Translations under genes and position numbers: made by a program
Shown here: in pieces, positions 1 through 64,000 of the stretch
How positions within the stretch are numbered: the first letter of the stretch is position 1
Layout: every line of letters begins with the position of its first letter
NCBI GenBank assembly: GCA_012519205.1
Contig: JAAYQR010000023.1
Location: 1-64,000, forward strand
From: Candidatus Epulonipiscium sp.
GTDB lineage: Bacteria; Bacillota; Clostridia; Lachnospirales; Defluviitaleaceae
Direction: 5' to 3'
Length of the DNA: 64,000 bases
The notes under the pieces: model-generated
Databases searched by the model: none
Told to the model about the DNA's origin: nothing
The model's input: only the letters and a program-made list of their open reading frames with translations

Positions 1-28
1 CTGAGCCAGGATCAAACTCTCATGTTAA
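1..28 (-). rRNA. 16S ribosomal RNA, 5' end (partial)
   Basis: The first 20 bases are the exact reverse complement of the universal bacterial 27F primer site, so a 16S gene runs off the left edge on the minus strand. By analogy with E. coli numbering the mature 5' end lies about 8 nt upstream of that site, near position 27-28. Only the extreme 5' end is present, so nothing can be said about the rest of the operon. Confidence 0.95.
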
Positions 29-152
29 TATCCTTTGCAAGATGATGCTTGCGTTTTGAAATCTTTTATACAATTCTTTAAGAATTGATGGGTTTGGTTT
101 GTGCTGTTTAGTTTTCAAGGATCAATTCGCTATTTTGTTGACAGCGAAATCC

Positions 153-181
153 ATGATATCATATATTAAGCCACCTGTCAA
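153..181 (-). promoter_or_regulatory. rRNA operon promoter (sigma-A type)
   Basis: Minus-strand TTGACA (176-181) and TATCAT (153-158) are separated by exactly 17 nt. The element lies between the tRNA-Ser pair and the 16S gene, about 125 nt upstream of the mature 16S end. The leader that follows contains a CTTGAAAACTAAACAG-type stretch common in Firmicute rRNA leaders. The 16S gene therefore probably has its own promoter and need not rely on read-through from the tRNAs. Confidence 0.75.
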
Positions 182-219
182 TATATTTTTTAAAATATTT
201 TAAGGTTGATATCATAAAT

Positions 220-311
220 TGGCGGAGAAGGAGGGATTTGAACCCTCGCGCCGCTATTAACGGCCTACTCCCTTTCCAGGGGAGCCCCTTCAGCCGCTTG
301 GGTACTTCTCC
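220..311 (-). tRNA. tRNA-Ser (anticodon GGA)
   Basis: The minus strand gives a 92-nt class II tRNA with encoded CCA (220-222), discriminator G, a perfect GGAGAAG/CTTCTCC acceptor stem, a long variable arm and a GTTCAAATC T-loop. The anticodon stem CTCCC/GGGAG encloses CTGGAAA, giving anticodon GGA (reads UCC and UCU). It lies 14 nt downstream of the other serine tRNA. Confidence 0.95.
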
Positions 312-325
312 ATATCTAAATATAA

Positions 326-414
326 TGGCGGAGAAGGTGGGATTCGAACCCACGGCCCCTTGCGGAGTCACTGGTTTTCAAGACCAGCTCCTTAAACCAC
401 TCGGACACCTCTCC
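326..414 (-). tRNA. tRNA-Ser (anticodon TGA)
   Basis: The minus strand gives an 89-nt class II tRNA with encoded CCA, acceptor GGAGAGG/CTTCTCC (one G-U pair), a long variable arm and GTTCGAATC T-loop. The anticodon stem CTGGT/ACCAG encloses CTTGAAA, giving anticodon TGA (reads UCA and other UCN). It is the promoter-proximal member of a two-tRNA serine unit. Confidence 0.95.
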
Positions 415-447
415 ACTTATTTTACCGCTCTTTCGGAGCGCTAATAT

Positions 448-476
448 AAAGTAACATATCTTAATCCTTATGTCAA
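448..476 (-). promoter_or_regulatory. Probable promoter of the tRNA-Ser pair
   Basis: Minus-strand TTGACA (471-476) is followed 17 nt later by TACTTT (448-453), a good -35 with a weak -10. A small hairpin (CGCTC at 426-430 with GAGCG at 436-440) sits just before the first tRNA and would be in the leader. The position between ispD and the tRNAs fits, but the -10 match is modest. Confidence 0.5.
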
Positions 477-487
477 TATCTTTTTTG

Positions 488-1201
488 TTATTTTGTCGTA
501 AGAAAAAATTGTAATATTGATTCCCCAATTATCAAATCGCTTGCTGTAGTGATTTTAATGTTTTCGTATTTTCCTTCTATAATCTTTACTTTATTCCCTA
601 ATCTCTCTACTAATATACCATCATCTGTTCCTAAAAAAGTATCTTCCTTAGCCTTATTATGTGCTTTGGTTATTATGTCTTTTTTAAATCCTTGAGGGGT
701 TTGAATTGCCCATAATTTGTTTCTTTTAGGGGTGGCCTCTATATATCCATCCTCATCACTTACTTTAATTGTATCTTTTACTTTTACCCCTATGGCACAG
801 GCTCCATATTTTCTTGCTCCCTCTATGGATTTTTTAATTTCCTCTTCTGATACAAAAGGTCTTGCTCCATCATGAATTAAGATAATATCTGTTTCATTAG
901 AAATATTTTTCAACCCATTATATACGGATTCCTGTCTTTCTCTTCCTCCTACAACCAGCTTAATCTTTTTATTGAAGTCATATTGAAGAAGAATTACATC
1001 CTTGAAGTAATCCAAATCTTCTTTAGATATTACAACAATAATTTCATCTATTAATTTCGATTGATCAAATCTATCTATAGTATGAACAATAATAGGCTTA
1101 TTCCCTATCATTAGATATTGCTTGCTGATTTTTGTGCCCATTCTTTTCCCCTGACCTGCCGCCGGGATGATAACTGAAGTATATTCTCTATCTTTCCCCA
1201 T
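488..1201 (-). CDS. ispD: 2-C-methyl-D-erythritol 4-phosphate cytidylyltransferase
   Basis: 237 aa cytosolic enzyme of the non-mevalonate isoprenoid pathway; it joins CTP and MEP to give CDP-ME. The nucleotide-binding signature IIPAAGQGKRMG is near residue 10, followed by the QYL and HDGARPF motifs typical of IspD. I chose the ATG at 1199-1201, preceded by AAGGGGAG at good spacing. An in-frame ATG at 1258 would add 19 residues, but those would be encoded across a terminator-like hairpin and would overlap the upstream gene. It lies 37 nt downstream of the PIN-TRAM gene, the usual yacL-ispD neighbourhood of Firmicutes. Confidence 0.95.
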   Translation of the reverse strand: MGKDREYTSVIIPAAGQGKRMGTKISKQYLMIGNKPIIVHTIDRFDQSKLIDEIIVVISKEDLDYFKDVILLQYDFNKKIKLVVGGRERQESVYNGLKNISNETDIILIHDGARPFVSEEEIKKSIEGARKYGACAIGVKVKDTIKVSDEDGYIEATPKRNKLWAIQTPQGFKKDIITKAHNKAKEDTFLGTDDGILVERLGNKVKIIEGKYENIKITTASDLIIGESILQFFLTTK

Positions 1202-1222
1202 ATCTCTCCCCTTTATATCTTG

Positions 1223-1250
1223 AAAAAACCCCAGAGTGTTACTCCAGAGT
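1223..1250 (-). terminator. Terminator-like hairpin between PIN-TRAM gene and ispD
   Basis: On the minus strand ACTCTGGAGT and ACTCTGGGGT can form a 10-bp stem with three G-U pairs and an AAC loop, followed directly by six T residues. It overlaps the stop codon of the upstream gene and ends before the ispD start. It may be a partial terminator that lowers ispD expression. Confidence 0.5.
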
Positions 1251-2315
1251 TCTTTCATCCCTTGTTTTAGTAAAAATCATTCTTCCTGCTGCTGTCTGAA
1301 GAACACTTGTGACTAAAACCTTAACTGTTTCACCAGTATAACGCCTTCCACCCTCCACTACAATCATAGTCCCATCGTTAAGATATGCAATACCCTGTCC
1401 ATCTTCTTTTCCGTCTTTTATCACAGTTACCTCCATATCCTCCCCAGGAAGAACTACGGGCTTAACGGCATTAGCCAGCTCATTAATATTAAAAACAAAT
1501 ACACCTTGAAAATCTGCAACCTTATTTAGATTAAAATCATTTGTTACAATGATAGCATCCATTTGTTGAGCCATCTTCAGCAATTTACTATCAACTTCAT
1601 CAATATCTTTGTAATCTGCTTCTACAATCTCTACAGTAATTTTAAGCTGCTTTTGTATTTCATTTAGAATATCCAATCCCCTTCTACCCCTATTTCTTTT
1701 AAGGGCGTCTGAAGAGTCTGCAATATGACGAAGTTCTTCCAAAACAAAGGTAGGAATCAATATTTTGCCCTCAATAAGTCCTGTTTTCAAGATATCTAAA
1801 ATCCTTCCGTCTATAATCACACTAGTATCTAAAATTTTAGGTTTTGCAAACCCATGTTCATTGGTGGCGCAAAACTCAAACATCTTTATTTCTTCTTTTT
1901 TCCTTTGAACTATCGCATATCCTAGATATCCCAAAATGATATTAAGTCCTAATACAATCAGTGTACCTATAATACCATACTGAAGTACAGCAATCCCTAA
2001 TAAATTAGCTACAATTAGTCCTATAAAAATGCCCCCAATATTAACGACTATTTCTTTTAAGGGCATATTAATGAAAAGGTCTTCTAGTACTTTCAATCTT
2101 CTTAGTATTCTTTCAGTAACCATAGATGATATTGTAATATAAGAAAAAATAATTACTAATAAGGTAATTCCTAAAGGAAAAATAAACCCTAGTTTCTGAG
2201 GTACTTGTCCAAAAAAATGTATCGGTTCTAGATATGCAGTATATAAAAAATCAAATAATAAGTAAAATAGACTTCCTAATATTGCAGAAAAAATTATTCT
2301 TAGTATTTTTTTCAT
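1239..2315 (-). CDS. yacL: Membrane-anchored PIN-TRAM domain protein (YacL family)
   Basis: 358 aa. Four hydrophobic segments fill roughly residues 1-135. They are followed by a PIN nuclease-like domain starting at KILDTSVIIDGR, with acidic residues LDTS and TNDFNL typical of the metal site, and a C-terminal TRAM domain (about 290-350). The domain order is that of B. subtilis YacL. The biochemical role of this family is not established; an RNase activity is inferred from the PIN fold. The ATG at 2313-2315 has GAGGGGGTG upstream and is preferred to an in-frame ATG 9 codons earlier. tsaD lies 83 nt upstream. Confidence 0.85.
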   Translation of the reverse strand: MKKILRIIFSAILGSLFYLLFDFLYTAYLEPIHFFGQVPQKLGFIFPLGITLLVIIFSYITISSMVTERILRRLKVLEDLFINMPLKEIVVNIGGIFIGLIVANLLGIAVLQYGIIGTLIVLGLNIILGYLGYAIVQRKKEEIKMFEFCATNEHGFAKPKILDTSVIIDGRILDILKTGLIEGKILIPTFVLEELRHIADSSDALKRNRGRRGLDILNEIQKQLKITVEIVEADYKDIDEVDSKLLKMAQQMDAIIVTNDFNLNKVADFQGVFVFNINELANAVKPVVLPGEDMEVTVIKDGKEDGQGIAYLNDGTMIVVEGGRRYTGETVKVLVTSVLQTAAGRMIFTKTRDERTLE

Positions 2316-2398
2316 TTTTTCACCCCCTCTTAGTATAAACAAATATTTACCATTTTAAACAGAGCTTATTTTAAAGAGTTTTTTAAAGTATAATATTA

Positions 2399-3424
2399 TC
2401 ATTCTTCTAATTTTAAACCCGGTACAGCATTTAAGTCAAGTCCATGGCGAATTCCTTTTATATATTTAAAGTATGCCGCAGAACCTATCATTGCAGCATT
2501 ATCAGTACATAAAATATGGGATGGATATTGCAAAAATATGTTTTCTTTTCGACATACTTCATCCATGGCTTTTCTAAGGCCATTATTTGCAGAAACCCCT
2601 CCTGCTAATGCAATTTTATTTATCCCCTTTTCTTTTGAGGCTCTAACTGTTTTAGAAACCAAAACATCAATAACAGCCTGCTGGAAGCTAGCTGATATGT
2701 CCTTTTTGTTTATATCTTCCCCCATCATTTTGCAGCGATTTAAATGGTTTAATACGGAAGACTTTAATCCACTGAAGCTAAAGTCATAAGACCCCCCCTC
2801 TAGGTATGTCCTGGGAAAATCAATAGCACTGGGATTCCCTTCTTTTGCTAAACTATCAATTTTAGGTCCCCCGGGATAACCCAATCCGATTGCCCTTGCA
2901 ACCTTATCATAAGCCTCCCCTGCAGCATCATCCCTCGTTTTTCCTATTATCTCATACTCACCGTAATTTTTAACATAAACCAAATGAGTATGACCCCCTG
3001 ATACAATCAGGCATATAAATGGAGGTTCAAATTCTTTGTTTTCGATATAATTTGCGGATATATGGCCTTCTATATGATTTACTCCTATTAAAGGTTTTTT
3101 AACGGCAAAAGACATCGCTTTTGCTGCTGATAATCCTACTAACAATGCTCCTACCAATCCAGGACCATAAGTGACACCTATGGCATCTACACCATCCAAA
3201 GATATATGGGCCTGTTCTAAAGCCTCATGTACTACAGGATTAATCTTTTCCACATGTTTTCTAGAAGCAATTTCAGGTACTACCCCTCCATACTGCTTAT
3301 GAAGATTGATTTGCGATGAAATTACATTGGATAAAACTTCTCTGCCGTTTTTTACAATTGATGCTGCAGTTTCATCACATGAAGTTTCTACTGCTAATAT
3401 ATATATATCCTTTTTAACGTTCAT
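2399..3424 (-). CDS. tsaD: tRNA N6-adenosine threonylcarbamoyltransferase TsaD
   Basis: 341 aa, the usual TsaD length. It transfers the threonylcarbamoyl group to A37 of ANN-decoding tRNAs together with TsaB and TsaE, both encoded at 13.8-15.0 kb. The kinase-like ASKHA fold is shown by AVETSCDET at the N-terminus, the metal-binding HIEGH motif near residue 110 and [10 protein letters not shown] near 275. The start at 3422-3424 has AAGGAG 8 nt upstream; an upstream in-frame start would overlap the preceding gene. It is the last gene of a run that begins with the ECF sigma factor. Confidence 0.96.
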
Positions 3425-3437
3425 TTCGCAGCTCCTT

Positions 3438-3977
3438 TTAAATGTCAAATTCATCTATTGTTTCCCAGCCTAGGATTTTCCATGTATCATTAACTTGCTT
3501 CCTTAGGTAATACTCTAGATAATTATCTGTTTCCCCATTTGTATATTGAATCACTCTAATCCTAGATATGTTTGGATTTTCATCCTTATATTGTGCTGGA
3601 GTCTGTTTAATATCGATAATTCTAAATCCTTTTTCTTTATAATCCTCTACAAATACCTTCACTTTTTCTTGTTGAAGTTCTAGGGGATTGATATTCAAAA
3701 GTTCTGAGTCAAATAAATTTCTCTGAATATTTATTAGGGTTTCAACCTCCTCTAGTTTTGCTTTCCCCCCATATAAATATGATATAATCCTATTATTCCT
3801 TATTATTAGTTCATCTGGATTCTCAAATTCCTTGTTTTCAGAAGCCAATTCTATAATTTTATCGAATTCATTTAGCTTCTTTTCTTTTGAAATACTGTTG
3901 TTTTTATTAATATTAATATAGTAATAGTATGCACCTATACATATAAAAATAGCAACTATTGCCAACGTCTTCCTCAT
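3438..3977 (-). CDS. Hypothetical membrane-anchored protein
   Basis: 179 aa, not recognised. A short basic N-terminus and one hydrophobic segment (residues 4-22) suggest a type II membrane anchor or uncleaved signal. The remainder is charged, rich in E, K, N and I, and should be extracytoplasmic. The C-terminal half (RVIQYTNGE... [11 protein letters not shown]) looks like a small mixed alpha/beta domain. It starts 4 nt after the bactofilin-like gene stop and ends 13 nt before tsaD, so it belongs to the same operon and may be part of the envelope module. Confidence 0.7.
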
Positions 3978-3981
3978 GTTT

Positions 3982-4998
3982 TCAACCTTTCCCCTTTACA
4001 CCTTTTGTTATTATATTATAAAGTTCCGATTGCCGGTATGAACTTGCTCTATATTTATTATCGTCTTTTGTAGAAATATAAGTAGCGTTAAGTAATTTAT
4101 TTATTAAGACTTGTGAAAGCATTCCCAAACTAATAAGCGGTATAAGAAACTTACTGCCAACCCACCCTAAAATAGGGGCATTCTTAATCAACTGGACCAA
4201 TGATAAACCTACCCAAAATTCTATATATATATCCTTTTTTCCTTTCTTAAAAATCATATCTAGAATCCAATCCCCAATCGTAACAGCTAAGGCTGCCTCT
4301 CCTAGGGATGAGAATATCCAAATAATTAACATTAGAAGAATGGCAAAAGGAAAACCCACTATGGATAGGGTAAATATCAAAATAAGCGCAATGCCCATTA
4401 AATATATTACTAATCCCCTATATAAAACCTCCTTACTTTGACGAACTAAAAAAAATCCCTCTAAGAGAACCGTTCCCCTAAACAGAGATAAGAACAATAA
4501 ACTTACTAACATCTGCAGAACAATTTTTATTAAGTTAAGTATAAACGGTGGAATATCATCTGTATAGTGAAGGAACAATGCCTTATTCCATTGTTTCTTA
4601 AAAATATTCAAGGTATTAAACATAGGCCCTACAAAACCCTTTATATTTGCATCTTGATGATATGCTGTTTTCGATGATATGGTTTTGATATCTCCTGTTA
4701 TAATGGCATTTTCTCTTATATATACTTCCGCCCCATATGCATAGATATTACCATGGACTTCTCCATCTATCTTTATTTTACCATTAACAATATATAAACT
4801 TCCAGTATGTTCGCCTCGTATATGCACATTAGAGAACAAAAGGAGGGATTCTCCTTTTGTTCTCTTCTGCTGCACAATTTGTTTCATGAACTGCAACCCC
4901 GAAAGTTGCTCCTCTTCATCATCTAAAACTGAACCATATACAATAGATGCGGTTATTAATAAAAATAGAATCCCATATAGAATTCGGAACTTCCTCAT
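3982..4998 (-). CDS. Bactofilin-like repeat protein with membrane domain
   Basis: 338 aa. A signal-like hydrophobic stretch covers residues 6-24. It is followed by a short beta-repeat region (about 50-120) with the alternating pattern VHIRGEHTGSLYIVNGKI ... GEVHGNIYAYGAEV seen in polymer-forming (bactofilin/DUF342-like) domains. From about residue 155 there are four or five transmembrane segments. The start overlaps the anti-sigma stop by 4 nt, so translation is coupled. I infer an envelope protein controlled by, or acting with, the sigma/anti-sigma pair. Confidence 0.75.
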   Translation of the reverse strand: MRKFRILYGILFLLITASIVYGSVLDDEEEQLSGLQFMKQIVQQKRTKGESLLLFSNVHIRGEHTGSLYIVNGKIKIDGEVHGNIYAYGAEVYIRENAIITGDIKTISSKTAYHQDANIKGFVGPMFNTLNIFKKQWNKALFLHYTDDIPPFILNLIKIVLQMLVSLLFLSLFRGTVLLEGFFLVRQSKEVLYRGLVIYLMGIALILIFTLSIVGFPFAILLMLIIWIFSSLGEAALAVTIGDWILDMIFKKGKKDIYIEFWVGLSLVQLIKNAPILGWVGSKFLIPLISLGMLSQVLINKLLNATYISTKDDNKYRASSYRQSELYNIITKGVKGKG

Positions 4999-5561
4999 AA
5001 TTCTACCTTTTTCCTTCGGTAAATATAGTATTGAATACCTAAAAGAACAGTTAAAATAGATATTACAACTACCCTTAATGATGAAATCAGCGGCTTACTA
5101 TAAATTAAAATGTCTCCTATCTCGTTTTTAATTTGATCAATGTAAGAAGATAAAACATAAGCCGTGGGTACTATAACTTTAGCCCAATGCCCTATATAAG
5201 GATTTTGTAGCATATATTCTAAAAAGGATTCTCTGTAAATAAACAATAATACCCCTATACCAAACATTAATGAGAATATTCCCCATACCATTGCTTTTAT
5301 GGTTTCTAATGATGTTGTTTTTTTAGGCCTATAGTCTATTTCTATATTTTTAATTTTTTCCATTACCCCTACTTCAAAGTCTACTGGAGCCTCTATTGCC
5401 TTATCATTTTCCATTCCCTCAATAACCCTTTGATAAATAAAAAATTCTTCTTTACAAGAACTACATCCCACAATATGAGAATTTAGGTCTTTAGCCTCTC
5501 CCTTAGTCAGGGTGCCATCCATATATTTCATTATTAAATGATCTACCTTATTACAATTCAT
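4995..5561 (-). CDS. Anti-sigma factor with zinc-finger (zf-HC2) domain
   Basis: 188 aa. The N-terminal HIVGCSSC (H-x3-C-x2-C) is the zinc-binding anti-sigma signature, near residues 28-35 of the protein. Two hydrophobic segments follow (about 85-110 and 155-180), so it is an integral membrane protein with the ZAS domain in the cytosol. I chose ATG at 5559-5561 with AGGAGG 9 nt upstream rather than the GTG at 5570, which directly abuts that site. The ribosome binding site lies inside the sigma gene, and the genes overlap by 11 nt, typical of stoichiometric sigma/anti-sigma pairs. Confidence 0.88.
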   Translation of the reverse strand: MNCNKVDHLIMKYMDGTLTKGEAKDLNSHIVGCSSCKEEFFIYQRVIEGMENDKAIEAPVDFEVGVMEKIKNIEIDYRPKKTTSLETIKAMVWGIFSLMFGIGVLLFIYRESFLEYMLQNPYIGHWAKVIVPTAYVLSSYIDQIKNEIGDILIYSKPLISSLRVVVISILTVLLGIQYYIYRRKKVEL

Positions 5562-6105
5562 ATGCTCCACCCTCCTTTGATTGAGTCAGATAATCCCTTA
5601 ACATTCTTCTTGCTCTAAATATACGATTTTTGACCTTAGATAAAGGTTCATTTATTACATCAGATATTTCTTGATAAGACAAACCCTGCTGATGAAATAA
5701 AATAATTGGTATTTTGTACATATCAGGTAGGGAATTTAATGCATTCATCACTTCATTTGATTTTTCTTGTCTTATATATCCGTCTTCCGGCCCCTCCTCT
5801 GTGGAAGGCTCATAAATCATATCATCTATACTGACTGCAGTATATTTTTGCTTTCTTCTAGAATCTATAACTAAATTAGTAGTAATTCTTATAATCCAAG
5901 TAGAAAATTTATAAGTAGGCTCATACTTATCGAGATTGCGATACACTTTAATAAATACATCCTGTGCCAAATCATTAGCTTCCTCTGAATCATTAGTCAT
6001 CCTGAGAATTATAGAATAAACTAAATTTTTATAGCGGGATACTAATTCTTCGAATATTTCTTTTTCACCTTGAAGGCAGCACTGAATAATTTCATAATCT
6101 TCCAT
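5551..6105 (-). CDS. ECF-type RNA polymerase sigma factor
   Basis: 184 aa with only sigma region 2 (ILRMTNDSEEANDLAQDVFIKVYRNL, in part) and region 4 (LSYQEISDVINEPLSKVKNRI), the layout of group 4 sigma factors of the SigW/RpoE type. It should be held inactive by the neighbouring zinc-finger anti-sigma protein until an envelope signal arrives. The chosen ATG at 6103-6105 follows GGTGAT; two in-frame ATGs upstream lack a convincing ribosome binding site. An extended -10 (TGGTATAAT, minus strand, -10 at 6197-6202) lies upstream. Regulon members are unknown; the downstream bactofilin-like gene is a likely one. Confidence 0.9.
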   Translation of the reverse strand: MEDYEIIQCCLQGEKEIFEELVSRYKNLVYSIILRMTNDSEEANDLAQDVFIKVYRNLDKYEPTYKFSTWIIRITTNLVIDSRRKQKYTAVSIDDMIYEPSTEEGPEDGYIRQEKSNEVMNALNSLPDMYKIPIILFHQQGLSYQEISDVINEPLSKVKNRIFRARRMLRDYLTQSKEGGAYEL

Positions 6106-6208
6106 ACCATCACCGCCCATAAACAAACATAATATTAATTCACATACAGTATTTTGTAATAATAAATACGAATTTTATTGGTTAATGTCTGAAATAATTA
6201 TACCATAG

Positions 6209-7147
6209 TCATTCGATTATTTCTTCACTAAATATCAGGTTCTTAACCATACCATCTTTGCCCAATCTTGTATTTGTAAAGATATTTAGTGCTATATCTA
6301 AGTATTCATATGGATTAGTTAGGGAAGGACTGTAATGAGTAAGCCATAACTCCTTTACATCCGCCTTATATGCTAATGTTGCAGCCTCAGAAAAAGTCAT
6401 ATGCTTATTTTTTTGTGCCTGAATTTTATCTTCTTCTGCCCCATACATTCCTTCACATATAAATAAATCTGCCTTGCAAATAGAGCCTATAAGATTTAAA
6501 ACTGGTCTGCTATCTGTGCAGTAAGCAATTTTAATACCTTTCCTCTTATCTCCTAAAACCAAATCCGGTGTATAGATATTATCATTTACTTCCACATTCT
6601 TTCCCTGTTGAAGGTTTTTCCAAAGATAGGCGGGAATATTTAATTTAGCCGCCTTTTCCGGAATAAATCTAGGACGTCTTTCCAACTCTACAACATAGGC
6701 AAAGCAAGTAACCGTATGCTTAACTGGAACAGCTTTTATAAAAAGTCCTTTCATAATCTCAATTCTAAACTCATTTTGTAAAATCTCTTTTTCCGATAAC
6801 TCTATATATTCTATTTCGAATGGTAATTCCTGTGCTATCACGGTTAATCCCTCTACAACTCTTTTAAGTCCCGTAGGACCAATAAGAGTAAGAGGCTTTT
6901 TTCTGCCTGAATTTCCAATAGTCAGGAGAAGCCCCGGTAATCCAGTAATATGATCCCCGTGATAATGGGTAAAACAAATAACATCGATTGTTTTAAATCC
7001 CCATCCTAACATTTTTAAACTTATTTGAGTTCCCTCACCACAATCTATTAAAATCTTTCTCCCATTATATCTAATAAGTAAGGCTGTAAGCCATCTATTT
7101 GGTAGGGGCATCATTCCTCCCGTGCCCAAAAGACAAACATCTAACAT
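6209..7147 (-). CDS. rnz: Ribonuclease Z
   Basis: 312 aa zinc-dependent beta-lactamase-fold endonuclease that trims the 3' end of precursor tRNAs. The metal motif FTHYHGDHITGLPG (HxHxDH) lies near residue 60, with further ligands in VKHTVTCFAY, CTDSR and LTHYSPS. Length and motifs match long ElaC-type bacterial RNase Z. The ATG at 7145-7147 has AAAGGAG about 8 nt upstream. It is transcribed toward the sigma operon but separated from it by about 100 nt. Confidence 0.95.
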   Translation of the reverse strand: MLDVCLLGTGGMMPLPNRWLTALLIRYNGRKILIDCGEGTQISLKMLGWGFKTIDVICFTHYHGDHITGLPGLLLTIGNSGRKKPLTLIGPTGLKRVVEGLTVIAQELPFEIEYIELSEKEILQNEFRIEIMKGLFIKAVPVKHTVTCFAYVVELERRPRFIPEKAAKLNIPAYLWKNLQQGKNVEVNDNIYTPDLVLGDKRKGIKIAYCTDSRPVLNLIGSICKADLFICEGMYGAEEDKIQAQKNKHMTFSEAATLAYKADVKELWLTHYSPSLTNPYEYLDIALNIFTNTRLGKDGMVKNLIFSEEIIE

Positions 7148-7297
7148 AAACTTTCTCCTTTTCACAAAGAATTAATATATAGTTTCTTTATAAATATTAT
7201 AACCATAAATAGCTCTTAATTAAAGGCTCCTATAGAATTATAGATTTTTAATGAAGTAATCCTATATTTATGGTTGCTGCCCTTAAAAGATTACCCC

Positions 7298-7326
7298 TTG
7301 CATCTTCTTGTTTTTTATGATATTAA
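7298..7326 (+). promoter_or_regulatory. Promoter of the zinc uptake operon
   Basis: TTGCAT (7298-7303) and TATTAA (7321-7326) are 17 nt apart. Transcription would start near 7333, just before the palindromic operator, so a bound repressor would block initiation. Confidence 0.55.
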
Positions 7327-7335
7327 ATAAGTAGT

Positions 7336-7360
7336 CTAAATGCAATGTGTTTGCATTTAG
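7336..7360. promoter_or_regulatory. Zur/Fur-like operator palindrome
   Basis: A perfect inverted repeat, CTAAATGCAA and TTGCATTTAG, is separated by TGTGT. Its position immediately after the predicted promoter of a zinc ABC importer, and the Fur-family gene facing the operon, make it the likely Zur site. The arms differ from the B. subtilis Zur box but share the TAAAT...ATTTA outer frame. Confidence 0.7.
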
Positions 7361-7390
7361 AAAATGATTTTTAACAAGGAGACTTTTATT

Positions 7391-8323
7391 ATGAAAAAAC
7401 TTCTGCCTATTATCATCTTAACTATTTTAACCTTATCTTTATATGGATGCTCAGCAAAAGATGCCCCTCCTAAAAATCAAACGGGAATCACAGTATATAC
7501 TAGCATATATCCACTATATGATTTTGCTTCAAAAATTGGTCAAGATAAAGTTCACATCTATCTTATGACCCCTCCTGGAGCCGAACCACATGATTGGGAA
7601 CCCTCTGCAAGACTCATGGCCCAAATGGAAAATGCAGATATCTTAATCTATAATGGTTTGGATATGGAACTCTGGATAGAAAAAGCTATCGCATCAATAA
7701 ATAATCCTAATTTAACCATTGTAAATGCATCAAATAATGCAAAGCTATTGAAATTAGTTAAAGACAATCATGAAGATGGACGCAACCCTGTTCACGGAAA
7801 TTATGACCCTCATATTTGGCTTAATCCCATTAATGCTATAGTTCAAGCTGAAAATATTAAAAATGCATTGGTTGAGGTAGATAGCGATCATAAGGACTTT
7901 TATGAAAATAACTTTGATGAACTGAAATCTCGTCTTGAGGACCTAGATGAAAGGTATAGCACTACGCTTTCACAACTTTCCAAAAAGGATATTGTAGTAT
8001 CTCACGCAGCCTTTGGGTATTTGGCAAATAGATACGGATTAAACCAGTACCCTATTTCCGGCTTATCTCCTCAGGCAGAACCTACGCCTTCGCAAATGGC
8101 TGCGCTTTCAGATTTTATCAAAGAAAATAATATTGAATATATCTTTTTCGAATCTTTATCAAATCCTAAATTGGCTAATGTTATTGCTAAGGAAACGGGG
8201 ACTAATATTTCTATTTTAAACCCTTTAGGGGGACTAACTCAAGAAGAAATTGATTTAGGAGAAGATTATTTTAGTATTATGGAAAAAAACCTAGTTTCTA
8301 TAAAAAATGCTTTAGGAGAATAA
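7391..8323 (+). CDS. znuA: Zinc ABC transporter, substrate-binding lipoprotein
   Basis: 310 aa cluster A-I (TroA/ZnuA) binding protein. A lipobox LYGC near residue 18 marks cleavage and lipid anchoring outside the membrane. Metal ligands expected for the family are visible: EPHDWEPSA, a mid-protein DPHIWLNP preceded by a short H/N-rich loop, VSHAAFGY and a C-terminal FFESLSNPK. The start is the ATG at 7391 with AAGGAG 9 nt upstream; an in-frame ATG at 7364 lacks a site and would spoil the signal peptide. First gene of znuACB. Manganese specificity cannot be excluded by sequence alone. Confidence 0.92.
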   Translation: MKKLLPIIILTILTLSLYGCSAKDAPPKNQTGITVYTSIYPLYDFASKIGQDKVHIYLMTPPGAEPHDWEPSARLMAQMENADILIYNGLDMELWIEKAIASINNPNLTIVNASNNAKLLKLVKDNHEDGRNPVHGNYDPHIWLNPINAIVQAENIKNALVEVDSDHKDFYENNFDELKSRLEDLDERYSTTLSQLSKKDIVVSHAAFGYLANRYGLNQYPISGLSPQAEPTPSQMAALSDFIKENNIEYIFFESLSNPKLANVIAKETGTNISILNPLGGLTQEEIDLGEDYFSIMEKNLVSIKNALGE

Positions 8324-8325
8324 AT

Positions 8326-9075
8326 ATGAGCCCTATACTAGAACTTACGAATGTATCCTTTGGATATGATAATAATTTAATATTAGAAGATATATCCCTA
8401 TGCATCAATACGGGGGATTACCTGGGCATAGTAGGTCCAAATGGTTCTGGGAAAAGTACCTTAATTAAAATAATATTAGGATTGCTAAAACCAACTAGAG
8501 GAAGCGTTAAGTTGTTCGGGCAAGATATAAACCTATTTAAAGATTGGGGTAAAATAGGATATGTAGCACAAAAGGCTGCCTCTTTCAATGCTAGTTTTCC
8601 CGCCACAGTAGAAGAAGTCATAGCTGCTAATATGTACCCCCAAATTGGCTTGTTTAAACGAATTAAAAAAGAACATCTCCAAAGGGTTTATGATGTCCTT
8701 GAAGTCGTAGAAATGAAAGCTTACGGTAAGAGATTAATTGGAAACCTCTCCGGCGGACAGCAACAAAGGGTTTTTATAGCAAGAACTTTAGTAAGTTCCC
8801 CTAAAATTATCCTCCTAGATGAACCTACTGTGGGAATCGATATACAGTCACAAGACAGATTTTATAATCTTTTAAATGAATTAAGCACAAAAATGGGTAT
8901 CACCATCGTAATCATTTCCCATGACATAGGTGTAATCACACAAAAAGTTAAGCAAGTAGCCTGCATGGGGGATAAAAAACTCATAGTACATAATAAATCC
9001 TCCGGTGAACCTCTCCCTAAAGTACTGACTAAAGTATATGGGGAAGGAATGGATCTGCTTCATCATCATCATTAA
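8326..9075 (+). CDS. znuC: Zinc ABC transporter, ATP-binding protein
   Basis: 249 aa ABC ATPase with Walker A GPNGSGKST, signature LSGGQQQR and Walker B IILLDEP followed by the switch HD in ISHDIG. It powers the ZnuB permease. It starts 2 nt after the znuA stop, with AGGAG inside the end of znuA. The protein ends in four histidines, a plausible metal-binding tail. TroA-type context and the adjacent Fur-family regulator point to zinc. Confidence 0.93.
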   Translation: MSPILELTNVSFGYDNNLILEDISLCINTGDYLGIVGPNGSGKSTLIKIILGLLKPTRGSVKLFGQDINLFKDWGKIGYVAQKAASFNASFPATVEEVIAANMYPQIGLFKRIKKEHLQRVYDVLEVVEMKAYGKRLIGNLSGGQQQRVFIARTLVSSPKIILLDEPTVGIDIQSQDRFYNLLNELSTKMGITIVIISHDIGVITQKVKQVACMGDKKLIVHNKSSGEPLPKVLTKVYGEGMDLLHHHH

Positions 9076-9098
9076 CTTTTTTATAAGGAGTCGATACA

Positions 9099-9926
9099 AT
9101 GTTAGAGCTATTACAATATGGTTTTATGCAAAGAGCTATGGTAGCTGGGATAATTGTAGGATTTTTATGTCCGCTTATCGGAATCTTCGTTGTTTTAAGA
9201 AGAATGTCCTTAATAGGTGATTGTCTATCCCACGTTGCCCTTTCCGGAGTTGCTGCCGGTATGCTTCTTAATATCTCACCTTTGGCAGTGACCCTTGTTT
9301 TTTCAGTTACTGCTGCCTTGGCAATTGAAAAGCTAAGAAAAAGCTATGAGAAGTATGCTGAACTTTCCATATCCATAATCATGTCCTTAGGAATCGCCCT
9401 AGCAGTTATCTTAATTAGCCTTGCTAAATCTATGACCTTTGATTTATTCGGCTATTTATTTGGAAATATAACAACAGTACTTCCTGCTGATTTGTGGTCA
9501 ATTATAGGGCTAGGTATTGTTGTTATTGCAGCAATTTATCTTTTATATAAAGAATTATTTTATATATCCTTTGACGAGGAAGCCGCCTATCTATCAGGAA
9601 TACCCGTAAAAGGTGTTAATTTATTTTTTGTAGTTTTGACAGCAATTACAATAACACTTTCCATGAGAATTGTGGGAATTCTTCTTGTATCTTCCCTAAT
9701 GGTTCTCCCCGTTGCATCGAGTCTTCAAATTGCTCATAGTTTTAAACATGCTACTTTGCTGTCTATCCTGTTTGCACAGATTTCCGTTATCCTTGGAATT
9801 ATTATATCCTATTATTTTGATTTAGCTTCTGGTGGAACTATCGTTATGATAGCTGTATTTATCCTTTTATCCACCTTCTTCATTAAAAACCTCAAAAGCC
9901 ACTATATAAAAAGGAGCAAGGCCTAA
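9099..9926 (+). CDS. znuB: Zinc ABC transporter, permease
   Basis: 275 aa integral membrane protein of the ABC-3 family with about eight hydrophobic segments. The cytoplasmic loop ELSISIIMSLGIALAV is typical of ZnuB/MntB permeases. AAGGAG lies 8 nt upstream of the ATG. Its stop codon lies in the loop of a terminator hairpin and overlaps, tail to tail, the stop of the Fur-family gene. Confidence 0.93.
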   Translation: MLELLQYGFMQRAMVAGIIVGFLCPLIGIFVVLRRMSLIGDCLSHVALSGVAAGMLLNISPLAVTLVFSVTAALAIEKLRKSYEKYAELSISIIMSLGIALAVILISLAKSMTFDLFGYLFGNITTVLPADLWSIIGLGIVVIAAIYLLYKELFYISFDEEAAYLSGIPVKGVNLFFVVLTAITITLSMRIVGILLVSSLMVLPVASSLQIAHSFKHATLLSILFAQISVILGIIISYYFDLASGGTIVMIAVFILLSTFFIKNLKSHYIKRSKA

Positions 9927-9948
9927 ATATTGCCTTGCTCCTTTTTAT
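9908..9948. terminator. Bidirectional terminator between znuB and zur
   Basis: A perfect 10-bp stem, GGAGCAAGGC (9913-9922) and GCCTTGCTCC (9932-9941), has an A tract on the left and a T tract on the right, so it can stop transcripts from both sides. Both stop codons fall inside the hairpin loop. Confidence 0.9.
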
Positions 9949-10372
9949 TCCTCTCAATGCACTTTTTGCAGTAACCATACAATTCAAAGTTATGATCCGT
10001 TAAAATAAAATCCTTGTTAACTAACTTTTTATCTATATTTTCTAAGGGACAAAAATCAATTATCTCTGACTTTCCGCAGTCCTTACATATAACATGGTGG
10101 TGGTGGCCGTGATTACAGATTACCTTATATTTCGAAGCCCGTCCATTCATATTAATTCTATGAATAAACTCAGTTTTTTCTAATATTTCCAGGTTTCTAT
10201 AAATTGTAGAAAAATTGGTTTTGGGATACTTCTCCTTAGTCTTTTCATAAATTTGTTCTGCAGATAAGACGTGACCTTTATAACTTGCCAAGACCTCTAA
10301 TATTGCCTTTCTTTGATTGGTCAATTTATAACCTCTTTGTCTTAAACTGTCCTTCATTTTATCCATATCCAT
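9923..10372 (-). CDS. zur: Fur-family transcriptional regulator, probably Zur
   Basis: 149 aa. An N-terminal winged helix (residues 1-85, with NFSTIYRNLEIL as recognition helix) precedes a dimerisation domain with HGHHHHVICKDCGK and YGYCKKC, the two CxxC pairs of the structural zinc site, and additional histidines for the sensing site. It converges on znuACB and shares its terminator. Together with the palindrome before znuA this supports Zur rather than PerR or Fur. I use the ATG at 10370-10372, with AGGAG 9 nt upstream. Confidence 0.82.
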   Translation of the reverse strand: MDMDKMKDSLRQRGYKLTNQRKAILEVLASYKGHVLSAEQIYEKTKEKYPKTNFSTIYRNLEILEKTEFIHRINMNGRASKYKVICNHGHHHHVICKDCGKSEIIDFCPLENIDKKLVNKDFILTDHNFELYGYCKKCIERNKKEQGNI

Positions 10373-10416
10373 CTTCTAACTCTCCTAAAAACAATGATAC
10401 ATTATATTAAACCACA

Positions 10417-10644
10417 TTAAATAGGAAGTTTAAAGGTTTTAATCCACTTCTTATAACAATGCTGGCAAACGTCAAAGTCATCTTTTTGTCCATCTCTTTC
10501 TGAATTATAACCCCAAGTTTTTTCTATGTGAAGGTAATCCTCAAAATGATTGTGTATATCTTTCTCTATTTTTTCTCCGCATATATTGCAATATACTTCT
10601 TCTATCATCTCTTTTTCGACCGATATCATCTTATATTTTCTCAT
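10417..10644 (-). CDS. Small zinc-ribbon protein
   Basis: 75 aa, not recognised by name. It has two CxxC pairs (CNICGE near residue 19 and CQHC near residue 61), which should bind one zinc ion; the spacer is acidic and rich in H and D. ATG at 10642-10644 with GGAGG 6-7 nt upstream is better than an in-frame start 7 codons earlier. A TATAAT sequence lies upstream on the minus strand (10711-10716). It sits beside zur but nothing shows that it belongs to zinc homeostasis. Confidence 0.7.
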   Translation of the reverse strand: MRKYKMISVEKEMIEEVYCNICGEKIEKDIHNHFEDYLHIEKTWGYNSERDGQKDDFDVCQHCYKKWIKTFKLPI

Positions 10645-10775
10645 GCTTGCCCTCCAAGAAATCAATTTAATGCTGAAAAATCTTATTAATTGTCGAATTC
10701 CCTTATGTACATTATACCCTCCCCCCCTCTAACATGTATAGAGGTAAATTTTGATTTGATTTGTGGTTTTTGTAA

Positions 10776-10803
10776 AGAAAAAAGAAATACCCCAAAGGGC
10801 ATT
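10776..10803 (-). terminator. Terminator of the Lon-like protease gene
   Basis: On the minus strand AATGCCC and GGGTATT form a 7-bp stem (one G-U) with a short loop, followed by TCTTTTTT. It lies immediately after the protease stop codon. Confidence 0.75.
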
Positions 10804-10804
10804 C

Positions 10805-13234
10805 CTATTTTCTTCTTGAACCTAACTTTTTACTTTCATGGATACTTCCTTTATGAAATCGATTTAATTTATTATATACTTTACCATGGATGGTATCCCC
10901 ATCATATCTGCAATTTTTTTGTTTCTCCCCTGCCGGAACCCCTGTGAGTATTTCTATTCCTTCATCTATATGCCTTATGGGATATATATGAAAAAGCCCT
11001 TCTTTTACAGCTTCTATCACTTCATCTTTTAATACTAAATCCTTAATGTTTTGATAAGGTATTATTACCCCTTGATTTCCTGTTAATCCCCTAGCTTTGC
11101 AAGTTTTAAAAAAGCCCTCTATTTTATAGGAGACCCCTCCTATAGGTTGAATTTCACCTCTTTGATTTATTGAACCCGTTACTGCAATTCCTTGTTTTAT
11201 CGGAACCTCACTCAAACTTGATAAAATTGCATATAATTCCGTACTAGATGCGCTATCTCCATCCACCCCATTATAATTTTGCTCAAAACATATTCTGCAA
11301 GAAAGGGAAAGTGGAAATTCCTGAGCGTAGGTTTGACCTAGATATCCTGCTAATACATGAACTCCTTTATCATGGATACTACCGCTCATCTCGGCCTCTT
11401 TTTCAATGTTTATTATTCCTGACTCTCCCATATAAGTTGTTGCCGTAATCCTAGAGGGTTTAGCAAATTTGTAATCTCCTGTATCTAATACTGCAAGACC
11501 ATTAATCTGCCCTATTTTTCCCCCATCACAATCTATCATAATCAAATTATTCTTCATCATTTCTTCCATTTTCTCTTCATATAGATTGGAGCGTTTTTCT
11601 TTTTCTATAATAGCTTTCCTAACATCCTGAGATGTTACAACCTTTTTTTCTTCTATTTTTGACCATGTACTGGCCTCACATAATATTTCTACTATATTAT
11701 TAAATCTAGTTGTCATTTTATTTTGATTTTCTGCTAATCTAGAAGCATATTCTGCAACCTTAGCAATAGCACCCGCATTAAAAGGAGGGGTTTTTTCCCT
11801 TTTACAAAAAGAATGAATAAATCTAGCTAGCATCTTAATATTTTCTGCTTTGTTTTCCATTTCTGAATCAAAATCCGCTCTGATTTTAAATAGCTTTTTA
11901 AAATCTTCATCATATTCATATAGCACATTGTATAAATAACTGCTACCCACTAAAACAACCTTCACATCTACTGGGATAGCTTCCGGCTTTAAAGAAGAAA
12001 CTGCCGTAAGTCCAACAAGCTCTCTTAAGTTCTCTATACTGACCTCTTTAGTTTTTAGAACTCTTTTTAATGCCTCCCAGGACTGGGTATTATTTAGCAC
12101 ATCTGTCACTTGTAAAATCAAATACCCGCCATTTGCCTGATGGAATAATCCGGGTTTAATCTTAGTAAAATCAGTTCTCAGATTTCCAAACTCATTATCA
12201 TATTCTATTTGACCTATTATTTTGTTATATGTCGGGTTAAAGTCTATAATGACAGGGGCACCTTTTGTTTCAGTATTATCTACAAAAAGATTGACCCTAT
12301 ATTTTACCACTACATCTTCTATATCTTTTTTTATTACAAAAGGTAATATAGATGCTACTTGCTGTTCCTCCACATCCTCCTCGTGATCTAGGAATTCTTG
12401 AATGTTTTCCAGTACATCTTCTTGAACAGCTTCTAAATGCTTTATCACCCTATCATATTCCTTATATCTTTCTTTTAAACAGCTAATATGATGACCTACT
12501 GCAAATAATCCTATTTTATAATCCAGGTCTTCTATCTTTTGCTTTGCCTTTTTTTCTATATCCCTTAATACTTTCATCGTCTCCGAAACTTCATCTTGTA
12601 TTTCATCCGTAACTTCCGATAATTGTTCTTTTAATTCATCATCCAAACTTTCCAAATTTTCATCTTCGATGGCTTCTCCATCGACCACGGGCACAAAGTA
12701 TATACCAGAATTAGTCATCTTGACCGCAAAACCTAATTCTTCTGCTTTATCCTTCATATTTTTTATTAATTCATCTCTTTTACTCTGATAAGATTTTATG
12801 ATTTCAGTTTTTTCATTTTCATATTCCTCTGAACTAAAGGCCTTTGGAATATCTACTAACAAGTATTCTATAAGTTCATTCATATCATCTCTAAATTCTT
12901 TTCCTAATCCTGGTGGAAAACGAAGGGCTATCGGGTTGCCCGGTTTATTATAGTTATATACATAACACCAATCATAAGGAACTGCCTCATTAGCAGCAAC
13001 CTTTTTAATATAAGATTTACCATAGCTGGTTTTACCTGAGCCCGTGGGACCCGACATATAAATATTATAGCCCCTCATTTTAATGTTAAGCCCAAACTCC
13101 ATCGCCTTTACAGCTCTTTCCTGACCTATGATTCCTTCCATATAATCTAGTTCTTGGGTAGTTTTGAAATCAAATTCAGAGGGGTCGATAGTTTTTTTAA
13201 GTTCGGTATATTTTAATTCGGGAAACTTCCTCAT
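10805..13234 (-). CDS. Lon-related ATP-dependent protease (COG1067-type)
   Basis: 809 aa. An N-terminal AAA region with Walker A GPTGSGKT (about residue 62), a long coiled-coil insertion (about 140-310), a second ATPase-like segment and a C-terminal Lon protease domain. The catalytic serine is in GDSAS (about residue 660) and the lysine in GGVSYKIEGF about 45 residues later. This is the Lon-like family found in many Firmicutes and Proteobacteria, distinct from LonA. Start ATG at 13232-13234 with AAAGGAG 9 nt upstream. Gene ends with TAG. It is transcribed alone, bracketed by hairpins. Confidence 0.9.
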   Translation of the reverse strand: MRKFPELKYTELKKTIDPSEFDFKTTQELDYMEGIIGQERAVKAMEFGLNIKMRGYNIYMSGPTGSGKTSYGKSYIKKVAANEAVPYDWCYVYNYNKPGNPIALRFPPGLGKEFRDDMNELIEYLLVDIPKAFSSEEYENEKTEIIKSYQSKRDELIKNMKDKAEELGFAVKMTNSGIYFVPVVDGEAIEDENLESLDDELKEQLSEVTDEIQDEVSETMKVLRDIEKKAKQKIEDLDYKIGLFAVGHHISCLKERYKEYDRVIKHLEAVQEDVLENIQEFLDHEEDVEEQQVASILPFVIKKDIEDVVVKYRVNLFVDNTETKGAPVIIDFNPTYNKIIGQIEYDNEFGNLRTDFTKIKPGLFHQANGGYLILQVTDVLNNTQSWEALKRVLKTKEVSIENLRELVGLTAVSSLKPEAIPVDVKVVLVGSSYLYNVLYEYDEDFKKLFKIRADFDSEMENKAENIKMLARFIHSFCKREKTPPFNAGAIAKVAEYASRLAENQNKMTTRFNNIVEILCEASTWSKIEEKKVVTSQDVRKAIIEKEKRSNLYEEKMEEMMKNNLIMIDCDGGKIGQINGLAVLDTGDYKFAKPSRITATTYMGESGIINIEKEAEMSGSIHDKGVHVLAGYLGQTYAQEFPLSLSCRICFEQNYNGVDGDSASSTELYAILSSLSEVPIKQGIAVTGSINQRGEIQPIGGVSYKIEGFFKTCKARGLTGNQGVIIPYQNIKDLVLKDEVIEAVKEGLFHIYPIRHIDEGIEILTGVPAGEKQKNCRYDGDTIHGKVYNKLNRFHKGSIHESKKLGSRRK

Positions 13235-13322
13235 ATTTCCACTCCTTTCTCCATATTATTATATTCAATAAAACTATTTGATTTCCTTTTATTTTAGATT
13301 TATTTGCATTTTTTAGAGATAT

Positions 13323-13360
13323 AGATAAAACGCCTTCTATGTTTAGAAGACGTTTTATCT
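13323..13360. terminator. Long inverted repeat after rimI
   Basis: AGATAAAACG-C-CTTCT and AGAAG-A-CGTTTTATCT can form a 15-bp stem with one internal mismatch and a 6-nt loop. It lies 20 nt beyond the rimI stop and probably terminates the tsaE-tsaB-rimI operon, although no long T tract follows. Confidence 0.65.
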
Positions 13361-13379
13361 AATAGGCTTGGCTAATTTT

Positions 13380-13820
13380 CTACAGGTTTTTCCACATTAT
13401 AACCCCATCTTCCCCTGTATCCCGATAATATCCTTTTCTTACCCCTTCTGGTGTAAAACCTACTTTGGTATACAACTTTTGCGCCTTTATATTGCTTTGC
13501 CTTACTTCTAGGGTAAGACCTATAAGATCCCTCTTTTCTGCTTCTGTAATGATATTATCTATTAGATTAGTACCTATTCCCCGGTTCCAGTAGTTAGGAT
13601 GTACTGCAATATTAGTTATATGACCTTCATCTATAATAATCCACATTCCTGCGTATCCCACAATATCAGTACCTGAAATTGCAACAATATAATATGCTAG
13701 GGGATTTTCATTCAATTCCTTTTTAAAGGAGTCTTTTGACCAGGGTATTTTAAAACATACTTTTTCTATCTCGCAAATTTTATCTATATGACTTTGGCCC
13801 ATGGGTATGATCTCTATCAT
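13380..13820 (-). CDS. rimI: Ribosomal protein S18 alanine N-acetyltransferase RimI
   Basis: 146 aa GNAT-fold acetyltransferase. The acetyl-CoA loop is NRGIGTNL near residue 85 and the C-terminal AQKLYTKVGF segment is typical of RimI. It overlaps tsaB by 4 nt (ATGA), an arrangement conserved in many Firmicutes. The substrate assignment follows the family; GNAT enzymes in this slot may acetylate other protein N-termini too. Confidence 0.9.
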   Translation of the reverse strand: MIEIIPMGQSHIDKICEIEKVCFKIPWSKDSFKKELNENPLAYYIVAISGTDIVGYAGMWIIIDEGHITNIAVHPNYWNRGIGTNLIDNIITEAEKRDLIGLTLEVRQSNIKAQKLYTKVGFTPEGVRKGYYRDTGEDGVIMWKNL

Positions 13821-14551
13821 AAAAGCCCTTCCTCGGATAGGGAATGATTATTTAATTTAGCTTCGTATTCCCTTTCTGCTTGTGATTTTCTCAAATAAAA
13901 TGGTATAAATTCCATGGGATTTTTCATTTTTCCCTCTTTTGCAAACAATAGTGCTAAAGCGCCTATAGAAGAGGCTTTTTGCATATCCGAAGATGGGGGG
14001 ACAAACAAATACTCGTCTTGTTCCATTTTTTCTTCGATGTTTTCTTTATATGCCGATACCCCATCTCCCAAAAAAACTACCCTTTTTCCGTATTCCCTAG
14101 ATTTTTTTATGCATTCATCAATTTCAATCGCAAGATATTCAGATTGTCTTTTTAAAACACCATTTTCCCATAAATAGAAGGCTGTATAAACTTGTTTTCT
14201 TCTTGCATCCATAATGGGGCAGATTAGGTAATCAGTATATGTAATATTATATGCCAACCCATCTAAAGTCGGAACCCCTATAATGGGTTTGCCTAATGCA
14301 TAAGCCAATCCCTTTGCCGTAGATACTCCTATCCTAAGCCCTGTAAAAGAGCCCGGTCCACTTGAAGTAGCAATACAATCTAAAGATTTTAAATCTATAT
14401 CAATCATATTGCATAAAGTATCTATCATAGGAAGCAATGTTTGGGAGTGAGTCTTCTTATAATTTGTTGTAATCTCCCCTAATAATTTATCACCCTCTAT
14501 AATAGCGACTGATGCTACATTCCCCGATGAGTCCAATGCCAGTATCCTCAA
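13817..14551 (-). CDS. tsaB: tRNA threonylcarbamoyladenosine biosynthesis protein TsaB
   Basis: 244 aa inactive TsaD paralogue that scaffolds the t6A complex. ALDSSGNVASVAI at the N-terminus and SSGPGSFTGLRIG near residue 62 are diagnostic. Start is TTG at 14549-14551 with AAGGAGG 7 nt upstream; it overlaps the tsaE stop as TTGA. Middle gene of tsaE-tsaB-rimI. TsaD is encoded about 11 kb away in another operon. Confidence 0.94.
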   Translation of the reverse strand: MRILALDSSGNVASVAIIEGDKLLGEITTNYKKTHSQTLLPMIDTLCNMIDIDLKSLDCIATSSGPGSFTGLRIGVSTAKGLAYALGKPIIGVPTLDGLAYNITYTDYLICPIMDARRKQVYTAFYLWENGVLKRQSEYLAIEIDECIKKSREYGKRVVFLGDGVSAYKENIEEKMEQDEYLFVPPSSDMQKASSIGALALLFAKEGKMKNPMEFIPFYLRKSQAEREYEAKLNNHSLSEEGLL

Positions 14552-14985
14552 TTTTCTCCCTCCTTTTTATTGCAAATCATAATTTTTCGATAGTTTTCAT
14601 CTTTATTTAAATCTTTTTGTATATTAACCCAAATTGCAGACTCAGGAATTAAATCTTCAATCATATTAGCCCATTCAATCAGGCATACACCGTTTCCATA
14701 AAAATATTCTTCATATCCGATTTCATCCATCTCATCGATATCAGTAATTCTATACACATCAAAATGATATAGGGGGAGTATTCCCTCATATTCATTTATC
14801 ACCGTAAAGGTAGGACTTGTAATATGTTCTTTTATATTTAATCCTTGGGCTAATCCCTTGGCAAAAGCAGTTTTACCAACACCCAAGTCACCGATTAAGC
14901 AGTATATCTCCCCAGCATTGCTGTTTTTACCTATTTTTATGCCTAGTCTTTTAGTTTCCTCTTCGGAATAAGTCTCATATATCAT
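14548..14985 (-). CDS. tsaE: tRNA threonylcarbamoyladenosine biosynthesis ATPase TsaE
   Basis: 145 aa P-loop ATPase. Walker A is GDLGVGKT near residue 30, followed by SPTFTVINEYEG and HFDVYRI, all hallmarks of TsaE. ATP hydrolysis resets the TsaB-TsaD complex. I chose ATG at 14983-14985; a TTG 7 codons upstream is possible, but the AAGGGAAG site fits the ATG better. First gene of its operon. Confidence 0.93.
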   Translation of the reverse strand: MIYETYSEEETKRLGIKIGKNSNAGEIYCLIGDLGVGKTAFAKGLAQGLNIKEHITSPTFTVINEYEGILPLYHFDVYRITDIDEMDEIGYEEYFYGNGVCLIEWANMIEDLIPESAIWVNIQKDLNKDENYRKIMICNKKEGEN

Positions 14986-15130
14986 TGGTATTTTCTTCCC
15001 TTTCAAAGTTAATTGTATATTAATTTATTCTAGGTATGCATATATTATTTCGCATAATAATATATTTATGAGTTGATATATCAATGTTTTTACCCTACAC
15101 AATTGTATTATTTTTTATAATATTATGCAA

Positions 15131-15154
15131 GAAAAAAGAACGGCTTAGCCGTCC
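15131..15154 (-). terminator. Terminator of ribU
   Basis: On the minus strand GGACGGC-TAA-GCCGTTC forms a 7-bp stem (one G-U) followed by TTTTTTC, starting just after the ribU stop codon. Confidence 0.85.
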
Positions 15155-15162
15155 TCCTTACA

Positions 15163-15789
15163 TTATTTCTTATGAAAAAGTGGTTGTAGTGCTTTATATG
15201 TTCCATAACTTAAAATAGAAATTACACTGGCCTTTAATAAATTAAAAGGAACAATAGAATATAAAATCAAGGTCTTTAAATCAGTAATATTTGAATTAAT
15301 TTTAGTTCCCATACTAACGATACTATCTACTGTCATTCCAAACAATACTGCGTAAAATGGTATCATGACAAAATAATTCATTATTCCTGCAATAAGGGCC
15401 ATAAATAATGTTCCAGCAAAACACCCTATAATAAATCCCTTTAAATTGCTTTTGTATTTATATATCAAACCTAGGGGAAGTACATATGCTACTCCTACAA
15501 CGAAGTTTGCTGAAGATCCTACAACCCCTGTATTTGTACCGGAAATCATATACATAAGTACTTTAAGAAGCTGAATCATTACCCCTGCTGCAGGGCCTAT
15601 TGCTAGTGTCCCAATAACTGCCGGCATATCACTAATGTCCATTTTTAGGAATGGTGGAAATCCGGGAATAGGGAAATCAAAAAATTTCATAATTACAAAT
15701 GATAGCCCCGATAATAATCCCATTTTAACTAAATTACTTGTTTCAAATATCCGTTTCTTTTGTCCTGATACTGTCTGAACGTTTTGCAT
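15163..15789 (-). CDS. ribU: Riboflavin ECF transporter, substrate-specific component RibU
   Basis: 208 aa membrane protein with five to six hydrophobic helices. The segment FFDFPIPGFPPFLKMDISDMP in the first third (of which FPIPGFPPFLK is the riboflavin-contact stretch of RibU) and the FMN riboswitch immediately upstream fix the substrate as riboflavin. It should work with the shared EcfAA'T energy module, not encoded here. AAGGAGG lies 7 nt before the ATG. Single-gene unit with leader, gene and terminator. Confidence 0.95.
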   Translation of the reverse strand: MQNVQTVSGQKKRIFETSNLVKMGLLSGLSFVIMKFFDFPIPGFPPFLKMDISDMPAVIGTLAIGPAAGVMIQLLKVLMYMISGTNTGVVGSSANFVVGVAYVLPLGLIYKYKSNLKGFIIGCFAGTLFMALIAGIMNYFVMIPFYAVLFGMTVDSIVSMGTKINSNITDLKTLILYSIVPFNLLKASVISILSYGTYKALQPLFHKK

Positions 15790-15831
15790 TTTGCATCCTC
15801 CTTAAAATAATTGATATTTTATCGGCTGCAT

Positions 15832-15863
15832 AAAAAAACAGCCTGAGTATTCTTCAGACTGCT
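15832..15863 (-). terminator. Riboswitch-controlled terminator in the ribU leader
   Basis: On the minus strand AGCAGTCTGA and TCAGGCTGTT form a 10-bp stem (two G-U) with a 7-nt loop and run into seven T residues. It lies between the FMN aptamer and the ribU ribosome binding site, so FMN binding probably favours termination. Confidence 0.88.
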
Positions 15864-15894
15864 TGAATGTACAAAAATAAATGTATTCTAGCAT

Positions 15895-16003
15895 TCTTCT
15901 CTCATCCAGACTGTACTGTCGGTTTTGGAATTTCACCAAATCAATGCTTTCGCACTCGCGGACTATCACCGCCGGTCGGGAATCTCACCCTACCCTGAAG
16001 AAT
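15895..16003 (-). promoter_or_regulatory. FMN riboswitch (RFN element)
   Basis: The minus strand carries the conserved RFN blocks in order: CTTCAGGGTAGGGTGAGAT, CCCGACCGGCGGT, GTCCGCGAG, GATTTGGTGAAATTCC, ACCGACAGT and AGTCTGGATGAGAGAAG. All invariant segments are present, so the aptamer looks intact. It controls ribU through the terminator downstream. Confidence 0.97.
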
Positions 16004-16024
16004 TCTCTTATTAAATTTGTTATT

Positions 16025-16053
16025 ATTATACTATATGCCCTTAGGACTGTCAA
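16025..16053 (-). promoter_or_regulatory. Promoter of ribU
   Basis: Minus-strand TTGACA (16048-16053) and TATAAT (16025-16030), both perfect consensus hexamers, are 17 nt apart. Transcription would begin just upstream of the RFN element. Confidence 0.88.
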
Positions 16054-16087
16054 CTTGCATACAATTTAAAAATTCTTCTTAAATATA

Positions 16088-18229
16088 TTAAATACCTTTC
16101 ATGGTCAATGCAATCCTTTTTTTGTTAATATCTATGCCTAATACTGCTACTTTTATAATATCTCCCACACTTACCACTTCCAAAGGATGTTTTATAAATT
16201 TATTTGCCATCTCCGATATATGAACCAGTCCATCTTGATGGACCCCTATATCTACAAAAGCTCCAAAATCTGTAATGTTTCTAACTGTCCCCATCAAAAT
16301 CATTCCTTGTCTTAAATCCTTAAGGTCTAATACATCATTTCGTAAAATAGGTTTTGGCATATCTTCTCTGGGGTCCCTTCCGGGCTTTTCTAATTCCTTT
16401 ATGATGTCTTTCAAGGTGGGGACTCCTACTTTTAATTTTTCTGCCAATAAACTTATCTCATTTATACTTCCTCTTATATTTTTTATTTTTTCTTCTTCTA
16501 TGTCTTTTTTGGTATATCCTAACTGCTTAAGAAGCTCCTTCGTCACGTCATAGGATTCCGGATGAACCCCTGTCCTATCTAGGATATCATCGGACTCTGG
16601 AATCCTTAAAAATCCCGCACATTGTTCAAATACCTTAGGTCCTAGCTGTTTTACCTTTAATAGTTCTTTTCTTGATTTAAACTTACCATTGGTTTCCCTG
16701 TATTCTACAATATTTTTAGCTACGGTATTTCTAATCCCCGCTACATATTGAAGAAGGGAAACTGAGGCTGTATTCAGATCCACCCCAACACGGTTTACAC
16801 TATCTTCAACGACCCCACCAAGGGTCTCTTCCAGTCTTTTTTGATTCATATCATGTTGATATTGTCCTACCCCAATAGATTTGGGATCAATTTTAACTAA
16901 TTCCGCTAAGGGATCCTGGAGTCTTCTCGCAATGGATGCAGCACTTCTTATACCTACATCATATTCAGGAAATTCCTCTGAACCTAGGGGAGATGCGGAA
17001 TATACAGAGGCTCCTGCTTCATTGACTATAATATAATGAACTTCTCGGTCTATCTCCTTTATCATTTCAACAACGAACATTTCTGATTCCCTAGATGCAG
17101 TTCCATTTCCAATAGAAACTATATCTACCTTATGTTTTTTTATCAATCCCTTTAGGACCTTCTTTGCTTCCTCTACTTTATTTTGAGGAGCTGTCGGGTA
17201 TACCACCGTAGTAGCCAATACCTTTCCAGTCTCATCTACCACTGCAATCTTACAGCCTGTCCTAAAAGCAGGATCAAGACCCAGTACGATTTTATTTTTG
17301 ATAGGGGACTGCATTAAAAGCTGCGAAAGGTTGCTTTTAAAAACAATCAATGCTCCACTTTCGGCTTTTTCTGTCAATTCATTTCTTACTTCCCTTTCGA
17401 TGGATGGGGCAATTAACCTCTTATAACTATCTTCTATTGCATTTTTTAATATTTCTATAGCAGTATGCCTATTGTTTTTAAGAATTTGCCTTTCTAGAAA
17501 TTCTATAATCCTTTCAACAGGAGCTTCCACCTTAACAGATAGGTTTTTTTCTTTTTCTCCCCTATTAATAGCTAATATCCTATGACTTGGAATACTTTTT
17601 ACGGCTTCGCTGTAGTCATAGTACATTTCGTATACGGATTCTTCGCTTTCATCCCTTGCCTTTGTAAGCAAAACACCCATTTTAAAAGTTTCTTCTCTTA
17701 TATGCTTACGATAATCGGCATTATCAGATATCCATTCTGCTATGATATCCATAGCCCCCCCTATGGCATCCCCTATGGTATTTACTTCTTCTTCGTCTAT
17801 GTAATCCTTGGCAATTTCTTCTGGCGATACCTTCAAGTTTTGTTCCCATATAATTTGCGCAAAAGGTTCTAATCCCCTTTCCTTGGCTATGGTTGCCCTA
17901 GTTCTCCTTTTCGGCCTAAAAGGTCTATAAAGATCATCTAATTCTGTTATCGTTTCAGCCTTTTCGATTTGCCTAATCAATTCTTTGCTTAATTTACCCT
18001 GCTCTTCTATGGTCCTTGTAATTTGTTCCTTCTTTTCTTCTAAATTACGAAGATAGTTTAATCTCTCATACAAATTCCTAAGCACCACATCATCTAAAGA
18101 ACCTGTAGCTTCCTTCCTGTACCTAGCAATAAAGGGAATTGTATTTCCTTCATCAATAAGTTTAATGGTACTTTCTACCTGAAAAGATTTAAGGTTAAGT
18201 TCTTCTTGCAACTTTTTTATAATATCCAT
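16088..18229 (-). CDS. tex: Tex-family RNA-binding protein
   Basis: 713 aa. The order is Tex N-terminal helical domain, YqgF-like domain (LGLDPAFRTGCKIAV near residue 320), helix-hairpin-helix repeats (LNTASVSLLQYVAGI near 500) and a C-terminal S1 domain (GMILMGTVRNITDFGAFVDIG). The family is involved in transcription-related processes and ribosome-associated RNA binding. I use the ATG at 18227-18229; an in-frame ATG 4 codons upstream has no ribosome binding site. Monocistronic. Confidence 0.94.
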   Translation of the reverse strand: MDIIKKLQEELNLKSFQVESTIKLIDEGNTIPFIARYRKEATGSLDDVVLRNLYERLNYLRNLEEKKEQITRTIEEQGKLSKELIRQIEKAETITELDDLYRPFRPKRRTRATIAKERGLEPFAQIIWEQNLKVSPEEIAKDYIDEEEVNTIGDAIGGAMDIIAEWISDNADYRKHIREETFKMGVLLTKARDESEESVYEMYYDYSEAVKSIPSHRILAINRGEKEKNLSVKVEAPVERIIEFLERQILKNNRHTAIEILKNAIEDSYKRLIAPSIEREVRNELTEKAESGALIVFKSNLSQLLMQSPIKNKIVLGLDPAFRTGCKIAVVDETGKVLATTVVYPTAPQNKVEEAKKVLKGLIKKHKVDIVSIGNGTASRESEMFVVEMIKEIDREVHYIIVNEAGASVYSASPLGSEEFPEYDVGIRSAASIARRLQDPLAELVKIDPKSIGVGQYQHDMNQKRLEETLGGVVEDSVNRVGVDLNTASVSLLQYVAGIRNTVAKNIVEYRETNGKFKSRKELLKVKQLGPKVFEQCAGFLRIPESDDILDRTGVHPESYDVTKELLKQLGYTKKDIEEEKIKNIRGSINEISLLAEKLKVGVPTLKDIIKELEKPGRDPREDMPKPILRNDVLDLKDLRQGMILMGTVRNITDFGAFVDIGVHQDGLVHISEMANKFIKHPLEVVSVGDIIKVAVLGIDINKKRIALTMKGI

Positions 18230-18267
18230 TTTACCCACCATTTCATTTTTCTATTTGCACCGATATT

Positions 18268-18296
18268 ATTATATATGATTTTTCTGGTTGTAACAA
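18268..18296 (-). promoter_or_regulatory. Promoter of tex
   Basis: Minus-strand TTGTTA (18291-18296) and TATAAT (18268-18273) are 17 nt apart, about 40 nt before the tex start. Confidence 0.6.
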
Positions 18297-18374
18297 CATT
18301 AAATCAACCGCCTAATTCATAGAGTTGTCCCTACTAAACTCAAGTTTCTTCCATGTGCTTAAAGTAACAAAATT

Positions 18375-18403
18375 AGTCCTTAATGGCAAAAAGGACTTTT
18401 TTT
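18375..18403 (+). terminator. Orphan rho-independent terminator
   Basis: AGTCCTT (18375-18381) and AAGGACT (18391-18397) flank a 9-nt loop and are followed by a run of seven T on the plus strand. No plus-strand gene lies upstream within 8 kb; tex runs the other way. It might end a small transcript that starts in the tex promoter region. Confidence 0.6.
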
Positions 18404-18494
18404 GAATGAATGCTGTAACATAAATACGCAATATACATATTATAGTATTATATAAAAATGTAGTTACAATAACGCCATTGTATGATCAAAAACA

Positions 18495-18559
18495 AGTAGG
18501 ATAAAACCTACTGTTTATATAAAAACGGCTCCATGGATTTATATATGTCTATGGGGCCG
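18495..18559 (+). other. Two stem-loops upstream of an ABC exporter
   Basis: AGTAGG/CCTACT (18495-18512) is followed by CGGCTCCATGGA/TCTATGGGGCCG (18526-18537 and 18548-18559). The second stem has 12 pairs on the plus strand if two G-U pairs are allowed, but two A-C mismatches on the minus strand, which suggests selection on a plus-strand RNA. The rest of the 18.3-18.65 kb spacer shows no gene. Function is unknown. Confidence 0.45.
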
Positions 18560-18585
18560 CTGTGTATTTATTATTATTTAAAAGA

Positions 18586-18615
18586 TTGACAAGCACTTAT
18601 ATTATATTGTACAAT
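18586..18615 (+). promoter_or_regulatory. Promoter of the ABC exporter gene
   Basis: TTGACA (18586-18591) and TACAAT (18610-18615) are separated by 18 nt and lie 35 nt before the start codon. Confidence 0.65.
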
Positions 18616-18649
18616 TATTTGTTCAAGAAAATATAGAAAAGGTGAAGAT

Positions 18650-20383
18650 ATGAGTAGTAAAGCAAAAGCATTTTTATCGTATTATAAACCATATATGGGG
18701 ATTTTTATAGCAGATATGGTTTGTGCATTTATAGCTGCAGGGATTAATTTGGTATTTCCCCTCATAGTAAGGTATATAACGGGTGATGTACTTAATGCCA
18801 ATTCTTCAATAGCAGTTGGACTAATTGTAAAAGCAACATTACTGATGTTATTTTTAACATTGGTGGAATACCTATGTAATTACTTTATTTCATCCTACGG
18901 ACATATCATGGGTGTCAGAATGGAACATGACATGCGTAATGATATCTTCAGTCATCTGCAAAAACTGTCCTTTAGCTATTTTGATGACCAAAAAACTGGT
19001 CATATCATGTCCCGTATAACCAATGATTTATTTGATATCACCGAACTTTGCCACCATGGTCCAGAGGACCTCTTAATTTCTGTCACTAAACTTGTCGGTT
19101 CTTTCATTATTTTAATGAATATTAATTTAAAACTCACTTTAATTGTTTTTGCATTTATTCCTGTTATGTTTTTATTTGCTTATTATTATAATGGGAAAAT
19201 GCATAGGGCATTTAAGAAAAACAGGGAAAAAATCTCAATCATTAATGCTGGAATAGAGGATAGCCTCTCTGGAATTAGGGTAGTTAAATCCTTCACTAAT
19301 GAGGATATTGAGATGGAAAAATTTGAAGAAAACAATCTTCAATTCGTCCATACCAAAAGCAACAGTTATCATTATATGGCTAAATATCACAGTGGTATTA
19401 ATGCCTTTGGCTCTTTGATTTATGTTGCTTTGATTCTTGGAGCTTCCCTGCTGATTAATAAGAATCAAATCAATACAGTTGATCTAATTACCTTCTTATT
19501 ATATATAGGTTCATTCTTAGAACCTGTTAGAAAGCTGGTCAATTTTGCCGAACAATTTCAAAATGGAATTACCGGCTTTGAAAGATTTTACGAAATATTA
19601 TCTATTCATCCAGATATCGGAGATAAAAAAAATGCTATATCTATAAAAAATGTAAAAGGAGACATTGCCTTCGAACAAGTTTCCTTCCAGTATCCTGGAA
19701 CATTAAATAATGTTTTCTCAAATATTAATCTTAATATTAATGCCGGGGATTATATTGCCTTAGTGGGTCCTTCAGGGGTAGGTAAAACTACCCTGTGCAG
19801 TCTTATTCCTAGATTCTATGAGGTGTCTAGTGGATCCATCAAAATAGATAATAAGGACATTAAAGATATTAAACTGAAATCCTTAAGAAAAAATATAGGG
19901 ATTGTTCAGCAAGATGTGTATTTATTTACCGGTTCAGTTATGGATAATATCCGTTATGGTAAACCGAATGCTACGGAAGAAGAAATTATTGCTGCGGCCA
20001 AAAATGCCAATGCCCATGAATTTATTATGGAATTACCCGATGGATATGACACTGATATCGGTCAAAGGGGAGTAAAGCTTTCCGGGGGACAAAAGCAAAG
20101 ATTAAGCATCGCTCGAGTGTTTTTAAAAAATCCACCGATTCTTATATTTGATGAGGCTACCTCAGCTCTAGATAATGAAAGTGAAAAGGTAGTGCAAAAT
20201 TCCTTGGAGAAATTAGCAAAAAATAGAACTACTTTTGTAATTGCCCATAGGCTTTCAACGATTAAAAATGCCCAAAAAATTTTAGTTTTGACAGAAGACG
20301 GAATAGCTGAAGAGGGCAATCATAAAGAACTATTAACCTTAAATGGCCTATATTCTCAGCTATACAATATGCAGTTTAAATAA
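18650..20383 (+). CDS. ABC transporter, fused permease and ATPase (exporter type)
   Basis: 577 aa half-transporter. Residues 1-310 hold six membrane helices (ABC type 1 exporter domain) and residues 335-577 the ATPase, with Walker A GPSGVGKTT (about 372), signature LSGGQKQR (about 476), Walker B ILIFDEATSALD and the switch histidine in IAHRLST. All catalytic motifs are intact, so a homodimer is possible. Substrate cannot be told; the class exports lipids, peptides or drugs. AAGGTG lies 6 nt before the ATG. Single gene with own promoter and terminator. Confidence 0.9.
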   Translation: MSSKAKAFLSYYKPYMGIFIADMVCAFIAAGINLVFPLIVRYITGDVLNANSSIAVGLIVKATLLMLFLTLVEYLCNYFISSYGHIMGVRMEHDMRNDIFSHLQKLSFSYFDDQKTGHIMSRITNDLFDITELCHHGPEDLLISVTKLVGSFIILMNINLKLTLIVFAFIPVMFLFAYYYNGKMHRAFKKNREKISIINAGIEDSLSGIRVVKSFTNEDIEMEKFEENNLQFVHTKSNSYHYMAKYHSGINAFGSLIYVALILGASLLINKNQINTVDLITFLLYIGSFLEPVRKLVNFAEQFQNGITGFERFYEILSIHPDIGDKKNAISIKNVKGDIAFEQVSFQYPGTLNNVFSNINLNINAGDYIALVGPSGVGKTTLCSLIPRFYEVSSGSIKIDNKDIKDIKLKSLRKNIGIVQQDVYLFTGSVMDNIRYGKPNATEEEIIAAAKNANAHEFIMELPDGYDTDIGQRGVKLSGGQKQRLSIARVFLKNPPILIFDEATSALDNESEKVVQNSLEKLAKNRTTFVIAHRLSTIKNAQKILVLTEDGIAEEGNHKELLTLNGLYSQLYNMQFK

Positions 20384-20384
20384 A

Positions 20385-20420
20385 ATGATGGCTCTATAAA
20401 TTTATAGAGCCATTTTATAT
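20385..20420. terminator. Bidirectional terminator
   Basis: ATGGCTCTATAAA and TTTATAGAGCCAT (20388-20413) form a long stem, followed by TTTTATATT on the right and preceded by A residues on the left. It separates the convergent ABC exporter and tyrosine phenol-lyase-like genes. Confidence 0.85.
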
Positions 20421-20457
20421 TCAATGGGGCAATCCAAAGTCGGATGACTATACTGGT

Positions 20458-21906
20458 TTAGAGACTCTTTGGAAAGGTCTTTCTAAATTTCTCAACCAAT
20501 TTTTCTTGCCAGTTGGATACCGGCTCTAGACGTCCTACGAAGAAACGCAAGGTCTTAGGCTCCTCAGTAAATCTAAGTCCTTCTATGAGATTCCTATTCT
20601 CCCAAAGCCAATGAATTCTATCCACTGCATAATCCACCTGACTTAAGGTAAATACCCGTCTTGGCATCGCACATCGTACTAGTTCCATGGCTGCAATATG
20701 TTCGGTACCATCTGGATTTCTATCTTCACTCAGGGTGCCCCTTTCCATGGAGCGAATGCCTCCTGCTAGGTATAAGGCAGAACATAGGGCTGCTGCAGGA
20801 TACGCCTCCCCCGGAACCTGCGGAATAAACTGCATTGCATCGATATGGCAACCCAAACCACCAGCAGGTTTTACCACTGGGATGCCTCTTTTATCCAGCT
20901 CATCTACCATATACTTTATAAATTGTGGCCCCTGTGAAATCATATCCATATCCAAGGTTTCATCTAATCCTACTACCATTGCTCCCATTTCACGAACAGA
21001 CATCCCTCCATATGTGAGGAATCCTTCATATAAAGTAACTAGTTCTTTCATAGAATCCCAAAGTTCTTTCGTTCTAAGGCAAATTCCGCCTCCTCTTACA
21101 AAACCAAATTTTCTAGCAGAAAAATAAATAATATCAAAGTGTGAAGCTACTTTAAGTATAATTTCCTTTATACTTAAATCCTTACATTGCTCTTCTCTCA
21201 TCTTCATGAAATAGGCATTATCTTGTAATAAACTGGCATCTAATAATGTCATAATCCCATAGGTTCTACAAATCTTTGCCACTACCTCTATATTTTCTAG
21301 GGAGATTGGCTGTCCACCGATGAGGTTTGTGCCTGCTTCCACTCTAACAAAAGGGATATGCTCCGCGCCCACTTCTTTAATAGTGTTTTCTAATTTATCT
21401 AAATCAAAGTTTCCCTTAAATAATTCTGTGCTATCTGAAATCAAACTATCATCGCTTAGTACCTCAACAACTCTCCCCCCATTTTCTACAATATGAGCTT
21501 TGGTTGTCGTAAAATGATAATTCATCGGCACTACATCACCAGGTTTAACAAAACATTGTGAAATAAGGTTTTCGCAAGCCCGCCCTTGATGGGCCGGTAA
21601 AAAATAATCCATTCCGAAGATTTCTTGGAGTTTTTCTTCTAATTCATAGTACGTCCTAGATCCTGCATAGGCATCATCAGAATTTAACATAGCGGCAACC
21701 TGGTTATCACTCATGGCATTGACACCACTATCTGTAAGCATATCTAGAAATATATCCTCGTTTTTTAATAGATATAGATTGTTGCCTGCCCCATTTAAGG
21801 CATTTAGTCTTTCTTCTATCGGAGGTAAAAATAGCTTTTGTATTACTCTTACCCTGTGCATTTCCAAGGGGACTTCTTTTCCACTAAAAAATTCAATACG
21901 GCTCAT
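20458..21906 (-). CDS. Tyrosine phenol-lyase/tryptophanase-like beta-eliminating lyase
   Basis: 482 aa PLP enzyme. LTDSGVNAMSD (57-67), AYAGS (79-83), HQGR and the late GIRSMERG block (383-390) resemble tyrosine phenol-lyase more than tryptophanase. The Schiff-base lysine is K266 in SARK, and D223 that pairs with the pyridine nitrogen is present. The arginine three residues after that aspartate (DSAR/DATR in characterised enzymes) is L226 here, so cofactor contacts differ. Expected reaction if active: tyrosine to phenol, pyruvate and ammonia, or the reverse. A tyrosine T-box controls it, which fits synthesis or an unrelated role better than catabolism. AAGGAG 8 nt before ATG. Confidence 0.8.
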   Translation of the reverse strand: MSRIEFFSGKEVPLEMHRVRVIQKLFLPPIEERLNALNGAGNNLYLLKNEDIFLDMLTDSGVNAMSDNQVAAMLNSDDAYAGSRTYYELEEKLQEIFGMDYFLPAHQGRACENLISQCFVKPGDVVPMNYHFTTTKAHIVENGGRVVEVLSDDSLISDSTELFKGNFDLDKLENTIKEVGAEHIPFVRVEAGTNLIGGQPISLENIEVVAKICRTYGIMTLLDASLLQDNAYFMKMREEQCKDLSIKEIILKVASHFDIIYFSARKFGFVRGGGICLRTKELWDSMKELVTLYEGFLTYGGMSVREMGAMVVGLDETLDMDMISQGPQFIKYMVDELDKRGIPVVKPAGGLGCHIDAMQFIPQVPGEAYPAAALCSALYLAGGIRSMERGTLSEDRNPDGTEHIAAMELVRCAMPRRVFTLSQVDYAVDRIHWLWENRNLIEGLRFTEEPKTLRFFVGRLEPVSNWQEKLVEKFRKTFPKSL

Positions 21907-21957
21907 ATTGCTCTCTCCTTTTTAAATAATATATTTCATTCGAACAAGAGGAGCATT

Positions 21958-22250
21958 AAAAAACGTCCTCTTGCTTTCACAAGAGGACGATCAAATATCG
22001 TGTTACCACCTCAATTTACATTTACCTCACAGTAAATGCCTCAGCAGGTACACCTAAAGCTACTTCTTTAAGGATACCCTGTCGCTATAACGGGCGAATT
22101 CCCGTAATCCTCTACTCGAAAAAACCTCATTTCTTTCAAGATTCTACTCCCAAGATGTATTCAATCATCTATATTTTCTTCTACCTTGCACCAACCGGCA
22201 GTTCTCTGACAAAATGACAGATGACCTACTTCTTCTTAATCATCATATTT
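21958..22250 (-). promoter_or_regulatory. T-box riboswitch, tyrosine-specific (UAC specifier)
   Basis: The minus strand holds a full T-box leader: Stem I with AGTA on the 5' side and GAA-TAC-A on the 3' side of the specifier loop (specifier TAC complementary to 22157-22159), a GGTTGGTGCAA distal loop, the T-box sequence AGGTGGTAACACG (21999-22011) and a terminator stem CGTCCTCTTG/CAAGAGGACG (21964-21989) with six T residues. The TGGT of the T-box would pair with ACCA, fitting discriminator A of tRNA-Tyr. Placing the codon directly after GAA follows the known glyQ T-box layout. Uncharged tRNA-Tyr should switch the downstream gene on. Confidence 0.92.
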
Positions 22251-22274
22251 ATTTAATCTATTTGCTTTTTTTTA

Positions 22275-22303
22275 ATAGTATCACTATATATTTTATATGT
22301 CAA
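22275..22303 (-). promoter_or_regulatory. Promoter of the T-box-controlled lyase gene
   Basis: Minus-strand TTGACA (22298-22303) and TACTAT (22275-22280) are 17 nt apart and lie about 25 nt upstream of Stem I. Confidence 0.75.
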
Positions 22304-22403
22304 CTTTTATTAAAAAATTAAATGAAAGCGTTTGTATTTAGTTTTAGCCGAGATTACCTATGATATATAGTAACTTCATAAGGGTAAAGAAAATCAATAT
22401 TCC

Positions 22404-23618
22404 TTATCTTTCTATTGCAAGCCTAAATTGTTCATGGATTGCATTCATTGCATCCTCTGTATATTTTTCATCAATCAGCACGGAAATTTTAACCTCCGAT
22501 GTGGAAATCATACTTATATTGATTCCCGCATTATACATTGCTTCGAACATTGTTGCTGCTACTCCAGGGTTTGTAGCCATTCCTGCTCCTACTATGGAAA
22601 CCTTTGCTACATCTTCTTTAAATACAACATCTTTTATTTGCATCCTTTCCTGGTTGTCTTTTATTACTTCTATTGCATCATGCAAATCATCTTTAGCTAC
22701 TGTGAAAGAGATATCCTTTGAACCGTTACGGCCTATTGATTGTAGTATAATGTCTACACTAATTTTGTTTTTTGATAGTAAGGAAAATAGTTCAAAAGCC
22801 TTACCAGGGGTATCTGGTATTCCAACAACTGAAATTCTTGCTACATCTTTATCTCCTGCAACTCCGCTTACCAACATTTTTTCCATATTACATACCTCCC
22901 TAACGAATGTTCCTTCCGAATTGTTTAAACTAGACCTTACAACTAATTCTACATTATATTTTTTTGCTATTTCCACAGAGCGGTTATGGAGAACTCTTGC
23001 ACCTAATGTGGCTAATTCTAACATTTCGTCATAGGTTATTTCACTTAGCTTCCTTGCATTTTTAACTATTCTAGGATCCGCTGTATAAACTCCATCTACA
23101 TCAGTGTAGATTTCACATTTATCCGCCTTTAGAGCTGCGGCTATAGCCACTGCTGTAGTATCAGAACCGCTTCTTCCTAAGGTTGTAACATCATCATATC
23201 TATTGATACCTTGGAATCCTGTAACCAATACAATATTTTTTCTATCTAATTCTGTTTCGATTCTTTCCGTATTAATCTTTTTAAGCCTCGCATTGCTATG
23301 GGTACGGCTTGTATGCATTCCCACCTGAAAGGCATTAAGGGATACTGCAGGATACCCTAGTTTATTAATTGCCATTGCCATAAGTGCAACTGATTGCTGC
23401 TCCCCTACAGATATAAGCATATCCATTTCCCTTCTAGAAGGATGTTCATTGATTTCATGGGCTTTAGCAATTAAGTCATCGGTTGTATCTCCCTGAGCAG
23501 ATAAAATTACTACAACATTATTTCCCTGCTTATAGGTTTCAATTATTCTTTTTGCAACATTTAATACTCTCTCAGCATTGGCAACGGAACTTCCTCCAAA
23601 TTTTTGTACTATTAACAA
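22404..23618 (-). CDS. lysC: Aspartate kinase
   Basis: 404 aa. N-terminal amino-acid kinase fold (VQKFGGSSVAN at the start, GFQGI and LGRSGSDTTA in the middle) and two C-terminal ACT domains (about 265-400) for feedback control by lysine and/or threonine. It makes aspartyl phosphate for lysine, threonine and methionine. Start is TTG at 23616-23618 with AAGGAGG 9 nt upstream. Last gene of the ACT-hom-apgM-lysC operon, 19 nt after apgM. No clear terminator follows. Confidence 0.95.
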   Translation of the reverse strand: MLIVQKFGGSSVANAERVLNVAKRIIETYKQGNNVVVILSAQGDTTDDLIAKAHEINEHPSRREMDMLISVGEQQSVALMAMAINKLGYPAVSLNAFQVGMHTSRTHSNARLKKINTERIETELDRKNIVLVTGFQGINRYDDVTTLGRSGSDTTAVAIAAALKADKCEIYTDVDGVYTADPRIVKNARKLSEITYDEMLELATLGARVLHNRSVEIAKKYNVELVVRSSLNNSEGTFVREVCNMEKMLVSGVAGDKDVARISVVGIPDTPGKAFELFSLLSKNKISVDIILQSIGRNGSKDISFTVAKDDLHDAIEVIKDNQERMQIKDVVFKEDVAKVSIVGAGMATNPGVAATMFEAMYNAGINISMISTSEVKISVLIDEKYTEDAMNAIHEQFRLAIER

Positions 23619-23637
23619 GTCTGTTTCCCTCCTTAAA

Positions 23638-24846
23638 TTATCCTAAAAAATAATCCATTAATTCATGACCTTTTGAAAAGCTATTATTATTTATATTCAT
23701 ATTAATTTCATCATAAACTTGCTTAGGGTTTAGTTTTTCCTTTTTTTTGTGATAAATGAGATAGGGTACCGGTTCGGATGTATGAGTCCTTAATCTAATA
23801 GGAGTAGGATGATCCGGCAAAATCATAAGTTTATAATCCTCTTCCAACAAGTCCAATTGTTCCTTTATAACTTTTATAACCTTTTTATCAAGAAGCTCAA
23901 TAGATTTTATCTTATTTTCTAGTTCATTCCTATGCCCACATTCATCTGGCGCCTCTACATGAACATATACGAAATCCTGACCATTTTTTAATTCATTAAT
24001 GGCTGCCATAGCTTTACCTTCAAAATTCGTATGGATATTACCTGTGGCTCCTTCTACATCAATAGATTTTAGTCCGGCACAAAGCCCTATTCCTTTAATC
24101 AAATCCACGGCAGAAATCACTGAGCCCTTTAGTCCATATTTTTTTTCAAATGAAGGCAACTTGGGTTTACTTCCTTCCCCCCAAATCCAAATTGAATTAG
24201 CCGGTTTTAAACCTTTTATAATTCTTTCTTTATTAATAGGATGTTGACTTAAAAATTTGTAACTTTCTTTCATCATCTTAAATATTATATCACTTTGTTT
24301 TCCTTCTGGGAGATAGTTTTTAATACTTTTGCCCAATATATCATGGGGGGGAGTTAAGTTAAATTCTTTACTACCCCCATGCCATACCATTAAGTGTCTA
24401 TAACTAATTCCTGGGAAAAACTCTATCTCCTTAGTTTTAAAATGCTCATTAACATCTTTAATTAATATTTTTGCCTCTTCCGTAGAAATCTCGTCGGAAC
24501 TATGGTCTAATATGACTTTTTCTTCATATTCGCCATCGTCAGTAACTGTCACCAAATTACACCGAAAAGTTACATCTGTATCCATAATTTCCACTCCCAT
24601 ACTGACTGCTTCTAGCGGAGACCTACCCGAATAATATCTCATGGGGTCATACCCCATTACAGATAGATTAGCCGTATCACTTCCAGGATTCATACCTTTT
24701 GGTATTGTATGAACTTTTCCCACTTCTCCATGTTCAGCCAAATAATCTATTGTAGGCTTTTTCGCATATTGAAGAGGTGTCTTGTTTCCCAACTCTTTTA
24801 TAGGCTCATCTGCCATTCCATCTCCAAGGATTACAACATATTTCAT
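23638..24846 (-). CDS. apgM: Phosphoglycerate mutase-like protein (ApgM family), candidate homoserine kinase
   Basis: 402 aa alkaline-phosphatase-superfamily protein of the archaeal-type, cofactor-independent phosphoglycerate mutase family. ILGDGMAD at the N-terminus gives the metal-binding aspartate, PGSDTANLSVMGYDP contains the usual serine region, and HVEAPDECGHRNE and LPDHPTP carry further metal ligands. It lies between hom and lysC. Family members placed in threonine clusters have been proposed to replace ThrB as homoserine kinase; the context here supports that, while a glycolytic mutase role cannot be ruled out. Confidence 0.85.
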   Translation of the reverse strand: MKYVVILGDGMADEPIKELGNKTPLQYAKKPTIDYLAEHGEVGKVHTIPKGMNPGSDTANLSVMGYDPMRYYSGRSPLEAVSMGVEIMDTDVTFRCNLVTVTDDGEYEEKVILDHSSDEISTEEAKILIKDVNEHFKTKEIEFFPGISYRHLMVWHGGSKEFNLTPPHDILGKSIKNYLPEGKQSDIIFKMMKESYKFLSQHPINKERIIKGLKPANSIWIWGEGSKPKLPSFEKKYGLKGSVISAVDLIKGIGLCAGLKSIDVEGATGNIHTNFEGKAMAAINELKNGQDFVYVHVEAPDECGHRNELENKIKSIELLDKKVIKVIKEQLDLLEEDYKLMILPDHPTPIRLRTHTSEPVPYLIYHKKKEKLNPKQVYDEINMNINNNSFSKGHELMDYFLG

Positions 24847-24872
24847 TTTTCTCGCCCCTATTTCTATATTGC

Positions 24873-26111
24873 CTATTTTTCGATTCTAATTATACTTATT
24901 ATCTCTTTTATACCCTCTTTTTCTTTTAATAAGTTAACCTTTTCACTAAGGGTTCCTTCTGCCTCATTTTTAGTAATAAACGAAAGTTCTTTTTCACTAT
25001 TATCTAATTGTATAATTTCTTTCGTTTCAAATATCCTTTCTATCTCTTTTTTTGCTGATTCGAAATCGTCATATTCAATTCTAATAAAATAACGACTATG
25101 GACATCTTTTAAGTCCATTAAATTTACCTTTTCTGTACTCCAATGGGATACTATGTTGCAATTTAGATGTTTTATGGCATCTACAATATCTGCAACCACT
25201 GCGCTGGCGGTTGGGAGTTTTCCTGCTCCTTTTCCATAAAACATTACATCTCCTATTACATTTCCCTTAATAAATATTGCATTAAAGACCCCATTTACGG
25301 TTGCTAAGGGATGCTTTTTACTTATCATAACAGGGGATACCCTAGCAAAAATACAATGTTCAACCTTTTTGCTAGTAGCAAGAAGCTTAATCGTGTAGCC
25401 AATTTTTTCAGCATAGGCTATATCTTTTCTTGTTATCTTTGCGATTCCCTCTGTATATATGTCCTCATAATCTACATGCATACCAAATGCCAAAGAGGAT
25501 AATATAGCAATTTTCCTACATGCATCGTGGCCTTCTACGTCGGCCCTAGGGTCCCTTTCTGCATATCCTTTATCCTGGGCCTCCTTTAAGACTTCTTCAA
25601 AATTCCCACCTTCATCAGCCATCTTGGATAAGATGTAGTTTGTTGTTCCATTTAGGATTCCTGTAATCTCATAAATCTCATCAGCAGTAAGGGATTGGTT
25701 AAGAGGGCGGATAATAGGGATTCCACCTCCGACACTGGCTTCAAACAAAAAATTAATATCTCTTTGTCTAGCAATCTCTAAAAGTTCAGCCCCATGTTTT
25801 GCTACTAATTCCTTATTGGAGGTCACAACACTTTTCCCCTTAAGTAGTGCCCTTTTTACAAATGTGTAAGCAGGCTCGACCCCTCCCATTACCTCTACTA
25901 TAACCTTAACCTCATCGTCATTTAGGATATCTTCTATATTATCTGTTAAAATTTCTTCAATAGGATCTCCCGGAAATCTTCTTAAATCTAATACATGTTT
26001 GATACGGATGGGACTTCCTGCTCTTTTATCAATACTAAACTTATTAGTATTGATAACTTCCACCACACCGGACCCAACCGTTCCATATCCTAATATAGCA
26101 ATATCTACCAT
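24873..26111 (-). CDS. hom: Homoserine dehydrogenase
   Basis: 412 aa. Rossmann NAD(P)-binding motif ILGYGTVGSGV at the N-terminus, catalytic region GILNGTTNYILSKM and DPRADVEGHDACRKI in the middle, and a C-terminal ACT domain (about 330-412) for threonine feedback. It reduces aspartate semialdehyde to homoserine. I chose ATG at 26109-26111 with GGGAG 8 nt upstream over a GTG at 26120 that would abut the site. Second gene of the operon. Confidence 0.95.
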   Translation of the reverse strand: MVDIAILGYGTVGSGVVEVINTNKFSIDKRAGSPIRIKHVLDLRRFPGDPIEEILTDNIEDILNDDEVKVIVEVMGGVEPAYTFVKRALLKGKSVVTSNKELVAKHGAELLEIARQRDINFLFEASVGGGIPIIRPLNQSLTADEIYEITGILNGTTNYILSKMADEGGNFEEVLKEAQDKGYAERDPRADVEGHDACRKIAILSSLAFGMHVDYEDIYTEGIAKITRKDIAYAEKIGYTIKLLATSKKVEHCIFARVSPVMISKKHPLATVNGVFNAIFIKGNVIGDVMFYGKGAGKLPTASAVVADIVDAIKHLNCNIVSHWSTEKVNLMDLKDVHSRYFIRIEYDDFESAKKEIERIFETKEIIQLDNSEKELSFITKNEAEGTLSEKVNLLKEKEGIKEIISIIRIEK

Positions 26112-26116
26112 AAAAT

Positions 26117-26560
26117 TCACTCCCTAGCTAAAATTTTAAAGTTTAAAACACCTTCAACTTCCTCTACTTTATTAATGAGTTCCTTTATATCATCTTTTGT
26201 AGGATCTGTTTCCATAGTAATAGTTACATTAGCGATCCTATTAACGGGTATCGTTTGATTTATCGTTAATATATTTGCCCCCACAGTGGCAATAAGATTT
26301 AGTACATGGGATAAAAGCCCGGCCCTATCCTCTAGCTGAATGGATATGGTAATTGTTCTTCCCCTAGAATTTTCAAAGAATGGGAATACCGAGTCCTTAT
26401 ATTTATAAAACGAGCTTCTGCTAATACCAATAGCGTCAGCTGCCTCTTGAACTGTTTGAACTTTATCTGACTCTAGGAGCCTTTTTGCCTCTACAACTTT
26501 TATAAATACTTCTGGAAGCACAGTTTGGTCAACTATAAAATATGTGGCCTTTTCCTTCAT
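26117..26560 (-). CDS. ACT domain regulatory protein (PheB/UPF0735 type)
   Basis: 147 aa. A helix-turn-helix-like segment (TVQEAADAIGISRSSFYKYK, about 35-55) precedes one ACT domain (about 70-145, RTITISIQLEDRAGLLSHVLNLIA). These proteins often precede hom in Firmicutes and are thought to sense an amino acid and tune the pathway, but no mechanism is established. GGGGGT lies 5 nt before the ATG. First gene of the aspartate-family operon. Confidence 0.88.
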   Translation of the reverse strand: MKEKATYFIVDQTVLPEVFIKVVEAKRLLESDKVQTVQEAADAIGISRSSFYKYKDSVFPFFENSRGRTITISIQLEDRAGLLSHVLNLIATVGANILTINQTIPVNRIANVTITMETDPTKDDIKELINKVEEVEGVLNFKILARE

Positions 26561-26609
26561 AATATACCCCCTTGTATTTATATGATAGACATTTGTTCTT
26601 GTTACAAGG

Positions 26610-26638
26610 AATATATCATATTTTTATAAAATTTGCAA
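26610..26638 (-). promoter_or_regulatory. Promoter of the ACT-hom-apgM-lysC operon
   Basis: Minus-strand TTGCAA (26633-26638) and TATATT (26610-26615) are 17 nt apart, about 50 nt upstream of the first start codon and just after the cheW terminator. Confidence 0.6.
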
Positions 26639-26663
26639 GGGAATGCGATTAAAATATCAAATA

Positions 26664-26690
26664 AAAAAATGCGGCTTTTGCCGCATTTTT
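26664..26690. terminator. Terminator of cheW
   Basis: AAAAAATGCGGC-TTTT-GCCGCATTTTTT is a perfect hairpin with A and T tracts on either side, able to act in both directions. It ends the secA-prfB-cheW unit. Confidence 0.9.
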
Positions 26691-26703
26691 TAGTAAAAAT
26701 AAC

Positions 26704-27168
26704 TTATGCATTTTCCTCTAGTACCTGTGACATTTCCTTTTTTTCTTCTTCTTCTAAGATTAAATCTACATCTAGAAGTATAACCATTCTATCATCTATT
26801 TTGGCTACTCCTGTAATATACCGTCTATCAATACCTGATATAAGTCTAGGTGCTGGTTTTATGTTTTCTTCTTCTATATGCCTTATTTCTATTACTGCAT
26901 CAACTATAAATCCAATCATCATTTCATTGGAATTAACAATAATCATTTTTGTTTCATCGTCTATCGGTTTCTCAGGCATTTTAAACTTTTTTCTCAAGTT
27001 ATAAATAGGGTGAACTTCTCCCCTTAGGTTTATAATACCTTCAATGTATTCTGGTGTATTAGGTATCTTTGTAACTTGATGATACTTTTCAATTCCGTAT
27101 ACCTTCATAATATCTAAGCCATACTCTTCCCCGCCTAATTTAAAAATAACCTCTTGTCTTGTTGCCAT
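26704..27168 (-). CDS. cheW: Chemotaxis coupling protein CheW
   Basis: 154 aa CheW-like beta-barrel. FKLGGEEYGLDIMKV, IINLRGEVHPIYNL (the conserved arginine of NLRG) and GFIVDAVIEI are typical. It should link chemoreceptors to CheA at the inner face of the membrane. The correct start is ATG at 27166-27168 with GGAGG 7 nt upstream; a longer open frame running back into prfB is not real. No other chemotaxis gene is in the window. It lies 34 nt after prfB. Confidence 0.92.
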   Translation of the reverse strand: MATRQEVIFKLGGEEYGLDIMKVYGIEKYHQVTKIPNTPEYIEGIINLRGEVHPIYNLRKKFKMPEKPIDDETKMIIVNSNEMMIGFIVDAVIEIRHIEEENIKPAPRLISGIDRRYITGVAKIDDRMVILLDVDLILEEEEKKEMSQVLEENA

Positions 27169-27202
27169 ATCCTTTCCTCCCCTCAAAATTTGCCATCTAG
27201 GA

Positions 27203-28304
27203 TTAATGAATCCATTTAAGATATGCATTGATAAATCTATCAATATCCCCGTCCATAACTGCTGAAACATTTCCTGTTTCTTCGCTGGTCCGGTGATCCT
27301 TAACCATATTATAGGGATGAAAAACATAGGATCTTATTTGACTTCCCCAACCGATTTCTTTGACTTCGCCCCGAATACCCTGTAGCTTTTCCAGTTGCTC
27401 TTCTAGCTTTCTTTCATGCAACTTTGCCCTTAGCATTTTCATCGCTCTATCTTTATTTTTATGCTGTGAACGTTCATTTTGACATTGAACTACTATATTA
27501 GTAGGTACATGGGTAATGCGAACAGCGGAATCCGTCGTATTAACATGCTGCCCACCTGCTCCGCTGGATCTATAGGTATCAATTCTTATTTCCTCTGGAT
27601 TGATTTCTATATCCACATCATCATCTATTTCTGGAAGTACATCACAGGATGCAAAGGAAGTATGCCGTCTCCCAGAAGAATCAAAAGGCGAAATTCTAAC
27701 TAGACGATGGACACCCTTTTCTGATTTCAAATACCCATAGGCATTTTCACCATTTATCTGAATAGTAACCGATTTAATCCCTGCTTCATCTCCCGGCAAA
27801 TAGTCTAAGACTTCTACCTTATATCCTTTATCTTCTGACCATCTTATAACCATCCTGTAAAGCATGGATACCCAATCACAAGCCTCTGTTCCCCCTGCTC
27901 CAGAATGAAGAGTAAGTATTGCATTGTTCTTATCATATTCCCCATCTAATAAGGTGCCAATCCTCATATCTTCATAGTGCTTTATAAATTCTTTACTTAG
28001 ACCTTTTGCTTCCGGAATTAATTCTTCTTCTTTTTCTTCTAGGGCCATTTCAATAAGCGTAATTATATCTTCAAATTCCTCATAGAGTTCTTCGAACTTT
28101 TCTATTTTTGTTTTTAAAAATTTTATCTCTTGAAGGATTTTTTGAGCTCCCTCCATGTCATTCCAAAAATCTGAATCCGATGACTTTTTTTCTAAAATTA
28201 TGAGCCTTTTTTTAGCAGAAGCAATGTCAAAGTGAATCCCTCATTTCTTCTAGTCTATCCTTATAAGGCTGGAGCTCTAATTTTAATTGCTCAAGCTCTA
28301 ACAA
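27203..28304 (-). CDS. prfB: Peptide chain release factor 2 (programmed +1 frameshift)
   Basis: 366 aa after frameshift, standard for RF2. Reading starts at TTG 28302-28304 (GAGGAG upstream) and reaches an in-frame TGA at 28227-28229 after 25 codons. A +1 slip at CTT-TGA-C continues as DIASAKKRL into the long frame ending at 27203. The stop-codon recognition tripeptide SPF is in RISPFDSSG and the hydrolysis motif GGQ in [11 protein letters not shown]2 reads UGA and UAA, so the slip autoregulates synthesis. secA ends 35 nt upstream. Confidence 0.97.
28226..28244 (-). promoter_or_regulatory. RF2 autoregulatory +1 frameshift site
   Basis: Minus-strand GAGGGATTCACTTTGAC: a Shine-Dalgarno-like GAGGG stands a few bases before the CTT TGA C slip site (28226-28232). 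This matches the E. coli layout AGGGGGTATCTTTGAC. Slow decoding of UGA when RF2 is scarce lets the ribosome shift by +1. Confidence 0.93.
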
Positions 28305-28339
28305 CTATCTCAACTCCTCTATCTTTACTATACGATATA

Positions 28340-30916
28340 TTATGCATTTTTTCCACAACAATGTTTATATTTTTTTCCACTACCACAGGGACAAGAATCA
28401 TTTCGTCCTATTTTCCCCTCTTTTCTCTTATAAGGGGTTCTTACACTGGATTCTTCTCCCCTATTAGTCGAAGTCGGTTCTGCAACTCTTTCCCTTTCAG
28501 GTTTATATGCAACCTTCACATGGAAAAGCGCACGAACTGTATCTTCTTGAATATTAGCACTCATCTCTTCAAACATATCATAACCAACAAATTGATATTC
28601 TACCAATGGATCTCTTTGTCCGTAAGCACGCAGGCCTATACCCTGACGCATTTGATCCATATTATCTATATGATCCATCCATTTTTGGTCAATTACTCGA
28701 AGGAGAATCACCCGCTCAATCTCACGCATTTGTTCTTCTCCGATTTCCTTTTCCTTACTGTCATATAATTTTAATGCTTTTTCTATTAACTTATCTTTTA
28801 GGGTTTCTTTTGTTATATCTTCTCTTTCTTCCTTCGATACTTCTACTTCTTCTATCGGGATTATTCTCACTAGGTAATCCCCAAGCCCTGCTATATTCCA
28901 ATCATCTGGATGTGGACTTTCTCCCGTGTTTATCTCTACTGCATGTTCCACGGTGTCTTTTATCATCTTTATGATATTACCTTTTAGATTATCTCCTTCT
29001 AACACCTTACGACGTTCCCCATATATGATTTCTCTTTGTTCATTCATAACCCTATCATATTCAAGTAAGTGCTTACGAATGGAGAAGTTATTACCTTCCA
29101 CCTTTTTTTGTGCATTTTCTATGGCTTTAGTGAGCATTTTATGCTCTATGGGTTCATCTTCTGGCATATTTATGGTTTCAAATATCTTTGCTATCCTATC
29201 TGAACCAAAAAGCCTCATTAAATCATCTTCAAGGGAAATATAAAAACGTGATTCCCCGGGGTCTCCTTGACGACCAGAACGACCTCTTAACTGATTATCA
29301 ATACGTCTTGATTCATGTCTTTCTGTACCAATAATCTTTAGTCCCCCTAATTCTACTACCCCTTCTCCAAGTTTAATATCTGTACCACGGCCTGCCATAT
29401 TGGTTGCAATGGTAACTGCACTCCTTTGTCCTGCCATAGCAACTATTTCGGCTTCTCTTTCATGATATTTTGCATTTAATACTTCATGCTTTACGCCTCT
29501 TTTTCTAAGAAGTTGGCTAAGCATTTCGGATGTTTCGATAGTTATAGTACCTACTAAAACTGGTTGTCCTTTTTCATAAGATTCTTCAATTTCGTTAACA
29601 ACAGCATTAAACTTTGCTTTTTCTGTTTTGTAAACTACATCTGAATGGTCAATACGGGCAACTGGTTTATTAGTAGGAATAACGATTACATCCATACCAT
29701 AAATTTGGCGGAATTCCTCTTCCTCTGTTAATGCAGTACCCGTCATACCACATTTTTTGTTGTATTTGTTAAAGTAATTCTGGAAAGTAATTGTTGCTAG
29801 AGTCTTACTTTCCCTATTTACCTCTACGTTTTCTTTAGCCTCTATAGCTTGGTGAAGCCCATCCGAATATCTTCTACCTGGCATTAGCCTTCCTGTAAAC
29901 TCATCAACTATTACGATTTCCCCATCATTAATGACATAATCTTTATCCAAATGCATAAGGTTATTGGCTTTAAGGGCTATGTTTATATGATGTTGTATTT
30001 CCATATTCTCAGGATCTGCCAAGTTATTTAGTCCAAAATATTGCTCTGCTTTTTTAACCCCTTCAGCTGTTAGGGTAACTGTTTTTGCCTTCTCATCAAC
30101 TACAAAGTCTCCTTCTTCTTCTACCTCTTGGCGCATTAGGTTATTTAAGGATGATTCTTCTGTTAATGTTTTTCCCTTAATTAATCGTCTAACTAAGGTA
30201 TCCGCTGCCTTATACAAATGAGTAGATTTAGAACTACTACCTGATATAATCAGTGGAGTTCTAGCTTCGTCTATTAATACTGAGTCCACTTCATCTATGA
30301 TTGCATAGTTAAGTTCCCTTTGAACCATTTCCTCTTTGTATATGACCATGTTATCTCTTAGGTAATCAAAGCCATATTCATTATTTGTTCCATAGGTAAT
30401 ATCACAGTTATAAGCCTCTCTGCGTTCTTCAGGATCCATATCGTTCAGAATAACTCCTACACTAAGTCCCAAAAATTCATGGACCTTCCCCATCCATTCT
30501 GCGTCACGTTTTGCCAGATAATCATTAACCGTTACAATGTGAACACCTTTTTCTTCTAGGGCATTCAAATATGCAGGAAGGGTGGAAACTAGGGTTTTAC
30601 CTTCCCCTGTTTTCATTTCAGATATTCTTCCTTGGTGCAAGATTACTCCCCCAACCAACTGAACTCTAAAATGTCTCATTTTTAATACTCTTGTAGCAGC
30701 CTCTCTTACAACTGCATAAGCCTCCGGTAGTATATCATCTAGGGTTTGTCCTGCGGATAATCGTTTTTTGAACTCATCTGTTTTAGCCCTTAGCTCATCA
30801 TCTGTTAGTTTTTCCATCTGTGGAGCCAACTCTTCAATATCATTAACAATGTCTTCTATTCTTTTTAGTTCACGTTTGCTATGACTTCCAAATATCTTTT
30901 CTAAAAAACTTTTCAC
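28340..30916 (-). CDS. secA: Preprotein translocase ATPase SecA
   Basis: 858 aa cytosolic/membrane-peripheral motor that drives proteins through SecYEG. DEAD-type motor with MKTGEGKTL (Walker A, about residue 100) and [13 protein letters not shown] (Walker B), preprotein cross-linking domain, second motor domain with [10 protein letters not shown], and a C-terminal SEC-C zinc motif [15 protein letters not shown]. Start is GTG at 30914-30916, AAGGTG upstream. Heads the secA-prfB-cheW unit. Confidence 0.97.
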
Positions 30917-30971
30917 AGATTCACCTTCTTCATTATCTTGATATTAATCTATTATCATTCTTTCCCAAAAT

Positions 30972-31000
30972 AGTATATCAAACATTAGGTTCATTTACAA
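30972..31000 (-). promoter_or_regulatory. Promoter of secA
   Basis: Minus-strand TTGTAA (30995-31000) and TATACT (30972-30977) are 17 nt apart, downstream of the hpf terminator and about 55 nt before the secA start. Confidence 0.65.
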
Positions 31001-31033
31001 TACTACAGTATATTCTTGGATAGATTTGGTCAT

Positions 31034-31058
31034 TAAAAAACCCACGAAATATCGTGGG
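31034..31058 (-). terminator. Terminator of hpf
   Basis: On the minus strand CCCACGA and TCGTGGG form a 7-bp stem followed by six T residues, just after the hpf stop. Confidence 0.9.
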
Positions 31059-31064
31059 AGTTTT

Positions 31065-31601
31065 CTAAAATTCTGGTTCAATTAACCCGTAGGTGCCATT
31101 TTTTCGTTTGTATACTACATTTACTTCTTCTGTTACCGCGTCTCTAAATACAAAAAAATCATGTCCTAGTAAATCCATCTGCATTGCCGCTTCTTCCACA
31201 TCCATAGGCTTGATTGCAAAACGTTTGGTTTTTTCTATAATGATTGATTCTTCATCCTCATTATCTTTTTCAATATTTTTTATGAATTCTTTTTTAAACG
31301 GGCTATTCCCCCTATGTTTATCCTTAAGACGGTTTTTAAATTTTAGTAACTGCTTTTCTAATACATCTACAACCTCATCAATTGCAGCATACATATCCTT
31401 TCCTTCAACTTCAGCCCTTAATATTGTTCCTTGAAAAGGGATCGTTACTTCCACAATATGTCTTAACTTCTCAACACTAAGGGTAACCTGTGCTTCTGTT
31501 TCAGCTATAAAAAACTTTTCTAATTTAGTTAGTTTATCCATTACTTTTTGCTGAAGGGCATTGGTAATTTCTATATTTGTTCCACTAATAATATAACGCA
31601 T
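31065..31601 (-). CDS. hpf: Ribosome hibernation promoting factor, long form
   Basis: 178 aa. The N-terminal 100 residues form the YfiA/HPF ribosome-binding domain (SGTNIEITNALQQKVMDKL). A charged linker leads to the C-terminal dimerisation domain (about 120-178, FAIKPMDVEEAAMQMDLLGHDFFVF, in part), as in proteins that make 100S ribosome dimers. ATG at 31599-31601 has AAAGGAG 9 nt upstream; a TTG three codons earlier is less likely. Monocistronic, with a possible sigma-H promoter. Confidence 0.95.
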   Translation of the reverse strand: MRYIISGTNIEITNALQQKVMDKLTKLEKFFIAETEAQVTLSVEKLRHIVEVTIPFQGTILRAEVEGKDMYAAIDEVVDVLEKQLLKFKNRLKDKHRGNSPFKKEFIKNIEKDNEDEESIIIEKTKRFAIKPMDVEEAAMQMDLLGHDFFVFRDAVTEEVNVVYKRKNGTYGLIEPEF

Positions 31602-31663
31602 AACGACCAACTCCTTTTATATAGTACTTTCCCAAAAAGGTTTTATCTTTTTGTATATATAAT

Positions 31664-31692
31664 ATATTCTACAAATTATATCATAATCCTTT
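31664..31692 (-). promoter_or_regulatory. Candidate sigma-H promoter of hpf (overlapping sigma-A -10)
   Basis: On the minus strand AAAGGATTA, an 11-nt spacer and GTAGAAT match the B. subtilis sigma-H pattern RnAGGAwww-N11-RnnGAAT. A TATAAT within the spacer could also serve as a sigma-A -10, though its -35 is poor. B. subtilis yvyD (hpf) is known to use sigma-H and sigma-B, which makes the match meaningful. Confidence 0.55.
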
Positions 31693-31884
31693 TTTAAAAT
31701 AAACATTTTCTTAATTGTAGTTTTATCATTTAATATTTCATAATACAATGTAAAATTATCCACAAAATATTATAATCTGCACTATATATAGTCATAGGAC
31801 AGAAAAACAGCCTTATTCTTCTAAAAAAATGAAAACTCTTCAAATCAATAATAAAACAGGATTAGATTAAAATAAACATTTGTT

Positions 31885-32607
31885 TTACAAAACCTTACCC
31901 AAGAAAATCTTAGTTCTTTCTTCCTTAGGACTAGAGAATACCTTCTTTGGTCCTCCCTGCTCAATGATTTTTCCCTCATCCATAAAAAGCAGCCTTGTTC
32001 CTACTTCCTTTGCAAAACCCATTTCGTGGGTTACAATAACCATAGTCATACCTTCATTAGCCAAATCCTTAATTACCTCTAGCACTTCTTTTACCATTTC
32101 GGGGTCTAGAGCTGATGTGGGTTCATCAAACAACATAATCTCCGGGTTCATGGCAAGAGCCCTTGCTATAGCAATTCTTTGCTTTTGTCCCCCGGATAAT
32201 TTATTAGGATATTCTTTGGCCTTTTCCCTAAGCCCTACCTTATCTAGTAATTTATAGGCAATATCTCTTGCCTGCTCCTTGCTGTAACCTTTTAATTTAA
32301 TAGGTGCTAAGGTTAAATTGCTAATAACATCCATATGGGGAAATAGATTAAAGTGTTGAAAGACCATTCCTACCTTCTGGCGAACAAGATTAATATTGGT
32401 TTGCGGTGATGTTATGTCTATTCCTTCTACTTTAATCTGTCCTTTTGTGGGCTGTTCCATTAAATTGATGCATCTTAAAAAGGTGGATTTACCTGAACCG
32501 CTAGGCCCTATTACAACCACAACTTCTCCCTGCCTAATACACTCATTAATTCCCTTTAGCACTTTTAGGTTTCCGAAGTTTTTATACAAATCAATAACCT
32601 CAATCAC
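31885..32607 (-). CDS. glnQ: Polar amino acid ABC transporter, ATP-binding protein
   Basis: 240 aa ABC ATPase with Walker [10 protein letters not shown] (about residue 34), signature LSGGQKQR, Walker [13 protein letters not shown] and switch VTHEMGFA; the TSALDPEM and HFNLFPHM stretches are typical of the GlnQ/ArtP group. It overlaps the permease gene by 8 nt. The exact amino acid carried is not shown by sequence. The downstream 280-nt spacer has no convincing terminator. Confidence 0.9.
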
Positions 32608-33310
32608 TTTTTCTCATCCCCCTCTCTACAATACGCATAATCTTCGTAAATATTCCTGTCAGTATTAAATAAATAATTGCAACTGCCATCAATGGTTCAA
32701 ATCCCCTGTATGTCTGGCTTGTAATTATATTAGCGGAACGAAGTAAATCCGAGCCTCCAATAAATCCAACAATAGATGTTTCCTTAAGTAAAATTATAAA
32801 TTCACTTACCAATGTAGGTAAAATATTTTTTATAGCTTGTGGAATAATAATATGATACATTGCCATTCCATATCCCATACCAAGGGAACGAGCTGCTTCC
32901 ATTTGCCCCTTATCAAGGCCTTGTATCCCTGCTCTAACTATCTCAGCAACATAAGCCCCACTATTAATACCAAAAGCTATCCCCGCCACCAATAATTTAG
33001 GGGCATTAATCCCTCCAAATATCACTGTATGCATAATCATAAGCTGCACAACCGCTGGAGTCCCTCTAATGATATCAATATACATTGTTGCCAAAAATGA
33101 AAGGGGATTAAACTCTGCTAGCTTTCTACATCCCTTCTTCCCCCTTAAGAATTTAAATGGTTTAAATTCTGTTACTCGAAACAAAGCAATTACAACACCT
33201 ATAAAAACCCCAATAATAGCGGCAAATGCAGTTACTGCTAAGGAAAATCGAAGCCCATCTAAAATATATTTATATCTTTTATTCCCAAAGAATATTTCCC
33301 ATACCGACAT
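32600..33310 (-). CDS. Polar amino acid ABC transporter, permease
   Basis: 236 aa His/Glu/Gln/Arg-type permease with four to five membrane helices. The EAA-like loop is [27 protein letters not shown] short insertion of basic residues (about 55-65, [12 protein letters not shown]) follows the first cytoplasmic segment. GAGGTG lies 6 nt before the ATG. Couples with the overlapping ATPase gene and the upstream binding lipoprotein. Confidence 0.9.
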
Positions 33311-33418
33311 ACTCCCACCTCACATTACTTTTATTCCTATATTATTGAAGAAGTCTAAAAATAATCAATGCCCATTTTTGTCATTCCTCTGACTTTTACA
33401 TTCTATATTGTATCACAG

Positions 33419-33452
33419 AAAAAGGTCAGCAGTATATACTGCTAACCTTTTT
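33419..33452 (-). terminator. Attenuating hairpin after the binding-protein gene
   Basis: AAAAAGGTCAGCAGTA and TACTGCTAACCTTTTT pair over 16 positions with one mismatch, and the minus strand ends in TTTTTC. It lies between the binding-protein and permease genes, so it probably allows more binding protein than permease to be made. Confidence 0.8.
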
Positions 33453-33464
33453 AATTATTATTTT

Positions 33465-34223
33465 TTACTCATGAACAAAATATTTTTCTACCAGTTCATC
33501 GTACTCACCATTAGCTTTCATCTCTTCTAGTACAATATTTATAGTATCGATTAGTCCTTGGTCTCCCTTCCTAGCGGCTATTGCATACTCTTCTTGAGTT
33601 AGTTCCAGAGGCAAAATCTGTATTTTGTCATTTTGAGAACTAAAGTTTCTAGCTGGTTCAGAATCTAAAACAACCGCATCTACCTTACCATTTTGCAAAT
33701 CCATAATGGCAGCAAACGCCGCGTTAAACTGGACAACTTCTGCTCCTTCTATGGTTTGTGCTTCTTTATCTCCCGTTGTTCCTAACTGAACACCAATTTT
33801 TTTATTTTTAAGTTCTTCAGGGCCTTTTATTTCCGTATTGTCTTTCATAGTAACAATTACTTGGCTTGCTTCATAATATCCACTTGAGAAATCGACATTC
33901 TTCTTCCTCTCTTCGTCAACACTCATTCCAGCAGCAATAAAATCAATTTTGCCAGCTTGTAGGGCTGGTATTAAGCCGTCAAATAACATGTCTTCAATTT
34001 GTAGTTCTACCCCTAATTTTTTTGCTACTCTCTTTGCAATTTCGACATCAAAACCCGCTACTGTATCCCCTTCCCTGTATTCAAAAGGAGGAAACTCCGC
34101 ATTCGTCCCCATGACAATGACACCTTTTTGCGTAATATTTTTTAGAGTATCTATTTTTTTTCCACATCCAACCAATCCTACTAAAACTACTATTGTTAAT
34201 ATAAAACTTATTATTTTCTTCAT
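33465..34223 (-). CDS. Polar amino acid ABC transporter, substrate-binding lipoprotein
   Basis: 252 aa SBP_bac_3 protein. Lipobox LVGC near residue 20 anchors it to the outer face of the membrane. FPPFEYREG, GFDVEIAKRVAKKLG and DGLIPALQAGKIDFIAAG are hallmarks; the conserved arginine and aspartate that bind the amino-acid alpha groups are in EERKKNVDFS and VLDSEPA. GGGGAGG lies 5 nt before the ATG. First gene of its operon, with a promoter carrying two palindromes. Confidence 0.92.
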   Translation of the reverse strand: MKKIISFILTIVVLVGLVGCGKKIDTLKNITQKGVIVMGTNAEFPPFEYREGDTVAGFDVEIAKRVAKKLGVELQIEDMLFDGLIPALQAGKIDFIAAGMSVDEERKKNVDFSSGYYEASQVIVTMKDNTEIKGPEELKNKKIGVQLGTTGDKEAQTIEGAEVVQFNAAFAAIMDLQNGKVDAVVLDSEPARNFSSQNDKIQILPLELTQEEYAIAARKGDQGLIDTINIVLEEMKANGEYDELVEKYFVHE

Positions 34224-34242
34224 TATATCCTCCCCTTCTGTT

Positions 34243-34278
34243 TTGTATAATTATACAACCTGCTGTATAAACAGTCAA
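34243..34278 (-). promoter_or_regulatory. Promoter with palindromic operators for the amino acid importer
   Basis: Minus-strand TTGACT (34273-34278) and TATAAT (34250-34255) are 17 nt apart. A perfect palindrome TTGTATAATTATACAA (34243-34258) covers the -10, and a second, CTGT-ATAA-ACAG (34263-34274), covers the spacer and part of the -35. Both are well placed for a repressor, which I cannot identify. Confidence 0.75.
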
Positions 34279-34382
34279 CTGTTTTTATTATTTAGTTTTA
34301 TTATTTTTTGAGATATGTAAAAGAAATTTCCCTTGCAAAATTAAAACGATTAAAACTAAATATACATCTTTCATTCTCATTT

Positions 34383-34505
34383 TGTGAATAACTTTCTTAG
34401 TTTCCACAAAACATTTGTTTTGTGTACATAAAATCTGTGGATAATGTGGATAGTTTTGTGCATAACTATATTCATAGTACTTATAAGGTTTCTTTATGTG
34501 GATAA
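34383..34505 (-). other. DnaA-box cluster with adjacent AT-rich tract
   Basis: Minus-strand TTATNCACA boxes occur at 34383-34391 (TTATTCACA), 34436-34444 (TTATCCACA), 34457-34465 (TTATGCACA) and 34497-34505 (TTATCCACA), plus a one-mismatch CTATCCACA at 34445-34453. All five share one orientation. A very AT-rich stretch (about 34510-34680) follows. The cluster lies in the divergent spacer between an amino acid importer and a BusR-like regulator. It resembles a DnaA-binding locus or origin module; no dnaA or dnaN gene is in the window. Confidence 0.75.
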
Positions 34506-34691
34506 ACTTGTGAGTTTTTTATAATTGTAAAAGATTATGTTAATCTCAGCCGTTTTTTAAATAAAAATACCTTAACTAATGAATATGATTATTAATTAAA
34601 ATTATTATTGATGCATCAATTTATCCTTCTATATTTTAAATTGTGTCAAATTTCTCTACATTTTATTACAAATCAAACTAAAATATAAAGG

Positions 34692-34720
34692 TTGTCTGTT
34701 GTTAACACAAATGCTACAAT
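34692..34720 (+). promoter_or_regulatory. Promoter of the BusR-like regulator
   Basis: TTGTCT (34692-34697) and TACAAT (34715-34720) are 17 nt apart. The spacer includes TGTTAACA, a small palindrome. Confidence 0.6.
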
Positions 34721-34793
34721 TAAATCTAAGTTTTATTAGATGCTTTCAAATACAATATCCAATATAATTAAAGTGAAAATCCGAGGTGAAGAT

Positions 34794-35414
34794 ATGCAAA
34801 GCCGTGCAGGAGTTCCTGTGTATATGAAAATTGCAGTAGATATGGCAGGTAGAATTTATAAAGGAGAATTTTTAGAAGGAAACAAATTAAGGGGTCGCTC
34901 CACTTTAGCAGGGGAATATAATGTATCCCCTGAAACTATAAGAAGGGCTATGAGACTTCTCGAAGATATGGAAGTTGTTACTGTTACCCAAGGAAGTGGC
35001 ATCTATGTAAAATCAAAAGAGAAAGCCTATAGATTTATGGAGCGTTTTAAACAAAAAGAAAGCATTGATGAATTGAAAATTAGTGTAAAAAATCTGTTAG
35101 AACAGAAAAAGAAAATAGAAATTGATATCTTGGATAAATTAAATACCATTATAGAGTATGCCGATAAATTAAAACATAGTAATCTTATTACCCCTATGGA
35201 AATTGTTATTCCTTTTGATTCTCATACCATAGGTAAAAATATTTATGATACAAAGTTTTGGCAAAATACAGGAGCAACCATAGTAGGAATAAAAAGAGGG
35301 CAGGAACTTATAGTCTCCCCAGGACCCTATACTGAATTCCAACAGGGTGATATACTTATAATAGTCGGGGACCCCTACGTTAGAAATCGAACCAAGGAGT
35401 TTTTATCCGAATGA
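34794..35414 (+). CDS. busR: GntR-type HTH regulator with C-terminal RCK_C (TrkA-C) domain, BusR-like
   Basis: 206 aa. Winged helix of GntR type (about 5-75, STLAGEYNVSPETIRRAMRLLEDM contains the recognition helix), a coiled coil (about 80-120) and an RCK_C domain (about 130-205, ending in QQGDILIIVGDP). This order is that of BusR, a c-di-AMP-dependent repressor of osmolyte importers in streptococci and lactococci. It directly precedes an OpuC-type importer, which supports the same role. ATG at 34794 has GAGGTG upstream; an in-frame ATG 18 codons earlier lacks a site. Confidence 0.85.
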   Translation: MQSRAGVPVYMKIAVDMAGRIYKGEFLEGNKLRGRSTLAGEYNVSPETIRRAMRLLEDMEVVTVTQGSGIYVKSKEKAYRFMERFKQKESIDELKISVKNLLEQKKKIEIDILDKLNTIIEYADKLKHSNLITPMEIVIPFDSHTIGKNIYDTKFWQNTGATIVGIKRGQELIVSPGPYTEFQQGDILIIVGDPYVRNRTKEFLSE

Positions 35415-35442
35415 TTTACAAATTCATATATTAAAATCTCCC

Positions 35443-35473
35443 AACCTAATAGAAAATCTCTATTAGGTTTTTT
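35443..35473 (+). terminator. Terminator of the BusR-like gene
   Basis: AACCTAATAGA and TCTATTAGGTT form an 11-bp perfect stem followed by TTTT. It separates regulator and importer transcripts. Confidence 0.9.
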
Positions 35474-35481
35474 ATTGTGAT

Positions 35482-35531
35482 TTGACACCTGACAACTTTG
35501 GTGTTAGTATAGGTTGTTGGTTGGCAAAGTT
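35482..35531 (+). promoter_or_regulatory. Promoter and candidate operator of the OpuC-type operon
   Basis: TTGACA (35482-35487) and TAGTAT (35505-35510) are 17 nt apart. Two inverted repeats overlap it: TGACACC (35483-35489) with GGTGTTA (35500-35506), and AACTTTG (35494-35500) with CAAAGTT (35525-35531). These are candidate sites for the BusR-like protein, which in known cases binds paired half-sites. Confidence 0.6.
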
Positions 35532-35561
35532 ATCATAAAAATAAAGATAGGAGGATTGAAT

Positions 35562-36683
35562 ATGATTGTTTATGAAAATGTCACTAAAAGATATGATGAT
35601 ATAACTATTGTGGATAACCTTAACTTAACTATAAATAATGGAGAGTTTGTTGTTCTCATCGGCCCTTCCGGTTGTGGTAAAACTACAACTCTAAAAATGA
35701 TTAACAGATTAATAAAGACAAATGAGGGAAACATTTATATCGATGAACAAAATATTATGGAAATGAATGCCGTTGAACTCCGTAGAAAAATAGGTTATGT
35801 CATTCAACAAATTGGCCTTTTCCCTAATATGACCATAGAAGAAAATATATCCGTTGTTCCAAAACTATTAAAGTGGAGCAAAGAAAAATGTAATAAAAGA
35901 GTTCATGAACTTCTAGAAATGGTTGATTTACCCTATGATGAGAATGCTAAAAAATACCCTAACGAGTTAAGCGGGGGGCAACAACAAAGAATCGGTGTCT
36001 TAAGAGCATTGGCTGCAGAACCCCCCATCATTTTAATGGATGAACCCTTTGGGGCTTTGGATCCAGTAACAAGGGATGGTCTTCAAGATGAATTGAAAAC
36101 TTTACAAAAGAAATTAAATAAAACTATTATTTTTGTAACTCATGATATGGATGAAGCTGTTAAGATGGCAGATAAGATTGTCTTTATGTCTAAAGGTAAA
36201 ATCTTACAAGCTGCCACTCCTGAAGAAATGCTTAATAAACCTGCCGACCCAATTATCAGTGACTTTATGGGAAGATTGTCTTATTCCCGTAGTGGCAGTG
36301 ATTTAACCTGTGCAGATGTTATGAAAACCAGAGTTTTAACCCTCCCTGAAACTAAAAAAACCCTAGAATGCATTGAACATATGAAGCAAAAAGAACTTGA
36401 TTCAGCCATAATAATCGATAATAATGATAAATTCAAGGGAATTGTCACTATAGAATATATAAGAGATCATGGAAATCCCGGTGAAATGATATCTAAATTA
36501 GTTAATTCTAAAGTTCCTACAGTTACTTTAAATACCAATGCAAAGGAAGCCTTTGATTTGTTAATTGAAACTAAGGCTAGTTATCTGGTTGTTTTAAATA
36601 GAAACAAAACAATAGCAGGTATTATAACAAAAACCAGTATGACCAAGTCCCTAGCAAGTGTAGTTTGGGGTGAAGCAAATTGA
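35562..36683 (+). CDS. opuCA: Glycine betaine/carnitine/choline ABC transporter, ATP-binding protein with CBS domains
   Basis: 373 aa. ABC ATPase with Walker A GPSGCGKTT (about residue 37), signature LSGGQQQR, Walker B IILMDEPFGALD and switch VTHDMDEA, followed by tandem CBS domains (about 255-370). CBS domains in OpuA/OpuC ATPases act as ionic-strength or c-di-AMP sensors, another link to the upstream regulator. ATG at 35562 has AGGAGG 7 nt upstream. First gene of opuCA-CB-CD-CC. Confidence 0.93.
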   Translation: MIVYENVTKRYDDITIVDNLNLTINNGEFVVLIGPSGCGKTTTLKMINRLIKTNEGNIYIDEQNIMEMNAVELRRKIGYVIQQIGLFPNMTIEENISVVPKLLKWSKEKCNKRVHELLEMVDLPYDENAKKYPNELSGGQQQRIGVLRALAAEPPIILMDEPFGALDPVTRDGLQDELKTLQKKLNKTIIFVTHDMDEAVKMADKIVFMSKGKILQAATPEEMLNKPADPIISDFMGRLSYSRSGSDLTCADVMKTRVLTLPETKKTLECIEHMKQKELDSAIIIDNNDKFKGIVTIEYIRDHGNPGEMISKLVNSKVPTVTLNTNAKEAFDLLIETKASYLVVLNRNKTIAGIITKTSMTKSLASVVWGEAN

Positions 36684-37324
36684 AGATGATTATAACCTTT
36701 CTAGAAAGATATGGAGATATGCTCATTAAATCAATACTTATTCATTTACAATATGTTTTTATCTCAGTAAGTATAGGATTTGTCGTTGCTTTATTTCTCG
36801 GAATATTATTATCTAGAGCACCTAAGGTTTCAAAAATAGTAATTCCCTTAATAGGGGTTTTTCAAACGATTCCCGGGTTGGTTTTTATCGGCGTGCTTTT
36901 TATATACCTAGGAATGAAACCTCTAACCGTTATCACAGCACTTTCTATATATGCCCTGTTTCCCATCCTTAAAAACACCTATACAGGTATTGTTAATGTT
37001 GATAAAAACCTGAAAGAAGCAGCTCGGGGCTGTGGGATGACCAAAATGCAAATTTTATTCAAAGTGGAGCTGCCCCTAGCAATGGGTTCGATATTTAACG
37101 GTTTAAGAATGTCTACCATATATACGGTAAGCTGGGCCGTATTGGCTGCCATGATTGGTCTTGGAGGATTGGGAGAATTCGTATATCGTGGAATTGAAAC
37201 CAATAATCAAACCTTAATTATTGGTGGTGCCCTACCCTCTGCTATTCTAGCGATGGTTCTTGGATATATTATAGATACTGTTCATAAAAAAATAACCCCA
37301 CGGGGTCTGCAAGGGAGGATGTAG
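36680..37324 (+). CDS. opuCB: Glycine betaine/carnitine/choline ABC transporter, permease
   Basis: 214 aa permease with five to six membrane helices and the EAA loop DKNLKEAARGCGMTKMQILFKVELPLAMG. Start is TTG at 36680, overlapping the opuCA stop as TTGA with GGGGTG 7 nt upstream; ATG at 36686 is the alternative. Pairs with the next permease gene. Confidence 0.9.
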   Translation: MKMIITFLERYGDMLIKSILIHLQYVFISVSIGFVVALFLGILLSRAPKVSKIVIPLIGVFQTIPGLVFIGVLFIYLGMKPLTVITALSIYALFPILKNTYTGIVNVDKNLKEAARGCGMTKMQILFKVELPLAMGSIFNGLRMSTIYTVSWAVLAAMIGLGGLGEFVYRGIETNNQTLIIGGALPSAILAMVLGYIIDTVHKKITPRGLQGRM

Positions 37325-37325
37325 T

Positions 37326-37925
37326 ATGGAAATATCAAGAGTATTTGAACATTTGTACTTGGTAGCTATTGCTTCATCTATAACAACCTTATTCGGATTA
37401 ATTCTTGGGGTTTTATGTCATATTTTTAAACCTACTAAAAAAGTTATTCTTTGGATAGTGGATGTGTTGCAGACTCTTCCAGTTTTAGCCCTACTTGGCT
37501 TAATAATGATTGTTTTTGGTGCCACAAGTACCACTGTAATAGTAGGACTTGTGCTTTATTCCTTGCTCCCCATTGTTAGAAATACCTATGTAGGTCTAGA
37601 AGATATCGAGCCTGGAATAAAAGAAGCAGCCAAAGGGATGGGAATGACCAAAATCCAAAGATTGTTCAAAATCGAGTTGCCCTTAGCCTTTCCTATGATT
37701 TTTACGGGAATAAGAATTGCTGTAGTCACGTCTATCGGTACTGCTGTATTTGGTGCAATCGTAGGTGGTGGTGGCTTAGGATCAACTATAAATAGAGCTA
37801 TCCTTATTCAGGATATGACTACTTTAATGGAAGCAACCATAGCCCTTATGCTTATGGCAATTCTTTTTGATCTTGGTATGGGGTATATGGAAAGCCGATT
37901 AAAAACTCGACAATTCAAAAATTAA
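37326..37925 (+). CDS. opuCD: Glycine betaine/carnitine/choline ABC transporter, second permease
   Basis: 199 aa permease paralogous to the preceding one, with EAA loop EPGIKEAAKGMGMTKIQRLFKIELPLAFP. GGGAGG lies 7 nt before the ATG, inside the end of the previous gene. Encoded before the binding protein here, so the gene order is CA-CB-CD-CC. Confidence 0.9.
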   Translation: MEISRVFEHLYLVAIASSITTLFGLILGVLCHIFKPTKKVILWIVDVLQTLPVLALLGLIMIVFGATSTTVIVGLVLYSLLPIVRNTYVGLEDIEPGIKEAAKGMGMTKIQRLFKIELPLAFPMIFTGIRIAVVTSIGTAVFGAIVGGGGLGSTINRAILIQDMTTLMEATIALMLMAILFDLGMGYMESRLKTRQFKN

Positions 37926-37937
37926 AAGGAGATTAAC

Positions 37938-38864
37938 ATGTTTAAATTCAAAAGAATGATTTCTGCTTTAATAATTATGTCTATACTTATGGCATCATCT
38001 ACAGCGTGCAATTCTAGAGGGGACTCTAAAAATGAAATAATATTGCTTAGGGGGTATTTTTCTGAAATTGAAATTTTGATACAAATGGCAGGTATATTAA
38101 TAGAAGAAAACACCGATTTAAAGGTTATCTTCCATGATTCCATGCAAACTATTCCAGCTTCAAAAGCTAATCGAGCGGGGGAAGTCGATCTCTTTGTATC
38201 TTATGATGGTACCCATCTTACAACCTTAATGGGCCGTGATACAAAAGATGTGCCGGAGGATGAAGAGCTTTTTGAATGGGTAAGAAAAGAAGGCGCTAAA
38301 GAATTAGGCCTTACATTAACTGATAAATTTGGATTTGAAAACACCTATGCCATAGCCCTTAAGAAGGAATTTACTGAGGAAAACAATATTGAAACTATCA
38401 GTGACTTAGTACCTTTTTCAAAAGACTTGGTATTTGGTGCTGAACATGAATTTTTCGATGATGAAGCCTCCATGCGTTTTAATCCGTTTAATGAATACTA
38501 TAATACCCAATGGGCTGATAGTAAATCCATCGATATCGGTCTTAAATATGCTGCAATAGACAATGGTAATATTGATGTAACGATAGCTTTTTCAACGGAT
38601 GGTTTAAATAGAAAGTCTGGTTTAAAGACTCTTATTGATGATAAATCCTTCTTCCCGCAATATTACGGGGCCTTTCAAATAAGAGATTCTTTATTCGAAG
38701 AATATGCCGAAACCGCACCGAATCTAGAGAAGGTATTAAATAGCTTGGCCGGTCTTATAGATAATGAAACGATGACCGAAATGAATTATCAGGTAGATGC
38801 AGAAGGTCGCAACCCCACTGATGTTGCTAAAGAATTTTTAGTAGAAAATGGCTTGTCTAAATAA
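37938..38864 (+). CDS. opuCC: Glycine betaine/carnitine/choline-binding lipoprotein
   Basis: 308 aa OpuAC-type binding protein. A signal peptide ends in a lipobox near residue 24 (STAC). Aromatic residues that could cage a quaternary amine include those in VSYDGTHL, NEYYNTQW and FFPQYYGAF. AAAGGAG lies about 8 nt before the ATG. Last gene of the operon; no strong terminator follows. Confidence 0.9.
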   Translation: MFKFKRMISALIIMSILMASSTACNSRGDSKNEIILLRGYFSEIEILIQMAGILIEENTDLKVIFHDSMQTIPASKANRAGEVDLFVSYDGTHLTTLMGRDTKDVPEDEELFEWVRKEGAKELGLTLTDKFGFENTYAIALKKEFTEENNIETISDLVPFSKDLVFGAEHEFFDDEASMRFNPFNEYYNTQWADSKSIDIGLKYAAIDNGNIDVTIAFSTDGLNRKSGLKTLIDDKSFFPQYYGAFQIRDSLFEEYAETAPNLEKVLNSLAGLIDNETMTEMNYQVDAEGRNPTDVAKEFLVENGLSK

Positions 38865-38889
38865 TAGCATAAGAAAAACTTTTGCAATT

Positions 38890-39321
38890 TCATTTTTTGA
38901 GTTTTAAAAGTTCGCTAAAGAGTCCCGAATTAATAGGTTCATCAGCCTCCTTCTTTTGTTTTTTCAAATAACTTGATACTTCTCTTTTTGAAAGGCTACT
39001 CTTCTCATTTTTCTTTCTTTTATTAAATGAGGAGAGTTTTTCTCTATATCCACAGATACATACAAATATCTGTCCCTCCCCTTCCCCACGAAGTTCCATC
39101 CTTTTGTGACAATTTGGGCATCTAGCATTGGTCTTTTTTGCAATGCCTTTACGATATCCACATTCTCTATCTTGGCAAACATACATCCTGCCCTTTTTAC
39201 CATTGACTTCTAGCATATACTTTCCACATTCTGGACATCTAGTTCCTGTGATATTATCATGTCTAAATTTTACTTCACTATTTTTTATTTCACTGACAAT
39301 CTCCTTGGTATACCCTTTCAT
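38890..39321 (-). CDS. topB: C-terminal zinc-ribbon part of DNA topoisomerase III (separated by an in-frame amber codon)
   Basis: 143 aa piece with two to three zinc ribbons (CPECGKYM ... CQDREC; CPNCHKRM ... CICGYRE) and a lysine-rich tail, as at the C-terminus of clostridial TopB. It is in the same frame as the upstream 577-aa part; only TAG at 39337-39339 and five sense codons separate them. It lacks a good ribosome binding site of its own, so it is probably not a free gene. Confidence 0.75.
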   Translation of the reverse strand: MKGYTKEIVSEIKNSEVKFRHDNITGTRCPECGKYMLEVNGKKGRMYVCQDRECGYRKGIAKKTNARCPNCHKRMELRGEGEGQIFVCICGYREKLSSFNKRKKNEKSSLSKREVSSYLKKQKKEADEPINSGLFSELLKLKK

Positions 39322-39336
39322 TTCATTAACAAACTG

Positions 39337-41070
39337 CTACTTTGAAAGATTCCCCTTAGAGATATCATTTAATTTTTGTTCCCATTGTGCCGTTAGCTTG
39401 GGGGATTTCAAATCCTTCGGAGCCAAATCTAGAAGCTGTTTGCCTTTAGAGGTTATATAGATATCTTTTCCTCTTTTCTCAATTAAGAAACCACCGTATA
39501 ACTTTTCTATAATATCGGCTCTGGTGGCTACTGTACCAAGACCCCCCGTTTCTCCTATGGTCTTTATTAAGTCCTTGTTTTTGCTATCCATATACCTTAC
39601 AGGATTTTCCATGGCTTGTAGTAGGGTGCCTTCATTAAAATATGCTGGGGCCTTAGTTTGTCCTGTGGTTTCTAGTATAGAAGATAACTTTAGGATGGCC
39701 CCTCGTTCTATATTAGGAAGGACTTGTTCTTCTATATTTTCATTATCTTCCTCTTCTTGATAATGGTATACTGCCTTCCATCCTTCCTTTATGACTACTT
39801 TTCCCTTTACTATAAATACCCCATTCCCTGCTTTTGCCTTTATAAGAGTTTGTTCATATTCAAAGGGAGGAAATAACACTGCTAAAAACCGTTTTACCAC
39901 CAAATCATATATTTTTCTTTCATTTTCAGATAAAGCATTCAAAGACGCCCTTTGTTCTGTTGGGATAATGGCATGGTGATCGGAAACCTTATTATCATCC
40001 ACAAAGGATGGATTTCCTTTGATTGTAGTCTTTAGAATCTGGTTTGTAAGTTTATTGTAAGCTCCCACAGTACAGGCCTGAACTCTATCCCTTAGTGTCT
40101 CTACTATGTCCTTGGATATATATTTAGAATCTGTCCTAGGGTAAGTTAAAACCTTATGATTTTCATACAATCTCTGCATGATGGATAAAGTTTCTTTTGC
40201 AGAATAGCCAAAAATCCTATTAGCATCCCTTTGAAGCTCCGTCAAATCATAAAGCCCTGGGGGGTAACTTTTCTTATAAGCTTTTTTAACTTCTATCACT
40301 TTTGCACTTTTATCTTTAATTGATTGTATGACATTATCCCTGTAGTTTTTATCAAAGGTACTAGTGCTATTTGTTTTATCATCTTGCCATAGGAACTTTA
40401 TGCCATGAGCCTGTGCGCTGATTCCGTAATAAGTTTTTGGCTTAAAGCTTTTTATTTCCTCTTCCCTTTGTGCAATCATGGCTAAGGTAGGGGTCTGTAC
40501 TCTTCCACAGGAGAGTTGGGCATTGTGTTTACAGGTTAGCGCACGGGTGGCATTAATGCCTACAATCCAGTCCCCTTCTGCTCTGGCTATGGCAGAAGCA
40601 TAAAGATTATCATAAAATTTCCCATCCTTTAGTTTATTAAATCCTTCTTTTATTGCCTTATCAGTAACCGAGGAAATCCATAACCTTTTTATTGGCTTTT
40701 TAATATATACCTTTTCGATAATCCATCTGGCAACCAATTCCCCTTCTCTTCCAGCATCTGTTGCTATTATGATTTCTTCCACATCTTTTCTTTCCATCTG
40801 TTCTTTTACAGCATAAAACTGTTTGGATGTTTTTTTGATAATTTCTAGCTTTAATCTAGAAGGCAGAAGGGGCAAATCTTCCATATTCCATGACTGATAC
40901 TTATTATCATACTTTTCTGGTTCCGCCAAGGTAACCAAATGGCCTAGAGCCCAGGTAACAATATATTTATTTCCTTCTAGTGCACCATTTATCTTTTTAG
41001 AACAATTAAGGACTCTTGCTAAGTCCCTGCCTACGGAAGGCTTTTCTGCTAATACTAATGTTTTTCCCAT
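39337..41070 (-). CDS. topB: DNA topoisomerase III, main catalytic part
   Basis: 577 aa up to an in-frame TAG. TOPRIM domain (VLAEKPSVGRDLARVL at the start, ATDAGREGEL with the metal-binding DxD-type region) and the type IA core with active-site tyrosine in LTYPRTDSKY (about residue 310). Complete TopB proteins continue into zinc ribbons, found here just after the TAG. ATG at 41068-41070 has AGAGGA 8 nt upstream; an in-frame extension to 41151 runs into repeats and is unlikely. The core domains look complete. Confidence 0.88.
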   Translation of the reverse strand: MGKTLVLAEKPSVGRDLARVLNCSKKINGALEGNKYIVTWALGHLVTLAEPEKYDNKYQSWNMEDLPLLPSRLKLEIIKKTSKQFYAVKEQMERKDVEEIIIATDAGREGELVARWIIEKVYIKKPIKRLWISSVTDKAIKEGFNKLKDGKFYDNLYASAIARAEGDWIVGINATRALTCKHNAQLSCGRVQTPTLAMIAQREEEIKSFKPKTYYGISAQAHGIKFLWQDDKTNSTSTFDKNYRDNVIQSIKDKSAKVIEVKKAYKKSYPPGLYDLTELQRDANRIFGYSAKETLSIMQRLYENHKVLTYPRTDSKYISKDIVETLRDRVQACTVGAYNKLTNQILKTTIKGNPSFVDDNKVSDHHAIIPTEQRASLNALSENERKIYDLVVKRFLAVLFPPFEYEQTLIKAKAGNGVFIVKGKVVIKEGWKAVYHYQEEEDNENIEEQVLPNIERGAILKLSSILETTGQTKAPAYFNEGTLLQAMENPVRYMDSKNKDLIKTIGETGGLGTVATRADIIEKLYGGFLIEKRGKDIYITSKGKQLLDLAPKDLKSPKLTAQWEQKLNDISKGNLSK

Positions 41071-41125
41071 ATGTCCAATCCTCTCAAAATCATTTCGTCT
41101 TAATAGTAGCATACTATAACTCCTG

Positions 41126-41192
41126 TACCATTGGGTACCATTGGGTACCATTGGGGACGGTTCTTTTTTACCATTGGGGACGGTTCTTTTTG
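41126..41192 (+). repeat. Tandem direct repeats upstream of topB
   Basis: TACCATTGGG occurs three times in tandem (41126-41155) and again at 41169-41178. The 23-bp unit starting TACCATTGGGGACGGTTCTT is present twice in direct succession (41146-41168 and 41169-41191). The second copy merges into the left end of the transposase element. Confidence 0.9.
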
Positions 41193-42096
41193 ATTTGTCT
41201 TTGATTTATTTAGACTTTTAGACTTTAACCTCATATTTTATTTACCATCTCTCTGGTTTAAAGCTTGCACCACATTATAAGATATTTCTAGAAGATTAGC
41301 AACTTTCCTTAAGGATAACTTGCTTCCTTTTATTAGTCTTATGATAAGTTCCTTCATATACATATTATTGGCCTTTATCTGTCTTAAATCAATGATTCCT
41401 TTTTCATTACAGTATTTAGAAATAATGTATTGTGCATTTTCAAGTCTATACTGTTCGAGGTCTTCTATAATTTCCAAATATTCATCTCCATCTGATTTCA
41501 AGTGAAATTTGGCAAGTTCTTTGATATCATAGTTAAAATAACTAAGTATCAATTTCATCTGCCTAGATTTGTTTACACTTTCTTCATTAAGATAATTTTT
41601 ATAACTACTCCACTTATAATCGCCTACTTCTTTTACTATCTTTGCTTTAACTGGATTATTATGAACATATCTCACTACTTGAAGCAAATATTTCTCTGTT
41701 TCAATAGGTTCACTCTTAAAACGATCTTGAAACACATGCCCCGTATTCTTTCCTTTTTGATTATATTTCATTGCAAATTTGATATTAATCTTCTTTATTG
41801 CTAATGACATTTCTTTAATTCTTGATTTCAATACTATATGTACATGATTATCCATAATGCACCATGCTACTGTTTCTATTAAATGATCTTCTTCTTGTTC
41901 TTTAAGCATGTTTAAAAATTCTGTTTTATATACTTCACTAGAAAAAATCCAACTTCTATTGTTTCCGCGCATTATAATATGATAATATCCTGTACTGCTT
42001 TCTTTTCTTGCCTCTCTTGGCATAAAATCACCTCCTGTCAAATTATTGACAAAAGGTATAATTTAATACACAAAATAATCAAAAAGAACCGTCCCC
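41176..42096 (-). mobile_element. REP-type (Y1) transposase element with 20-bp inverted ends
   Basis: A 20-bp perfect inverted repeat, GGGGACGGTTCTTTTTGATT at 41176-41195 and its reverse complement at 42077-42096, brackets a Y1 transposase gene. The ends carry the GGGGACGGTTC core often seen beside such transposases in Firmicutes. Y1 elements do not make target duplications, and none is evident. Confidence 0.7.
41238..42023 (-). CDS. REP-associated tyrosine (Y1) transposase
   Basis: 261 aa. HUH motif in MDNHVHIVL (HxH pair) near residue 65 and the downstream YLLQVVRYVHNNP segment that carries the catalytic tyrosine, both typical of RAYT/IS200-like proteins. A C-terminal helical extension (about 195-261) ends in a helix-turn-helix-like LSLRKVANLLEISYNVV. 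ATG at 42021-42023 has GGAGGTGAT upstream. The frame is intact, so it may be active or domesticated. Confidence 0.88.
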   Translation of the reverse strand: MPREARKESSTGYYHIIMRGNNRSWIFSSEVYKTEFLNMLKEQEEDHLIETVAWCIMDNHVHIVLKSRIKEMSLAIKKINIKFAMKYNQKGKNTGHVFQDRFKSEPIETEKYLLQVVRYVHNNPVKAKIVKEVGDYKWSSYKNYLNEESVNKSRQMKLILSYFNYDIKELAKFHLKSDGDEYLEIIEDLEQYRLENAQYIISKYCNEKGIIDLRQIKANNMYMKELIIRLIKGSKLSLRKVANLLEISYNVVQALNQRDGK

Positions 42097-42109
42097 GATG
42101 ACTAATATT

Positions 42110-42185
42110 AAAATAGGCTCTTTGTCAATAGTTGGAGTAAGATTACAATCAATCCTACCCCAACTATTGACAAAGAGCCTATTTT
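42110..42185. repeat. Long inverted repeat between tkt and the transposase element
   Basis: AAAATAGGCTCTTTG... (42110-42135) and its perfect 26-bp reverse complement (42160-42185) are separated by 24 nt that can pair further (GTAAGATT with AATCCTAC). T tracts follow on both strands. It can end tkt transcription, but the GGCTCTTTGTCAATAGTTGG arms also look like the abutted ends of an insertion sequence or a small MITE. Confidence 0.8.
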
Positions 42186-42190
42186 TTTAT

Positions 42191-44164
42191 TTACATGATG
42201 CTTTCTACTGTTTTTACTACGTTATCTACAGTAAAGCCGAACTTTTCAAATAGTATTTCCGCCGGTCCAGAAGCTCCAAAGGTATCTATGGAGATTACTT
42301 TTCCCTCCAATCCTGTGTATTTATGCCAACCAAAGGAGGAGGCTGCTTCTACAGCAACTCTTTTGGTAATATTTTTTGGAAGAACGCTGTTTTTGTATTC
42401 TTCACTTTGTTTTTCGAACACTTCCCAAGATGGCATGCTAACTACTCTAGCATTAATACCTTTTTCTTTTAGGATTGTATAAGCTTCATTGATTAACTGT
42501 ACTTCTGAACCTGTTGCCATAAGAAGAACATCTGGATTTTCTGAATCCTTTAAGATATAAGCACCCTTAAGAGCATCCTTTCCGTCTGTGCCTAAATCAG
42601 GTAGATTTTGCCTTGTAAGTACCAAAGCCGTTGGTCCATCATTAGTTAATGCCGTATACCATGCTGCTGCAGTTTCTTTTCCGTCTGCTGGGCGATATAC
42701 TGTAAATCCTGGCATACTTCTAAGCGCTGCCAAATGTTCAATAGGTTCATGGGTAGGACCATCCTCTCCAACCCCTATGCTATCATGGGTAAGCACATAA
42801 GTAACAGGAAGGTTCATTAGGGAAGATAGTCTCATAGCACCTTTCATGTAATCACTAAATACAAAGAAGGTCGCTCCGAATGCTCTTAAGCCGCCATGAA
42901 CAGCCATTCCATTAACTATGGCAGCCATAGCATGTTCTCTTACCCCAAAGTGAAGATTGGCACCTGTTCTATCTTCTGCAGAATAGTCTCCTTTCCCATC
43001 CATATAAGTCTTAGTGGAAGGAGAAAGGTCAGCAGAACCACCAATAAGGTTAGGGATAATCTTTGCCAGACGGTTAATTGCTTTACCTGAAGCTTGTCTC
43101 GTGGCTACAGAACCAGTTATATTCCATAGTTCTTCATCGTTTAGAAGATCTACTGGAAGTTCTTTGCTGTTCCAGATATCCCACTCTTTTGCTAACTCAG
43201 GATACGTTTCTTTATAAGAAGCAAATAATTTATTCCAAGCTTCTTCTTCCGCTTTACCTTTTTTAATAATATCATCCATGTGATTTCTTACTTCTTTAGA
43301 CACATGGAATTCTTCTGCAGCATCCCAGCCTAAGAACTCTTTCATTGCAGTAATGTTTTCTGCTCCTAAAGGTTCCCCATGCGCTGAGGCTTTCCCTTGT
43401 TTTGCAGGAACTCCATAACCGATTTGAGTCTTGATTTCGATAAGGGTTGGTTTCTTTGTTTCTTTTTTAGCTTGTACTATTGCCCTATTGATGGCTTCTA
43501 CATCTGTTCCATCTTCAACGGTTAAAACCTGCCATCCGAAAGCATCAAAGCGCTTTCCTACATTTTCTCTAAAAGCAATATCGGTGCTTCCTTCTATGGA
43601 AATATTATTAGAATCGTATAATACAATCAGTTTTCCTAACTCTAATGTACCCGCTAAGGATGCTGCTTCTGATGAAATACCTTCCATCATACATCCGTCC
43701 CCAGATAAAGCGTAGGTGTAGTGGTCAACTATCTTGTGTTCTGGTCGGTTAAAGTGAGCTGCTAAATAGCTTTCTGCCATCGCCATACCCACTGCAGTAG
43801 CAATCCCCTGCCCAAGAGGGCCTGTTGTAACTTCAACCCCTCTTGTATGACCGTATTCAGGATGACCTGGGGTTTTACTGCCATATTGCCTAAAGCTTTT
43901 TAAATCATCCATGGTAAGACCATATCCAAATAAATGAAGTAAAGAATATAAAAGCATAGAGCCATGTCCTGCGGATAGAACAAATCTATCTCTATCCATC
44001 CATTCCGTATTGTTTGGGTTATGCTTCATTTGTTTTGCCCATAGGCTATAGGCCATGGGTGCTGCACCAAGGGGTAGTCCTGGATGTCCTGAATTAGCCT
44101 TTTGAATCCCTTCAGCTGCTAAAACTCTAATGGTGTTTACACTCATTCGCTCGATATTATTCAT
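42191..44164 (-). CDS. tkt: Transketolase
   Basis: 657 aa ThDP- and Mg-dependent enzyme of the pentose phosphate pathway. [16 protein letters not shown] at the N-terminus, SGDGCMMEG with N in LYDSNNISI (ThDP-Mg motif), and [15 protein letters not shown] in the pyrimidine-binding domain are all present. Full length for the bacterial two-domain form. ATG at 44162-44164 has AAGGAGG about 9 nt upstream. It starts 22 nt after asnS, so the two may be cotranscribed. Confidence 0.96.
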
Positions 44165-44186
44165 TTTTAAATCCTCCTTATTTTGA

Positions 44187-45578
44187 TTAAAATTCTGCAT
44201 TCCTTACTGTTCTAGGGAAGGAAATAACATCCCTTATGTTGCCCATTCCTGTTATATACATAATTGCTCTTTCAAAACCCAAACCAAAACCTGCATGCTT
44301 CGTTCCGCCATATCTTCTTGTATCAAGGTACCACCAATAATCCTCTTGCTTCATGCCTAATTCCTGAATTCTACTTTCTAGTACTTCAAGTCTTTCTTCT
44401 CTCTGGCTTCCCCCGATAATTTCTCCTACCCCTGGGACTAATAAGTCCATGGCGGCAACAGTTTTACCATCATCGTTTTGTCTCATATAGAAAGCTTTTA
44501 TTTCTTTAGGATAGTCGGTAACAAATACAGGCTTATTAAATACCTTTTCTGTTATATATCTTTCATGTTCTGTTTGAAGATCAATCCCCCATTCCACGGG
44601 ATATTCAAATTTATTGCCAGACTTCTTTAATATATCGATGGCTTCTGTATAAGTAATCTGCCCAAAATCAGAATTTACAATATTGCTTAGTCTATCAAAT
44701 AATGTCTTGTCCACAAATTGATTGAAGAATTCCATTTCCTCAGGAGCATGCTCCATAACAAATTGAATTATATATTTTAACATATCTTCTGCCAATTTCA
44801 TATCATCTTTCAAGTCTGCAAATGCCATTTCAGGTTCAATCATCCAAAACTCTGCTGCATGCCTTGCTGTATTAGAATTTTCCGCACGGAAGGTAGGTCC
44901 AAAGGTATATACATTTCTAAAGGCCATAGCATAAGTTTCAGCAGATAGTTGTCCACTAACTGTAAGATTTGTTTCTCTTGCAAAGAAATCTTTTTTAAAG
45001 TCGACATTTCCCCTATCATCCTTTGGGATGTTGTTAAAATCCAGATTAGAAACCTTAAACATTTCTCCTGCACCCTCAGCATCACTTCCTGTGATTATTG
45101 GAGTATGTACATAAACAAATCCTTTTTCTTGAAAGAATTGATGAATAGCATAAGCCGCTAAAGATCTTACCCTAAAAACTGCTGAAAAAGTGTTGGTCCT
45201 TGGGCGAAGATGGGCTATATTTCTTAAAAACTCAAAAGTATGCCTTTTTTTCTGTAATGGATAATCTGAAGAGGAATTTCCTTCCACTGTAATGGTTTCC
45301 GCTTTAATTTCGAAGGGTTGTTTTGCTTCGGGGGTTTTGACCATAATCCCTTCTACTGTAATGGAAGCTCCTATATTTAGTTTTGTAATCTCGTTAAAGT
45401 TATTCATGCCTTCTTCAAACACAATCTGAACACTTTTAAAAAACGAACCATCATTTAGTTCAATAAATCCGAATGTTTTGGAGCTACGGACTGTCCTAAC
45501 CCATCCTCCTACCGCAACTTTACTATGGGCATATTCTTCTGTATTCCTGTAAAGTTCTTTAACTAATGTATATTCCAC
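44187..45578 (-). CDS. asnS: Asparaginyl-tRNA synthetase
   Basis: 463 aa class IIb synthetase. N-terminal OB-fold anticodon-binding domain (about 15-105), motif 2 region [21 protein letters not shown] and motif 3 [15 protein letters not shown]. Charges tRNA-Asn directly. Start is GTG at 45576-45578 with GAGGAG 8 nt upstream. It lies downstream of asnA, so asparagine synthesis and use are paired. Confidence 0.96.
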
Positions 45579-45715
45579 CTGTTTTTCTCCTCTCTTTTAA
45601 AGCCTATGCATTAAAATTCTTCATGACCTTCAAAAGGGCAAGTTTTATCTTCGTTCATGTAGTGGTAGGTGACACATGGCCCCTACCATAACTAAAGAAG
45701 TACTTTCATACATCC

Positions 45716-46738
45716 TTATAGTAAATAAATATTAGCTTTTTGGCAAGCTTCTATCATTTCATCAGACCACACTGTTGCTTGTACTTCTCCAATATGAGCC
45801 TTTTTCAAAAAGAACATGCATAACCTTGATTGGCCAATGCCTCCCCCTACGGTATAGGGCAGCTGACCCTTAAGTAGCTGTTTGTGAAAGTTCAGCTCTT
45901 TTCTATCCTCGCACCCCGTTATGACAAGCTGTTTTAAAAGGGCATTTTCATCTACTCTTATTCCCATCGAGGATAATTCCATAGATTTTTCTAGTATGGG
46001 ATACCAAAAAAGTATATCTCCATTTAAAGTCCAATCATCATAATCTGGGGAGCGACCATCATGCTCCTTGCCCGATGCCAGTTTTTCTCCAATACCTATG
46101 ATGAATACGGCCCCTCTTTCTTTTGTAATAGCATCTTCCCTTTGTTTAGGAGATAAGCTGGGGAATCTATCTTCCAGTTCTTGGGTGGTTATAAAGGTAA
46201 TTTCTTCAGGTAAAGCTGGTTTGATGTTGGGGTATAGCTTTTCTACATACCCTTCGGTCTTTTTAAAAACATTATATATTTTCTTAACTATCTCTTTTAA
46301 TGTCTCTATATTTCTTTGTTCCTTTGTTATAATTTTTTCCCAATCCCACTGATCCACGTAGATAGAATGAAGATTGTCTAATTCTTCATCTCTTCTTATG
46401 GCATTCATATCGGTATATAAACCTTCTCCTACAGAAAAATTATATTGTTTTAGGGCCATTCTCTTCCATTTAGCTAGGGAATGTACTATTTCTACAGTTT
46501 TTCCTCCTATGCCATAAACATCAAAGGTTACCGGCCTTTCCACTCCACTTAAATTATCGTTTAATCCTGTTTCACTTTTAACAAATAAAGGTGCAGATAC
46601 CCTCGATAAATTTAGCTCTTCCGCCAATGCTTTTTCAAAATAATCCTTTAATTTTTTAATTGCATCTATAGTTTCTCTAATGGAGAGAGGAGATACATAT
46701 TCATTAGGTATTATTAAGGCTTTTATTGCGTCATTCAT
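45716..46738 (-). CDS. asnA: Aspartate-ammonia ligase (asparagine synthetase A)
   Basis: 340 aa, class II synthetase fold. It makes asparagine from aspartate, ammonia and [26 protein letters not shown] (part), KWKRMALK, the [12 protein letters not shown] loop and the C-terminal [11 protein letters not shown] are typical. ATG at 46736-46738 with GGGGG upstream. A 137-nt spacer with a short reading frame separates it from asnS. Confidence 0.96.
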
Positions 46739-46836
46739 TAATTTTCCCCCTGACTTCTTTTTGCTTGCTTTAATTTTATCATTATATCATACTCAAAGTG
46801 AATTTTAAAATAGTTAATGCATATTTTTGCTACAAT

Positions 46837-47154
46837 CTAGAAGTTTAATTCCAATCGTTGTAGGGGTTTTACAGCAGGCCCATCTAAAACTTCCCCCGTA
46901 TAAGTAAACCTTGAGCCATGGCAGGGGCAATCCCAAGACTTTTCCGCATCATTCCATTTTAACTCACAGCCTAGATGAGTACAGGTTGTATCTACAAGAT
47001 ACACTTTCCCGTTTTTATCTTTGTAAGCTCCTATTCTTCTTCCCCCTATCTCAATTGTTGTCCCTTCTTCTTCTTTTATATCGTTAAGGGTATCTCGCGG
47101 AATATCTAGTTTCCCAGAAATCAGTTCCTTTGCAACATCTGCATTGATTTGCAT
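46837..47154 (-). CDS. Rieske [2Fe-2S] domain, detached C-terminal part of an FAD oxidoreductase
   Basis: 105 aa with both Rieske ligand pairs, CTHLGC and CPCHGSRF. Homologues such as B. subtilis YhfW carry this domain fused to an FAD-binding oxidoreductase. The upstream sequence in this frame reads NSCEEVFNPSRVTLTQ before the first Met, matching the linker of the fused protein, so this is the second half of the next gene, shifted by one base. Gene ends with TAG. Confidence 0.85.
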   Translation of the reverse strand: MQINADVAKELISGKLDIPRDTLNDIKEEEGTTIEIGGRRIGAYKDKNGKVYLVDTTCTHLGCELKWNDAEKSWDCPCHGSRFTYTGEVLDGPAVKPLQRLELNF

Positions 47155-47174
47155 AAACCTTTTGGCTGATTGTG

Positions 47175-48350
47175 TTAAAGTAACCCTCGAAGGGTTAAAT
47201 ACTTCTTCACAGGAATTTTTTTGTTTAAAATAATATCCCTAATAAGGGCCCCTGCTACTACACTATGGGTCATTCCCCATTTCTTAAAACCCGTAGCCAC
47301 ATACATATTATTTGCAGCCTTTGTAATTTTCCCAATATAGGGGATATCATCTAAAGGCATACAATCCTGAGTGGACCAATGGTATAATATTTTTTCTACG
47401 TTATAATTTTCATTGGCAAATTCTTCTAACCTTCGGTAATGTTCTGCCGCCTCCTTATGATGCCCAGTCTTATGTTCCTCCCCAACAAGAAGTACCAATT
47501 CTCCATTTTCATAGGGCTGTGAACGGAGAGAATGGCTGGGACTTTCTGCAGAAAGATACATCCCACCAGGAAACTTTTCCTTGATTTTCATTCCGAGGGC
47601 ATAAGTCCTTGATTCATACATCCTAGCAAAATAGAACCCGTAATGATCATGCACTGGAAAATGTGAGGCAATAACAACATGTTTGGCAGTTATTTTACCC
47701 TTATCGGTAATTATGATATAAGGATCTTCACCCGTGATTTCTTTCATTCTCGTATTCTCAAATATAAAGCTACCTTCTTTAGAGATGGTTTCTGCTAAGG
47801 GGAGTAAGTATTTTCTCGGATGAAATTGGGCCTGATTATCGAATCTTATGGCACCCTTAATAGGAAAGGGCAGAGGCAGCTCCTTATCGTAAAAAGCATT
47901 TATACCTAATCTTTGGGCTGCTGCTACTTCTTTTTCTACCTTAATTATGTATTCATCGGATTGAGCATAAACAAATGACGGTTGCCTCGTAAAGTCACAT
48001 TTTATATTGTTTTCATTTATAATTTTATTAATCTCTTCTATGGCCCATAGATTAGCGTCAGCATATAGTTTTGCCTTTTCTTCTCCAAATTTATTAATTA
48101 GAGTATCATATATAAGGTGGTGCTGTGCTGTAACCTTGGCAGTGGTATGCCCTGTTACCCCTTCTAGAATTCTTCTTGCTTCTATCAAACAAACTTTTAA
48201 TCCTTCCTTTTTTAAATAGTAGGCAGTCTTTATCCCTGCCATCCCCCCACCGATAATAGCCGCATCCACCGATATATCTTGCGATAGCTCCGGGTAATTA
48301 GTCGGTGGAGTTGAAGAAATCCAATAAGATTTAGATTTTTCTTTTATCAT
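47175..48350 (-). CDS. FAD-dependent oxidoreductase (DAO family), N-terminal part of an FAD/Rieske protein
   Basis: 391 aa. Dinucleotide-binding AAIIGGGMAGIKTAYYL near residue 30, a GHTTAKVTAQH block and the C-terminal FAD contact YVATGFKKWGMTHSVVAG. Related full proteins are about 510 aa with a Rieske domain at the end. Here the frame leaves that path at a 7-A run (plus 47216-47222) and stops 14 codons later; eight A residues would restore the fusion. The physiological substrate of the family is not established. Either a real frameshift, slippage, or a base-calling error. Confidence 0.85.
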   Translation of the reverse strand: MIKEKSKSYWISSTPPTNYPELSQDISVDAAIIGGGMAGIKTAYYLKKEGLKVCLIEARRILEGVTGHTTAKVTAQHHLIYDTLINKFGEEKAKLYADANLWAIEEINKIINENNIKCDFTRQPSFVYAQSDEYIIKVEKEVAAAQRLGINAFYDKELPLPFPIKGAIRFDNQAQFHPRKYLLPLAETISKEGSFIFENTRMKEITGEDPYIIITDKGKITAKHVVIASHFPVHDHYGFYFARMYESRTYALGMKIKEKFPGGMYLSAESPSHSLRSQPYENGELVLLVGEEHKTGHHKEAAEHYRRLEEFANENYNVEKILYHWSTQDCMPLDDIPYIGKITKAANNMYVATGFKKWGMTHSVVAGALIRDIILNKKIPVKKYLTLRGLL

Positions 48351-48460
48351 CTTTTTTATCTCCTTTAAATAATATATTTCTAATTAGTTTGTGTAGGAAT
48401 TCTTTCAGTTATGTATGCATACATTTAAAATGAATTAAATATATAAATAAAGGTGATTTT

Positions 48461-48980
48461 ATGAGCAAAATATATAATCGCAAAGCAGCTTCTGAATATG
48501 CTATTAAATATGGTCTATCTCCAAATCCACAGTATGTGTATTATCAAGGGGATGATTGCACAAACTTTATTTCCCAATGTCTTGCAGCTGGAGGCGCAAA
48601 AAAATCATTACCATCCTACCCATCCTTGGTGGTATCAAAATGGAAGAACTTCTATCTGCTGGGCAGTAGCTGCTTCCTTATACTGGTATATTAAAGTAAT
48701 GACAAAAGAAAATCAGCTAGGCATAAAAGCAAAAACCATCTCCATAAAGGGAGATGGTTTATATGACTCCTCCATTGCTGATTTATTAGAAATGGGGGAT
48801 ATTATTCAATATAGAAACAATCAAGATAGGATACAACATTCTGTTATTATTTCTGGATTTAATGTTGTTAATGGTATAAAAGAACCCCTTATATGTCAGC
48901 ATACCTATGAGGCTATAAATATTCCTTGGAGAAAAAACTTCAAGGAAACCATATTTCATCATATTGTATCAATTAGTTAA
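48461..48980 (+). pseudogene. Amidase_6-domain protein, frameshifted
   Basis: The first frame (ATG 48461, AAGGTG upstream) reads YNRKAASEYAIKYG ... DCTNFISQCLAAGGA, the start of the amidase_6 domain found in clostridial cell-wall-active or secreted proteins. At a run of seven A (48598-48604) the family sequence moves to the +1 frame, HPWWYQNGRTSICWAVAASLYW, and runs to the stop at 48980. Six A residues would rejoin the frames to give about 172 aa. No signal peptide is visible. It converges on nagB, overlapping it by 4 nt. Confidence 0.75.
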
Positions 48981-49738
48981 ATAAGTAAACTAATGACTTC
49001 AGAGGCCGCCGCCTTATCTAATACAATTGTTGTATCGTGATGAAGCTGTAAAATCGATGCAGGAACCTCGGGGGTAATATCCCCGGCAATAGTCCTTTTA
49101 ATTATTTCTGCCTTCTTGGATCCATTGGCTAAAAGAACAATTTTTCTAGCCTGCATAATCGTCTTAATTCCCATGGTAATAGCTTTTTGGGGCACTTCTT
49201 CGATGGAATCAAAGAACCTACTATTTATTTCAATAGTATTTTCATCTAAGTTCACTAAATGGGTTAAGGCTTCGAATTTTTTACCCGGCTCATTAAATCC
49301 TATATGTCCATTTTCACCTATTCCTAATATTTGAAGGTCAATTCCACCGGCTTCTTTGATCTTATTTTCATAAGATTCACATTCCTTATTGATATCTTCT
49401 GCCATGCCATTAGGAATGTGGATGCGTTCCTTTGGTATATTGATATGGTTAAATAAATTATCTGCCATGAAATAATAATAACTTTGTAAATTATCCCTGG
49501 TGATAGGATAATATTCATCTAAGTTAAATGTGGTAATCCCTGATAGGTCTAGCCCCGCCTCTTTATGCATACGTACCAATTCCTTATACATACCCACAGG
49601 GGTTCCCCCCGTTGCAAGTCCTATGGTACCCTCTGGTTTAAGATGAACCTGGCTTGCCAGTATATGCGCTGCTCTCTTGCTCATTGCTTCATAATTCTCT
49701 TCTACATAAACTCTTAGATTGTTAAACTTAAAATTCAT
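48977..49738 (-). CDS. nagB: Glucosamine-6-phosphate deaminase
   Basis: 253 aa. It turns glucosamine-6-phosphate into fructose-6-phosphate and ammonia. LATGGTPVGMYKEL, FNLDEYYPI (catalytic Asp) and GIGENGHIGFNEPG are diagnostic. The ATG at 49736-49738 lies inside the end of nagA (11-nt overlap) with AAAGGGGA about 9 nt upstream; a TTG seven codons earlier is less likely. Confidence 0.95.
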   Translation of the reverse strand: MNFKFNNLRVYVEENYEAMSKRAAHILASQVHLKPEGTIGLATGGTPVGMYKELVRMHKEAGLDLSGITTFNLDEYYPITRDNLQSYYYFMADNLFNHINIPKERIHIPNGMAEDINKECESYENKIKEAGGIDLQILGIGENGHIGFNEPGKKFEALTHLVNLDENTIEINSRFFDSIEEVPQKAITMGIKTIMQARKIVLLANGSKKAEIIKRTIAGDITPEVPASILQLHHDTTIVLDKAAASEVISLLI

Positions 49739-50870
49739 ATAATATCTTCCCCTTTCCAAATGTCAAATAAATATCTACTGCTTCATCGAATATGGTGATA
49801 TCGGCGTCTTTCCCTACTTCGATACTTCCCTTTTTCTTATCAATACCAAGAGCCTTTGCTGGGTTGATTGTAACAGTAGAAATAAGTTTGGGAAGAATCC
49901 AAGGAGTGTACCTACTAAAATTATATACCGCTTTATTTAATTTGAGAATACCCCCAGCCAAAGTTCCATCTTCTAATTTTGCATAACCATTCTTTACGAA
50001 CACCCTTTGACCCCCTAAGGTGTATTCCCCATCTTCTTTTCCAGCTGCTCCCATACTGTCTGTCACTAAGATTATATTATCAAGGCCCTTCACCTTTAGA
50101 ATCATTTCAAATAGCTCTGGGTGAATATGGATGGTATCTGCTATCACCTCACAGGTAATATCCCTCGTTAATGCCGCCCCTACTCCTCCAGGACTTCTAT
50201 GATGCAGACCTGTCATAGCATTGAACAAATGAGTAACATGGCTAATACCACAGGAAATACCCTCTAGCGCCTCCTCATAGGAGGCATTTGTATGTCCCAT
50301 GGAAAGTACAATATGGGTTTCATTTTTAACTTTTTTAATAAATTCCAAGGCTCCTTCAAGTTCAGGTGCTAAGGTAATTAAAGAGATGATATCTTTATAC
50401 TCCCTAATGATTTCAAAATCAGGTGCTCTAATATACTGCTCATCTTGAGCCCCTTTAAACTTCCTATTTATAAATGGCCCCTCCATGTGAACGCCTAAAA
50501 CCTCTGCTCCATTAACCCCCCTTTGCTTTACCTGACGTACCCTATAAAGGGCGTTATATATTTTGTCTAAGGGCATGGTCATGGTAGTGGGTAGGAAAGC
50601 TGTTACTCCATTTCTTGCTATCCCTTCACTTATTCTTTGTATAGCTTCCTCACATCCATCCATTGTATCGTATCCGTCATATCCATGAATGTGTAAATCA
50701 ATAAATCCTGGGGAGATATATCTACCCCCTACATCTATTTTGTCCATATGGGCCATGGCATATATCTCTTTTTCATCAACAATAGCTCTAATCTGCTCAT
50801 CAAAAATAACTGCTTTGTTTCGATATATTTCTCCCTTTATAATTAGTCTGCCATTATATAAACATTTCAT
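49728..50870 (-). CDS. nagA: N-acetylglucosamine-6-phosphate deacetylase
   Basis: 380 aa amidohydrolase. Metal site DLHIHGYDGYDTMDG, HMEGPFI, GHTNASYEEA and catalytic VTDSMGAAG. It releases acetate from GlcNAc-6-phosphate and feeds nagB. TAGGA lies 7 nt before the ATG. No sugar transporter is adjacent, so the substrate may come from wall recycling or a PTS encoded elsewhere. Confidence 0.95.
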   Translation of the reverse strand: MKCLYNGRLIIKGEIYRNKAVIFDEQIRAIVDEKEIYAMAHMDKIDVGGRYISPGFIDLHIHGYDGYDTMDGCEEAIQRISEGIARNGVTAFLPTTMTMPLDKIYNALYRVRQVKQRGVNGAEVLGVHMEGPFINRKFKGAQDEQYIRAPDFEIIREYKDIISLITLAPELEGALEFIKKVKNETHIVLSMGHTNASYEEALEGISCGISHVTHLFNAMTGLHHRSPGGVGAALTRDITCEVIADTIHIHPELFEMILKVKGLDNIILVTDSMGAAGKEDGEYTLGGQRVFVKNGYAKLEDGTLAGGILKLNKAVYNFSRYTPWILPKLISTVTINPAKALGIDKKKGSIEVGKDADITIFDEAVDIYLTFGKGKILYEF

Positions 50871-51022
50871 ATTTATTCCTACTTTCGTGTCTAAATACTT
50901 AACTGTTCATCAATGTCTTTGGTTAGAATCCCGTGGCAATTATAACCACTAATCATTGTAATAGACACAATTTCCTTACATTTTACCATATACCTTTTTC
51001 CTTTACTATATAAAAAAGAGTA

Positions 51023-51059
51023 AAATAAAAAACCAACTAAAACAGTTTATCCTAGTTGG
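51023..51059 (-). terminator. Terminator after the ferredoxin-like gene
   Basis: On the minus strand CCAACTA and TAGTTGG form a 7-bp stem with a 13-nt loop, followed by TTTTTTATTTTA. It lies about 215 nt after the ferredoxin-like stop codon. The rest of the 50.9-51.27 kb spacer holds a degenerate repeat and no gene. Confidence 0.7.
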
Positions 51060-51156
51060 CTTCTATTATTCTTTTTCTTTATTTTAAAACTAAATGCTGC
51101 CTATCAGATGGCGAAATCTAAACTCAATGAAAATATTCAAAAACACAAACTACCAA

Positions 51157-51247
51157 TTTTGTCATTCTTGTTGTAGCGAATAGTCTCATTATTTACGGGT
51201 CTTCCAAGATTCTTCATTCCGCTTCATTCTATTCAGAATAGGATAAC
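51157..51247. repeat. Degenerate interspersed repeat (CATTCTG...GAAGAATCT type)
   Basis: An imperfect inverted repeat: GTCATTCTTGTTGTAGCGAA at the left and, on the other strand, TATTCTGAATAGAATGAAGC and GAATGAAGAATCT at the right. It resembles a decayed copy of the common intergenic element whose core reads GTCATTCTGAGCGAAGCGAA. No coding function. Confidence 0.5.
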
Positions 51248-51274
51248 TTAGTTTCGAAACCTCCCCCTGATTCC

Positions 51275-52003
51275 CTACAATATCTCTCCTGTTGTGGTGA
51301 TAATCACTTCCTTATAGTTTACAATCTTCTGTGAACTTAGCATTGCAGTCTTAACAGCGGATACAATTCCTCCACAGCAAGGTACTTCCATTCTGACTAC
51401 GGTGATGCTTTTTGGATTATGAATTTTTAGCATCTCAGTAAGCTTATTTGTATAGTATTCATTGTCATCTAGTTTAGGACAGCCTATCATGGTAATATGA
51501 TTTTTAATAAAATCTTGATGGAAATTGGCATAGGCAAAAGGAGTACAATCTGCAGCAATAAGCCAATCTGGATTATTAAGATATGCTGCACTTGGATTAA
51601 TTAGTTTTAACTGTACAGGCCACTGCATTAACTCAGATTGAAGATCTTCTTTAGGTTCAGATTTAACTTCAACCTTTTCTTTAACTGCAGGCTGCTTTCT
51701 TTCTATGGTTTTTGCCATGGTTCCCGGACAGCCGCAAGGCATAGGTGAGGCTTTAGCTTTTTTTCTTTCTGCCATTTTCTTTTGAACCAGTTCTTCATCG
51801 TAGGGCTTACTTTCCCTTTCGATGATTTCTATAGCATTGGTAGGACATTGGGGTAGACAATCTCCCAAACCGTCACAGTATTCATCGGATATGAGTTTTG
51901 CTTTCCCATCAATAAGTTCTATGGCTCCTTCATGGCAAGCTTCAATACATAATCCACATCCATTACATTTTTCTTCGTGTATATGAATAATTTTTCTTAA
52001 CAT
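51275..52003 (-). CDS. Ferredoxin-like 4Fe-4S protein of unknown function
   Basis: 242 aa cytosolic protein. Residues 1-65 hold two iron-sulfur motifs: CNGCGLCIEAC and a second, unusual CDGLGDCLPQCP. A lysine-rich linker follows (about 80-125), then a C-terminal domain with further cysteines in CGCPG, GCPKLDD and VPCCGG. Such proteins occur in anaerobes and may accept electrons from a partner dehydrogenase, but no partner lies beside it. GGGAGG is upstream of the ATG. Confidence 0.8.
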   Translation of the reverse strand: MLRKIIHIHEEKCNGCGLCIEACHEGAIELIDGKAKLISDEYCDGLGDCLPQCPTNAIEIIERESKPYDEELVQKKMAERKKAKASPMPCGCPGTMAKTIERKQPAVKEKVEVKSEPKEDLQSELMQWPVQLKLINPSAAYLNNPDWLIAADCTPFAYANFHQDFIKNHITMIGCPKLDDNEYYTNKLTEMLKIHNPKSITVVRMEVPCCGGIVSAVKTAMLSSQKIVNYKEVIITTTGEIL

Positions 52004-52107
52004 TTGAACTCCTCCCTTGTGATTATGGCCTCATTATAGCATTATTAAAATATAAATCTGTGATATATATTACAAAAATACCCCATTTGTTATATCTTTC
52101 TTCTAAC

Positions 52108-52135
52108 TTGACTAATCATATCCATAAGTTATAAT
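52108..52135 (+). promoter_or_regulatory. Promoter of azlCD
   Basis: TTGACT (52108-52113) and TATAAT (52130-52135) are 16 nt apart, about 33 nt before the azlC start. Confidence 0.75.
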
Positions 52136-52167
52136 AATCTAAATGAAGTAGTGAAATGAGGATATCC

Positions 52168-52818
52168 ATGGATTCAATAGAAAAAATCTATAAGAAAAAC
52201 AGTATTATAAAAACCGAAAACCCCTCTCCTAATCATTATTTTTATAAGGGCTTTAAACTAGGTATTCCTATTGCCCTAGGGTATTTTCCCGTGTCTTTTA
52301 CCTTCGGTCTAATGGCAGTTAATGGGGGTATTCCTGTTTGGCTTTCTATTTTTATTTCTTTTTCAAATCTTACCTCTGCCGGGCAATTTGCAGGTGCCTC
52401 CTTAATAATTCATAATGCCTCCCTGTTTGAAATTGCTCTAACTACCTTTGTAATAAATATTAGATATATGTTAATGTCTCTTTCTTTATCGCAAAAGATT
52501 GTTCCGGGGATGCCTCTAATTAAAAAATGTGTTATGGCCTTTGGAATTACCGATGAAACTTTTTCTGTTGCTTCCCTTGAAAAGGATGATATAACCTTTT
52601 CATATATGCTAGGCCTTATTATTGGACCTTTTTGGGGCTGGGTTTTAGGTACAGCCACCGGAGCCATAGCCTGTAATTTACTGCCAAGCCAATTACAAAG
52701 CTCTATGGGAATCGCCCTATATGCTATGTTTATAGCTTTGGTAATTCCAACAACAAAAAAAATCAAAAGCTGCTTTAATCGTAGTGCTTTCGGGGATATC
52801 TATAAGTTCCATGTTTAA
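52168..52818 (+). CDS. azlC: Branched-chain amino acid exporter large subunit AzlC, frameshifted near the C-terminus
   Basis: 216 aa as read, with membrane helices from about residue 30. GYFPVSFTFGLMAV, SAGQFAGASL and FGITDETFSVAS are AzlC motifs. The frame is lost after IPTTKK at a run of eight A (52755-52762); the +1 frame then continues with ALIVVLSGISISSMFKWLP and ends ISTIIASTIGALLFPKGEE at TGA 52925-52927, overlapping azlD by 4 nt exactly as in intact operons. Seven A residues would restore about 252 aa. ATG at 52168 chosen (GAGGA upstream). Confidence 0.82.
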   Translation: MDSIEKIYKKNSIIKTENPSPNHYFYKGFKLGIPIALGYFPVSFTFGLMAVNGGIPVWLSIFISFSNLTSAGQFAGASLIIHNASLFEIALTTFVINIRYMLMSLSLSQKIVPGMPLIKKCVMAFGITDETFSVASLEKDDITFSYMLGLIIGPFWGWVLGTATGAIACNLLPSQLQSSMGIALYAMFIALVIPTTKKIKSCFNRSAFGDIYKFHV

Positions 52819-52923
52819 ATGGCTTCCTTGCATAAATCAAATATCTAGTGGCTTTAGAATCATTATCTCTACCATTATTGCCTCCACTATAGGCGCATTA
52901 TTATTTCCGAAAGGAGAGGAAAT

Positions 52924-53226
52924 ATGAGTTATGCTTTTATCTCTGTCATAACAATGGCCCTAGTAACCTATATTCCTAGAGTCTTGCCTCTTGCAGTTTT
53001 TAATCGGAAATTGAAATCAAGATTTCTTCAATCATTTTTATCCTATCTCCCTTTTGCTGTTTTGGGTGCAATGACTTTTCCAGATATTCTTTATTCCACA
53101 AGTCATTTATCCTCTGCAATTGCTGGCATGATTACTGCCCTTGTTTTAGCCTATTTTGAAAAAGGGCTTATGACTGTCGCCATCAGTGGTATTATTATGG
53201 TATATCTTTGGGAATTATTTATTTAA
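52924..53226 (+). CDS. azlD: Branched-chain amino acid exporter small subunit AzlD
   Basis: 100 aa with three to four hydrophobic helices and the TYIPRVLPLAVFNRKL start typical of AzlD. It forms a two-component exporter with AzlC. Its ribosome binding site, GAAAGGAGAGG, lies within the end of the repaired azlC frame. Confidence 0.9.
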   Translation: MSYAFISVITMALVTYIPRVLPLAVFNRKLKSRFLQSFLSYLPFAVLGAMTFPDILYSTSHLSSAIAGMITALVLAYFEKGLMTVAISGIIMVYLWELFI

Positions 53227-53293
53227 ATTTTGTTAAGTATGAATATTTATTTTGTATTTGGTAATACTACAAACACCTCCCTTTTTTATACAT

Positions 53294-53331
53294 AAAAAAG
53301 GCGTCGACTCTCCCTTAGCCGACGCTTTTTT
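53294..53331. terminator. Bidirectional terminator between azlD and the SLH protein
   Basis: AAAAAAGGCGTCG and CGACGCTTTTTT form a stem whose GCGTCG/CGACGC core (53301-53306 and 53320-53325) has A and T tracts outside. It serves convergent genes. Confidence 0.88.
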
Positions 53332-53337
53332 GATTAT

Positions 53338-55173
53338 TCATTTTTTTATTTCATTCATTTCTAAATCTATTTGCTCCTTTAATGATGAAGGAGGATTAAA
53401 TAAAGAGTCATACCTAAACAATATGAATCCAAGATAATTATCTTCTTTTCTTCCATCTTCAATCATCCTTTGAAGTATACTTGTAGCCTTCATCCATTCT
53501 GCCTTTCCGCTCCCCGCCCAGGAATCCTCACGGCCTACCTTATAAGCAGCGAGCCCTACATATAACTGAATATCCGGATTTTTCATCAGATTCACCCATT
53601 GTTTAACCACTTTATCGTAGGGGTAGGTAGAATGTTCATACCCAAAGTAAATTTGTGGGCATATATAATCAACATATCCCGGATTTGACAACCATTTATA
53701 AATGTCAGTATACTGCTCATTATAACTTTTTGAAATGATGGCCTGTGGGCTTATGCCAAATTTAATTCCCGGGTTATTGTCTTTAATCCCCTTATATACC
53801 GCTCTAACTAGCTGATTTACATTTTCTCTTCTCCAATCCGAAAGGTTTAAGATGCCCCCGTTTAATTTGTATCTTTCATAATCAACTTTATCAAAGTTAG
53901 CATCTGTTGTAGGATAAAAATAATCATCAAAATGTATCCCATCTACATCATATTTCTCTATTATTTCAATAACTCCATCCGTAATTAATCTTTGTACATC
54001 CATACTTGCAGGATTATAATATATACCATTGCCAACTTTAATCACTTTGTTACTTCCGTCTTCTAACCATTTTAGGGCTTTATTGTCTGCACTTAGAGGT
54101 TTTGTATTGTTCCTAATACGGTAGGGGTTAATCCATGCCTCAAAGTCTAGGCCTTGGGCATGGGCCTCTTCCACCATAATTCCAAGAGGATCGTAGCCCG
54201 GATTTATTCCTTCTATTCCTGTTATAATATAGGACCATGGGAAAATTTCCGAAGGATATATAGCATCCCCAAAGGGCCTTACCTGAACTATTACCGTATT
54301 TAATCCTGCTTCCTTAATATTTTTAAACATCCCCTTTATGGCTTCTTTGAATTGGCCTTCCGTTTTATTAGGAAAGATTGTCTGCAATTCTAAATATGAA
54401 ATCCAAACTCCTCTTACCTCCCCATTCTTATGGCTTTCTTTTTCCGGATACCCTTCATCTAAGTAACCCTCCACTAACAAATTTAACCTTAGGAGATTAT
54501 CGATTTTGCAGGCTTTTTCAACACTAATACCTGATATTGCTCCTCCTTTAACCAAAGTATAAATTAAACTATTATCCTGATTTTGTATTTTAGCATAAAG
54601 TGAATTATAAGATACCATAACTATGTAATCTCTTAAAAAATTATTATTCCCTATGGATTTTAGTACAGAAACTTCATTGTCATCTAGTATGTCTATCTTA
54701 TTAGCAAAATCCAAGGCATTATTTATATTAAAATCTCCATCTTCATCACTATAACCTAGGGCCCTTAGAACCATAGTTGTATATTGGGCTGGGGTTATAT
54801 CATTCTTCGAACCAAATAATATGGGGCTTACGCCATTGGTTAACCCGTTTTTATATAAGTAACCAACATATGAACTAGCCCAGGCAGGTACATCTATAAA
54901 GGGGTGGGCATGGGTATAAATCTCTTTAGAAGCTTCCTTTTCCTCCCCTAATAATCGCACCAGCATTATTGCTCCTTCTACACGATTGGCCTTTCTATTC
55001 AATTCAAAACCCCTATCGCTTCCCTTGAAAAGTCCCAATTCCTTTAAAATTTGAGCCTTTTCGTGGTAAATTCCTTCCTCATATCCATACACTAATGTTA
55101 TGCCCGAAGAAGCAGTGACTACAATCATAATCACCATTAAAAATGTCTTTACTTTATTAGATAGCCCTTCCAA
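53338..55173 (-). CDS. SLH-domain surface protein with glycosyl hydrolase-like 10 (GHL10) domain
   Basis: 611 aa. A signal peptide (about 1-30, TASSGITLVYG) is followed by two or three S-layer homology motifs (about 35-215, e.g. FIDVPAWASSYVGYLYKNGLTNG) that bind secondary wall polymers. The C-terminal GHL10 domain (about 250-600) shows EVRGVWISYLEL, QVRPFGDAIYPS, FEAWINPYR and DGIHFDDYFYP, the last carrying candidate catalytic acids. Enzymatic specificity is unknown. Start is TTG at 55171-55173 with AAGGGGG 8 nt upstream. Confidence 0.88.
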   Translation of the reverse strand: MEGLSNKVKTFLMVIMIVVTASSGITLVYGYEEGIYHEKAQILKELGLFKGSDRGFELNRKANRVEGAIMLVRLLGEEKEASKEIYTHAHPFIDVPAWASSYVGYLYKNGLTNGVSPILFGSKNDITPAQYTTMVLRALGYSDEDGDFNINNALDFANKIDILDDNEVSVLKSIGNNNFLRDYIVMVSYNSLYAKIQNQDNSLIYTLVKGGAISGISVEKACKIDNLLRLNLLVEGYLDEGYPEKESHKNGEVRGVWISYLELQTIFPNKTEGQFKEAIKGMFKNIKEAGLNTVIVQVRPFGDAIYPSEIFPWSYIITGIEGINPGYDPLGIMVEEAHAQGLDFEAWINPYRIRNNTKPLSADNKALKWLEDGSNKVIKVGNGIYYNPASMDVQRLITDGVIEIIEKYDVDGIHFDDYFYPTTDANFDKVDYERYKLNGGILNLSDWRRENVNQLVRAVYKGIKDNNPGIKFGISPQAIISKSYNEQYTDIYKWLSNPGYVDYICPQIYFGYEHSTYPYDKVVKQWVNLMKNPDIQLYVGLAAYKVGREDSWAGSGKAEWMKATSILQRMIEDGRKEDNYLGFILFRYDSLFNPPSSLKEQIDLEMNEIKK

Positions 55174-55291
55174 AATTTTTCCCCCTTAATCCAAGTAATT
55201 ATATTTTTTAGTTATGCTTATAACATTATATCATGTTATATTAACTTGTTATTTTACATATTTATTAAATTATTTCTTTCACGATATGGTA

Positions 55292-55322
55292 TAGACAGAT
55301 GCCCATTAAAATATGGTATAAT
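55292..55322 (+). promoter_or_regulatory. Extended -10 promoter of the binding-protein/c-di-GMP unit
   Basis: TGGTATAAT (55314-55322) is a perfect extended -10. A TAGACA at 55292-55297 lies 19 nt upstream and is a weak -35 candidate. Confidence 0.6.
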
Positions 55323-55353
55323 ATTCTTAATAAAAACCTGAGGGTGATACAAA

Positions 55354-56592
55354 ATGAATTCAAAATCTATTAAAGTATGGCTTTTATCTACCTATCAAAA
55401 TAATGAAGTTTTTGTTTATAATGATGAGTTAAAAAGACTTGAAAAATATCTTGGTATAAATATCGATGTTAAAACGATTCCATGGAACAGGGCCTATGAT
55501 ATTATGATAAAGGCATTTAAAAATGGTTCTCCCCCAGACGTGCTTGAATTAGGCTCCACTTGGATCAGTATTTTTGCCCACTTAGGTTACCTTAAAGAGG
55601 TGCCTTCATATTTTAAAATTCGCCCCAGCCTTAGTAAATGGATGGATGATTGCTCCATATATAAAGGAATCCGTTATAGTATACCTTGGTTTATTGAACC
55701 GGTTGTCTTGGCAACTAACCAAGATTTTCTTGAAAAACATAATATAGATTATACCGATATTTGTAGTAGGGATATCCTTTATGACATCTGCCGGGAAATT
55801 TTCCTAAAAGAAAATACATCCAGTACTCAAAACGAGCATATTCCTTTTGGCTTTACTGCTAGACCTGATCCAGGAACCCTCCATTTTTATATGGCATGGT
55901 TATATAAGGAAGGATATGTTTTTCCTAATTTGACTAAGTATGAAAATAACCTCATTGACTTAAATTCTTTTGTCGAAACCTTTAAATATATTGTGAAGTT
56001 AATGAATATCAGTTCAACGAATATCAATGACCCTAATATATATTCAAGAATTCTTCACGAAAAATTTTATAATAAAAATAAATGTACTTTCCTTATGGAT
56101 ACGACGAATCGCTCTGTTGTAAACACACTAAAGTACAAAAAAAATCATACCGTAATCCCCGTTCCCGCTAAGTCTCCCGATATGAAGGCATATGCTGGGG
56201 GCGCACTCCTTAATGTGTCTTCAACAACAAAATACCCTAATGAATCTTGGGAAATAGTAAAACATCTAACTTCAGATTCTTTCATTGAAAAATGGGCCCC
56301 AGAAAGCGGAAACCTTCCGGCTTTTCATTCTCCTTTTTGGGATAAACATTTAGATAACCAAGCCATTAGGACCATTTATTCGGAAATCATCAATTCTAAA
56401 TCCTATTCTTTTCATCCCTTATGGCGAAATATAGAATTGGTACTTTCTGAGGGTATTTTTAATATTTTTTGGTTTATAAAAAACTCTAATCCCGATTCGT
56501 CTTATAATAAATTATACAAAATCCTAAATAGGATCAATAAAAATACCTCTAGCATACTCAATATTGCATGGGAGATGAAATATTATGATTAA
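55354..56592 (+). CDS. Solute-binding-protein-like protein without signal peptide
   Basis: 412 aa resembling extracellular sugar-binding proteins (SBP_bac_1): IKVWLLSTYQNNEV at the very start, PPDVLELGSTWI, IPWFIEPVVLATN, and the late AYAGGALLNVSS ... PNESWEIVKHLTS. It begins directly with the mature fold; no signal peptide or lipobox is present and no upstream in-frame start restores one. It should therefore be cytosolic. GAGGGTGAT precedes the ATG. It overlaps the downstream GGDEF/HD-GYP gene by 8 nt. I infer a ligand-sensing partner of that enzyme; no ABC permease is nearby. Confidence 0.8.
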   Translation: MNSKSIKVWLLSTYQNNEVFVYNDELKRLEKYLGINIDVKTIPWNRAYDIMIKAFKNGSPPDVLELGSTWISIFAHLGYLKEVPSYFKIRPSLSKWMDDCSIYKGIRYSIPWFIEPVVLATNQDFLEKHNIDYTDICSRDILYDICREIFLKENTSSTQNEHIPFGFTARPDPGTLHFYMAWLYKEGYVFPNLTKYENNLIDLNSFVETFKYIVKLMNISSTNINDPNIYSRILHEKFYNKNKCTFLMDTTNRSVVNTLKYKKNHTVIPVPAKSPDMKAYAGGALLNVSSTTKYPNESWEIVKHLTSDSFIEKWAPESGNLPAFHSPFWDKHLDNQAIRTIYSEIINSKSYSFHPLWRNIELVLSEGIFNIFWFIKNSNPDSSYNKLYKILNRINKNTSSILNIAWEMKYYD

Positions 56593-58504
56593 AGATTTAA
56601 AAGAAGAAATACTTTTAATAAGTATGGAAATCTGCAATATTTTGTCAAATCACAAGGATTATACCCTAGTCTATGAGCATGTGGGGGAATATATTTTAAA
56701 CGAGCTCAATAAATCACTTGGGGACATCAGTTTTCTAAGCATATATATTATGGATGATTCAGGGAAGTTTTTGAAAGAAGAAGTTGTCTGTTCAAAAAAT
56801 TCAACGACTCAGGGAAATAATTTACTTCCCATTTACCAAGTATCCCAAGAATTTAATGATACTTTAAACATACTTCAAATCGAAAATGGTGATGAATACT
56901 ATATAAAACTACTTTTAAGAAATGCTGACCATTTAATTGGATTGTTACAAATTATAAGTAAAAAACAATTGACTACCGGGACATTAGATGTTCTGAACTA
57001 TTTAGGCACCTCCATTTCCATAGGAATACTTCAAATTATTTTATCAAACAAAAATATCGAAAGTAAAAAACTTCTTAACGTAACCATAGACGTTTCTAGA
57101 AATCTACAACCCCTAGTGAGTATAGATGAAATTATTTCTACATTTGCTCATTTAGTAACTAAGCATCTTAATTTTGATCGTATTACACTGTTTCTATACG
57201 ATGAATTTGATAAAAATATATCAATAAAACGCTGTATTGATTTTAATGGCAATACTTTTGATTTAGAAACAATTCCTAAAATACCTAATTTAAATAAGGG
57301 TCCAAAATCCCTTGATTATTTAGTTGGATATTGGGTTCCACTAATAAGTAATACACGAGTTGTCGGGGCCGCTCTTTTTGATAATATTTATTCCTCGTAT
57401 CCAATATCTGATTTAATCCTTGAAATCCTTAGTCCTTTATGTAATCAATTTGCTTCTACGGTTGAAAATATTCGCCTTTTTAAAAACCTGCAGTATTCTG
57501 CCCAAAGGGATACCCTAACAGACCTATACAATAGAAGGTTTTTTGAAGAACAAATGATTAATCTAGATAAAGAAGATTTTCTTCCCCTTTCTCTTATTAT
57601 CGGAGATGTTAATGGACTAAAAATAACCAATGATATCTTTGGTCATTATGAAGGAGATAAATTGCTTGTGCAAATTAGTAAAATCCTTAAAACTGTTTGT
57701 CCTTCTAAAGGAATTATTGCTAGGTGGGGTGGAGATGAATTTATTATCTTGCTTCCTAATACAGATAAAAAACAAGTAAAAAAAATATGCAATGATGTAT
57801 ACTCAGCCTGTTTATCCTACGAAAACTATAAATTCCAATTAAGCATTTCTACAGGCTATTCTACTAGGATTACCCTAGATAAAACCATCCCGCAAATTAT
57901 TAAAACAGCCGAAAATCAAATGTATAGAAATAAACTATTAGATAGGGATAAGTTTAGAAGTTCCTTTATTGATTCTCTCAAAAAAACCCTAGAGAAAAAC
58001 TGCAAAGAAACAGTCCAACATTTAGACAGAATGCATCATCTAGCAGAGAGCTTTGGATATCATTTTAACCTAACCGATAACGAAATATGTGATTTAAAAC
58101 TTCTAGCCTTACTCCATGATATTGGAAAAGTAGCAATTAGTAAGGATATCCTTAATAAATCAGGCAAACTTACTACTGAGGAATGGGAACTATTAAAAAC
58201 CCATTGTGAAATAGGTTGTAGAATTGCTCAATCTTCTACAGACTTGGCTCATATTGCCAATTATATATTGAACCATCATGAAAGATGGGATGGCACTGGG
58301 TACCCCACCGGGAAAAAAGGATTAGATATTCCTAAGTTATCCCGCATTATTGCAGTACTTGATGCCTATGATGTAATGCTTCATGGGAACCATTATAAGT
58401 CAGCCCTTTCTTTTGAAGAGACTATTGGTGAATTACAACGAGAATCTAGAAAACAATTTGATCCTCATATAGTTGATGTCTTTTGTAATGCTATCCTTAC
58501 TTAG
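56585..58504 (+). CDS. GAF-GGDEF-HD-GYP protein (c-di-GMP synthesis and breakdown)
   Basis: 639 aa, no membrane segment. Residues 1-160 are a poorly conserved, possibly GAF-like region and about 165-295 a GAF domain. A GGDEF domain (about 300-455) follows with an intact active site, WGGDEF near residue 380, and no RxxD inhibitory site in the usual place. A C-terminal HD-GYP domain (about 460-639) has LLHDIGK near 508 and HHERWDGTGYP near 565-572. Both halves look catalytically competent. Translation is coupled to the upstream binding-protein-like gene, so its ligand may control the enzyme. Confidence 0.92.
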   Translation: MIKDLKEEILLISMEICNILSNHKDYTLVYEHVGEYILNELNKSLGDISFLSIYIMDDSGKFLKEEVVCSKNSTTQGNNLLPIYQVSQEFNDTLNILQIENGDEYYIKLLLRNADHLIGLLQIISKKQLTTGTLDVLNYLGTSISIGILQIILSNKNIESKKLLNVTIDVSRNLQPLVSIDEIISTFAHLVTKHLNFDRITLFLYDEFDKNISIKRCIDFNGNTFDLETIPKIPNLNKGPKSLDYLVGYWVPLISNTRVVGAALFDNIYSSYPISDLILEILSPLCNQFASTVENIRLFKNLQYSAQRDTLTDLYNRRFFEEQMINLDKEDFLPLSLIIGDVNGLKITNDIFGHYEGDKLLVQISKILKTVCPSKGIIARWGGDEFIILLPNTDKKQVKKICNDVYSACLSYENYKFQLSISTGYSTRITLDKTIPQIIKTAENQMYRNKLLDRDKFRSSFIDSLKKTLEKNCKETVQHLDRMHHLAESFGYHFNLTDNEICDLKLLALLHDIGKVAISKDILNKSGKLTTEEWELLKTHCEIGCRIAQSSTDLAHIANYILNHHERWDGTGYPTGKKGLDIPKLSRIIAVLDAYDVMLHGNHYKSALSFEETIGELQRESRKQFDPHIVDVFCNAILT

Positions 58505-58540
58505 TTTTAACTCTTTTCGCTGTTACAAAGGGTATAAACA

Positions 58541-58580
58541 ATTATGCCATTCCGGGTTTTAGGAGGAATGGCATAATTTC
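58541..58580. terminator. Terminator between GGDEF/HD-GYP gene and purL
   Basis: ATTATGCCATTCC (58541-58553) and GGAATGGCATAAT (58565-58577) are perfect 13-bp arms with an 11-nt loop, followed by TTTC. It separates two convergent genes. Confidence 0.8.
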
Positions 58581-58614
58581 TATACTTTATATGACATAAT
58601 AATTCTTCAAACTT

Positions 58615-61600
58615 TTATGCAAAATAATCTACCCCTGATTTGAATAATTTCTGGTCTTTTTCTCCTGGGATATTTTTAGATACATTTTCTCCCATTCTCT
58701 CTGAATGACCCATCTTTCCTAAAACTCTTCCATCAGGGCTTGTAATTCCCTCTATAGCATTCATGGATCCATTAGGATTAAAGGCTATATCGTAGGTAGG
58801 TTCCCCCCTAAAATCCACATATTGGGTTGCCACTTGTCCATTAGCAAACAATTTATCCATGATTTCATCACTGGCTACAAACCGTCCTTCTCCGTGGGAA
58901 ACTGCTATTTGATGGATATCTCCTACTTCTATATTACTAAACCATGGAGATTTTACAGAAGTTACTTTTGTCGTGGCCATACAAGATACATGTCTTCCTA
59001 TGGTATTAAAGGTAAGGGCAGGAAAATCCATATTCATATCTACGATTTCACCAAAGGGCACTAAACCTAGCTTTATAAGGGCCTGAAAACCATTACCTAT
59101 GCCTAAGATCAAACCATCCCTATTATTTAAAAGATTCATAACTGCCTCTTTAATCTTTGGATTTCTAAATACTGTTGCAATAAACTTACCACTACCTTCT
59201 GGTTCATCCCCAGCACTTGCCCCTCCGGGAATCGTGATTATCTGCGAATTATCAATTGATTTAACCATCCTATCTATGGATTTTTCTATATGGGCAGGGG
59301 TTAAATTTTTAAATACAAAGGTTTCACCTATAGCTCCTGCATCTTCGAAAGTTTTTTGAGTTTCATATTCACAATTGGTCCCAGGGAATACTGGAATAAA
59401 TACCCTTGGTTTTGCTATTTTTATATGGCTCTTATTGGTATTCTTGCCAATGAAAATTTTATTTATAGGCTTATTTTTTATTTCTTTTATTTTTGTCGGG
59501 AATACACTTTCCAATGGTTTTGTCCATTCCTTTAACATTTCTTCTATAGAAATTTTGACATTACTAATCTTGATGCTTCCATCTTCCATAGTAGTACCTA
59601 AAACTTTATACTCTACATCTCCTAGTAGTTTTATATCATCTTTACCCATTTCAACGATAATAGAACCATAATTAGGGGCAAAAAGCATTTCTTTTCCTAT
59701 TTCTTCTGTAAAAATCATACCTATATTGTTACCAAAACTCATTTTACTGATGGCTTCTGCTATTCCACCGATTTTTACTGTATGGGCTGACACTATCTTT
59801 TTATCCTTAATAAGCTTAGTTATTTTAGAATAGGTTTTATCTAATTCTTCAAAGTCCGGAAGTTCAAATTCATCCCTCTTAAGAGGAATATAAACCACTG
59901 CATTATTTTCCTTTTTAAATTCAGGGGATATTACATTATCAACTTCAACTAAACTTACGGCAAATGCAGTTAAAGTCGGTGGCACATCCAAATCTTCAAA
60001 GGTTCCTGACATACTATCCTTTCCGCCTATTGCACCTATTTGTAATTTCTTCTGAACATAATACGCTCCAAGCAATGCACTAAAAGGCTTACCCCATTTT
60101 GCAGTATCGGTACCCAAGCGCTCGAAATATTCTTGAAGAGTTAGGCGAATACTTCTATAATCGCCCCCCGCTGCCACCACCTTAGAAACTGCCTCAATTA
60201 TAGCATATACCCCACCATGGAAGGGACTCCACCTAGAGAGTTTGGGATTATATCCATGACTCATGATGGTTCCTGTTTTTGTCTCTCCATCTAATACAGG
60301 TATTTTACTTACCATAGATTCTGCTGGGGTTAATTGATATTTTCCCCCAAAAGGCATAAGTACTGTTCCTGCTCCGGCTGTGCTATCGAACCTTTCTACA
60401 AGACCTTTTTGACTGCATACATTTAAATCTCTAAGATTGGTCATCCAGGCTTCTTTAATATCTTCAAGTTTTTCTTTAACTTCTGTAGAAATAGTATTAA
60501 AATAATTTTTATTATCTTCAGGTTTTGTTACGAATACATTTGTTTTTTGAGTTGCCCCATTAGTATTTAGGAAATCCCTACTTATATCTACAATAGCTTT
60601 ATTGTTCCAAAATATCTTTAATCTGTTTTCTGAAGTTACTTTAGCAACTACAACAGCTTCTAGATTTTCTTCCTCCGAAAGAGCTATAAATTCTTTTGCA
60701 TTATCTTTCTCTACAACAACTGCCATTCTTTCTTGGGATTCTGAAATAGCTAATTCTGTTCCGTCTAACCCTTCATATTTTTTTGGTACTGCATTTAAGT
60801 CAATCTCAAGTCCATCTGCCAACTCGCCTATAGCAACAGATACTCCCCCTGCCCCAAAATCATTACAACGTTTAATCATTGTACTTACTTTAGGGTTTCT
60901 AAATAATCTTTGGATATTTCTTTCCGTTGGTGGATTTCCTTTTTGCACTTCTGCTCCACAACTGGTAAGGGATTCTTCTGTATGTTCCCTAGATGAGCCA
61001 GTAGCTCCCCCACAGCCATCACGCCCTGTCCTACCTCCGAGTAAAATTATTAAATCCCCTTCTTTTGGGACATCTCTTACTACATTTTTCCTAGGGGTAG
61101 CCGCAATAACGGCTCCTAATTCCATTCTTTTTGCTATATATCCTTCGTCATAGATTTCCGCCACATGACCAGCTGCCAGACCAATTTGATTTCCATAGGA
61201 ACTATAACCGCGAGCGGCTTCTATGGTTATCTTTCTTTGGGGAAGTTTGCCTGGCAAGGTATCTTCAACTGAAGTTCTAGGATCCCCACTACCGGTTATA
61301 CGCATAGCCTGATAAACATAGGACCTTCCCGATAAAGGGTCTCTAATTGCTCCTCCTAGACAGGTAGAAGCGCCACCAAAGGGTTCTATTTCTGTCGGAT
61401 GGTTATGTGTTTCATTTTTGAACATTACAAGCCATTCTTCATCTTTTCCATTAACATCAACATTAACTATAATACTGCAGGCATTAATTTCACCAGATAC
61501 TTCAAGGTCCTCCAGTTTGCCCAACTTTCTTAATTCTTTCATGCCTATAAGAGCTATATCCATAAGAGAGATATTCTTATCTTTTTTATCATAAACAAAT

Positions 61601-62385
61601 CTTCTTCCTTGTAGATACGCTTCGTAGGCTGTTTTAATAGGGGTTGTAAAATGCCCATCTTCTATTTCTATATTTTCAATATTGGTTAAAAATGTACTAT
61701 GTCTACAGTGATCGGACCAGTAAGTGTCTAGAACCTTAATTTCTGTAATACTAGGGTCCCTGTTTTCTTCATTTTTGAAATATCCTTGGCAGAACACAAC
61801 ATCGTCAAAACTCATAGCAAGGCCTAGGTTATTTTTCATTTCTTTTAATCCTTCTTTAGAAAGATTTATAAATCCTTTTACAATTTCCACTTCCTGTGGA
61901 ATAGAAAATTCCATAATTAAAGTTTCAGGCTTTTCAAGGGAAGTTTCCCTTGAATCTACGGGATTTATACAATAATCTTTTATGGCGATGTATTGTTCAT
62001 TGTCAATATTTCCTTTTAATTTTATTACCTTAGCTACCTGAACAATAGGTTTTTCTTTTTGTGTTAATATTTGAATGCATTGTGCCATCGAATCGGCCCT
62101 TTGATCGTATTGACCCGGAAGGTATTCCATGGCAAATACTCTTTCCCCTTCATTTACAGGAATTTCTTCATCATAAACATCATCTATAGTGGGCTCCGAA
62201 AAAATTGTAGTTCTTGCCCTATTATAAGTTTCATCATCTATTCCTTCTATATAATATCGTTGAATAATTTGTACATTTTCTAATTCGTTTATAAGCAGGT
62301 TTTCTTTTAGATCCTTATACAAGGCTTTAGCTTCTACATCAAAACCAGGTTTTTTCTGAACAAAAACGCTCTTAACACCACTCAT
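58615..62385 (-). CDS. purL: Phosphoribosylformylglycinamidine synthase, single-chain form, with altered glutaminase site
   Basis: 1256 aa. Fourth step of purine synthesis: FGAR plus glutamine and ATP to FGAM. The synthetase core has FKNETHNHPTEIEPFGGA, and the C-terminal class I glutaminase begins at FIPVFPGTNCEYETQ. The oxyanion/nucleophile motif reads LGIGNGFQ where GxCNGFQ is expected: residue 1097 is Gly (GGT, complement of 59095-59097) in place of the catalytic Cys. H1227 and E1229 of the triad are present in GHSER. As written it could use ammonia but not glutamine. GGGGGTTAG precedes the ATG. Confidence 0.93.
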   Translation of the reverse strand: MSGVKSVFVQKKPGFDVEAKALYKDLKENLLINELENVQIIQRYYIEGIDDETYNRARTTIFSEPTIDDVYDEEIPVNEGERVFAMEYLPGQYDQRADSMAQCIQILTQKEKPIVQVAKVIKLKGNIDNEQYIAIKDYCINPVDSRETSLEKPETLIMEFSIPQEVEIVKGFINLSKEGLKEMKNNLGLAMSFDDVVFCQGYFKNEENRDPSITEIKVLDTYWSDHCRHSTFLTNIENIEIEDGHFTTPIKTAYEAYLQGRRFVYDKKDKNISLMDIALIGMKELRKLGKLEDLEVSGEINACSIIVNVDVNGKDEEWLVMFKNETHNHPTEIEPFGGASTCLGGAIRDPLSGRSYVYQAMRITGSGDPRTSVEDTLPGKLPQRKITIEAARGYSSYGNQIGLAAGHVAEIYDEGYIAKRMELGAVIAATPRKNVVRDVPKEGDLIILLGGRTGRDGCGGATGSSREHTEESLTSCGAEVQKGNPPTERNIQRLFRNPKVSTMIKRCNDFGAGGVSVAIGELADGLEIDLNAVPKKYEGLDGTELAISESQERMAVVVEKDNAKEFIALSEEENLEAVVVAKVTSENRLKIFWNNKAIVDISRDFLNTNGATQKTNVFVTKPEDNKNYFNTISTEVKEKLEDIKEAWMTNLRDLNVCSQKGLVERFDSTAGAGTVLMPFGGKYQLTPAESMVSKIPVLDGETKTGTIMSHGYNPKLSRWSPFHGGVYAIIEAVSKVVAAGGDYRSIRLTLQEYFERLGTDTAKWGKPFSALLGAYYVQKKLQIGAIGGKDSMSGTFEDLDVPPTLTAFAVSLVEVDNVISPEFKKENNAVVYIPLKRDEFELPDFEELDKTYSKITKLIKDKKIVSAHTVKIGGIAEAISKMSFGNNIGMIFTEEIGKEMLFAPNYGSIIVEMGKDDIKLLGDVEYKVLGTTMEDGSIKISNVKISIEEMLKEWTKPLESVFPTKIKEIKNKPINKIFIGKNTNKSHIKIAKPRVFIPVFPGTNCEYETQKTFEDAGAIGETFVFKNLTPAHIEKSIDRMVKSIDNSQIITIPGGASAGDEPEGSGKFIATVFRNPKIKEAVMNLLNNRDGLILGIGNGFQALIKLGLVPFGEIVDMNMDFPALTFNTIGRHVSCMATTKVTSVKSPWFSNIEVGDIHQIAVSHGEGRFVASDEIMDKLFANGQVATQYVDFRGEPTYDIAFNPNGSMNAIEGITSPDGRVLGKMGHSERMGENVSKNIPGEKDQKLFKSGVDYFA

Positions 62386-62413
62386 TTATCTAACCCCCAT
62401 GTTTTTATTTTTG

Positions 62414-62442
62414 TTTACAATCATATTTTAACATGATATTAT
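62414..62442 (+). promoter_or_regulatory. Promoter of the LysR-family gene
   Basis: TTTACA (62414-62419) and TATTAT (62437-62442) are 17 nt apart in the 107-nt spacer divergent from purL. Confidence 0.6.
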
Positions 62443-62492
62443 TAATAAATAAAATTAATAATTTTAATATGTTTTATTAGGAGGACTAATAA

Positions 62493-63377
62493 ATGGATGT
62501 AAATTTTGAACTTTATAAGGTTTTTTATTATGTAGCCTCTACCCTCAGTTTTTCTGAGGCAGCAAATAATCTTTTTATATCCCAATCAGCAGTAAGTCAG
62601 TCTATCAAAAACCTAGAAGAAAAACTAAATATACAATTGTTTTTTAGGAATACAAAACAGGTTAGGCTTACAAAAGATGGAGAAGTATTATTCCAACATA
62701 TAGAACAAGCATATAATCTAATCAAAAACGCCGAGCGAACCATCGATGAAATACATTCTTTAAGCAAAGGAGAAGTTCGTATAGGAGCCAGTGATACTAT
62801 TTGCAAATATTATCTTCTACCCTTTTTCAAAGAATTTCATAAGTTATATCCAGGGGTAAAAATCCATGTGACCAATGGTACTTCCCCTAAATGTGTGGAA
62901 CTTTTACAACAAGGGAGTGTAGATTTTATAATATCTAATATTCCTAATCATTATGTAGATGTCTCGATGATTATAAAAAAGGTGCAACCCATTCAGGATG
63001 TATTTATAGCAGGAATGCAATTTAATGAGTTGAAAAATAGGCAAGTTTCTCTAAAAGATTTAGAAAAATACCCATTCCTTATGCTAGAAAGTAAGACTAC
63101 AACTAGAGAGTTTTTCGATGATATGATAAAAGAAAAAAACATTAACATAATTCCCGAAATCGAGCTGGGGAGTATTGATCTTTTAGTTGAAATGTCAAAA
63201 ATCGGCCTTGGTCTTACTTTTGTATGGAAAAATTGCATTAAAGAACAATTAAAATCGAAGGAGGTCTTTATGGTTCATGTAAAGGAAAAAATACCTGTAC
63301 GTTATTTAGGCGTTATAACTCATAAACATATTCCCCTTTCAATTGGAGCCAAAAAGTTCATTGAACTCCTTTATTAA
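62493..63377 (+). CDS. LysR-family transcriptional regulator
   Basis: 294 aa. N-terminal winged helix (about 1-60, FSEAANNLFISQSAVSQSIKNLEEKL contains the recognition helix) and a two-lobed effector-binding domain (about 90-290, GEVRIGASDTICKYYLLPFF). The lobe-I sequence is reminiscent of CysL/CbbR-like proteins. AGGAGG lies 8 nt before the ATG. It is divergent from purL and precedes the nitronate monooxygenase/FabK-family gene; either may be a target. Confidence 0.9.
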   Translation: MDVNFELYKVFYYVASTLSFSEAANNLFISQSAVSQSIKNLEEKLNIQLFFRNTKQVRLTKDGEVLFQHIEQAYNLIKNAERTIDEIHSLSKGEVRIGASDTICKYYLLPFFKEFHKLYPGVKIHVTNGTSPKCVELLQQGSVDFIISNIPNHYVDVSMIIKKVQPIQDVFIAGMQFNELKNRQVSLKDLEKYPFLMLESKTTTREFFDDMIKEKNINIIPEIELGSIDLLVEMSKIGLGLTFVWKNCIKEQLKSKEVFMVHVKEKIPVRYLGVITHKHIPLSIGAKKFIELLY

Positions 63378-63391
63378 ATAACGCAATTTCA

Positions 63392-63420
63392 TTGACATAA
63401 TTTTATTTTTACTATATACT
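63392..63420 (+). promoter_or_regulatory. Promoter of the nitronate monooxygenase/FabK-family gene
   Basis: TTGACA (63392-63397) and TATACT (63415-63420) are 17 nt apart. The -10 is overlapped by the palindromic operator. Confidence 0.8.
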
Positions 63421-63436
63421 TTGACTGTCAAAGTAT
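63416..63436. promoter_or_regulatory. 21-bp palindromic operator (FabT-like)
   Basis: ATACTTTGAC and GTCAAAGTAT are perfect arms around a central T. The TTTGAC-N-GTCAAA core resembles sites of FabT, a MarR-family regulator of fatty acid synthesis genes in Firmicutes. A related half-site pair, ATTTG-ACATG-CAAAT, follows directly. It covers the -10 and start point, as expected for a repressor. Confidence 0.7.
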
Positions 63437-63468
63437 TTGACATGCAAATAAAATTAAGGAGTGATAAC

Positions 63469-64000
63469 ATGAAACTTCCTTCATTAAATATCGGCAATCT
63501 CATTGCAGAGATTCCTATTATCCAAGGTGGCATGGGAGTCGGGGTATCAAGATCCGGTTTAGCTTCCGCCGTTGCTAACGAGGGGTGCATCGGAATCATT
63601 TCCGGTGTTCAAATTGGTTTCAACGAGCCTGATTTTGAGACCAATAGCAATGCTGCTAATATAAGAGGTTTGCAAAAGGAGATAAAAAAGGCAAGGGAAC
63701 TAAGTCCAAAAGGAATTATAGGTGTAAATATATTAACAGCTATGAATAGTTATAAGGAATTAGTAATTACCGCAGTTAAAGAAAAAATAGACTTAATTAT
63801 ATGTGGTGCAGGCCTGCCTGTAGATCTTCCTGAACTAGTTAAAAATTCTGCTTCTAAAATTGTTCCTGTAGTTTCTTCCGGTAAGGCTGCATCTGTTATA
63901 ACTAAGCTTTGGGATAAAAGATATAAGTATCTTCCCGATGCCCTGATTGTAGAAGGGCCCGATGCTGGAGGGCATTTAGGGTTTTCCTTAGAGGAACTTA
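63469..64000 (+). CDS. Nitronate monooxygenase / enoyl-ACP reductase II (FabK) family protein, 5' part
   Basis: At least 177 aa, cut by the window edge. FMN-dependent TIM barrel with IPIIQGGMGVGVS at the N-terminus, GVNILTA, DLIICGAGLP and IVEGPDAGGHLG, the flavin phosphate-binding stretch. The family includes nitronate monooxygenase and FabK. The FabT-like operator in front hints at a role in lipid metabolism, but the sequence is not close enough to pneumococcal FabK to decide. AAGGAG lies 7 nt before the ATG. Confidence 0.88.
   Translation, partial: MKLPSLNIGNLIAEIPIIQGGMGVGVSRSGLASAVANEGCIGIISGVQIGFNEPDFETNSNAANIRGLQKEIKKARELSPKGIIGVNILTAMNSYKELVITAVKEKIDLIICGAGLPVDLPELVKNSASKIVPVVSSGKAASVITKLWDKRYKYLPDALIVEGPDAGGHLGFSLEEL

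Follow-up and report, generated by a model that had tools for sequence, protein, structure and literature searches.

Why should a chromosome carry a dense row of DnaA boxes at a place where no dnaA gene lies? The question is raised by an intergenic spacer (34224-34739) within the window, i.e. the whole stretch of 64,000 nucleotides of Candidatus Epulonipiscium sp. (contig JAAYQR010000023.1) analysed here, from a family which we take to be the GTDB Defluviitaleaceae in the order Lachnospirales. A preliminary description had offered two answers: a second DnaA-binding locus similar to the clusters known in B. subtilis, or an origin displaced from dnaA. The spacer lies between a leftward amino-acid ABC operon and a rightward GntR/TrkA_C regulator, and the five boxes of the array, with offsets given relative to box C, are the following.

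34497..34505, minus strand: box A, TTATCCACA, offset -52
34457..34465, minus strand: box B, TTATGCACA, offset -12
34445..34453, minus strand: box C, CTATCCACA, one mismatch, abutting box D, offset 0
34436..34444, minus strand: box D, TTATCCACA, offset +9
34383..34391, minus strand: box E, TTATTCACA, offset +62

These positions bear out what had been described, namely four exact copies of TTATNCACA (at 34383, 34436, 34457 and 34497) and a one-mismatch copy at 34445 which abuts the exact box at 34436, all within 123 bp (34383-34505) and in a single orientation; a second one-mismatch box, TTATGTACA, is found at 34423, likewise on the minus strand. The very AT-rich tract reported beside the boxes is also real (20% GC at 34506-34700 versus 35% for the whole window), and it is located 5' of the boxes when TTATNCACA is read. 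Chance occurrence of boxes in AT-rich DNA is ruled out on three counts: (i) given the local composition, only 0.016-0.025 exact boxes are expected in 123 bp, and none of 20,000 simulated stretches of this length reached four; (ii) at the rate of the genome to which the window belongs, which has 127 exact boxes over 2.13 Mb, about 8e-6 clusters this dense are expected genome-wide; and (iii) among 63 overlapping AT-rich 200-bp segments (GC < 0.27) of the window, those outside the array spacer contain at most one exact box each, so that the density, which was to be judged against comparable AT-rich spacers, is indeed higher in the array.

Dense boxes adjoining AT-rich DNA are a trait which the array shares with a Firmicute oriC containing a DnaA-trio unwinding region, and this likeness is what speaks for an origin. 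In such origins the boxes are followed, on their 3' side, by the DnaA-trios and the DNA that melts. The array, however, has its AT-rich tract on the wrong side, and past box E, in the 3' direction of TTATTCACA, the sequence AAATGAGAATGAAAGATG contains no trio run. Moreover, the dnaA gene of the same genome, correctly noted as missing from the window, resides on another contig (C3), where nine exact boxes are found upstream of it and where TTTCCACACCCCCTACTACTATGATTAC, located between dnaA and dnaN, resembles in sequence the unwinding region with DnaA-trios known from C. difficile (PMC7561715). A standard, dnaA-linked oriC is present there. The GC skew within the window exhibits no lasting sign switch at the element. 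In the complete genome of a relative (G003), the element (2,418,775-2,418,999) and dnaA (1,912,981) are 506 kb apart in 3.01 Mb, a distance that pertains to G003, the window's own genome being a draft. The skew, the location of dnaA, and the trio region and upstream boxes on C3 thus effectively rule out the proposed displaced origin, and we consider it exceedingly improbable that the array is an origin of either kind, second or displaced.

What is conserved at this locus becomes apparent when the family is compared.

34373..34598: whole conserved element, 226 bp, kept in 8 of 8 family genomes examined
34401..34429: inverted repeat TTTCCACAAAACAtttGTTTTGTGTACAT (CACAAAACA / TGTTTTGTG) between boxes E and D, overlapping the weak box TTATGTACA at 34423
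34571..34598, plus strand: conserved tail CTTAACTAATGAATATGATTATTAATTA, box-free, near-invariant in 7 genomes

The alignment of the element from seven genomes exhibits 79% mean column identity, and a profile search recovered it from each of the eight family genomes (E 1e-38 to 1e-52), the eighth, G007, having been added by this search only. A loss of the boxes in close relatives, named in the preliminary description as a possible refutation, is thus not observed. In six relatives the boxes recur upstream of the orthologous regulator gene with equal or nearly equal spacing, and the family offsets are fixed at -52 (or -43) for box A, -12 for B, 0 for C, +9 for D and +62 for E. The left block ATTCTCATTTTGTG is invariant in the seven-element alignment, while the inverted repeat CACAAAACA-TGTTTTGTG is kept with small changes in six of the seven genomes and is decayed in G001. 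All aligned family genomes likewise exhibit the near-invariant, box-free tail (TTAAYGAATGAATATGATTATTAATTA at window 34571-34598; in the family alignment, AATGANTATGATTATTAATT), which lies on the side of the array facing the regulator gene. No other copy of the tail with fewer than two mismatches was found in the six genomes searched, and we discarded the tail as a recurrent regulator site, the copies elsewhere having two to three mismatches and being mostly not far above a reversed-pattern control.

The genes on either side of the array are arranged as follows.

34740..35414, plus strand: BusR-like regulator with GntR and TrkA_C (RCK_C) domains (Pfam)
35514..38864, plus strand: betaine/choline-type (ProV/OpuB) ABC transporter operon, comprising ATPase with CBS, two permeases and an OpuAC binding protein
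31885..34223, minus strand: amino-acid ABC operon (SBP 33465-34223, permease 32600-33310, ATPase 31885-32607)
31065..31601, minus strand: hpf, long hibernation-promoting factor (Pfam S30AE and S30AE_C)
28340..30916, minus strand: secA
27203-28156: prfB, next after secA

The genes of the amino-acid ABC operon, hpf and secA all point in one direction, away from the array. BusR is a regulator of osmolyte transport that binds c-di-AMP and has GntR and RCK_C domains (PMC8517857). The gene at 34740..35414 resembles BusR by virtue of the same predicted domain pair. Its orthologues in relatives are 77-80% identical, and it adjoins the array in every Defluviitaleaceae genome in which the contig goes on; its absence next to the element of G007 is uninformative, since that contig ends about 190 bp past the element. 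The spacer preceding the betaine operon (window 35480-35530) contains TGACAACTT...GGTTGTT, with a similar motif in relatives; this may be a bipartite operator on which the BusR-like regulator acts.

The profile of the family element also had matches in further families, frequently at a short distance 5' of hpf. We inspected 59 hpf-upstream regions that were picked by their hpf match and not by boxes, mostly one per genus; they represent best-scoring hpf matches, with some families thinly sampled and related genomes counted in. In these regions the box density amounts to 1.93/kb in the last 700 bp and to 0.083/kb farther out. The abutting pair is present in 27 of the 59, and of these 27 regions, a box at exactly -12 occurs in 21 (0.015 expected) and one at -52 to -55 in 23 (0.015 expected per offset). 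Hence, the geometry with offsets -52..-55, -12, 0 and +9 is repeatedly encountered 5' of hpf across the order. A search with the exact pattern across the class matched in 9 of 391 cases, two of which lie 5' of hpf in further families (f92 and f69). Some model matches in other families (L317, L323) turned out to be oriC itself and were set aside. The same applies to L056, an IMG/VR contig coding for phage-like proteins, whose box string is similar but whose locus is not homologous; this tandem string, aatgtggataatgtggataactttgtggataac (L056:4948-4975), is intergenic. In the window itself, a single exact TTATCCACA at 31756-31764, about 150 bp upstream of hpf, is perhaps a remnant of an ancestral hpf-adjacent position.

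Several further box clusters are conserved in the family; in G003, the positions of conserved clusters relative to dnaA are about +152, +252, +506, +565 and -487 kb. Between murC and an operon for a DnaD-domain protein and a DnaI-like helicase loader there are two abutting TTATCCACATTATCCACA pairs, separated by about 160 bp (L016:8199-8377, i.e. G000:C26:116198-116376); they are conserved family-wide, and their placement suggests that DnaA may feed back on helicase loading. The cluster TTATCCACACTATCCACAAAGTTATGCACA near a PrpE-like phosphatase gene (L013:4955-4984, i.e. G000:C4:56454-56483) is nearly identical in the family, and tandem boxes with 11-12 bp spacing are found beside pepF (L014:4660-4707 on G000:C9, and G003:C1:2064732-2064773), their number rising to five or six in some relatives.

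The main rival to a locus that acts on replication is that DnaA serves as a transcription factor at the array, controlling hpf in other families and, in Defluviitaleaceae, the divergent BusR-like gene and/or the amino-acid ABC-hpf-secA operon, whereby osmolyte uptake or ribosome hibernation would be coupled to the state of replication. Such control of the flanking genes is possible, and it finds its best support within Defluviitaleaceae, where the conserved tail faces the constantly adjoining BusR-like gene, which in G003 is the sole neighbour having its 5' end towards the array. In the same vein, the ABC genes, hpf and secA of the window are all transcribed away from the array, the array is located directly 5' of hpf, mostly in one orientation relative to it, in many genera of other families, and in B. 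subtilis several genes, sda and ywlC among them, are under DnaA control from clusters of this kind (PMC4447404). Yet the adjoining genes differ from family to family, and no single target fits: hpf and secA are found beyond the amino-acid ABC operon in the window, G001 and G002; in f1 the array is upstream of that operon with hpf further on; in f2 it precedes the same operon (ATPase 74-78% identical), with hpf about 5 kb past the operon in G196; and in G003 the array and ABC-hpf have extra genes between them, hpf being about 12 kb off. In one genus of f23 (L298-L300) the array even lies 3' of hpf, between hpf and secA, and in at least four Lachnospirales genomes it occupies a convergent 3'-3' gap, flanked by genes with Pfam matches to NlpC/P60 and V-ATPase D (G172, G330) or to Pyr_redox (Pyr_redox_2 oxidoreductases) and V-ATPase D (G349, G328); the array of G359, where one flanking frame has no Pfam match, is probably also in such a gap. 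A convergent gap offers no obvious promoter for DnaA to control. The distance between array and hpf ranges from about 170 to more than 12,000 bp, and BusR-like orthologues of other families (G013, G008, G010) occur without the array. A pure regulatory element of the BusR operon is thus weakened, other families keeping the array without the gene or the gene without the array, and so is a pure hpf promoter element, since the array is also found in convergent gaps, 3' of hpf and, in G003, 12 kb away from it. The array, encountered at hpf-secA, at the amino-acid ABC operon and in convergent gaps, outlives its neighbours; across families no constant target is found downstream, the BusR-like gene being constant only within Defluviitaleaceae. 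Overall, we regard it as possible but rather doubtful that DnaA acts as a transcription factor here.

One may also ask whether DnaA is the protein concerned, or whether some other protein reads the 9-mers and their match to the DnaA consensus is incidental. The conserved palindrome and tail indicate that at least one further factor may bind. The motif, however, is the DnaA consensus, and the boxes at the genome's own oriC are made of it too; a single full-length DnaA is encoded in each genome checked, and another conserved cluster is located upstream of the DnaD-DnaI-like helicase-loader operon, all of which makes a different reader of the boxes very unlikely.

On balance, we favour as probable that the array is a predicted DnaA-binding site outside oriC, comparable to the clusters of B. 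subtilis, which tunes the start of replication. Of the two initial proposals it is the second DnaA-binding locus that is well supported, by the conservation of boxes and spacing and by the reappearance of the geometry elsewhere, both at different loci and in different families. As for B. subtilis-type clusters, several consensus boxes are found within about 200 bp outside dnaA-dnaN, and they are conserved and origin-proximal: the array-dnaA distance amounts to 2 to 20.4% of the length of the chromosome (or main contig) in eight complete or near-complete chromosomes (G003, G112, G130, G192, G268, G328, G349 and G378), a result which is supportive only, as these are related genomes with conserved gene order. 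We infer that DnaA would bind and assemble cooperatively into an oligomer on the fixed row of co-oriented boxes, in the part of the chromosome near the origin, and that the array would then hold DnaA (titration), limit the DnaA available to oriC and so affect the timing of initiation; alternatively, it might change the nucleotide state of DnaA, as do E. coli datA and DARS. Several points argue against this reading: 32 of the 59 hpf-upstream regions are devoid of the abutting pair, so that the array is not indispensable there; the conserved tail on the side of the BusR-like gene could be a sign that a gene is controlled; some gene still lies downstream of the array at most loci; and conserved gene order by itself may account for the proximity to the origin. 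It is tempting to go further and to speculate that the array of fixed geometry (A -52, B -12, C 0, D +9) constitutes a trans-family control element of Clostridia, a functional datA/DARS counterpart acting on the nucleotide state or availability of DnaA; we consider this broader view tentative and rather unlikely, although, if true, it would provide such a counterpart in a phylum thought to have none.

A DnaA-box cluster outside oriC is as such a known kind of locus, and the DnaA-box clusters (DBCs) of B. subtilis were reportedly described by Okumura et al. 2012. The DBCs likewise comprise several dense groups outside oriC that are origin-proximal, in some cases upstream of genes and in one case in a convergent gap, gcp/ydiF, which is a strong DnaA-binding region in vitro (PMC4447404). 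According to two reviews (PMC5295017, PMC13220808), loss of six such clusters leads to early initiation. However, DnaA binding has been measured for the DBCs, whereas for the present array it is predicted; the strong loci of B. subtilis are ywcI, gcp/ydiF, trmE, ywlC, yqeG/sda and yydA, with hpf-secA not among them; and in the literature searched, with partial coverage, we found no fixed box geometry common to loci and families, be it for the DBCs or otherwise, and a full-text search of equally partial coverage yielded no link between DnaA boxes and hibernation promoting factor. E. coli datA resembles the array in being non-coding and near the origin, in having five DnaA boxes (five are counted in the array) and in the conserved spacing between key sites; datA also has a second protein site (IHF) and stimulates DnaA-ATP hydrolysis; B. 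subtilis is devoid of both IHF and datA (PMC13220808). E. coli DARS1 and DARS2 are likewise short arrays with conserved DnaA-box spacing (PMC4585315), from which the present array differs in that all its strong boxes are co-oriented. Firmicute clusters outside oriC are known mainly from B. subtilis, which has no recognised equivalent of datA or DARS and for which it is an open question whether the nucleotide state of DnaA is regulated. An array of constant spacing, kept across families despite changing gene neighbours, offers a defined and transplantable piece of DNA with which titration or nucleotide cycling of DnaA can be examined in Clostridia, and its geometry provides a sequence signature by which such elements can be found in draft genomes.
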